In this document: positions 1-38,135 of the stretch, in pieces
Layout of the letters: each line of letters opens with the position of its first letter
How positions within the stretch are numbered: position 1 is the stretch's first letter
NCBI GenBank assembly: GCA_019931245.1
Contig: JAINDL010000151.1
Span: 1-38,135, forward strand
Direction of reading: 5' to 3'
Length of the DNA: 38,135 nt
DNA from: Bryobacteraceae bacterium CoA2 C42
GTDB taxonomy: Bacteria; Acidobacteriota; Terriglobia; Bryobacterales; Bryobacteraceae
Position numbers and translations under genes: made by a program
The notes under the pieces: generated by a model
What the model was told of the DNA's origin: nothing
The model's input: the letters and a program-made list of their open reading frames with translations, nothing else
Databases searched by the model: none

Positions 1-133
1 CATCAACGGGCGAGGAACTCGCCCCTCCCGCCGGGCCGAAGCGAGTCCGTTGTGCGCGATTCCTCAGAAGTAGCCTTGGGAGCCGGACCGGCGGACTGGC
101 TCCCGATCGGTTACGCCGTTCCGGAGGCTGGAT
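1..133 (+). promoter_or_regulatory. Leader region upstream of the lycopene cyclase gene
   Basis: No gene is visible here. Two perfect inverted repeats are present: GGGCGAG (8-14) pairs with CTCGCCC (18-24) around a GAA loop, and GGGAGCC (78-84) pairs with GGCTCCC (98-104). Neither is followed by a T-tract. The first may be the transcription end of a gene outside the window; the second would sit in the 5' leader of the cyclase gene. A GGAGG ribosome binding site at 122-126 precedes the ATG at 134 by 7 nt. No convincing -35/-10 pair was found. Confidence 0.4.
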
Positions 134-1330
134 ATGAGAAGTCATCACGATCTGATCATTATTGGCGGAGGCTGCGCGGGACTTAGTCTGGCGGCGAGAT
201 TAAGCAGTTACGGCGAAGACGCTCCGCGCACGCTGGTGGTGGATAGCCGGGCCGGTTACAGCAATGACCGGACGTGGTGTTTTTGGCGTTTGCCAGGTAC
301 ATTGGCACAGGAACTGGTGGAGTATGAATGGTCGCAGTTCCGGATAGCTGGGGCAGGGAAAGAGGTGCGGGTGGACTGTTCGGCCACGCCTTACTGCGCG
401 ATTCCGGCGGAGCGGTTTTACTGGAATTCGCTGGCTGCGATCAGCGGGAATGAACGGATTGGGTTAGTGAATCAGGCGCCGGTACACGGGGTGGTGGGCG
501 GCGGACCGGGCCGGTGGGAGGTGGAGACGGCAGCGGGGAGTTATTCGGCGACCAACGTTGTGGATACGCGTCCGGCGCGGGCGCCGCGGCAGGGGGATGC
601 GTTGTTGTGGCAGAGTTTCCTGGGGGTGGAGGTGGAGTACGAGAAAGGCAGTTTTGATGCGCGGCAAGTAACGTTAATGGATTTCGGGGGGACGCCCGGG
701 CAGCGGATGGTGTTCACTTATATTCTGCCGTTCGATGCGCGGCGGGCGCTGGTGGAAATCACCGAGTTTTCCCCATATGCGGTGGTGCCGGGCGAGTTAC
801 AGCCGCTGCTACGGGGGGCGTTGGATCGGCTCGTTCCGGGGCGGGAGGGTCGAGTGGTGCGCACGGAGTCCGGGGTGTTGCCGATGGGGATGCTGGGCGC
901 GTCTCCGGGGGGGGTGCAGTGGGGGGACGGCCGATGGTCGTATGTCCAGGCGGGGGTAGCGGGGGGCGGTGCGCGGTCCTGTACGGGATACGCGTTTCAG
1001 CGGATTCAGCGATGGGCGGAGCGTTGCGCGCTACAGATACGGGAGCATGGATCGCCGGTCGGGCATGCGAAGGATCCGGTGACGCTGGCCTTTTTGGATC
1101 ATCTGTTCTTGCGGGTCCTGCGGGACCGGCCGCAGCTGGCGCCCCAGCTTTTCGCGCAGTTGTTTGGGAAGGCGGCGACAGGTTCGGTATTGCGGTTTCT
1201 GGGGGACTGGGCGACGGCGGCGGACATTGTGCGGGTGGTGGCGGCGTTGCCGCCGGGGCCATTTGTGAAGGCTTTGATGAGCTTGTGCGCGGAGCCGGCG
1301 GCGGCTTGGCGGGAGTCGCTTGTTTCCTGA
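134..1330 (+). CDS. crtY: Lycopene beta-cyclase (CrtY/CrtL type)
   Basis: This flavoprotein cyclises the ends of lycopene to give beta-carotene, normally at the cytoplasmic membrane. The 398-residue product opens with a Rossmann nucleotide-binding motif, IIIGGGCAGLSLAARL, at residues 8-23, followed by the family signature SNDRTWCFW near residue 44. The length is that of a full CrtY. The ATG at 134 has a GGAGG site at optimal spacing. The next gene encodes a carotene dioxygenase and starts at or just past the stop codon, so the two probably form one operon and one pathway, lycopene to beta-carotene to retinal. The coding strand is strongly G-ending at third positions, like the other plus-strand genes near the window ends. 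The family call is firm; product specificity (mono- or bicyclic) is inferred from the partner gene. Confidence 0.9.
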   Translation: MRSHHDLIIIGGGCAGLSLAARLSSYGEDAPRTLVVDSRAGYSNDRTWCFWRLPGTLAQELVEYEWSQFRIAGAGKEVRVDCSATPYCAIPAERFYWNSLAAISGNERIGLVNQAPVHGVVGGGPGRWEVETAAGSYSATNVVDTRPARAPRQGDALLWQSFLGVEVEYEKGSFDARQVTLMDFGGTPGQRMVFTYILPFDARRALVEITEFSPYAVVPGELQPLLRGALDRLVPGREGRVVRTESGVLPMGMLGASPGGVQWGDGRWSYVQAGVAGGGARSCTGYAFQRIQRWAERCALQIREHGSPVGHAKDPVTLAFLDHLFLRVLRDRPQLAPQLFAQLFGKAATGSVLRFLGDWATAADIVRVVAALPPGPFVKALMSLCAEPAAAWRESLVS

Positions 1331-1340
1331 AGGCAGGATC

Positions 1341-2228
1341 GTGGCAGGGGGCACGGCGGTGGCGCGGCAGGGCCGGTGGTTTGTCGCCGCTTGCATCGTC
1401 GCGCTGTTGCTGGCGCTGGTGTCTAGTGGGCCACGGGGGGGGGCGACATTGTGGGGTCTGGCATCGTTGATTGTGCTGTTGGGGGTTCCGCACGGAGCGT
1501 TGGATACGATTTATGCGGGTCGGGCGTTGGGGGTGCGGGGAGCGGGGCGGTGGGTTTTGTTCACGGCTGGTTATCTGGCGCCGGTGGTGGCGGTGATTGT
1601 GTGGTGGCCGAGCGCGCCGTGGCTGTTGCTGCCGCTGTTTTTGGCGGTGTCGGTGGCGCATTTTTCGGGTGATCCTGGAGCGGGGTGTCCGGTGTGGCTG
1701 CGGATTTTGTACGGGGGTGCGCCGGTGGTGTTGCCGGCTTGGCGGCATGGGGCGGAGGTGGAGCAGTTGTTCGCGATTCTATCGTCAGGGGAGGTGGCGG
1801 CGGCGCTGCGGCTGATTCTGGGGTGGCTGGCGTGGTGTTGGCTTGGAGGATTGGCTTGGGGTGTGGCGGGGACGTGGCGGCGGAACCGGCAGATGGCGGT
1901 GGAGATTGGCGCGGCGGCGACCCTTTGTGCGGTGGTCCCGCCACTCGAGTCTTTTACGTTGTTTTTTTGCGGGATGCACAGTGCGAGGCACATTCTGCGG
2001 AGTCTAGCGGAGGAGGAGGGGGAGGCGGGACGACTGGTTTGGGCGGGTCTGCCGCCGATGGTGGGGACGGCCGGGTTGCTGGCGGGATATTGGTGGTATG
2101 CGCGGGAGACGGCGGTGGAACCGCGTTTGTTGCAGACGGTGTTTGTCAGCCTGGCGGCGTTGACGTTTCCGCATGCCGTCTTGATTGACCTCGTTTTCGG
2201 CCGACGGTGGGGTCAGCGGCGTTCTTAG
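1341..2228 (+). CDS. blh: Brp/Blh-family beta-carotene 15,15'-dioxygenase
   Basis: Blh-type membrane enzymes split beta-carotene into two retinal molecules using an iron held by four histidines. The sequence shows the hallmark GVPHGALD near residue 50, VAHFSGDP, then MHSARH (two His four residues apart) and FPHAVLID near the C-terminus, with several hydrophobic membrane segments between. The GTG at 1341 is chosen because GAAGG lies 7 nt upstream. A TTG at 1320, overlapping the cyclase stop, is an alternative with GGGAG in front and would add seven residues. The stop codon shares bases 2225-2228 with the stop of the convergent gene. Pairing with a lycopene cyclase strongly supports retinal synthesis. 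No rhodopsin gene lies in this window, so the user of the retinal is unknown. Confidence 0.85.
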   Translation: MAGGTAVARQGRWFVAACIVALLLALVSSGPRGGATLWGLASLIVLLGVPHGALDTIYAGRALGVRGAGRWVLFTAGYLAPVVAVIVWWPSAPWLLLPLFLAVSVAHFSGDPGAGCPVWLRILYGGAPVVLPAWRHGAEVEQLFAILSSGEVAAALRLILGWLAWCWLGGLAWGVAGTWRRNRQMAVEIGAAATLCAVVPPLESFTLFFCGMHSARHILRSLAEEEGEAGRLVWAGLPPMVGTAGLLAGYWWYARETAVEPRLLQTVFVSLAALTFPHAVLIDLVFGRRWGQRRS

Positions 2229-4381
2229 GGCTGATAGGTGCGTTTGGCGTTGGTCTTGATCTGGTCGGGGTAGAAGTAGACTTCGCGGAGTTCGCCGCGG
2301 CTGTAGCGTTCGGCCTGGTCGTTGAAATGGAGGGATGCGGGGTTGCCGCTTTCGCCACCGGCGGAGATGGCGCGGGCGCGGACGCGTTTGCCGAACTCGA
2401 CGACGGCGACAAAGCTGTTGCCGGAGGTGCCGTACCACTTTTTCGTGCCGGGCTTGGGGGCGGCGCCGAAGGAGGCGAGCGAGCCCCAGAGGGCGGAGGG
2501 GAAGCCGACGGGGAGGCTGGGCTTGGCGTCGTCGAAGGGGTGGACGATGTCGCCGGTGAGGCGCTGGAAGCGGTTGATTTCGCCCCAGGGGGTCTGCCAT
2601 TTGCCGAAGTCGCGGGTGAGGTTGTCGCAGCCGACGGCGAGGGCGTGGAGGAGGATGTCCTTCGGGGCGTCCTTGGCGATGGAGTCGGCAAAGGAGAGGC
2701 TGATGGAGCGGCCGGTGGAGCGGCGGAGGAGGTCGTTGGCCCAGAAGATGGCCAGGGAGGTCGCGACCGAGTCCGTGGACCAGCGGTAGTTCCAGGCCTT
2801 GAGGACGGCGATCTGGGAGGCGAGTTTGGCTTTGAGCGGGTCGGATGCGGGGGTGGCTTCCCAGGCTTTGACGAGGGCGGGGATGGTTTTTTCAAACCAG
2901 GGGAGGTGGGTGTCGTAGGCGGCGCCGAGGAGGGAGTCGAGGGTGAAGTCTTTGACGCCGTCGAGGACTTTGAGGGCGTGGAGGCCGCGGGCGGTTTCGA
3001 CGCCGCGTTCGACGTAGGCGGGGAAGTTTTCGGGCTTGGGGCTGTGGGCGCCGGCGGCGGACCAGGGGCTGTTGTTGGCGTTGTAGAGCCAGCCGGAGGC
3101 GGGGTTGTGGAGTTCGGGCAGGTCGGTGAGGGCGTGGAGGGGGCCCCAGTCGGTGGCGGGGTTCGCGCCGTCGACGGGTTTGCTCCAGTCGAATTTCGCG
3201 TCGCGTTTGGGGAGGTAGTTGCCGTGGAAGTAGGCGATGGCGCCGTCGGCATCGGCGTAGATGGTGTTGTTGGAGGAGTTGGCTTTCAGTTCCATGGTTT
3301 CGCGGAAGGCCTTGTAGCTGCGGGCCTTGGTGCGGAGGTAGGACTGGGAGAGGGCTTTGATGGGCTCCTGCATGAAGCGGATGGCGACCCACTGGCCGTC
3401 GATGGCGCGGACGATGGGGCCATGGTGGGTGCGGTAGGTCGTGAAGGTCTTGCGGGCCGGGCCGTTGGGGGTTTGGTAGTTGAGGGTGATGGTTTCGGTG
3501 GAGACGGGGCGGGTGGCGTCGCCGTGTTTGTAGACATAGCCGGTGGGGGTTTTTTCGACGGTTTCGCGGAACTCGTCGACGGCGTCGACGCCGGAGGTGG
3601 TGTGCATCCAGCCGGCGCGGTCGTTGAAGCCCTGGTAGATGAAGAACTGGCCCCAGGTGGCGGCGCCGTAGGCGTTGAGGCCTTGGCGGGAGGTCATCTG
3701 GAGTTCGGAGCGGAAGAAGAAGGAGGTGTGGGGGTTGATGAGGAGGAGGGCGTTTTTGTGGCGGGTGTTGGCGGGGGCGATGGCGACGCCGTTCGAGCCG
3801 CGGGGTTCGTTGTCCGGGGCGGGGGGGAGGGCGGCGAGGGTGGTGGCGCCGTCGCCGTAGAAGGCCTGGAGCTCGCGGGGGCTGATGCGTTCGATGTCGC
3901 CGCCGATGCTGCCTTCGGTGAAGCTGAGGGCCATCCAGGGTTCAAAGCGGGTGAGGACGCGGGGCTTGGTTGCGGGGTGAGTGTGGAGGTAGTAGTTGAG
4001 GCCGTCGGCGAAGGCGTCCATGAGTTTGCGGAGCCAGAGGGGGCTGGCGGCGTAGCGGGCCGGGAGGGTGGCGGGGTTGAGGTAGAGGCGGGAGCGAAGG
4101 TCGAAGTAGAGGCGCGCTTCGCCGTCGGCTTCGGCGGTGCGGCCGAGGGCGGTGAGGTAGTTGGCTTCGATGCGGGGGAAGTCGTCTTCGGCCTGGGCGT
4201 AAAGGGCGCCGAAGACGGCGTCGGCGTCGGTTTTGCCGGAGACGTGGGCGATGCCCCAGCGGTCGCGGGTGATGGTGACCTGTTTGGCTTGGCGCTGCCA
4301 GCGGGCGAGTTCGGCGGGGGTGGGCGCGGCTTCGAGGAGCGCAGCGACGAGGAGACAGAGGACGAAGCGGGGCACGAGCAT
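2225..4381 (-). CDS. Penicillin acylase family protein (peptidase S45, Ntn hydrolase)
   Basis: S45 enzymes are exported amidases that hydrolyse beta-lactam side chains, acyl-homoserine lactones or other N-acyl compounds after autocatalytic cleavage to alpha and beta chains. The 718-residue product begins with a signal peptide (MLVPRFVLCLLVAALLEAAP). It has the alpha-chain motif DRWGIAHVSGKTDADAVFGAL at about 40-60 and the cleavage site with its predicted N-terminal nucleophile in RGSNGVAIAP, Ser196. The length is typical. It follows the mannonate-dehydratase-like gene after 41 nt and is probably cotranscribed with it, although a TAAGAT hexamer 10 nt before the ATG could also start a short transcript. 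The tail overlaps the carotene dioxygenase gene by 4 bp. Substrate cannot be told from sequence; quorum-signal or peptide-amide scavenging are both possible. Confidence 0.85.
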   Translation of the reverse strand: MLVPRFVLCLLVAALLEAAPTPAELARWQRQAKQVTITRDRWGIAHVSGKTDADAVFGALYAQAEDDFPRIEANYLTALGRTAEADGEARLYFDLRSRLYLNPATLPARYAASPLWLRKLMDAFADGLNYYLHTHPATKPRVLTRFEPWMALSFTEGSIGGDIERISPRELQAFYGDGATTLAALPPAPDNEPRGSNGVAIAPANTRHKNALLLINPHTSFFFRSELQMTSRQGLNAYGAATWGQFFIYQGFNDRAGWMHTTSGVDAVDEFRETVEKTPTGYVYKHGDATRPVSTETITLNYQTPNGPARKTFTTYRTHHGPIVRAIDGQWVAIRFMQEPIKALSQSYLRTKARSYKAFRETMELKANSSNNTIYADADGAIAYFHGNYLPKRDAKFDWSKPVDGANPATDWGPLHALTDLPELHNPASGWLYNANNSPWSAAGAHSPKPENFPAYVERGVETARGLHALKVLDGVKDFTLDSLLGAAYDTHLPWFEKTIPALVKAWEATPASDPLKAKLASQIAVLKAWNYRWSTDSVATSLAIFWANDLLRRSTGRSISLSFADSIAKDAPKDILLHALAVGCDNLTRDFGKWQTPWGEINRFQRLTGDIVHPFDDAKPSLPVGFPSALWGSLASFGAAPKPGTKKWYGTSGNSFVAVVEFGKRVRARAISAGGESGNPASLHFNDQAERYSRGELREVYFYPDQIKTNAKRTYQP

Positions 4382-4391
4382 CGGTGTTTCG

Positions 4392-4397
4392 ATCTTA
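4392..4397 (-). promoter_or_regulatory. Possible -10 element of the S45 acylase gene
   Basis: On the minus strand the hexamer TAAGAT lies 10 nt before the ATG at 4381, and no Shine-Dalgarno sequence stands between them. It fits the TANNNT pattern seen before several starts in this window. No good -35 box is present. Confidence 0.25.
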
Positions 4398-4422
4398 GCT
4401 CATGCCCCGCGGGGAGGGGTGT

Positions 4423-5517
4423 TCAGGTGGTTTTGACTTCGGCGTGGGCGCGTTCGACCATGGCGCGCATCCAGGCGATGGTGTAGGCGACGGCGACGCG
4501 GGGGCCGCCGGCCATGGTGGGGAAGTGGTCGCCGATGATGATGCCGTCGAAGTTGACTTCGCGGAGGGCTTTCATGGCTTTGTACATGTCATAGTAGCCG
4601 TTGTCGACGAAGGTTTCGACGAAGTGGGGCAGGGGAGCGGACATGTTGCGCATGTGCACTTTCCAGATTTTGCCGCGTTCGCCGAAGTACTTGATGGCGG
4701 TGACGACATCGGCGCCCATGAGTTCGCCGCCTTCGAGCCACGTTCCGATACAGAAGCAGACGCCGACGTGGGTGGAGTTGGCCATTTCGAGGGCGCGCTT
4801 GTAGCCTTCGAAGGTGCCGAAGATGTGGCGCGGGATGCCGGCAAGCATGGGGACGGGCGGGTCGTCGGGATGGATGCCGATGAAGACGTTGTTTTCTTCG
4901 GCGACCGGGGCGACTTTGCGGATGAAGTATTCGTAGTTGTCCCAGAGCTCCTGTTCGGTGTACACGCGGCCATGGGAGAGGGGACCTTTGAACACTTTGC
5001 CGGCCCAGGTGCCCTCGCCGCCTTTGGCGAGGTTGAAGGCGCGGGCGGAGGCGCTGCCGCGGGTGGATTCTCGCTCGGTGGCCCAGATGCCGTTGCCCAT
5101 GTGGGCGTAGGTGACGTAGTGGATGCCGGCTTTGCCGCAGTTTTGGAGGTAGCGTTTGTAGGCTTCGATGCGTTCGTCGCGGCCGGGGAGGTTGAGGACG
5201 ATCTCTTCCTGGTTGCGGTTGCCGTCGTGGCCGATGTTGAAGACGCGGAGTCCGGCCGATTCGACCTTGGCCTTGATGCGGCGGAAGTTTTCGACGTTAT
5301 CGTCTTCGCGTTTGATGGTGACGGAGGTGTAGAGGGCGCCGACCTGGTTCATGAACTGGAGGTCTTCGTCGCTGGGGTTGGCGCCGAGCTGCATGGCGAT
5401 CTTCATGCCGGGGGCCCAGGGGGTGATCTTGGGCGGGTTGAGTTTGAGCGGAGCGGCGGGCGCCTGGGCCGCGGCGGCGAGGCCGGCGGCGCGGAGAGCG
5501 AAATCGCGGCGTTTCAT
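4423..5517 (-). CDS. Tat-exported mannonate dehydratase-like TIM-barrel protein
   Basis: The family (UxuA) converts D-mannonate to 2-keto-3-deoxygluconate using a metal in a TIM barrel. Family motifs are clear: GIHPDDPP around residue 235, CFCIGTWLEGG, KVHMRNM and a C-terminal GIIIGDHFP. The protein has 364 residues. Unusually for this enzyme, it begins with a twin-arginine signal, MKRRDFALRAAG followed by an Ala-rich stretch, so it is predicted to be folded in the cytoplasm and exported. That makes a classical uronate-pathway role less certain; it may be a relative acting on a sugar in the periplasm. It lies 18 nt after a small unknown gene. A TATAAT hexamer 8 nt before the ATG and the lack of a ribosome binding site suggest its own leaderless transcript. 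Confidence 0.75.
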   Translation of the reverse strand: MKRRDFALRAAGLAAAAQAPAAPLKLNPPKITPWAPGMKIAMQLGANPSDEDLQFMNQVGALYTSVTIKREDDNVENFRRIKAKVESAGLRVFNIGHDGNRNQEEIVLNLPGRDERIEAYKRYLQNCGKAGIHYVTYAHMGNGIWATERESTRGSASARAFNLAKGGEGTWAGKVFKGPLSHGRVYTEQELWDNYEYFIRKVAPVAEENNVFIGIHPDDPPVPMLAGIPRHIFGTFEGYKRALEMANSTHVGVCFCIGTWLEGGELMGADVVTAIKYFGERGKIWKVHMRNMSAPLPHFVETFVDNGYYDMYKAMKALREVNFDGIIIGDHFPTMAGGPRVAVAYTIAWMRAMVERAHAEVKTT

Positions 5518-5525
5518 ATGACGGG

Positions 5526-5531
5526 ATTATA
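5526..5531 (-). promoter_or_regulatory. Candidate -10 element (TATAAT) of the mannonate dehydratase-like gene
   Basis: A perfect TATAAT on the minus strand ends 8 nt before the ATG at 5517. A start point about 7 nt downstream would put the 5' end of the RNA at or next to the start codon. It lies between the stop of the 63-residue gene and this start. The -35 region is unconvincing. Confidence 0.4.
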
Positions 5532-5535
5532 TCTG

Positions 5536-5727
5536 CTATGCGGGGTCGACGGAGAGGCCGGCGTCGGCGGCGGCTTTTTCGAAGGCGAGGGCGTCGGGGA
5601 GTTCTTCGGGGAGGTCGAACTGGAGGGTGTAGCGGTCGAAGTTGTTGCGCATCCACTGGTCGGCGGTTTTGTTTTCGGCGGTGAAGACGATGCGGGAGTA
5701 GTCGGCGAAGCGGGAGATGTCGGCCAT
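5536..5727 (-). CDS. Small hypothetical protein, 63 residues
   Basis: I do not recognise this protein. It is acidic, soluble and has no signal peptide or membrane segment. Its sequence is of normal complexity (aromatic residues, many Asp/Glu, e.g. RFADYSRIVF, WMRNNFDRYTLQF, LPEELPDALAFEK), unlike the Gly- or Arg-rich shadow frames around it, which supports real coding. It is the first gene of a minus-strand row leading into the mannonate dehydratase-like gene, 18 nt away. A TACCCT hexamer lies 8 nt before its ATG. Being a small cytoplasmic protein next to an exported enzyme, it gives no clear hint of function. Confidence 0.6.
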   Translation of the reverse strand: MADISRFADYSRIVFTAENKTADQWMRNNFDRYTLQFDLPEELPDALAFEKAAADAGLSVDPA

Positions 5728-6018
5728 TGCTTACGAGGGTAGCAGCGAGTGGCGTCGCGTGGTTCCTCGCGGCACGGCCGGAGCCGCTGGACCCGGTGCC
5801 GCAAGCGAACCGAAGGATGTCGGGGAGCGCTCCGTTTCCAAATCGCACGATCGTGTGATACCGTCCGGTGCGGGACGCCCCTTACCATAGGGCGGGAGCG
5901 ATTCAGGGTGCCGTGGGTATCCCTAACGGTCCCGCTGGGCACACTCCAAAATTTTTGTGACGCCGGGCTGAGGATGAGGCGCGCAGAAACCGGGGTGGCC
6001 GGCCGGGAGAGAGATCAT
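5728..6018. promoter_or_regulatory. Divergent intergenic region and structured leader of TonB receptor 1
   Basis: This 291-bp stretch separates the minus-strand row from TonB receptor 1 and shows no convincing gene. It holds a perfect 10-bp palindrome CACGATCGTG (5846-5855), a possible operator, directly followed by TGATACCGTCC (5856-5866). The same 11 bp occurs upstream of TonB receptor 2. An inverted repeat CGCCC (5876-5880)/GGGCG (5890-5894) and GGGTATCCC (5915-5923) suggest a folded leader. A GGGAGAGAG ribosome binding site lies shortly before the ATG at 6019. Confidence 0.35.
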
Positions 6019-9000
6019 ATGAGATTCACTTTTGCGTCCCTTCTGCTGCTGACGGCCATCCAGTGCCGGGCGCAGGAGTTTCGTTCGACGTTGTCCGGAA
6101 TTGTGACGGACAGCCAGGGCGCCGTCATCGCCGGGGCGAAGCTAGCGGCCAAGCAGAAGGAGACCGGCGCCGAGTTCCAAACGGTTTCCGGACAGGATGG
6201 CCAGTACACATTGCCGTTCCTGCCGCCGGGAGACTTCGTCCTTAGCGTGGAGGCCACGGGCTTTAAACGTTTCGTGCGCGAAGGGATTCGCGTCAGCACG
6301 AACCAGCGGATTGCGCTGGACGTTTCGATGGAGGTGGGCGCGGTGACCGAGAACGTCACGATAACGGCCGAGGCGCCGCTGCTCGAGACTTCGACGGCGT
6401 CGTCGGGGCAGGTGATCGGCACGCAGGTGATCGAGAACATGCCGATGAACGGGCGCACGCCGCTGGTGCTGGCGCAGTTGGCGTTTGGAGTGATTCCTTC
6501 GAGCGATCCGCGCTTTTTCCGGCCTTTCGATAACGGCGGGCCATCGGGCTTCTCGATGGGCGGCGCGGTGGCCCGTTCGAACGAACTGCTGCTGGACGGC
6601 GCGCCGAACACGACCCGCGACAACCGGGTGGCGTACAACCCGCCGGTGGACGCCGTGCAGGAGGTGAAGGTGGAAACCTTCAACATCGACGCGGCCTACG
6701 GCCACACGGGCGGCGGGACCGTCAACGTGGTGATGAAGGGCGGCACCAATCAGTTGCATGGCACGGCGTATGAATTCAATCAGATCTCGAATTTGGCAGC
6801 CAATCAGTTTTTCAATAACGCGACCAACCAGCCGCGTCCGCTGGTGCGCTTCAATCAGTACGGCGCCACGGTCGGTGGTCCGATCTTTGTGCCGAAACTG
6901 GTGGATGGCCGCAATCGCCTGTTCTTCTTCTTCGGATTTGAGCAAGTCAAGGATGCGCTGCCGCGCCCGGAGCGCTCGACGGTGCCGACCGAGGCGTTTC
7001 GCAGCGGCAACCTTTCGCAGTTGCTGAACGTGGCATCCATCTACCAGATCTACGATCCGGCCACCGGGGTGCGCGAAGGCGACCGGGTCCGCCGGCAGCC
7101 CTTTCCGGGCAACATCATTCCGGCCAACCGCATCAGTGCGATCGCCCGGAACTACATGGCTTTTTATCCGCAGCCGAATGCGCCCGGCCAGCCGAACACA
7201 CAGGACAATCTATTTATCGGGCAGGCGGGTGAACGCAACGCGTTTTTTAATTATCTGGGCCGGACCGACATCAACATCAGCGACCGGAATAAATTGTTCT
7301 TCTCAATGCGGACCAACGACCGCGCGGCCGGCGGGATCGGCTCGCTGGGCTTTCAGGTGGGGCAGAACGCCGCGGGCGGCCGACGGTTTAAGCGCGAGAA
7401 CTGGGGCGCTACCCTCGACGATGTGCACACGATCAATCCGAGCACGGTGCTGAATGTTCGGTTGAACTGGACGCGCTTTATCGAGGGAAACACAAACCTG
7501 TTCCCGGACTTTGACACGACAGCGCTCGGTTTGCCGGCTTACATCCGGAACAACACGCGACAATCGACGCTGCCCCGGGTCGTCTTTCCGGCCGCCTCGT
7601 TTACGAGCCTGGGGACCCCGGCTTCGGAGCAGACGGCATATGACATCTTTCAGATATTTACGTCGATGACGAAGATTGTCCGGTCGCACACGCTGAAGTT
7701 TGGGGCCGATCTGCGACATTCGCGCGAGAGCGGCTACGCGCTGGGCGATTCCTCGGGGCGCTATGACTTTGGCACGGAGTGGACGCGGGGTCCGCTTGAC
7801 AGCTCGCCTTCGGCACCGCTGGGCCAGGATTTTGCCGCTTTCCTGCTGGGGCTTCCGACGGCGGGGCAGTTCGATCTGAATGCCTTCCGGACGGTGGACG
7901 CGAAATACTTTGCCTTCTTCCTGCAGGACGACTGGCGCGTGAAACGGAACCTGACGTTGAACCTGGGACTGCGGGCCGAGCGCGACGTCCCGCCAACGGA
8001 ACGCTACAACCGGGCGGTGAACGGCTTTGACTTCACGACGGCGAACCCGATTCAACCGGCCGTCGTGGCGGCCTACGCGCGGAATCCGATCCCCGAGATC
8101 GCTCCCGGCCAGTTTCAGACGCCCGGCGGGCTGCTCTTTGCCAGCAGCGGGAACTCCCGAATCTTTGATACGAACCCTGTGTACTTCAGCCCGCGCGTTG
8201 GCATCTCCTGGAGTCCCGAAGCGCTAGGCGGGAAAACGGTTCTGCGCGCCGGGATTGGCTCGTTTCTGTTCAGTTACGGCGTACCGGCGATTCAACAGCC
8301 GGGCTTCAGCCAGGAGACGCTTCTGGTGCCGACACTCGACGGATTTCTGACGCCGTCAGCGACGTTCGCCAACCCCTTTCCCAATGGATTTGATCAGCCG
8401 CCGGGCTCGAGCCGAGGCCTGGCGACGTTCAATGGCCGCGGCGTACGCTACACGGTTCCAGCACTCAAGAACCCCTACTCGCTGCGTTGGAACTTCAGCG
8501 TGCAGCGGCAGCTGAGCGCCGGGCTGTTGTTCGAAGCGGGCTACATCGGAAACCGTTCCGTCCATCTCGAGGTGACGCGCGACATCGGGGCGCTGCCGGG
8601 CCAGTGGCTGAGCACGACGGGCGCGCGAGATCAGGCGATTATTAATCGCAATCTGTCCAATGTCCCGAATCCGTTTGCCGGGCTCCTGCCGCGGACGGGC
8701 CTCAATGGCGGGGTGGTTGCTCGCCAGCAGCTGCTCCGGCCTTTCCCGCAATTTCTGAGCGTGACGCAGGACTCCAACAACCGGGGAAGTTCCACCTTCC
8801 ACATGCTGATGCTGCGGTTGGAGAAGCGGTTCTCGAACGGCGTGAACCTGATGGCGAACTATCAGTATTCGAAGCTGATTGAGTGGCGGAGCCACCTGAA
8901 CGCCTTCTCGGAGGTGCTGGAGAAGCGGATTGCCTCTGAGGACCGGCCGCAGCGGCTCGTGGTGTCGTCCAGTCTCGAACTGCCGTTCGGGAAGGGTAAG

Positions 9001-9462
9001 CGGTTCGCCGCCAGCCTGCATCCGGTGGTGAACGGCGTCATTGGCGGCTGGGTGAGCAACGTGATCTACACGTGGCAGCCGGGCGGTCCCGTCGATTGGG
9101 GTAACGTGATTTACCTGGGGGGGCCGCTCAATTGGGATCCGCGGCGCGTGGACGGGGTGTTCGACACCCGGCGTTTCAATACGATTGCCGCCCAGCAGTT
9201 GGACTTCAACGTGCGAACCTTCCCGACCCGTTTTGCAACGCTGCGGGCCGATGGGGCAAACAATGTCGATTTCTCGATGTTGAAGAACTTCAAGGTGAAG
9301 GAGCGGTTGACGATCCAGTTCCGGGCGGAGTTCTTTAACTTCTTCAACACGCCAACGTTCAACGCGCCAAACCTGTCGCCGACCGCCGCCAACTTCGGAC
9401 GAATCACCGGTCAGGCGAACATTGCCCGCCGGACGCAACTGGCCTTGCGGTTGATCTGGTAG
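6019..9462 (+). CDS. TonB-dependent receptor with carboxypeptidase-regulatory-like domain (1)
   Basis: Outer-membrane barrel of the large Oar-like/SusC-like group that is much expanded in Solibacter relatives; such proteins import bulky ligands using TonB energy. The 1147-residue product has a signal peptide (MRFTFASLLLLTAIQCRA), then a carboxypeptidase-regulatory-like Ig fold at about 20-105 (SGIVTDSQGAVIAGAKL, GQYTLPFLPPGDF). A plug domain follows with NMPMNGRTP, LLLDGAPNT and VVMKGGTNQLHGTAYEF. The rest is a long beta-barrel ending in Trp (RTQLALRLIW), the usual C-terminal aromatic barrel signal. The ATG at 6019 was chosen over an open frame beginning at 5749 because it carries the signal peptide and a GGGAGAGAG site. 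Codon third positions are balanced for C and G, unlike the G-skewed neighbours. The ligand is unknown. Confidence 0.93.
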   Translation: MRFTFASLLLLTAIQCRAQEFRSTLSGIVTDSQGAVIAGAKLAAKQKETGAEFQTVSGQDGQYTLPFLPPGDFVLSVEATGFKRFVREGIRVSTNQRIALDVSMEVGAVTENVTITAEAPLLETSTASSGQVIGTQVIENMPMNGRTPLVLAQLAFGVIPSSDPRFFRPFDNGGPSGFSMGGAVARSNELLLDGAPNTTRDNRVAYNPPVDAVQEVKVETFNIDAAYGHTGGGTVNVVMKGGTNQLHGTAYEFNQISNLAANQFFNNATNQPRPLVRFNQYGATVGGPIFVPKLVDGRNRLFFFFGFEQVKDALPRPERSTVPTEAFRSGNLSQLLNVASIYQIYDPATGVREGDRVRRQPFPGNIIPANRISAIARNYMAFYPQPNAPGQPNTQDNLFIGQAGERNAFFNYLGRTDINISDRNKLFFSMRTNDRAAGGIGSLGFQVGQNAAGGRRFKRENWGATLDDVHTINPSTVLNVRLNWTRFIEGNTNLFPDFDTTALGLPAYIRNNTRQSTLPRVVFPAASFTSLGTPASEQTAYDIFQIFTSMTKIVRSHTLKFGADLRHSRESGYALGDSSGRYDFGTEWTRGPLDSSPSAPLGQDFAAFLLGLPTAGQFDLNAFRTVDAKYFAFFLQDDWRVKRNLTLNLGLRAERDVPPTERYNRAVNGFDFTTANPIQPAVVAAYARNPIPEIAPGQFQTPGGLLFASSGNSRIFDTNPVYFSPRVGISWSPEALGGKTVLRAGIGSFLFSYGVPAIQQPGFSQETLLVPTLDGFLTPSATFANPFPNGFDQPPGSSRGLATFNGRGVRYTVPALKNPYSLRWNFSVQRQLSAGLLFEAGYIGNRSVHLEVTRDIGALPGQWLSTTGARDQAIINRNLSNVPNPFAGLLPRTGLNGGVVARQQLLRPFPQFLSVTQDSNNRGSSTFHMLMLRLEKRFSNGVNLMANYQYSKLIEWRSHLNAFSEVLEKRIASEDRPQRLVVSSSLELPFGKGKRFAASLHPVVNGVIGGWVSNVIYTWQPGGPVDWGNVIYLGGPLNWDPRRVDGVFDTRRFNTIAAQQLDFNVRTFPTRFATLRADGANNVDFSMLKNFKVKERLTIQFRAEFFNFFNTPTFNAPNLSPTAANFGRITGQANIARRTQLALRLIW

Positions 9463-9509
9463 GCCACCGGGCTCCGGGGCGGCGCACCGCGGACCTTGGG
9501 CGTATCAGA

Positions 9510-9515
9510 TATGAT
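9510..9515 (+). promoter_or_regulatory. Candidate -10 element (TATGAT) for the DUF1549/DUF1501 pair
   Basis: TATGAT lies 27 nt before the ATG at 9543, with a purine-rich GGGGAGAG (9520-9527) between that could serve the ribosome. This would give a conventional leader. The -35 box is weak. Confidence 0.3.
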
Positions 9516-9542
9516 CGACGGGGAGAGATTGCTCTGATCCTG

Positions 9543-11954
9543 ATGATCCGTCCGAGAGGAACCCCCGGAAACCGATGCGCCGCCTGGCTGATGGCGGCGT
9601 TGGCAGCGCTGCCGTGCGCCGGGCAGGAGATGGGGGCGGCGAGTTTTGAGGCCGAGATCCGTCCGCTCCTGGTCCGCCATTGCCAGGGCTGCCATAACGA
9701 GACGAACCGCAGCAGCGGCCTGTCGCTCGCCTCGCGGGCGGCCCTTGCCGCGGGCGGCAACCGCGGCCCGGGGTTCGATTGGATCGTAAAGGCCGTCAAG
9801 CACGAGGACGGGCTCAAGATGCCGCCTGGCCGGCAGTTGCCTCCGGACGATGTGGCGAAGTTGGAGCGCTGGGTGGCCGCCGGAGGGCTCTGGCCGAAGT
9901 TGGGGCCGGAGTCGGGGCCGGAGTCGGGGCCGGCTTCCGGGTCGGCCGGGCGAGCGTCGGCGAAGCGGCGGAACCACTGGACGTTCCAGACCCCGGTGCG
10001 ACCCAACGAACCTAATCCCGCCAACGCTCGCTGGGCGCGGACCGCGATTGACCGGTTTGTGCTCGCACGCCTTGAAAAAGAGCAGCTCCCGCCGTCTCCG
10101 GAGGCGGGCAAACTCACCCTGCTCCGCCGCGTCCATCTCGACCACACCGGTCTGCCGCCCACCCCCGCCGAGATCGACCATTTCCTGAACGACCCCGCGC
10201 CGGACGCTTATGAGAAGGCCGTCGACCGGCTGCTTGCCAGCCCCCACTACGGAGAACGGCAGGCCCGCCACTGGCTCGACCAGGCCCGCTACGCCGACTC
10301 CGACGGCGGCTCCCGCGACGAACCCCGCCACATCTGGAAGTACCGCGAGTGGGTGATCGAAGCGCTGAATCGCGACCTGCCGTTCGACCGGTTCGTCATC
10401 GAGCAGCTCGCCGGCGACCTGCTGCCCGGGGCGACGCCCGAACAGATGATCGCCACGGGTTTCCATCGCAACTCGCTGCTGCAGATCGAGGCCGGCACGG
10501 ATCGCGAACAGTACCGCGTCGAAGCCGTCGCCGACCGCGTGGACGCCACCGGTACCACGCTACTGGGCCTATCGACGGGGTGCGCCCGCTGCCACGATCA
10601 CAAGTACGATCCGATCTCGCAGAAGGAGTACTACCAGCTCTTTGCCTTTTTCAATAATCTCGACGAGTACGGTCCGGAGCTGCCGCCCTTCTCGGCCACC
10701 AACGATTTGAACGTGACGCACGCGCCGCTGCTCGCGCTCGGACCGCCGGCAGATGTAGCCAAGTGGCAGGCGCTGCAGGCGCAACTGCTTGCGCTCTACC
10801 AGGAGCGCTTCGCTTACCGCGGCGGCGAATCCGATGAGTTACCCAAGGGCGACGCGGGCGAGAAGATTCGCACGGAGACCATCAACGCGCTCAAAAAGCA
10901 GCTGCCCACCAACCTCACTTTCGCGATGGTGATGCGCGAGCGCCGGCAGCCGCGGCCCGCGCACGTGCTGCTCGGGGGCGACTATCTGCGCAAGGGAATC
11001 GCGGTGGAGCCGGGCGTGCCCGCGGCGTTTCCCCCGGCGGCGGGAACGGTCCGGAACCGGCTCGATCTGGCCCGGTGGATTACCAGCGAAAAGAACCCGC
11101 TGTTTGCCCGCGTGGCCGTAAACCGGCAGTGGCAGCGCTTCTTCGGCACGGGGCTGGTGGAGACCGAGAACGACTTTGGCACGCAGGGGGCGGCGCCTTC
11201 TCATCCCGAGCTGCTCGACTGGCTGGCGACCGAGTTCATCCGGCTGGGCTGGAGCCAGAAGCAGCTGCAGCGATTGATTGTCACCTCGGCGGCCTACCGG
11301 CAGGAGGCGCGGCAGCGGGCGGATCTGGCGCAGCGCGACCCGAATAACCGGCTGCTGGGCCGGCAGACGCGGCTGCGCCTGGATGCCGAGATTGTGCGGG
11401 ACAACGCGCTGGCGGCGAGCGGTCTGCTGCAGGCCAAGCTTGGCGGGCCGAGCGTTTACCCCCCGCAGCCCGAAGGCGTGATGGAGACCGGGCAGGTGAA
11501 GCAGCTCTGGCGCACGTCGCAGGGCGAGGACCGCTACCGCCGCGGCCTGTACACGTTCCACTACCGCATTACGCCCAACCCGTCGATGAAGGTTTTCGAC
11601 GGCGCCAATGGTCTCACGCCCTGCACGCGGCGGCCGCGCACGAACACGCCGCTGCAGTCGCTGACGTTGCTGAACGATCCGAACTTCCACGAGATGGCGC
11701 AGGCGCTGGCGCGCCGCGTGGCTGCCGCCGCCGACCCGCTGGCCGAGGCCTACCGGCTCACCGCCGGCCGCCTGCCCACGGCGCGCGAGCGGGAGCGGTT
11801 GCGGCGTCTGCATGCCGTCGAGCGGGACGCCTTCGCGACGAAACCCGAAGAGGCCGAAGCGCTGGCGGGGAAGGGCGCCGGCCCGGAGTTGGCCGCCTGG
11901 ACCACCGTCGCCCGCGTTCTGCTGAACACCGACGAATTCATTACCCGCGAGTAG
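9543..11954 (+). CDS. DUF1549/DUF1553 protein with N-terminal c-type haem domain (PSCyt1/PSD1 type)
   Basis: Exported multidomain protein of a family common in Planctomycetes and Acidobacteria; no reaction has been established. After an N-terminal signal segment (to about residue 28) comes a PSCyt1-type haem domain with CQGCH at 47-51 and a possible Met ligand at MPPG (residue 93). A Gly-Pro-Glu-Ser linker at 121-133 is encoded by a short tandem repeat. DUF1549 then spans about 165-370 with CARCHDHKYDP, haem-like CxxCH at 347-351. DUF1553 fills the C-terminal half (NRQWQRFFGTGLVETENDFG, TPCTRRPRTNTPLQSL). The length of 803 is at the short end of the family. The DUF1501 gene follows after 5 nt, the standard pairing for these families. 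A redox or surface-anchored polymer-degrading role is often assumed but is not shown by the sequence. Confidence 0.9.
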   Translation: MIRPRGTPGNRCAAWLMAALAALPCAGQEMGAASFEAEIRPLLVRHCQGCHNETNRSSGLSLASRAALAAGGNRGPGFDWIVKAVKHEDGLKMPPGRQLPPDDVAKLERWVAAGGLWPKLGPESGPESGPASGSAGRASAKRRNHWTFQTPVRPNEPNPANARWARTAIDRFVLARLEKEQLPPSPEAGKLTLLRRVHLDHTGLPPTPAEIDHFLNDPAPDAYEKAVDRLLASPHYGERQARHWLDQARYADSDGGSRDEPRHIWKYREWVIEALNRDLPFDRFVIEQLAGDLLPGATPEQMIATGFHRNSLLQIEAGTDREQYRVEAVADRVDATGTTLLGLSTGCARCHDHKYDPISQKEYYQLFAFFNNLDEYGPELPPFSATNDLNVTHAPLLALGPPADVAKWQALQAQLLALYQERFAYRGGESDELPKGDAGEKIRTETINALKKQLPTNLTFAMVMRERRQPRPAHVLLGGDYLRKGIAVEPGVPAAFPPAAGTVRNRLDLARWITSEKNPLFARVAVNRQWQRFFGTGLVETENDFGTQGAAPSHPELLDWLATEFIRLGWSQKQLQRLIVTSAAYRQEARQRADLAQRDPNNRLLGRQTRLRLDAEIVRDNALAASGLLQAKLGGPSVYPPQPEGVMETGQVKQLWRTSQGEDRYRRGLYTFHYRITPNPSMKVFDGANGLTPCTRRPRTNTPLQSLTLLNDPNFHEMAQALARRVAAAADPLAEAYRLTAGRLPTARERERLRRLHAVERDAFATKPEEAEALAGKGAGPELAAWTTVARVLLNTDEFITRE
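9902..9937 (+). repeat. 12-bp tandem repeat inside the DUF1549 gene
   Basis: GGGGCCGGAGTC occurs twice exactly (9902-9913, 9914-9925), followed by a third degenerate copy. It is in frame and encodes the GPES/GPES/GPAS linker between the haem domain and DUF1549. The repeat is likely to vary in copy number between strains without breaking the frame. Confidence 0.8.
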
Positions 11955-11959
11955 CTCCC

Positions 11960-13330
11960 ATGTCTCTGTCTCTGGCCCGTCGCCATTTTTTGAGTCTGTC
12001 TTCCCTGGGCCTGGCGCGCGTGGCGCTGGCCGATCTGCTCGAGCCCCGGCAGCCGCATTTTCCGGCCAAGGCCAAGAGCATCATCTACCTGTTCATGGAG
12101 GGCGGCCCGTCGCAGCTTGACCTCTACCAGCACAAGCCCAAGCTCACGGCGATGGACGGCCAACTGACGCCGCCCTCGCTGCTGGCCGGCAAGAAGTTCG
12201 CCTTCATGGAGCGGATGGCGGCGCCCAAGCTCTACGGCACGAAGCGTGAGTTCCGGCAGCACGGGCAGAGCGGCCACTGGTTTTCGAGCCTGCTGCCCCG
12301 CCTCGCCGGGCAGGCTGACGACCTCGCCTTCATCCATTCGATGAAGACCGTGAACGTGAATCACTCGCCGGCCATGATTGCGGCGCACACGGGGGCGATG
12401 GCGCCGGGGCGCCCTTCGCTGGGCGCGTGGCTGCTCTATGGCCTCGGCGCGGAGACCAAAGACCTGCCGGCGTTTGTCGCCATGTCGAGCGGGCCGCGCG
12501 GACCGCGGAACGGCAATGATATCTGGGGCTCGGGCTTCCTGCCGACCCACTATCAGGGCGTGCCGTTTCTCAACGCCAAGTCGCCGATCTTCCATCTGCA
12601 GAGCCCGGCCGGGGTGACGCGGGAGCGTCAACAGCGGGCCGTCGAAGCGATTGCCGATCTCAACCGGGAGCGTTTGGCCGAGACGGGCGACGAGGAGATT
12701 GCCACGCGCATCGCCTCCTACGAGATGGCGTTCCGGATGCAGGCGAGCGCCCCGGACCTGATGGATCTGTCCGGGGAGAGCCAGGCGACCCTCGCGCTGT
12801 ACGGGGCGACGCCGGGCAAGCCCGGCTTTGCGACCAACTGCCTGCTGGCGCGCCGTTTGGTGGAACGTGGGGTGCGCTGCGTGCAGGTTTACCACACCGA
12901 TTGGGACCACCATAACGGCATTGAGGGGCGGCTGGACCAGATGTGTCCCGAAGTGGACCGCGCTTCGGCGGCCTTGCTGGCCGATCTGAAGCAGCGCGGA
13001 TTGCTGGACCAGACGCTGGTGGTCTGGGGCGGCGAGTTCGGCCGGACGCCGATGGCGGAAGGGGCGGCCAAGTCGGCGGGACGGAACCATCTGATTGACG
13101 GCTACAGCGTGTGGCTGGCCGGCGGCGGGGTCCGCGCCGGGGCGAGCGTGGGGGCCACGGATGAACTGGGCTTCCAGAGCGTGAAGGATCCGGTGAACGT
13201 GCACGACCTGCACGCGACGATTCTGCACCAGTTTGGCTTTGACCATAAGCGGCTGACCTACCGGGTGCAGGGGCGGGACTTCCGGCTCACGGATGTGGAG
13301 GGGGATCCGGTGCGGGCGCTCTTGGGGTGA
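11960..13330 (+). CDS. DUF1501 family protein, Tat-type signal (1)
   Basis: Member of the DUF1501 family, related in fold to the alkaline phosphatase/sulfatase superfamily; the substrate is unknown. The 456-residue product starts with a twin-arginine-like signal (LARRHFLSLSSLGLARVAL). Family motifs follow: YLFMEGGPSQLDLY near residue 45, HTGAMAPGRPSLGAW, YHTDWDHHN, VVWGGEFGRTP and GRNHLIDGYSVWLAGGG. It is 5 nt downstream of the DUF1549/DUF1553 gene with no ribosome binding site of its own, so translation is probably coupled. Both proteins are predicted to act outside the cytoplasm. The ATG at 11960 is the only start that keeps the whole signal. The convergent neighbour ends 18 nt past its stop and is a paralogue. 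Confidence 0.9.
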   Translation: MSLSLARRHFLSLSSLGLARVALADLLEPRQPHFPAKAKSIIYLFMEGGPSQLDLYQHKPKLTAMDGQLTPPSLLAGKKFAFMERMAAPKLYGTKREFRQHGQSGHWFSSLLPRLAGQADDLAFIHSMKTVNVNHSPAMIAAHTGAMAPGRPSLGAWLLYGLGAETKDLPAFVAMSSGPRGPRNGNDIWGSGFLPTHYQGVPFLNAKSPIFHLQSPAGVTRERQQRAVEAIADLNRERLAETGDEEIATRIASYEMAFRMQASAPDLMDLSGESQATLALYGATPGKPGFATNCLLARRLVERGVRCVQVYHTDWDHHNGIEGRLDQMCPEVDRASAALLADLKQRGLLDQTLVVWGGEFGRTPMAEGAAKSAGRNHLIDGYSVWLAGGGVRAGASVGATDELGFQSVKDPVNVHDLHATILHQFGFDHKRLTYRVQGRDFRLTDVEGDPVRALLG

Positions 13331-13343
13331 GCGCCCCTGGCGC
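13331..13343. terminator. Small hairpin between convergent DUF1501 genes
   Basis: GCGCC (13331-13335) and GGCGC (13339-13343) form a 5-bp stem with a CCT loop in the 18-bp gap between two convergent genes. There is no T-tract on either side, so it is at best a weak shared transcription end. Confidence 0.25.
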
Positions 13344-13348
13344 ACGGC

Positions 13349-14644
13349 CTAGCCGAAGAGTTCGCGGACGGGCTCGCCGGTGGAATCCTCAAACGAGTTG
13401 GCGATCTTGATGGGCCGGCCCACCGGGGTCATGTACTCCTGGTGCCAGTCGATGCCCATGGCTTTGTAGACAGTCGCAAAGAGGTCGCCGATGGAGGTCT
13501 TGCGCTCGACCACGTTGGCGGCGCGTTCATCGCTTTTGCCAACGGCCTGGCCGACGCGGAGTCCGCCGCCGCCGATGGCCAGCGACCAGCATTTGGGCCA
13601 GTGGTCGCGGCCAAGGCCGGGGTTGATGTGCGGGGTGCGGCCGAACTCGCCCATGGCAATGACGATGGTTTCGTCGGAGAGGCTGCGGGCGACGAGGTCG
13701 TCGAGCAGCGCCGACAGGCCGCGGTCGAGCGGCGGGGTGAGGCGGTCGCGGTGCAGGCGGTCGTTGTCGGAGTGGGTGTCCCAGGAGCTGCCGTGGTAGC
13801 CGGCGGCGGTGACGAAGCGCGTGCCGGCTTCCACCATGCGCCGGGCGAGGAGGAGGCTTTGGCCGACGCTGTCGCGGCCGTAGGTGTCGCGCGTCTTGTC
13901 GCTCTCTTTCGACAGATCGAAGGCCTCGCGGACGCCGGGGGTGAGCAGCATTTCAAGCGCCTTCTTCTGGAAGGAGTCGACCTTGGCGTGCTCGGCGCTG
14001 GCGACGCGGGCGCGGTACTCCTGTTCGATGATCTTACGGAACTCCTGGCGGCTGTCGATGGCGGCCGTGGTGACCGACTTGGGCAGGCCCATGTCGGGCA
14101 CTTCGAAGTTGCCTTTGGCGGGGTCCGGCACGAGCATGGGGTCGTAGTCCGCGCCGAGGAAGGCCGAACGGAAGTAGTCTTCGTACTGGCGGCCGCCTTC
14201 GAACTTGGGGACGATGGCGTAGGCGGGCATGCCGTTGCGCGGGCCCTTCTCCTTGCCGACGATGGAGCCGAGGCTGGGGAACTGCATGGCCGGGTTGTGC
14301 AGGTGGCCGGTGGCGGCGTAGTGGACCGCCTGCGGGTGGTCATCGCCGAACGAGCTCATCGAGCGGATGAGGGCGAGGCGGTCCATGCGTTTGGCCAGTT
14401 GCGGGAGGAGCTCCGAGACCTGGATGCCGGCGACGTTCGTAGCAATGGGCCGGAAGCTGCTGTTGGGCTTCGGGTCGAAGGTGTCCATCTGCGCCGGGCC
14501 GCCTTCAAGCCAGATCAGGATGCAGGATTTGGCTTTGGCCGGGGTAGCCGCGGCGAGCGCTTTGGCCAGATCGAGGCCAAAGAAGCCGAGGGAGCCGGCG
14601 CGCAGGTAGTCCCGGCGGGAGAGCGTTTTTGTCGTGTGAAACAT
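13349..14644 (-). CDS. DUF1501 family protein, Tat-exported (2)
   Basis: Second DUF1501 protein in the window, 431 residues. It starts with a textbook twin-arginine signal, TLSRRDYLRAGSLGFFGLDL. It then shows ILIWLEGGPAQMDTFDPKP, SSFGDDHPQAVHYAATGH, GYHGSSWDTHSDND, IAMGEFGRTPHINP and GRDHWPKCWSLAIGGGG. It lies 9 nt after the second DUF1549/DUF1553 gene, and its GGAGG site overlaps the end of that gene. The subfamily differs visibly from the DUF1501 protein encoded at 11960 (WDTHSDND here versus WDHHN there), so the two pairs are old paralogues rather than a recent duplication. The catalytic role is unknown; the conserved Asp/His motifs suggest metal binding, by analogy with the superfamily. 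Confidence 0.9.
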   Translation of the reverse strand: MFHTTKTLSRRDYLRAGSLGFFGLDLAKALAAATPAKAKSCILIWLEGGPAQMDTFDPKPNSSFRPIATNVAGIQVSELLPQLAKRMDRLALIRSMSSFGDDHPQAVHYAATGHLHNPAMQFPSLGSIVGKEKGPRNGMPAYAIVPKFEGGRQYEDYFRSAFLGADYDPMLVPDPAKGNFEVPDMGLPKSVTTAAIDSRQEFRKIIEQEYRARVASAEHAKVDSFQKKALEMLLTPGVREAFDLSKESDKTRDTYGRDSVGQSLLLARRMVEAGTRFVTAAGYHGSSWDTHSDNDRLHRDRLTPPLDRGLSALLDDLVARSLSDETIVIAMGEFGRTPHINPGLGRDHWPKCWSLAIGGGGLRVGQAVGKSDERAANVVERKTSIGDLFATVYKAMGIDWHQEYMTPVGRPIKIANSFEDSTGEPVRELFG

Positions 14645-14653
14645 AGGCCTCCG

Positions 14654-17179
14654 TTAATGATTTTCAGCGAATTCCCGTGAATTGATGATAGCCCAGACCA
14701 TGTCTTGAATGGCCTGCTCCCGCTTGGGCGCCGCAGTGAGGATCTGTTCGAGCGCGGCGGACTCCGCGGCCGAGGGCGGACGCGCGAAGGCGGCCATATA
14801 GAACTCTTCGACAATGCGGGCGTTCGGCGCGCCGCTTTCAACGAGGCGCTGGGCGCGCGAGCCGGGGCCCCAGAGCCGGTTGTTGTAGGTCGAGCCGGCC
14901 CATTGGTGCAGCGCCTGGGCGAGCTTGGGCGAGACGTCGCGCTCCGGCACCGAGTAGCGGTTCGGGCGTCCGTAGGCGTCGAAGAAGGGCGAGGGGTAGA
15001 TGTCGCTCTCTTTGAGTTCGACGGCGCGGGTGCCGAGCGGGGTTTTGCCGCCGCGCCATTCGCCGCGGTTGGTGCCAACGGTGTGGCGGTCGCGGACGCC
15101 GGTGACATCGCCGATGGCGTCGAGCAGGATTTCGGCGTCGAGGGCGCGGGGCAGGGCGTGGGAGTAGTTGATGCGATCGGCGGTGTTGGACGGGGTGGGG
15201 GTGCTCGAGAGCTGATAGGCGCGGGAGTTGGCGATGAGGCGGATGATGTTTTTTGAGCGGAAGCCGCCGCGGGTGAACTCGGCCGCGAGTTTGGCGAGGA
15301 GTTCGGGGTGGCTCGGCGGGTTGGTGGAGCGGAAGTCGTCGATGGGGTTGACGAGGCCGCGGCCGAAGAAGTTGCTCCAGAGGCGGTTGACGGCGGCTTC
15401 GGCGAAGTAGGGGTGGGCGGTCATCCAGGTGGCGAGTTCGGCGCGGGGGAACTCGGTTTTTTCAAACGGGAACACCTTGCCGTCGAGCAGCATGGGTTGG
15501 ACCTTCTGCTTGGTCCGCGGGTGGAAGACGCCGAGCGGGGTGGGCGTCGGGACATCGGCCGCCACCTCTTTGCCTTGCGGGAAATCGAAGATAACCGAGT
15601 CCGGGTTGCCGCCGAGTTTGAACATGGGGCCGAAGAAGGCGGTGAGTCCCCAGAACTGATCCTGTGTCCACTCTTCGTAGGGATGGTCGTGGCACTGGGC
15701 GCAATCGAGGCGGCGGCCGAGGAAGACGCGGACCTGTTCGCCCATCATGTTTTCGGCCGGGGGGATGACGAGGTAGGGCAGGTAGTGGCGGGAGGAGGCG
15801 CTGTAGCCCTGGGCGGCGACGCGCTCGCGGGCGACTTCGCTAAAGGGACGGTCCTGCTCGACCGCCTCGCGGATCCACTCGGAGTACTGCTGCGTCCACT
15901 TCGGATTGATGCCTACCGGGAAGATGGAGACGCGGAAGAGGTCGGAGAGCCGGAAGGTCCAGTAGTCGACATACTCAGGGGACTCGAGGAGCGCGTCGAT
16001 GAGCTTGGCGCGCTTGCGGGGGTCGCGGTCGGCGACGAAGGCGCGGACGCGGTCGGGCGGGGGGATGCGCCCGGCGATGTCGAGCGCGACGCGGCGGATA
16101 AACTCGGCGTCGGTGGACAGGGCGGAGGGGACGATCTGGAAGCGGCGGAGCTTGGCGAAGACCTCGTCGTCGATGAAGTTGTTCGAGGCGGTTTTGGGGT
16201 AGTTCGGGACGGGCGGGCCGGTGACGCCGACGCCGACGCGGACGCTGCGGCCGGCGGCTTTGATGAGAATGGCCGCTTCGCCGGCGCCGCGGGTTTCGAC
16301 TTCGCCGGCGCCGCTGACGCGGGCGATGGCGTTGTCGGAGGCGGTGTAGAGGACGCGGTGGGTGAAGTCTTCGGTGTGGCCGTCGGAGAAGCGGGCGGTG
16401 ACCAGGATGCGCTGCTTCCGTTCAGCGGGCAGGACGATTTCGCGCGGGAAGGTTTCGAGTTTGACCACTTTGGCGCCTTCCGAGCCGGCCGCTTCGCCAA
16501 AAGGCGCGCCGTTGCGGACCCAGGTGAGGATGGTCTGGTAGTCGTCGGAATCCTTGGGGAAGCGGCGGCCGCCGCCGTGAGGGGCTTCCATGGTGGCCTT
16601 GCGGAGGAGCAGGCTCTGTTCGGGGGCGGCTTTGTCGATGCGGGGCTTCTGCGGTCCGCCGGACTCGGAGGAGAGCACCTGGAAGACGCCGCCGTCGACG
16701 ATCCAGCGGTAGTCTTCGCGGGCGTGGATGGCGTTGTCGGAGAGTTTGAAGCCGGCCTGGCCTTTGACGCCGCCGTGGCAGCGGGAGCTGTTGCAGCCGC
16801 GGCGGGTGAGGATTTCGCCGATGTCGCGGCCGAAACTGAATGGCTTCGTTTCGTCAGATTTGGTGACGGCGAGGCTGGCCTGGGCGGTTTTGCCGGCGGC
16901 GGTGACGGTGAGTTGGGTGGCGCCGTCGGCGGAGGCGAAGACGCGGCCGCGTTCGCGCAGGGCGGCGATGGCCTGGTCGCGGACGGCGAAGGTAGCTTCG
17001 CCGGTGACGTCGATTTCGCTGCCATCGGCCAGGCGGCCCATGGCGACGAATTGCTGCGAGGCACCGCGGCCGCGGAGGGCGGCCTGGGCCGGCTCCACCC
17101 GCAGGCTGACGATGTTGACGGCGGGTTCAGCGGCTGCCGCGAGCAGGCAGCCGGACAGCAGGGCGGCGAGGACCTTCAT
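14654..17179 (-). CDS. DUF1549/DUF1553 protein with Ig-like domains and CX4CH haem motif
   Basis: Exported 841-residue relative of the protein encoded at 9543, with a different N-terminal architecture. A signal peptide (MKVLAALLSGCLLAAAAEPA) is followed by a bacterial Ig-like (BIG2) domain at about 22-105. Then comes an atypical haem or metal motif GCNSSRCHGG with C129, C134 and H135, a CX4CH spacing known in this family. A second Ig-like domain at about 248-320 precedes DUF1549 at about 335-540, containing DCAQCHDHPYEEWTQDQFW with CxxCH at 493-497, and DUF1553 at about 570-840. The ATG overlaps the upstream TGA by 4 nt (ATGA, 17176-17179), yet a strong GGAGGTG site also stands before it. It is cotranscribed with the downstream DUF1501 gene. 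The biochemical role is not established. Confidence 0.9.
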   Translation of the reverse strand: MKVLAALLSGCLLAAAAEPAVNIVSLRVEPAQAALRGRGASQQFVAMGRLADGSEIDVTGEATFAVRDQAIAALRERGRVFASADGATQLTVTAAGKTAQASLAVTKSDETKPFSFGRDIGEILTRRGCNSSRCHGGVKGQAGFKLSDNAIHAREDYRWIVDGGVFQVLSSESGGPQKPRIDKAAPEQSLLLRKATMEAPHGGGRRFPKDSDDYQTILTWVRNGAPFGEAAGSEGAKVVKLETFPREIVLPAERKQRILVTARFSDGHTEDFTHRVLYTASDNAIARVSGAGEVETRGAGEAAILIKAAGRSVRVGVGVTGPPVPNYPKTASNNFIDDEVFAKLRRFQIVPSALSTDAEFIRRVALDIAGRIPPPDRVRAFVADRDPRKRAKLIDALLESPEYVDYWTFRLSDLFRVSIFPVGINPKWTQQYSEWIREAVEQDRPFSEVARERVAAQGYSASSRHYLPYLVIPPAENMMGEQVRVFLGRRLDCAQCHDHPYEEWTQDQFWGLTAFFGPMFKLGGNPDSVIFDFPQGKEVAADVPTPTPLGVFHPRTKQKVQPMLLDGKVFPFEKTEFPRAELATWMTAHPYFAEAAVNRLWSNFFGRGLVNPIDDFRSTNPPSHPELLAKLAAEFTRGGFRSKNIIRLIANSRAYQLSSTPTPSNTADRINYSHALPRALDAEILLDAIGDVTGVRDRHTVGTNRGEWRGGKTPLGTRAVELKESDIYPSPFFDAYGRPNRYSVPERDVSPKLAQALHQWAGSTYNNRLWGPGSRAQRLVESGAPNARIVEEFYMAAFARPPSAAESAALEQILTAAPKREQAIQDMVWAIINSREFAENH

Positions 17180-18825
17180 TGAGCACCTCCAATCACCATT
17201 ATGGGAATCTTCTTGATCAGGATCTTATCTCCCAGCGTTCCGTTGACGACGGGCTGGGCGTAGACGAGGCCTTCGGCGGGCAGGCGGGTGAGGGGGGCGT
17301 CGGCGCGGGTCATCAGCAGGATGGTGGCTTTCTTGCTTTTGGTCACGAACCGCTCGCGCTTGGCCTGGGACTCCTGCGGCGGGCTATCGGGCTCGACTTC
17401 GGTTCCGGTGACGGCGGTGACGCCGGGGGGGAGACCGTCGATGGAGAGGACGACGAAGCCTTCAAAGCCCTCCTCCTGGTCGGTGACGACGCTGAGTTTG
17501 GCGGTTTTGCCGCGGTCGAGGTTGAGCGCGTCGGCGGTGATGGTGACTTCGCCGAGGTGGGGGACCTGAGGCCGGACGAGGAGGCGGTAGCGCATGCCGG
17601 GGTCGCCGTAGGCGGCGGTGATGTCGCGGATTTCGAGCGTGAATTCGCCGCCGCGCGGGAAGGAGAACATGGTTTTGGGTTTGATCTGCTTCGAGGCGTT
17701 GCCGTTCGAGTTGACGGTGGAGAGGATGTTGGTGAAGGCTTCGACGCCGTCGGAGTCGATGATGCGGAGATAGGGGTTGATCAGCGGGAGCGTTTTTTCG
17801 GGCGTTTCGATTTCAAAGGTGAGGCGGTCGCCCTCTTTGGCGGTGAAGCGGGCGCGGTCGATATCGCCGGGCCGCTCGATGGCGCCGACGACGAGAGCGG
17901 GGAGCGGGATTTTGGGGGGCTGGACGGGGACGGTTTGCGGTTCGGCGTCGGCGTCGATGATGGGGATAGGCGGCTGGCTGGCGGGGAGGGCGCGCGCGGC
18001 GAGGCGCTCCATGCGGTCCGGGGCGAGGGGGCGGACCCAGGTTCGTTCGGCCCAACCGTCGGCCTGGGCGGGGGGCTTGGCGGGGATGGCCGGTTCGCCG
18101 CGATGGATGCGGAGGGTGTACTCCTGGCCGGGTCCGCCATGACCCCAGAAGCCGTTGACGCGGATGAAGTAGTCGCTGGTTTTGTCGAAGCGGTGGCGGA
18201 GGAAGGCTTCGGTGGGGAGGTCGGGATAGGAGACGGCTTCGTCGCGGAAGGCGATGCGGGTGGGGCGGTCGGGGTCGAACCAACTGCCGCCGGGGCGGTA
18301 GAGGGAGAGGGCGGGGTCGAGGCCGCGGCTGGAGATGGTTTCAAAGGTCCAGGTTTCGCCGGCCTGGGCGTGGAAGAGGTAGTAGTCCACTTCGCCGGAT
18401 TCGCTGATGCGCCCCTGGACGGCGGCGGGCAGGGCGGGGAGGCGCTGGGCCTGGGTGGGGAGATCTTTGGGGGTGGGGGCTTCCAGGACGGTGGGTTCGG
18501 GGTGGCGGACGAGGCGGAGGGGGGTGGAGACGCCGGTGGGGGTGACGACGCGGAGGGTGGTTTGCTCGAAGGAGTCGGCGAGGCGGAGGGTGAGGTGGAG
18601 AATCTGGCCGTTTTTGCGGGGCGGATCGGGTTCGGCCTTGAGGATTTCGGCCGAGGCGCCGGGGGATTCGAACCAGAGGGCGTAGGCGCCCGGGGCGTCG
18701 GTGGTGCGGATCTGGGCGGCGAAGGTGGTTCCGGCGCGGCCGCTGACCGGGTAGATGGATTCGGCTTTGGGCGGGGGCGCCGCGAGCGCGCCAACGGCCA
18801 GCAAAATCAAGGGGAACACACGCAT
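17176..18825 (-). CDS. Pre-peptidase C-terminal (PPC) domain protein, secreted
   Basis: Exported 549-residue protein with a signal peptide (MRVFPLILLAVGALAA). A PPC-like beta-sandwich at about 130-240 (QGRISESGEVDYYLFHAQAG, FETISSRGLDPALSLY) is followed by a second at about 295-420 (GAIERPGDIDRARFTAKEG). A C-terminal Ig-like portion ends in a hydrophobic strand. It has no visible catalytic domain and probably binds or presents partners at the surface. It is the first gene of a trio with DUF1549/DUF1553 and DUF1501; PPC genes often accompany these. The start is set at 18825 because the signal peptide begins there, although the frame stays open to 18939. The stop overlaps the next start by 4 nt. 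Upstream, GATAAT at about 18869 on the minus strand may be part of a promoter. Confidence 0.85.
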   Translation of the reverse strand: MRVFPLILLAVGALAAPPPKAESIYPVSGRAGTTFAAQIRTTDAPGAYALWFESPGASAEILKAEPDPPRKNGQILHLTLRLADSFEQTTLRVVTPTGVSTPLRLVRHPEPTVLEAPTPKDLPTQAQRLPALPAAVQGRISESGEVDYYLFHAQAGETWTFETISSRGLDPALSLYRPGGSWFDPDRPTRIAFRDEAVSYPDLPTEAFLRHRFDKTSDYFIRVNGFWGHGGPGQEYTLRIHRGEPAIPAKPPAQADGWAERTWVRPLAPDRMERLAARALPASQPPIPIIDADAEPQTVPVQPPKIPLPALVVGAIERPGDIDRARFTAKEGDRLTFEIETPEKTLPLINPYLRIIDSDGVEAFTNILSTVNSNGNASKQIKPKTMFSFPRGGEFTLEIRDITAAYGDPGMRYRLLVRPQVPHLGEVTITADALNLDRGKTAKLSVVTDQEEGFEGFVVLSIDGLPPGVTAVTGTEVEPDSPPQESQAKRERFVTKSKKATILLMTRADAPLTRLPAEGLVYAQPVVNGTLGDKILIKKIPIMVIGGAQ

Positions 18826-18922
18826 GCTGGAACCTGAGTTTATCTTTTGTAACTCCCGGCGGCAAGCCGTATTATCTCTTCTGGTGACGTCCGGCTGGCT
18901 CGAAGAGTGTGGTCCGGCCACG

Positions 18923-19984
18923 CTATCGGGGGGCTCCACCGGCCGATGCGCCAGCCTGGCGCAGGAGGCGCAGTTTTTCGGCCGCGGCGGCGGCCTCCCG
19001 CACCCGCCCCAGCTTGCGGTAGAGTTGCGCCAACTGCAGATAGGCGGCCTCGGCCAGCCGGGAGGCGGGCTCCCAGGCGACTACCTTCTCAAACGCCTGC
19101 ACGGCGTCGTTCGCGCGGCCTAATCCGGCCAGCGCCTTACCCAACTCGAGAGCCGTCTGTGGCATCTCCGGACGTAGGCGCAGCGATCGCTCCAACTCGG
19201 CCGCCGCAGCCTCTCCCTGTCCCAGATTCGCGAGGCTCAAGCCCAACTTATAAGCTACTTCGGCCGAAGCCGGCGTCAGTGCCGCCTCGGCGCGGAACTC
19301 TTTTTCGGCGGCCGCGTAATTGGCCTGCTCCAGATACATTTCGCCCAGCGCCGCATGGACTTTCGGCAGATCCGGCCGGCCTGCCAGCGCCGCGCGGAAG
19401 TGCTTTTCCGCCTCGGCCGTCTTTCCTGCGCTCATGGCCGCCTCCCCGCGAACCTGTTCGGCCCGCGGCCCGGCGCCGGCGAGGAGGCGCGCCATCAGCA
19501 GCCGGGATAACTCCGCATGCGCTCGCCCGAGGTAATACAGTTGGTCCGGATCATCCGGCGCTGCCGCCACCGCCGCCTCCAACGGCTCGACCGCCTCCCG
19601 CGGCTTGCCGGCCTCGAGCAGGGCCACCCCCAGCAGTGCCGTGGCCTTTGCTTTTTCCAAATGGGGAATGGCTTCCGCGGCCAACCCCTGGGCCAGCAGC
19701 GCGGTTCCCAGCATCTGTTGCGCTCCGGCCAACTCTGGATTCAACGCGACGGCCCGCTGCAGCGCGGGCACGGCCCGCCCGTAGTCTTTGCTAGCGAAAT
19801 ACGCGCTGCCCAGGTTGACGTGAGCCGCCGCCAGATCCGGCGCCAACTCCACCACCCGCGTGAACTCCCGGATGGCCATTTCCCAATTTCCGGCCGCCCG
19901 CGCCTTGAGTCCGTTTTCCACCCGCTCTCGCAGTTCGGGCGTCACCGCCTGCGCCAGGGCCGTCACCAGCACAATCAAAATCAT
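18923..19984 (-). CDS. Tetratricopeptide repeat protein
   Basis: A 353-residue protein made almost wholly of TPR units, about nine helix pairs (for example AHVNLGSAYFASKDYGRAV, LYYLGRAHAEL, AYKLGLSLANLGQG, ALELGKALAGLGRANDAV). The short hydrophobic N-terminus, MILIVLVTALAQA, looks like a signal peptide, so the scaffold is predicted to be periplasmic. It is the last of three genes joined by overlapping codons, TonB receptor 2, FG-GAP/ASPIC protein and this one, with a 4-nt ATGA overlap at 19981-19984. That suggests the three products are made in fixed ratio and may work together. TPR proteins bind other proteins; the partner is not evident from the sequence. The following PPC gene starts 97 nt downstream. 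Confidence 0.88.
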   Translation of the reverse strand: MILIVLVTALAQAVTPELRERVENGLKARAAGNWEMAIREFTRVVELAPDLAAAHVNLGSAYFASKDYGRAVPALQRAVALNPELAGAQQMLGTALLAQGLAAEAIPHLEKAKATALLGVALLEAGKPREAVEPLEAAVAAAPDDPDQLYYLGRAHAELSRLLMARLLAGAGPRAEQVRGEAAMSAGKTAEAEKHFRAALAGRPDLPKVHAALGEMYLEQANYAAAEKEFRAEAALTPASAEVAYKLGLSLANLGQGEAAAAELERSLRLRPEMPQTALELGKALAGLGRANDAVQAFEKVVAWEPASRLAEAAYLQLAQLYRKLGRVREAAAAAEKLRLLRQAGASAGGAPR

Positions 19985-21578
19985 GGCTTCTCCGCTATGG
20001 TAACCAACGGGCCGGCGCCCAACTCCGCCACCTGCCGCAGGCCGCCCGGCCAGACGACCTCTACCTGTTTGGCGCCGGGTGCGAGGTGAACGCGGTGGTC
20101 GCTGGCGGCGAGGTAGCTGCCGCTGGTGGTGGCGTAGACAGTCTGGCCGCCGGCGGTGACCACCGCCCCGACGCCGTCACGGTTGGCGCGCGCGCCGCGG
20201 AGGCGGAGGGTGAGTCCGGGCGGCCCCCAGCGGTTCAGCAGCACCATCGGCTGCCCTCCCAGGACGGCCAGGACGACGTCCATCCGTCCGTCGTTATTGA
20301 TGTCGCCGAAGGCGGCTCCGCGGCCGGCCACGCGGGGCAGGCTGAGCGCGGCGGCGCGGAACCGTCCGTCCCGGTTCCAGTAGAGTCCCGGCTCTTCGAG
20401 ATAGCGGAGGTTGGATTGGATCCGTTCGACGTTATCGAGCACATGGCCCTGGGCGGCGAACAGATCCTTACGGCCGTCGTTATCGAAATCGTGGAGTCCC
20501 ACGCCCCAGCCGGAATGCGGCGCTGTTTCGGCCGCGAGGCCGCTTTCGAGCGTCGTATACCGGAAGCTGCCGTCGCCTTCGTTGCGATACAGGGCGTACT
20601 TTTCAAGGGCAAGATTTGTAATGGCGAGATCGGCGCGCCCGTCGTTGTTGTAGTCGGCAAAACTGACGCCCATGCCCGCGTAGGTCCGCGCATCGTCGGA
20701 AAGCGCAACGCCGGCTTCGATGGCCACTTCGCGAAAGGCGGCGCCCCGCTCATTGCGGAGCAGGAACTGCTCCATGCCGTCGTTGGCCACGGCGATATCG
20801 GCATAGCCATCGCTGTTGAAGTCGTTGACGGCCACGCCCATGGCTTTGCCGATGATCGCGGCGACGCCGGTCTGGCGGCTTACGTCGAGGAAGCGTCCAT
20901 CGCCTTCGTTACGAAAGAGAACATTGCTGACGCCGGGGAACTTGTCGGGCCGGCAGTAGGCGTGGAAGGGGGTGCCGCAGAGGATGTTGCGGCCGATTGT
21001 CCAGTCGAGGTAGCGAGCGACGAACAGGTCGAGGCGGCCGTCGTTGTCGTAGTCGAGAAAGGCGGCCGAGACGCTCCAGCCGCCGGCGCGGGCTTCGGCG
21101 GTGCGGGTGAAGGTGCCGTTGCCGTTGTTCCGGTACAGGGTGTTTTCGCCGTAGGCGGTGAGGTAGAGGTCGGTGTCGCCGTCGTTGTCGATATCGCCAG
21201 TGGCGGCCCCCATGCCATAAACGTTGGGGCTGTCGGCCAGTCCAGCCTCGCGAGTCACATCGACAAACGCCCCGGCCGCCGTCTGGCGGTAGAGCCGGTT
21301 GTGAAAGGCGGGCTCGCGCCGGGCGAAATCGGGTGGTTCAGGAGTCGGATCGGCGAGCTTGCCGCCGTTGACGAGGAAGATATCGAGCCGGCCGTCGTTG
21401 TTGAAGTCGAGCAGGGCGATGCCGCCGCCCATTGTCTCGAGCAGATACTTTTGGGCCGTTGGCGAATGGCGGTGGGTAAAAGGCAGAGCGGTCGCGGTAA
21501 AAACGGCAGGACTCTGCGCGAGCAACCACGCCGCGCAGAGTCCTATTGAGCCAACGCACCAAGGAACGGCCAATCGCA

Positions 21579-21579
<1 letters not shown>
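19981..21579 (-). CDS. CRTAC1-like FG-GAP/VCBS repeat protein with ASPIC/UnbV domain
   Basis: Exported 532-residue beta-propeller. After a signal peptide (MRLAVPWCVGSIGLCAAWLLAQ) it carries seven FG-GAP/VCBS calcium-loop motifs of the DxDxDG type: DFNNDGRLDIF, DIDNDGDTDLY, DYDNDGRLDLF, DFNSDGYADIA, DYNNDGRADLA, DFDNDGRKDLF and DINNDGRMDVV. The ASPIC/UnbV domain sits at about residues 455-530 (NRDGVGAVVTAGGQTVYATT, VEVVWPGGLRQ). The architecture is that of CRTAC1 relatives, which are extracellular and probably bind ligands or partners. Its ATG and the receptor's stop share one base (TGATG at 21577-21581), and its stop overlaps the TPR start, so all three genes are translationally coupled. This argues that the propeller serves the receptor, perhaps as a surface or periplasmic binding component. 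Confidence 0.9.
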
Positions 21580-25043
<3,464 letters not shown>

Positions 25044-25127
25044 GGGGGGGACGGTATCAAATCCGGGGGAGGGAAACAAGCCCCCGGGGGGCACCCCGCT
25101 GGTGCTCCGACACCGTATGATGACTCC
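25044..25127. promoter_or_regulatory. Divergent promoter region between TonB receptor 2 and the CBM9 gene
   Basis: Only 84 bp separate the two start codons. On the minus strand TGATACCGTCC (25049-25059) precedes the receptor start; the same 11 bp lies upstream of TonB receptor 1. On the plus strand TATGAT (25116-25121) ends 6 nt before the ATG at 25128 with no ribosome binding site between. A CCCCCGGGGGG-like GC-rich inverted repeat (around 25080-25091) lies in the middle and could separate the two promoters. Confidence 0.4.
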
Positions 25128-27680
25128 ATGTTGCGCCATTTGTTCCTGTTTCCAGCGTTTCTGATTGCGGCTTTCGGGCAGCCGCTGCCCCGCTACGAGA
25201 TTTTTCGGGCGGCCGGGCGGATTGTTGTCGATGGCATTCTGGACGAACCCGCGTGGCGGCAGGCGCCGGCGGCGGGCGAGTTCCACTTCAATTGGTGGAC
25301 GGCCGGGGAGAAAGAGCAGACCGTGGCGAAGATCCTGTGGGACGACGAGAACCTCTACGTCGCCTACTACTGCCACGATAAGCACATTAGCGCCGAGGTC
25401 GTGGAACGGCACGGGCCGGTGTCGCTCGACGATGCCGTCGAGATCTTTCTGAGTCCGAACCCGGCGAAGGTTACCAACTACTACGGCTTTGAGATTAACG
25501 CCATCGGGACGATGCTGAACTTCATCCGCGCGGACTGGTACAACGGTCCGTTCAACACCGAGCCCGAGGGGGTGCGGCTGCGGACTTCGCTGCACGGGCT
25601 GCGGGTGAAGCACGAGGCGGCCGGCGATACGCACTGGACGCTCGAACTGGCCATTCCGCTCAAGAACTTCGCGCGCGACGCCGCGCACACCCCGCCGCGC
25701 GAGGGCGACGAGTGGCGGCTGAACCTGAACCGGGCCGGGGGCAAGACGAATGCGCAGTACTCGACGTGGTCGCCGGTGGACGCGCCGCGGCCGAACTTCC
25801 ATGTGCCGCAGTCGTTTGGTTGGGTTCGTTTCGCAAATCGGCCCCCGGTGCGCGCCGAGGCGTACAACGCGGTGAACCCCGGCGAGCTGTTCGTGGAGCG
25901 TCCGACGCTGCTGTGCCTGGGCTTTGAGTGGCCCATTTCGGGCGATGACAACCGGAACTCCGCGGTCGAGGTGGCCTATCGCAAGGCCGGCGAGGCGGCG
26001 TGGAAAACGGGAATGCCGCTGCTGCGAATGGGCGGGGAGCGGGTGTTCCGGCCCGACCTCGGGCTGGATTATCTGGTGCCGGAAAAGTTCGCGGGCAGTG
26101 TGCTCGATCTCGAACCGGACACCGAGTACGAGGCGCGCTTCACCATGCGCGACCCGGATGGCGTGCTGCGCGAGGCGGTGCGGACGGTGAAGGTGCGGAC
26201 GCGCGGCGAGCCGCGGGCGGTGCAGAACGGCCGCGTGCTGCATGTGTACCCGCCCACGTGGCAGGGGCCGAAGCAGGAGCCGTCATTTGTGGGTTTGAAG
26301 AAGGCTTACTACGGGTCGGGGAACGGAGACTGGTCGGTGGTGAGTGAGCGGACGGTGCGGTCCGGCGACACGATTCTGGTGCATGCCGGCTTGTACAAGG
26401 GCGACCGGATGAAGTACTCCGAGCCGACGGGACTGGATTTTGACGGCACCTATCATCTGACGGCGAAGGGTACGGCGCAGCGCCCGATTGTGATCCGGGC
26501 CGCGGGCGACGGGGAGGTGATCTTCGACGGCGACGGGGCCTTTACGCTCTTTGACGTGATGGCGGCCGACCACCACATCTTCGAAGGCCTGACGATTCGC
26601 AACGCGGGGATCGCGTTTCAGGCCGGCATCAAGGACGTGGCCGGGGCGCGGGGGCTGACGGTGCGGAACTGCCGGATTGAGGACGTGGGCATCGCGGTCA
26701 ACGCGCAGTTTGCCGGGTCGCACGACTTTCTGATCTCCGATAACGTGATGCTCGGGCGCGACGACCGGCACCGGCTGCTGGGTTGGTACAACCCCGGCAT
26801 TTACGGGGCGAATACGCTCAAGAGCTACCACGCCGTGAAGCTCTACGGGGCGGGCCATGTGGTGCGGCACAACTACATCGCTTACTTCCACGACGGGATT
26901 TCGGTATGCACCCATGGTTCCCCGGATGCCGACCCGGCGCGGCAGGCTTCGGCGATCGACTTCTACAACAACGATATTCACCTGATGGCCGATGACTTCA
27001 TTGAAACCGACGGCGGGGTGCACAACATCCGCGTGATGCGGAACCGGGGCGTGAACGCGGCGCAGTGCGGGCTGAGCGCGCAGCCGGTTTACGGGGGGCC
27101 GGCGTACTTCATCCGCAACGTGGTTTACCACGTGCCGACGGGCTGCGGCTTGAAGTTCAACGTGAAGCCGGCGGGGATGGTGCTCTACCACAACACGCTG
27201 GTTAGCGAGGCGCTGCCGGGGGACCTGTTTGCGAATACGCACGCTCGTAACAACCTGTTTCTGGGGACGGGGGCGAAGCGGCCCGTGTTCCGGTTTGCGA
27301 ACGCGACGGCGTATTCGAGCTACGACTACAACGGCTACGGGCTGAACGCGGGGGCGGCGCACCAGTTTGAGTGGTCGGCGCCCGGGGCCGGGATGCGGCG
27401 CCTGGCTTCGGTGGCCGAATTGCGGGCGGCGACCGGACAGGAGGCGCACGGGATTGAGGTGGACTACGGCATCTTCGCGGGTCTGCGTCCGCCGGACCCG
27501 GCCAAGCCGCACGCGGTCTACGAGGCCCGGGAGCTGGATTTTCGGTTGGCGCCGGGAGGGCGGGCGGTGGACGCCGGGGTGGGGCTGGCCGGGGTGAACG
27601 ACGGGTATACGGGCCAGGCGCCGGACCTGGGGGCGTACGAGGTGGGCGCGGCGCTGCCGCACTACGGTCCCCGGCCGTAG
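25128..27680 (+). CDS. Secreted CBM9-like plus right-handed beta-helix protein
   Basis: Exported 850-residue protein with a signal peptide (MLRHLFLFPAFLIAAFGQ). A carbohydrate-binding module 9-like domain lies at about 28-236 (GRIVVDGILDEPAWRQAP, DDENLYVAYYCHD, DDAVEIFLSPN). A fibronectin-III-like stretch at about 253-357 includes LEPDTEYEARFTM. A right-handed parallel beta-helix spans about 405-835, with repeated short turns such as NAGIAFQAGI, DVGIAVNAQF and DGISVCTHGSPDADP. Beta-helix folds include pectate lyases and other polysaccharide lyases or hydrolases, but I cannot assign catalytic residues. CBM9 domains of this kind often open multidomain carbohydrate-active proteins. It is transcribed divergently from TonB receptor 2, which fits an outside polymer-handling role. 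Start at 25128; there is no Shine-Dalgarno sequence, so leaderless translation is likely. Confidence 0.85.
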   Translation: MLRHLFLFPAFLIAAFGQPLPRYEIFRAAGRIVVDGILDEPAWRQAPAAGEFHFNWWTAGEKEQTVAKILWDDENLYVAYYCHDKHISAEVVERHGPVSLDDAVEIFLSPNPAKVTNYYGFEINAIGTMLNFIRADWYNGPFNTEPEGVRLRTSLHGLRVKHEAAGDTHWTLELAIPLKNFARDAAHTPPREGDEWRLNLNRAGGKTNAQYSTWSPVDAPRPNFHVPQSFGWVRFANRPPVRAEAYNAVNPGELFVERPTLLCLGFEWPISGDDNRNSAVEVAYRKAGEAAWKTGMPLLRMGGERVFRPDLGLDYLVPEKFAGSVLDLEPDTEYEARFTMRDPDGVLREAVRTVKVRTRGEPRAVQNGRVLHVYPPTWQGPKQEPSFVGLKKAYYGSGNGDWSVVSERTVRSGDTILVHAGLYKGDRMKYSEPTGLDFDGTYHLTAKGTAQRPIVIRAAGDGEVIFDGDGAFTLFDVMAADHHIFEGLTIRNAGIAFQAGIKDVAGARGLTVRNCRIEDVGIAVNAQFAGSHDFLISDNVMLGRDDRHRLLGWYNPGIYGANTLKSYHAVKLYGAGHVVRHNYIAYFHDGISVCTHGSPDADPARQASAIDFYNNDIHLMADDFIETDGGVHNIRVMRNRGVNAAQCGLSAQPVYGGPAYFIRNVVYHVPTGCGLKFNVKPAGMVLYHNTLVSEALPGDLFANTHARNNLFLGTGAKRPVFRFANATAYSSYDYNGYGLNAGAAHQFEWSAPGAGMRRLASVAELRAATGQEAHGIEVDYGIFAGLRPPDPAKPHAVYEARELDFRLAPGGRAVDAGVGLAGVNDGYTGQAPDLGAYEVGAALPHYGPRP

Positions 27681-27682
27681 GG

Positions 27683-27688
27683 TAGAAT
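27683..27688 (+). promoter_or_regulatory. Possible -10 element (TAGAAT) of the glycosyltransferase pair
   Basis: TAGAAT lies in the 23-bp gap after the beta-helix gene. A start point about 7 nt downstream would leave a short leader before the ATG at 27704. GGAGTGGG at 27689-27696 could act as ribosome binding site if the transcript comes from further upstream. Confidence 0.25.
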
Positions 27689-27703
27689 GGAGTGGGTGGG
27701 CTG

Positions 27704-28609
27704 ATGCGAGTTGGGGAGCGGGAGGCGGGATGGGCGCTGTGCACGATTGCGGCTAAGCCGCAGTGGGCGCTGGGGCGGGTGGTGGCGCGTTCGTTTGCGC
27801 GGCACCACCCGGGGGTGCCCGTGTTCGTTCTGCTGGCCGATCGGGTGGACGGCGCGTTTGACCCCGCGGGCGAGCCCTTTACGATGATTACCCCGGACCA
27901 GTTGGATGCTCCGGAGACTGAGGAGATGGCGCGGCGGTACACGGCGCAGGAGTTCAGCTACGCGCTGACGCCGATGCTGCTGCAGTGGGTGCTGCGGCAG
28001 GGATTCGGGCGGGTTTTGTTTATCAAACAGGAGAGTCTGGTGACGGCGAGTCTGGAGCCGGTGATGGACCGGCTGCGGCAGCCCGGGGTTTCGCTGCTGT
28101 TGACGCCGCATCTGCTGGCGCCGCTCGGATCGGTAGCGCGGGAGTTGAACATTTTGCAGTGTGGCACGTTCAACGGGGGCTTCGTGGCGGTGCGGGGCGG
28201 CGGGGAGGGCGACCGGTTTCTGGCGTGGTGGCGGGGGCGGCTCGCGGAGGATTGCCGCTACGATCCGGCGGCGGGGCTGCATTTTGAACAGCGGTGGCTG
28301 GATTTGGCCGCGGGGATGATGGAGGGCGTCGAGGTGGTGCGTGATCCGGGAGTGAACGTGGGGCACTGGCATTTGCCGGAGCGGCAGGTGCGCGTCGAGG
28401 GGGAGACGATCTGGGCGGACGGCAGCCTGTGCCGGTTGTTCCGGTTCAGCGGTTTTGAGATGGAGCATCCGGAGCGGGCGACGCGGTACTTCGAGCGGTT
28501 GCGGATGGAGCGAATGGGGGAGGCGGCGACGGTGTTTGCCCGCTACCGGGCCGAGCTGGCGGCGGCGGGGTATTGGGAGACCCGCGCGTGGGGGTACTCG
28601 CTGCCATGA
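27704..28609 (+). CDS. GT-A-like glycosyltransferase homologue lacking the DxD motif
   Basis: Paralogue of the next gene, 301 residues. Matching blocks are VLFIKQESLVTASLEPV, LLLTPHLLAP, NILQCGTFNGGFVAVR, HFEQRWLDLA and RFSGFE, in the same order and spacing as the blocks of its neighbour. Where the neighbour has Asp-Ala-Asp, the metal and nucleotide-sugar binding DxD, this protein has Lys108-Gln109-Glu110. It should therefore be unable to bind the usual metal-sugar complex in the normal way, and may be a pseudoenzyme or partner subunit. The frame is intact and its composition matches its neighbour, so it is not an obvious pseudogene. The ATG at 27704 was chosen over GTG 27692 for spacing to GGAGTG. 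The stop overlaps the next ATG by 4 nt, implying equal production of both proteins. Confidence 0.75.
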   Translation: MRVGEREAGWALCTIAAKPQWALGRVVARSFARHHPGVPVFVLLADRVDGAFDPAGEPFTMITPDQLDAPETEEMARRYTAQEFSYALTPMLLQWVLRQGFGRVLFIKQESLVTASLEPVMDRLRQPGVSLLLTPHLLAPLGSVARELNILQCGTFNGGFVAVRGGGEGDRFLAWWRGRLAEDCRYDPAAGLHFEQRWLDLAAGMMEGVEVVRDPGVNVGHWHLPERQVRVEGETIWADGSLCRLFRFSGFEMEHPERATRYFERLRMERMGEAATVFARYRAELAAAGYWETRAWGYSLP

Positions 28610-29796
28610 TGACGATTGCGACGACGGTAGCGAACAACTTTGTGCCTTATCTGCGGGTTTTGCGGGACACGCTGCGGCAGTGGCATCCGGAGGCGCGGCT
28701 GGTGGTGGGACTGGCGGACGGGCCAGCCGGGGAGAGTGAGGGTTGGGAGTGGGTGGGGCTTGAGGAGATGGGGATTCCGCGGTTGCGGGAGTTCTGTTTC
28801 CGGTACACGCGGCGGGAGATGCTGCCGGCGGTGAAGCCGTTTCTGCTGCGGAGTCTGTTAGGCAAGGGGCATGAAACGGTGTTGTTTCTCGATGCCGATA
28901 TGATGGTCCTGGGGCCCTTGGACGGGCTGTGGGAGGCCGCGCAGCGCCATGCGCTGACGCTGACGCCGCATTTGGTGGGGATGGGGAATCCGGCGGCGGT
29001 GGAAAAGAACATTCTGCAGTGTGGGGTTTATAACGGCGGGTGTCTGGGGGTGCGGGCCGGGGCCACGGCCGGGGCGTTTTTGTCCTGGTGGCAGGAGCGC
29101 GTGACGGAGCACTGCCGGTTTGCGACCTCGCGGGGGATGCACTTTGATCAGCGGTGGCTCGACTACGCGCCGTCGTTCGTGGAGGGTTTGGGGGTGGTGC
29201 GGGAGCCGGGATACAACGTGGCCTACTGGAACTTGGCCGAGCGCGGTGGGCGCGCGGATTGGCGGCTGTTTCACTTCAGCGGTTTTGACGGGGAGGCGGA
29301 GGTGACGCGCTACTGGCCGGAGAAGCGACTGGAGGAGATGGGGGAGGCGGCGGAGTTGTACGTTGCATACGGGGCGAGGCTGCGGGCGGCGGGTTGGGCG
29401 CCGGGGCAGGACCGGGAGTGGGCGTTTGACCGGTGGGAGGACGGGGTGTTGATCGAGCCGAGCCAGCGGCAACGTTATGGGCGGCTGGGGCGGGGGGCGC
29501 GATGGTGCGCGGATCCTTTCCGGGTGGAGATGCGGGAGTGGCTTGAGGAGGTGGGGGCGGACGCGGACGGCGCGGAGGTGGCGCTGTGGCGGCGGGCGGC
29601 CGAGGAGCGGTTGACGAAGCTCGAGGAGGCGAATGATTTACTGGGGAGGCAGCAGGTGGAGTTGGACGAGTTGCGGAACGCGCTGGCCGGGGAGCGGGAG
29701 CGGGCGGCGTGGCTGGAGCGGGAGGCGGCGATGTACGAAGAGGCGGCGCGGGAGCGGCTGCGGGTGATTGAGCGGCTGACGGAACGGGAGGGCTGA
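28606..29796 (+). CDS. GT-A-fold glycosyltransferase with C-terminal coiled coil
   Basis: Cytoplasmic glycosyltransferase of 396 residues. The N-terminal domain shows TTVANNFVPYLRVLRDTL, the DxD motif in VLFLDADMMVLGPLDGL (Asp96 and Asp98), LTLTPHLVGMGN, NILQCGVYNGGCLGVR, HFDQRWLDYAPSF, GYNVAYWNLAER and FHFSGF. From about residue 310 to the end the sequence is rich in Glu, Arg, Leu and Ala with heptad spacing (RRAAEERLTKLEEANDLL, ELRNALAGERERAAWLER), predicted as a coiled coil for self-association or pairing. It begins in an ATGA overlap with the DxD-less paralogue, so a hetero-oligomer is plausible. Donor, acceptor and target glycan are unknown. The ATG at 28606 is preferred over upstream in-frame TTG and GTG codons because of the coupling. 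Confidence 0.82.
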   Translation: MMTIATTVANNFVPYLRVLRDTLRQWHPEARLVVGLADGPAGESEGWEWVGLEEMGIPRLREFCFRYTRREMLPAVKPFLLRSLLGKGHETVLFLDADMMVLGPLDGLWEAAQRHALTLTPHLVGMGNPAAVEKNILQCGVYNGGCLGVRAGATAGAFLSWWQERVTEHCRFATSRGMHFDQRWLDYAPSFVEGLGVVREPGYNVAYWNLAERGGRADWRLFHFSGFDGEAEVTRYWPEKRLEEMGEAAELYVAYGARLRAAGWAPGQDREWAFDRWEDGVLIEPSQRQRYGRLGRGARWCADPFRVEMREWLEEVGADADGAEVALWRRAAEERLTKLEEANDLLGRQQVELDELRNALAGERERAAWLEREAAMYEEAARERLRVIERLTEREG

Positions 29797-29826
29797 CGGG
29801 GGCGGCGTTTCGGTTGGCCGCCCCCG
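29797..29826. terminator. Perfect 10-bp hairpin between convergent genes
   Basis: CGGGGGCGGC (29797-29806) pairs with GCCGCCCCCG (29817-29826) across a 10-nt loop, starting immediately after the stop codon of the glycosyltransferase gene. There is no T-tract. The stem is very stable, so it may still stop or protect both convergent transcripts. Confidence 0.5.
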
Positions 29827-29872
29827 TTGGCAGACTACCCCCGTTGGCAGACTACCCCCGTTGGCAGACTAC
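29822..29872 (-). repeat. Three exact 17-bp tandem repeats ending inside the altronate dehydratase stop
   Basis: CCCCGTTGGCAGACTAC is repeated three times without mismatch (29822-29838, 29839-29855, 29856-29872). The first unit shares CCCCG with the hairpin arm; the last contains the TAG stop (29869-29871, minus strand) of the altronate dehydratase gene. Read on the minus strand, each unit carries a TAG. Confidence 0.9.
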
Positions 29873-31410
29873 ATGACGGGGCCGATGCGCCAGGGGACGA
29901 ACTCCTGGTGGCCGAGGCGTTCGGCGCAGGTTTTTTCACCGCTGGCGACGCGGAGGATGAAGTCGAAGATCTCCCGGCCGATTTGCTGGACCGTGGCTTC
30001 GCCGTCGGCGATGCGGCCGGCGTTGATGTCCATGTTGTCGCGCATGCGGCGGAAGGTGCTGGAGTTCGTGGAGACCTTGACGACGGGGACGGTGGGGAAG
30101 CCGATGGCGGAGCCGCGGCCGGTGGTGAAGCAGATGACGTTGCAGCCGCCGGCGGCGAGCCCGGAGAGGGAGACGGGATCGTAGCCGGGGGTGTTCATGA
30201 AGCCGAAGCCGGGTTCGGTGATGCGTTCGGCGTACTCGTAGACCTGGGTGAGGGTGCTGGTGCCGCCCTTGGCGACGGCGCCGAGGCTCTTTTCGAGGAT
30301 GTTGGTGAGGCCGCCCTCTTTATTGCCGGGCGAGGGGTTGTCGTTGAAGCTGGACCCTTTGAACTGGTTGAGGTACTCCTTGTACTCGGCGATCATGCGG
30401 AGGAGCTTTTCGCCGGTGGCGCGGTTGCGGGCGCGTTTCACGAGAAGGTGCTCGGCGCCAATGATCTCGGTGGTTTCGGCGAGGATGCTGGCGGCGCCGA
30501 TTTCAGCGAGCAGGTCCGAGCAGTAGCCGAGGGCGGGGTTGGCGGTGATGCCGGAGAAGGAGTCTGACCCGCCGCAGTTGAGGCCGAGCGTGATGAGGCT
30601 GGCCGGTAGCTCTTTGCGCTCTTCGGCGGCGAGGGCGTCCATCTGTTCGTTGATGAACTTGCGGGCGGCCTCGACGGCGCCGCGGGTGCCGCCGGAGTTT
30701 TGCAGGGTCATGCCCATGAGGCGGCTGCTGCGGGGGGCGTTGGGTCCGAGGTAGTGGTCGATTTGATTGACTTCGCAGCCGAGGCCGAGGATGATGGCGG
30801 CCCCGACGTTGGGGTGGGCGAGGACACCGGCGAGGGTGCGGCGGAGCTGGTCGGTATCGGGGCCGATGGAGTGGCCGCAGCCTTCGCCGTGGGGGAAGGC
30901 GACGATGCCGTCGACGTGGGGGGGCAGGGAGGCGGGGTCGAAGCTGTGGGCGATGAGTTCGGCGGTGTGGGCGGCGCAGTTGGAGGCGGCGACGACGGCG
31001 ACGTAGTTGCGGGTGCCGGCGCGGCCGTCTTCGCGGGGGTAGCCGAGGAAGGTGGGAATGTGGGCGGGGCGGGGCGGGTAGGGGACCTCGGCGGGGGGGA
31101 ACTCGTAGTTGAAGGTCTGCTCTTCAAACAGCACGTTGTGGGTGTGGATGTGCTGGCCGGGTTCGATGGTGACTTTGGAGCGGCCGATGACCTGGCCGTA
31201 GCGGAGGATCCGGTCGCCGGCGGGGATGGTCTTGAGGCAGACCTTGTGGCCGGCGGGGATGGAATCCTTGGTGATGACGGTGACGCCGCCGACGCGGAGT
31301 TCGGCGCCGGGGGAGACGGGGACGCGGAGAACGGCGACGTTGTCGGTGGGGTGCAGGTGGATCGCGGAGTTGTCCGCGGTAGGCATTTTTTCGATATCGA
31401 CGAGGCTCAT
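29869..31410 (-). CDS. uxaA: Altronate dehydratase (UxaA family, SAF domain plus catalytic domain)
   Basis: UxaA removes water from D-altronate to give 2-keto-3-deoxygluconate in galacturonate breakdown; relatives act on galactarate or other sugar acids. The 513-residue product has the N-terminal SAF domain at about 15-95 (HPTDNVAVLRVPVSPGAEL, IPAGHKVCLKTIPAGD) and the main domain from about 120 (REDGRAGTRNYVAVVAASN, FPHGEGCGHSIGPDTDQL, ILGLGCEVNQID, LGLNCGGSDSFSGITANP). The C-terminal ICFTTGRGSAIGFPTVPVVK region is also present. Length and domain order are those of fused UxaA. It is cytoplasmic. The ATG at 31410 overlaps the stop of the upstream HIT/Cdh-like gene by 4 nt, which fixes the start. 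The mannonate dehydratase-like protein at 4423 belongs to a family forming the same product, but no KDG kinase or aldolase is present here. Confidence 0.85.
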   Translation of the reverse strand: MSLVDIEKMPTADNSAIHLHPTDNVAVLRVPVSPGAELRVGGVTVITKDSIPAGHKVCLKTIPAGDRILRYGQVIGRSKVTIEPGQHIHTHNVLFEEQTFNYEFPPAEVPYPPRPAHIPTFLGYPREDGRAGTRNYVAVVAASNCAAHTAELIAHSFDPASLPPHVDGIVAFPHGEGCGHSIGPDTDQLRRTLAGVLAHPNVGAAIILGLGCEVNQIDHYLGPNAPRSSRLMGMTLQNSGGTRGAVEAARKFINEQMDALAAEERKELPASLITLGLNCGGSDSFSGITANPALGYCSDLLAEIGAASILAETTEIIGAEHLLVKRARNRATGEKLLRMIAEYKEYLNQFKGSSFNDNPSPGNKEGGLTNILEKSLGAVAKGGTSTLTQVYEYAERITEPGFGFMNTPGYDPVSLSGLAAGGCNVICFTTGRGSAIGFPTVPVVKVSTNSSTFRRMRDNMDINAGRIADGEATVQQIGREIFDFILRVASGEKTCAERLGHQEFVPWRIGPVM

Positions 31411-31970
31411 CGGAGTAGGACGGTTTCGGTGGTTTGTTCTTTAATGTGGACTTTGAGGCGGCGGCCGACGGGGTGGACCCACAGGCCGGAGCCGTCACGG
31501 GGGACGGGAATCTGGGAGGGGTGGTTCACGAAGAGGGTGATGCCGGTATCGACACCGCGCAACAGCTTGCCGACGTGGATGTGCAGGTGGCACTGGGTGC
31601 GCACCTTTACCCCATTGTATGCGAGGCCCCACTGGTCGCCCCAGAGCGCTTGGGCTTTGGCGATAGCGGCGGTCCAGAGCTGGGTTCGTTCGGCGGGGGA
31701 GAGGTCGGCGAGGGTTTGAATGCCCGTGGTTTTGATGCGGGTGGGCAGGGTGAGGGTGCGGTTGGGCTTGCGGGGGCTCGCGTCTTTGAGGTGGAAGACG
31801 GTGAGGCCGGGCGGTTGTTTGGCAGCTTCGTTGGTGAGGGAGCACTCGCGGGTTTGGAGGGAGGCGGGGTCGGCGGGGTTGCAGGCGCAGGCGCCGGTTT
31901 CGGCCCCTAGGGTGACGGGGAGGGGAAGGGTGAAGAGCAGAAAGAGGCCCAGTTGGCGCATTGGGGTCAT
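31407..31970 (-). CDS. Secreted HIT/CDP-diacylglycerol pyrophosphatase-like protein
   Basis: Product of 187 residues with an N-terminal signal peptide (MRQLGLFLLFTLPLPVTLGA from the second Met). The core carries a histidine triad-like block, QCHLHIHVGKL with His128, His130 and His132, preceded by RTLTLPTRIKTTGIQTL and LWTAAIAKAQALWG. This layout recalls Cdh-type CDP-diacylglycerol pyrophosphatases and the wider HIT superfamily. A hydrolytic role on a nucleotide or phosphodiester outside the cytoplasm is possible but unproven. Two ATG codons are candidates, 31970 and 31961; the frame also stays open to 32042, but that would overlap the divergent gene. No ribosome binding site precedes either, and TATAAT ends 7 nt before 31961, so a leaderless start at 31961 is attractive. 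It is coupled to the altronate dehydratase gene by ATGA. Confidence 0.65.
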   Translation of the reverse strand: MTPMRQLGLFLLFTLPLPVTLGAETGACACNPADPASLQTRECSLTNEAAKQPPGLTVFHLKDASPRKPNRTLTLPTRIKTTGIQTLADLSPAERTQLWTAAIAKAQALWGDQWGLAYNGVKVRTQCHLHIHVGKLLRGVDTGITLFVNHPSQIPVPRDGSGLWVHPVGRRLKVHIKEQTTETVLLR

Positions 31971-31976
31971 TATACT
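31969..31976. promoter_or_regulatory. Overlapping divergent -10 hexamers
   Basis: The minus-strand TATAAT (31974 to 31969) and plus-strand TATACT (31971-31976) share four base pairs. Each lies 7-8 nt before a start codon, ATG 31961 on the minus strand and GTG 31985 on the plus strand. Neither gene has a Shine-Dalgarno sequence. The two promoters would be mutually exclusive. Confidence 0.4.
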
Positions 31977-31984
31977 GACATGTA

Positions 31985-34132
31985 GTGCGATTTCTTTGGA
32001 TGGCTGCGGCGCTGGCGGCTCTGTTGCTGCTGTTTCCGGCATTTCCGGGGGCGTTCGGGCTGTTTGGTCCGGATGAGCCGCGGTATGCCTCGATTGCGCG
32101 GGAGATGGCGCGGAGCGGGGACTGGGTGACGCCGGTGCTGGACGGCAAGCCGTGGCTCGAGAAGCCGGCGCTGCTGTATTGGATGGGGGCGGTGGGGTTC
32201 AAGCTGGGCTTGGGGCCGGAGGCGGCGGTGCGGGTGCCGTTGGGCGTGCTGAGCGCGGGGTTTGTGGTGTGGTTTGGGTGGATGGTGGGGAGTTGGCGGC
32301 GGGCGGCGATGCTGGCGACGTGCGCGGGTTGGATTGGCTATTCGAACATCGCGGTGACGGATGTGCCGCTGGCGGTGTGTTTTTCGGCTGGGATGGTGCT
32401 GGCGCTGCGGTGGGTGGAGACGGGGCGGGGGGCGTGGTGGGTGGGGGCTTGTTTGGGGGCGGCGATGCTGGCCAAGGGTTTGGTGCCGGTGGTGCTGGCG
32501 GCGCCGGTGGCGTGGTTTGCGCGGGAGCGGTGGCGGGAGTGGTGGAAGGTGGTGGTGGCTTCGCTGGTGGTGGCGGCGCCGTGGTATGTGCTGGTGACGC
32601 GGGCGCAGGGGTGGGCGTTCATCAACGAGTTTTTTATTGAGCACCATTTCAGCCGATTCGCGAGCGGGGACCTGCAGCATGTGCAGCCGTTCTGGTTTTA
32701 TGGGCCGATGCTGATTGGCCTGCTGCTGCCGTGGACGCCGTTGTTGTGGCGGGGGGAGTGGCGGACGCGGGCGTTTTATGCGGCGTGGCTGGTGTTTGGG
32801 TTCGTTTTCTTCAGTGTTTCGAAGAATAAGCTGCCGGGGTATCTGCTGCCACTGCTGCCGGCGGCGGTGATGGTGATGCGGGTGCCGGGGCCGCGGTACT
32901 TGGCTGGGGCGATGGGGCTGATGCTGGCGGTGGTGGCGACAGCGAAGCTGAGCTATCTGCCGGCGAAGGATGGGGAACTGACGGGGCGGGCGTTGGCGCG
33001 GCAGGTGGGGCCGGATAGTTGTGCGAACGGGATTCCGCGGAGCTTGCGGTACGGGGTGCATTACTACGCGGGAAAGGCGTTGGGGGAGTGCTGGGAGATG
33101 CCGGGGGCAAGTCTGGTGCCGGCCGGGAAGGCGGCGGTGCGGAAGGGGTTGCAGTTCCGGGTGTCGGGTGCGTCCGGGGAGGGGCGACTCCTGTTTTTGG
33201 CGGCGTTGCGGCCGACAGAGGGGGAGTGGGTGGCGCCGGTGGAGGCGGAGCCGAATCTGGTGTGGCTGGGGGCGCGGGACGTGCGGGATTGGGAGGCGGG
33301 GGAGACGATTGGGTTTGATCCGAACGAGATTGCCTATCCGGGGCCGTTCTGGGGAGCGGGGAAGGGGATCTGGTACTGGAATCTCGTGTTTGTGAGGGAC
33401 GGAAAGGTGGTGGCGCGGAGTGCGACGCGGAAGGAGGTGGATTGGGATCCGGCGGCGGACCGGGTGGTGGAGGCGCGGTTGGAGCCGGTGGAGGACCCAG
33501 GATGGAAGCGGGGCTGGCGTACCGGATTCTTTGGCAAATTGGGCCGGGCGGCGGATCACTTCCGCGTCGAGTCGCTCACGGCTGCCCGATGGTACTTCAG
33601 GAAGGTAGCTGGGTTGGGCAAGGGGCGATGGACGGGGTCCCGTGGTTCTGGTGTTGTGGCTTGGGGAACTCTGTGGTTGTACCAGCACGATCCAACGCTT
33701 GAATCCGGCACGATGCAGGTGGACAATCCTGTGCCGCTCGATTTTTCGAACTTTTACGGCGTCGATTTAACGAAGAGGCCGAAGCAGATTCTGTTCGACG
33801 CGGCCGGCCAGCCGATCCCGCATCCGACGATTCCCGGTTGGACGCTGCGGGAGTGGGCGCTGCAGGACGCCGTCATCGACCCGCACTACGGGCATTGGGC
33901 GTCGATGGAGTATCAATTCGGCCCGCCGACGCCGGAAGGCTTCGAACGGCCGCTGTTTGATCGGAGTACCGGCGAGGTCGACTCGGCGGTGCTCGAGCAT
34001 TGGCTGAAGAACGACCTGGCGCGGCTGTACGTGGAGAAAAAGATCGATGCGCGAGGGATTACAATCCGGCGGCCGGATGCTGCGGCGTTGTCGTTCTGCC
34101 GGAAGACCGGGGCGCGCTGCGTCGTAGACTAG
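31985..34132 (+). CDS. ArnT/PMT-like membrane glycosyltransferase fused to esterase-like remnants
   Basis: Residues 1 to about 385 form an ArnT-like GT-C enzyme, which moves a lipid-linked sugar onto an envelope acceptor. It has the first-loop catalytic motif FGPDEPRYASIAREM, then KPWLEKPALLYWMGAV, many membrane spans, SVSKNKLPGYLLPLLPA and a short soluble tail. From about residue 393 the sequence changes character. GRLLFLAAL, ARDVRDWEAGETIGFDPNEI and LVFVRDGKVVARS resemble the N-terminal domain of enterochelin-esterase-like hydrolases. SRGSGVVAWGTLWLYQ, VPLDFSNFYGVDL and FERPLFDRSTGEVDSAVLEHW resemble their later part, but most of the catalytic domain and the C-terminal end are missing. The 715-residue frame has no stop. 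It may be a composite or decaying gene. The start is GTG 31985 or ATG 32000; TATACT precedes by 8 nt. Confidence 0.7.
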   Translation: MRFLWMAAALAALLLLFPAFPGAFGLFGPDEPRYASIAREMARSGDWVTPVLDGKPWLEKPALLYWMGAVGFKLGLGPEAAVRVPLGVLSAGFVVWFGWMVGSWRRAAMLATCAGWIGYSNIAVTDVPLAVCFSAGMVLALRWVETGRGAWWVGACLGAAMLAKGLVPVVLAAPVAWFARERWREWWKVVVASLVVAAPWYVLVTRAQGWAFINEFFIEHHFSRFASGDLQHVQPFWFYGPMLIGLLLPWTPLLWRGEWRTRAFYAAWLVFGFVFFSVSKNKLPGYLLPLLPAAVMVMRVPGPRYLAGAMGLMLAVVATAKLSYLPAKDGELTGRALARQVGPDSCANGIPRSLRYGVHYYAGKALGECWEMPGASLVPAGKAAVRKGLQFRVSGASGEGRLLFLAALRPTEGEWVAPVEAEPNLVWLGARDVRDWEAGETIGFDPNEIAYPGPFWGAGKGIWYWNLVFVRDGKVVARSATRKEVDWDPAADRVVEARLEPVEDPGWKRGWRTGFFGKLGRAADHFRVESLTAARWYFRKVAGLGKGRWTGSRGSGVVAWGTLWLYQHDPTLESGTMQVDNPVPLDFSNFYGVDLTKRPKQILFDAAGQPIPHPTIPGWTLREWALQDAVIDPHYGHWASMEYQFGPPTPEGFERPLFDRSTGEVDSAVLEHWLKNDLARLYVEKKIDARGITIRRPDAAALSFCRKTGARCVVD
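33161..34132 (+). pseudogene. Possible internally deleted esterase fragment fused in frame to the ArnT-like gene
   Basis: This is the 3' part of the composite frame. My reading, from family memory and not a search, is that it corresponds to an enterochelin-esterase-like hydrolase without its signal peptide. About the central half of that protein would be lost between roughly 33530 and 33640, and the stretch with the catalytic His is missing at the end. Composition also changes, from strongly G-ending codons before about 33500 to balanced codons after about 33700. An alternative is a genuine novel soluble domain on the glycosyltransferase. Confidence 0.4.
34125..34130 (+). promoter_or_regulatory. 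Possible -10 element (TAGACT) of selD
   Basis: TAGACT ends 7 nt before the GTG at 34138, inside the last codons of the preceding frame, with only AGAAAAA between. There is no Shine-Dalgarno sequence. It fits the TANNNT pattern seen at other starts here and supports GTG 34138 as the selD start. Confidence 0.35.
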
Positions 34133-34137
34133 AAAAA

Positions 34138-35157
34138 GTGTCCTTGAAGAAGTTGACGGCGCATGTCAAAGCGGCGGGTTGAGCGAGCAAGTTGAGTCCA
34201 AAGGTTTTGGACCAGGCGCTGGCGGGGCTACCGCGACAGTTGGATCCACGGGTGCTGATTGGCTTTGAGACGTCGGATGACGCCGGGGTTTTTCAGTTAA
34301 CGCCGGAGTGTGCGCTGGTGCAGACGGTGGATTTTTTCACGCCGATTGTGGACGATCCGTACACGTTCGGGCAGATTGCGGCGGCGAATTCGTTGAGCGA
34401 TGTGTATGCGATGGGCGGGGAGCCGATTTCGGCGTTGTCGATTCTGGCCTGGCCGCGGGACGGAGAGATGGAGGACCTGCGCGCGGTGCTGCGGGGCGGG
34501 GCGGAGAAGATGATCGAGGCCGGCTGTTCGGTGATTGGCGGGCATTCGATTGCGGACGCCGAGCCGAAGTTCGGCTACGCGGTGACCGGGACGGTGCATC
34601 CGGCGCGGGTGCTGGCCAACGGCGGGGCGCGGGTGGGCGATGTGCTGGTGTTGACCAAGCGATTGGGGACGGGGATTGTGTCGACGGCGCTCAAGAAGGG
34701 TTTTGCGCGGGAGGCGGACGTGGCGGCGTCGATCGAGTCGATGGTGACGTTGAACCGGGCGGCGGGCGCGGCGATGCGGCAGTGCGAGGTGCATGCGTGC
34801 ACGGACGTGACGGGCTTCGGGTTGCTCGGCCATGCGCGGGAGATGGCTGCGGCATCGGCTGGGTGCGGGGCGGGGGTGACGCTGGTGATTGAGAGCGGGC
34901 GGCTGCAGTTGCTGCCCGGGGTGGCGGAGTATGTGGCGGCGGGGGCGGTGCCGGGGGGATTAAAGAGCAACCGGGAGTTTGTGGAGGGTCAGGTGACGGG
35001 GGCGGCGGGGGAGGTGCTCTACGATCCGCAGACTTCGGGGGGGCTGCTACTGGCGCTGCCCGAGGCGGAGGCGGCGCGGATGGAGGCGTTGTACGCGGGG
35101 GCGTACCGGATGGGCCGGGTGGTGGCGAAGCGGGATACGCTGTTAGAAGTCGAATGA
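34138..35157 (+). CDS. selD: Selenide, water dikinase, selenocysteine-containing (in-frame TGA at 34180)
   Basis: SelD makes selenophosphate from selenide and ATP, the selenium donor for selenocysteine and selenouridine. Read through the TGA, the N-terminus is VSLKKLTAHVKAAG-U-ASKLSPKVLD, with U15 and Lys18 spaced like the catalytic Cys17 and Lys20 of E. coli SelD (GCGCKISPKVL). The rest is canonical: FETSDDAGVFQL, TVDFFTPIVDDPYTFGQIAA, NSLSDVYAMGGEP, CSVIGGHSIADAEPKFGYAV, TDVTGFGLLGHA and DPQTSGGLLLAL. Full length is 339 residues with Sec; treating TGA as stop would wrongly start the protein at about 34192 and lose the active site. A SECIS-like hairpin follows the TGA. The stop overlaps the pyrF start by 4 nt. 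GTG 34138 is the likely start; TTG 34144 is an alternative. Confidence 0.9.
34196..34212 (+). promoter_or_regulatory. Bacterial SECIS-like hairpin in selD
   Basis: GTCCAA (34196-34201) pairs perfectly with TTGGAC (34207-34212) around the loop AGGTT. The stem begins 13 nt after the TGA at 34180-34182. Bacterial SECIS elements bound by SelB sit just 3' of the UGA, with a GU-containing apical loop (AGGUCU in E. coli fdhF) at similar distance. The hairpin lies entirely within coding sequence. Confidence 0.75.
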
Positions 35158-35831
35158 ATCCGATCATCATTGCACTGGACTGTGAAACAGCCGCCGAAGC
35201 GCGGGGAATTGTGGAAGCGACGGCGGAGGAGATCACCTTCTACAAGGTGGGCCTGGAGTTGTACACCGTGGCGGGGATGGCGTTTGTGGACGAACTGCTG
35301 GGCCGGGGGAAGCAGGTTTTCCTTGACCTGAAGTTCCACGATATTGGGGAGACGGTGAAGCGGGCGGTGCGGCAGGTGGCGCGGAGCGGGGTGAGCTTGT
35401 TGACGGTGCACGCCGAGCCGGGGGTGATGCGGGCGGCCGTGGAGGGTCGAGGGGACTCGGGATTGCAGTTGCTGGGGGTGACGGTGTTGACGAGCATTGC
35501 CGAGAGCGACCTGCCGGCGATGGGGTACACGTGTTCGCTCGGGGAGTTGTTTGCGCTGCGGGTGAGGAATGCGATGGAGGCGGGGGTGGACGGGCTGGTG
35601 TGTTCGCCGCTCGAGGTGGGGGCGTTGCGGGCGCAGGTGGGGCCGGGGAAGATTCTGGTGACGCCGGGGGTGCGGAGCGCGGGAGCGGAGGTGGGGGATC
35701 AGAAGCGGGTGGCGACGCCGGCGGCGGCGATGGCGGCGGGGGCGAGCTATCTGGTGGTGGGGCGGCAGGTGACGCGGGCGGCGGACCCGGGGGCGGCGGT
35801 GCGGCAGATTCTGCGGGAAATCAACCCATAG
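35154..35831 (+). CDS. pyrF: Orotidine 5'-phosphate decarboxylase
   Basis: Catalyses the last step of de novo UMP synthesis, OMP to UMP, in the cytoplasm. The 225-residue product has the N-terminal IIIALDCETAAEA and substrate Lys in YKVGLELYT. The catalytic Asp-x-Lys-x-x-Asp set is in FLDLKFHDIGETVKRAV, with LLTVHAE, VTVLTS and the phosphate-binding LVTPGVR and LVVGRQVTRA near the C-terminus. The length fits the short bacterial form. The ATG overlaps the selD stop (ATGA, 35154-35157), so its translation is probably coupled to that of selD and hence to read-through of the selD UGA. No other pyrimidine gene is nearby. Confidence 0.95.
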   Translation: MNPIIIALDCETAAEARGIVEATAEEITFYKVGLELYTVAGMAFVDELLGRGKQVFLDLKFHDIGETVKRAVRQVARSGVSLLTVHAEPGVMRAAVEGRGDSGLQLLGVTVLTSIAESDLPAMGYTCSLGELFALRVRNAMEAGVDGLVCSPLEVGALRAQVGPGKILVTPGVRSAGAEVGDQKRVATPAAAMAAGASYLVVGRQVTRAADPGAAVRQILREINP

Positions 35832-35855
35832 AAAACTTTTATAAGAGCGTCCGCG

Positions 35856-35880
35856 CCACCACTTTCGGTGGGTGTTTTTT
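35856..35880 (+). terminator. Rho-independent terminator after pyrF
   Basis: CCACC (35856-35860) pairs with GGTGG (35867-35871) across a 6-nt loop and is followed by GTG and a six-base T-tract (35875-35880). It lies 24 nt past the pyrF stop, in the right orientation to end the selD-pyrF transcript. The stem is short. Confidence 0.6.
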
Positions 35881-36071
35881 CCTGTAACGATTTGAAAAAC
35901 AGGAACAAATCAGTACACTGGCCTGATTCGGCAACGATTGGGAAGAGCAAGGGAGCAACTGGCTACCCCTTTGACACCCAGGGAGCTTTTTGCCACACTG
36001 CATAAAATTCGAGCGACACTGCGTGTTGGCTCCGCTACGGGGCATTGAGCGGTGCGCCTTAGGGGAAAGGA
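35881..36071 (+). promoter_or_regulatory. Upstream region of TonB receptor 3
   Basis: No gene is visible. This is the most AT-rich stretch of the window. Two similar segments, AACGATTTGAAA (35886-35897) and AACGATTGGGAA (35933-35944), lie 47 bp apart and might be a pair of protein-binding sites. TTGACA (35971-35976) and TAAAAT (36003-36008) are present, but 26 bp apart, too far to form a normal promoter. A GGGGAAAGGA ribosome binding site (36062-36071) lies directly before the ATG at 36072. Confidence 0.35.
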
Positions 36072-38135
36072 ATGATACAGCAGAGATGGTTAGTACTCGC
36101 GAGTCTGTTTTTGTGTGCGCACGCGAGTCTTTTAGGCCAATCGGTAACTTCGTTGGCTGGAACTGTAACTGATCCGACGGGCGCGGTGGTGACGAATGCG
36201 ATGGTGGAGTTGGTAAACACGGAAACCAACCAGAAGCGGGAAGCGAAGGCAAACGGCAGCGGGAACTACTCTTTTCCGCAGATTGCTCCGGGCACCTACA
36301 CCTTGTCGGCGAAGGCCACGGGATTTTCCACGAAGACTGTGAACGCGCTTCGGCTTCTGGTAAACACGCCGGCGACGGTGAACATCGCACTGGAGGTGGG
36401 CCAGATGACCGAAACGGTTTCCGTTTCGGCCGAAGCGGTGCAACTGAATACGCAGGACGCCTCGTTGGGAAACAGTTTCGGCACTAAGCCGATTCTGCAG
36501 TTGCCATTTGAGGCGCGGAATGTGGCGGGTTTGCTTTCGCTGCAGCCGGGCGTGACCTTTGCCGGCGCGAATGCGCCGAATAGCTACCGGGGTGGGAACG
36601 TAAATGGCGGCAAGAACGACCAGGCGAATGTCACGCTTGACGGTGTGGACGTGAACGACCAGCAGGACCGCGATCCCTTTACGAGCGTGCTGCGGGTGAC
36701 CCTTGACAGCGTACAGGAGTTCCGCGTGGTGACGACGAACGCCAATGCTGAACTCGGGCGTTCCTCCGGGGCGCAAATTGCGCTGGTTACCAAAGGCGGC
36801 ACCAATGAAATTCACGGTTCGACCTACTGGTTTGTGCGGAACAAGGCGACGAACGCTAACTCATTTTTTAACAACCAGAACGGGGTGGAACTGGCCAAGC
36901 TGAACCGGAACATTTACGGCGCCTCGCTCGGCGGTCCGTTGAAGAAGAACCGGCTGTTTCTATTCGGCAACTACGAAGGGCGCCAGGATCGGCGGGAGGA
37001 CTCGGTTCTGCGCACGGTGCCGACGGCTTCGCTGCGGGATGGCAACGTGAGGTACATCCGGCAGGACGGCTCGATTGCGACCCTGACGCCGCAGGACATG
37101 CGGACGCGGATCGATCCGTTGGGAATCGGCCCGAGCCAGGCGGCGTTGGCCGTTTTGCGTCAGTATCCGCTGCCGAACGACTCTGCCGCCGGCGATGCGA
37201 TCAACACTTCCGGCTTCCGCTTCAACGCGCCGATCCGGCTGGACTGGCAGACCTACATTGCCAAGCTCGACTATGCGCTCGACGCGGCCGGGAAGCACAA
37301 TCTGTTCGTCCGCGGCAACCTGCAGGACGATAAAGACACCTCTTCTCCGCAGTTTCCCGGCCAAGCGCCGAACAACACGAATCTTTCGAACACGAAGGGT
37401 ATCGCGATTGGATTGACCAGCGTGGTGCGGCCGAACATGGTGAACAACTTCCGGTGGGGACTGACGCGGGTTGGGGTGGAGAACACGGGCGTCTCGCTGC
37501 TGCCCTTTACGACCTTCCGGACGATTGACTCTCTAAACGGGACCAATCGGCCGTTCATTCGCAAGACCCCTACGCACACGTTCGCGAATGATTTCAGTTG
37601 GACCAAGGGTTCCCACGACATCCGGCTGGGCGGCGTAGCCCGTCTCATCCGCAACAACCGTAACAACTACGCCAACTCCTTCCCCTCGGCATTGACAAAT
37701 GCATCCTGGCTGACCGGCAGCGGCAATCAGTTGGAAGCGCCGCTCGGCACGGATATCCGGGCGAATGCGCGCGTGGCTTACCGCGATGCGGCGATGGCCG
37801 TGTTGGGCGTTGTCAGCAACGGGACGGCACGGTATAACTACAACAAAGACGGCTCGCCGCTGGCCGTGGGGGCGCCGGTACTGCGGCAGTTCAACGCGGA
37901 AGAATATGAGTTCTATGCCCAGGACACCTGGAAGATGTCGCGGGCATTAACCTTGACCTACGGAGTGCGTTACTCGTTGATGCCTCCGATTTATGAGGCG
38001 AACGGCGTGCAGACGGTGGCGCGGGAATCGCTGTCGACGTTCTTCGATACGCGAGTGGCGCTGGCTGAGGTGGGTGCGCCGCAGTTCTTGGTGAACCCCG
38101 TGACGTTCATCTTGAAAGAGCAGCCCGGAGGGCGG
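36072..38135 (+). CDS. TonB-dependent receptor with carboxypeptidase-regulatory-like domain (3), 3' end outside the window
   Basis: The reading frame is open from the ATG at 36072 to the end of the window, 688 codons, and would be expected to continue for some 400-500 more. It has a signal peptide (MIQQRWLVLASLFLCAHASL) and a regulatory-like Ig domain at about 27-110 (AGTVTDPTGAVVTNAMVEL, FPQIAPGTYTLSAKATGF). The plug contains LPFEARNVAGLLSLQPGV, VTLDGVDVNDQQ, ELGRSSGAQIALVTKGGTNE and IHGSTYWFVRNKAT. Barrel strands follow (LFLFGNYEGRQDRRE, HTFANDFSWTKGSHDIRLGG, EFYAQDTWKMSRALTLTYGV). It is an outer-membrane importer like the other two receptors but belongs to a different subgroup (the plug has DGVDVNDQQ rather than DGAPN). 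Start and ribosome binding site are clear. The ligand is unknown. Confidence 0.92.
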   Translation, partial: MIQQRWLVLASLFLCAHASLLGQSVTSLAGTVTDPTGAVVTNAMVELVNTETNQKREAKANGSGNYSFPQIAPGTYTLSAKATGFSTKTVNALRLLVNTPATVNIALEVGQMTETVSVSAEAVQLNTQDASLGNSFGTKPILQLPFEARNVAGLLSLQPGVTFAGANAPNSYRGGNVNGGKNDQANVTLDGVDVNDQQDRDPFTSVLRVTLDSVQEFRVVTTNANAELGRSSGAQIALVTKGGTNEIHGSTYWFVRNKATNANSFFNNQNGVELAKLNRNIYGASLGGPLKKNRLFLFGNYEGRQDRREDSVLRTVPTASLRDGNVRYIRQDGSIATLTPQDMRTRIDPLGIGPSQAALAVLRQYPLPNDSAAGDAINTSGFRFNAPIRLDWQTYIAKLDYALDAAGKHNLFVRGNLQDDKDTSSPQFPGQAPNNTNLSNTKGIAIGLTSVVRPNMVNNFRWGLTRVGVENTGVSLLPFTTFRTIDSLNGTNRPFIRKTPTHTFANDFSWTKGSHDIRLGGVARLIRNNRNNYANSFPSALTNASWLTGSGNQLEAPLGTDIRANARVAYRDAAMAVLGVVSNGTARYNYNKDGSPLAVGAPVLRQFNAEEYEFYAQDTWKMSRALTLTYGVRYSLMPPIYEANGVQTVARESLSTFFDTRVALAEVGAPQFLVNPVTFILKEQPGGR

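Follow-up and report, generated by a model that had tools for sequence, protein, structure and literature searches.

A selD gene with an in-frame UGA codon and a bacterial SECIS-type hairpin in Bryobacteraceae bacterium CoA2 C42

SelD and FdhA are described as the most widespread bacterial selenoproteins by Zhang et al. 2006 (PMC1794560), an account that also covers replacements of selenocysteine (Sec) by Cys and SECIS-like remnants after the Cys codons. For Acidobacteria it tabulates 4 selenoproteins of 3 families and reports the selenouridine trait as absent from the members then sequenced, and its authors suggest that in some species the Sec trait is possibly maintained by SelD itself. SPS2/SelD proteins with bacterial SECIS elements (bSECIS) were treated by Mariotti et al. 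2015 (PMC4561486), the main text of which contains no word beginning "Acidobacteri". Between them, these two sources make Sec-containing SelD, the bacterial SECIS and Sec/Cys switching already published matters. Literature searches, with a coverage that leaves most subscription journals outside, found no paper devoted to SelD in the order Bryobacterales.

Here we analyse the selD gene in a 38,135-nucleotide stretch of DNA (the window) from Bryobacteraceae bacterium CoA2 C42. As far as the account in PMC1794560 goes, the sole difference between this gene product and the Sec-SelD proteins of other bacteria is its lineage. Compared with the Cys-SelD structures PDB 3u0o and 2yye, it belongs to the same family over nearly its full length, with the same active-site position and Lys, but has a predicted Sec in place of Cys, plus an mRNA hairpin. 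We regard it as almost certain that this selD is a selenoprotein gene for selenophosphate synthetase, in which Sec is read from an in-frame UGA by means of that hairpin.

The selD gene and its start

The features that bear on this reading are the following.

34138..35157, plus strand: selD coding sequence, GTG start, 339 residues, predicted Sec at residue 15
34180..34182, plus strand: putative Sec UGA codon (U15), at the position of Cys17 in PDB chain 3u0o_A; TGA or a Cys codon in 89/89 aligned rows
34192..34194, plus strand: in-frame TTG, start of the table-11 ORF, which lacks U15 and K18
34196..34212, plus strand: predicted bacterial SECIS hairpin, 6-bp stem GTCCAA/TTGGAC, loop AGGTT
35154..35831, plus strand: pyrF (orotidine 5'-phosphate decarboxylase), PF00215 172.6 bits

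The original prediction held that a TGA splits the conserved SelD N-terminus within one frame, at the position of a known Cys and with Lys at +3. This was borne out: the TGA is in frame with GTG 34138, and the same frame continues to the terminator TGA at 35155-35157. The product matches the selD profile TIGR00476 at 362 bits (cut-off 125) over profile positions 1-310 of 311, as expected of a full-length SelD. In an alignment to 3u0o_A, which bears the name selenide, water dikinase, residue 15 corresponds to Cys17 and Lys18 to Lys20, giving the N-terminal loop the Sec/Cys and the Lys three residues on by which members of the family are recognized (U15/K18 here, C17/K20 in the structure). We take the equivalents of U15 and K18 to be the catalytic residues of SelD. 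The active site very probably contains selenocysteine.

Ordinary annotation was predicted to lose the active site, and does so, the table-11 ORF beginning at TTG 34192 without U15 and K18; the locus confirms a selenoprotein truncated by a table-11 ORF call. Taken at face value, that ORF would mean that translation begins at TTG 34192 and yields a truncated SelD that lacks the N-terminal loop, the TGA lying upstream of the gene. We consider this highly improbable, as translation of the frame 5' of the TGA gives KLTAHVKAAG, the SelD N-terminus, which is conserved in relatives and aligned to a solved SelD. In addition, 36 of the 55 TGA-containing selD genes compared below have a GTG or ATG at the window's start-to-Sec distance, which supports GTG 34138 as the start.

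At its other end selD overlaps pyrF, with its ATG at 35154, by 4 bases, and we infer that the two genes are probably co-transcribed. Just upstream of selD, positions 31985-34132 hold a 715-residue gene with no Pfam match at E 0.001.

The Sec codon and its hairpin in relatives

SelD scored over cut-off in 211 of 257 genomes of the order; among the matches listed, 29 rows (28 genomes) were free of internal stops, all others having one TGA. Our alignment of 89 rows (the window, 30 loci, 18 loci and 40 stretches) covers all 29 listed no-stop rows but just a portion of those with TGA. At the site, 59 rows read TGA, 26 TGC and 4 TGT; a residue other than Sec or Cys, which the original prediction had named as contrary evidence, was found in none of the 89. 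Four genomes are present twice, and removing the repeats leaves 85 distinct proteins, 55 with TGA (3 from other phyla) and 30 with Cys (1 from another phylum), so that the alignment with relatives proposed at the outset places an in-frame TGA where homologues have Cys. By this comparison Sec-containing SelD, a known type of selenoprotein, appears to be common in the order.

The hairpin lies exactly as originally described, with 13 nt between TGA 34180-34182 and the stem: GTCCAA at 34196-34201, loop AGGTT at 34202-34206 and TTGGAC at 34207-34212. Rfam at gathering scores gave 0 matches in the window, so that no library model backs the hairpin. Its folding energy on its own is unremarkable and not decisive (-20.1 kcal/mol over 54 nt, z -1.89, with 8/200 shuffles equally good).

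The comparison among relatives is more telling. All 6 pairs at the window's register are present in 50/55 TGA genes versus 3/30 Cys genes of the 85 distinct SelD. When the window was recoded with synonymous codons at their frequencies in the window, leaving the protein unchanged, all 6 pairs survived in 232 of 20000 sequences; over the 59 TGA rows (4 genomes twice), which are related and do not amount to 59 independent trials, a complete stem was expected 0.95 times and observed 54 times. Among the 56 same-phylum TGA rows, repeats included, 43 have the loop AGGTT and 53 use CCA for the Pro encoded in the stem (versus 3/29 Cys rows). The stem varies little across these 56 rows, most pairs being of one type, with two-sided exchanges at pair 1 (GC/CG, once), pair 2 (TA/GC, once) and pair 6 (AT/GC, four times). 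Taken together, the comparative test argues strongly that the hairpin has been kept in TGA genes beyond coding constraint. Five of the 55 TGA genes are without a complete stem in the window's register, three of them from other phyla. Three Cys genes (L024, L032 and L102) have one, and their stems may be remnants of Sec ancestors, as in the cases described by Zhang et al.

In a draft of 237 contigs from an order where Cys-SelD genes exist, one might suspect a Cys-SelD gene in which faulty sequencing or assembly, or a pseudogene mutation, had produced the TGA. This has virtually no probability left, as independent genomes already refute it: 55 distinct SelD from different records carry TGA at that codon, 50 with the complete stem, and it is kept in the 98.5%-identical SelD of a named MAG (L054) and in relatives near 60% identity.

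Sec machinery in the genome and across the order

The original prediction inferred a working Sec system. In agreement with this, the window's genome (a draft of 6.07 Mb in 237 contigs, 97.7% complete) contains tRNA-Sec (70.1 bits; ARAGORN anticodon tca, a UCA tRNA-Sec), selA (450.6 bits, cut-off 267.9) and selB (366.8 bits, cut-off 242.25). Other selenoproteins, which it was suggested should be sought, also appeared: at least three further genes have an in-frame TGA, encoding formate dehydrogenase-N alpha and two AhpC/TSA-fold (peroxiredoxin-fold) proteins. The first, a formate dehydrogenase-like gene on contig C9, has one internal TGA and does not reach the TIGR01591 cut-off; when translated through the TGA, it carries U in RLUHGPTVASLAATFGRGAMTNGW and matches TIGR01553 (formate dehydrogenase-N alpha) at 1354.7 bits (cut-off 814.2), this U presumably being the usual Sec site of the enzyme. 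The other two are those of the 19 AhpC/TSA matches in the genome that contain one TGA.

L142:543-1070, minus strand: candidate selenoprotein peroxiredoxin, 175 residues, U in TGGUTAEM
L143:1555-2772, minus strand: candidate selenoprotein redoxin, larger protein, DWUPYC and then a DsbD_N domain

With these three genes at hand, we rejected the idea that SelD is the sole selenoprotein and the Sec system serves itself alone. As for the selenouridine trait, a search for its marker selU (SelU/YbbB) at E 0.001 found nothing in the window's genome, and across the order 0/257 genomes pass the cut-off, with weak partial matches in 32/257.

Co-occurrence was followed across the 257 genomes. A tRNA-Sec was accepted at E below 1e-10, a threshold of our own; the RF01852 gathering score is too lax here, and we adopted the stricter value because weak RF01852 matches are mostly called tRNA-Ser (of 20 such stretches, ARAGORN called 18 tRNA-Ser and 1 tRNA-Leu, with 1 no call). 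SelD and tRNA-Sec occur together in 179 genomes, SelD alone in 32, tRNA alone in 14 and neither in 32 (odds ratio 12.8). For SelD and selB the counts are 187, 24, 17 and 29 (odds ratio 13.3). Both tables rest on lists compiled by eye, in which selB-negative genomes number 53 versus 52 by tally. The associated p-values (about 1e-12) are overstated because the genomes share ancestry and include many drafts. Either selB or tRNA-Sec is present in 206/211 SelD genomes, and SelD, selB and a strong tRNA-Sec are all absent from 26/257, which suggests loss of the whole Sec trait. Counted by eye, 15 of these 26 belong to genus g64, and some are incomplete drafts.

A strong tRNA-Sec is missing from 32/211 SelD genomes, and none of the 28 of these that were rescored with more candidates exceeded 54.6 bits. 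The cause is more probably an assembly gap or an unusual tRNA than the lack of a Sec system, because 27 of the 32 have selB (for example G076 and G176, 96 and 98% complete), some of them nearly complete. A tRNA-Sec-like stretch scoring 54.6 bits with RF01852, without an ARAGORN call, lies at L132:205-295 (minus strand; G198:C270:36344-36434); by eye its anticodon loop has CGA, and its fold of lowest energy departs from a clean cloverleaf. PMC7609411 describes tRNA-Sec with sense anticodons as well as allo-tRNAs, and the latter occur in Acidobacteria too.

Such unexplained absences in some related drafts could speak for a genome-wide reassignment of UGA, or for readthrough independent of SelB, with Cys, Trp or another residue inserted. 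That reading is exceedingly unlikely: 46 of the 54 TGA-SelD genes with their end present terminate at TGA, and a usual terminator is not simply reassigned; the window's genome has selA, selB and a tRNA-Sec with anticodon tca; and the hairpin persists in TGA genes, most Cys genes having lost it.

For the preferred reading, insertion of Sec at the internal UGA, gene, codon, hairpin, conservation and machinery can all be read in the DNA, while Sec insertion, SelB binding and catalysis would follow from the known family and pathway. SelB carrying Sec-tRNA-Sec would bind the hairpin just 3' of the in-frame UGA, and its binding would lead the ribosome to put Sec at residue 15 instead of stopping. 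At the terminal UGA of selD, with no such hairpin at that distance, translation would stop; the 42-nt fold after this TGA is a weak hairpin (-5.0 kcal/mol) with its onset 21 nt from the first TGA base, versus 16 nt for the Sec TGA. Sec15 and Lys18 would take part in the conversion of selenide and ATP to selenophosphate, which in turn would allow SelA to make the Sec-tRNA needed by the next SelD molecule. Such an autocatalytic loop follows from known biochemistry.

Exchange of Sec and Cys in SelD

A maximum-likelihood tree of the 85 SelD proteins has 11 Sec/Cys label changes, versus 24.9 for shuffled labels, and its well-supported branches force at least 7. These numbers come from a tree with a bootstrap not fully settled, 35/82 inner branches unresolved and several long end branches, and they count changes without assigning a direction. 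Within the window's own genus, one Cys-SelD (L041, G086) sits among the Sec-SelD rows. Among the matches listed, the 28 Cys-SelD genomes have selB in 25/28 and tRNA-Sec in 26/28. The order thus lends itself well to the study of Sec/Cys switching as a natural experiment, with near relatives, even congeneric ones, that differ at one residue and mostly keep the machinery, although no new principle for biology at large emerges from it.

These relatives also qualify the original prediction that the ability to make selenophosphate depends on Sec insertion. For this gene the sequence evidence supports it, SelD apparently needing Sec to make selenophosphate. As a requirement of the pathway it did not stand, because Cys-SelD relatives mostly keep the Sec machinery, and the loop is not obligatory.

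A bolder proposal, which we think unlikely, builds on the finding of no selenouridine branch in the order: most selenophosphate would go to Sec, a genome with Sec-SelD would form a closed positive-feedback loop and possibly an all-or-none switch, and each of the repeated Sec/Cys changes, in genomes that retain the rest of the Sec system, would open or close this loop. If so, cells long starved of selenium could not easily restart.

Elsewhere in the window, the ORFs at 27692-28609 and 28573-29796 are likewise without a Pfam match (E 0.001). ARAGORN calls a tRNA-Gly at 2361-2449, opposite a penicillin amidase gene; it is absent from the Rfam matches and probably false. A rhodopsin search of the window's genome gave no match, but as no control was picked up either, this negative carries no weight. 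Positions 134-2228 encode a lycopene cyclase (PF05834) followed by a beta-carotene 15,15'-dioxygenase (PF15461), a gene pair that suggests retinal synthesis.
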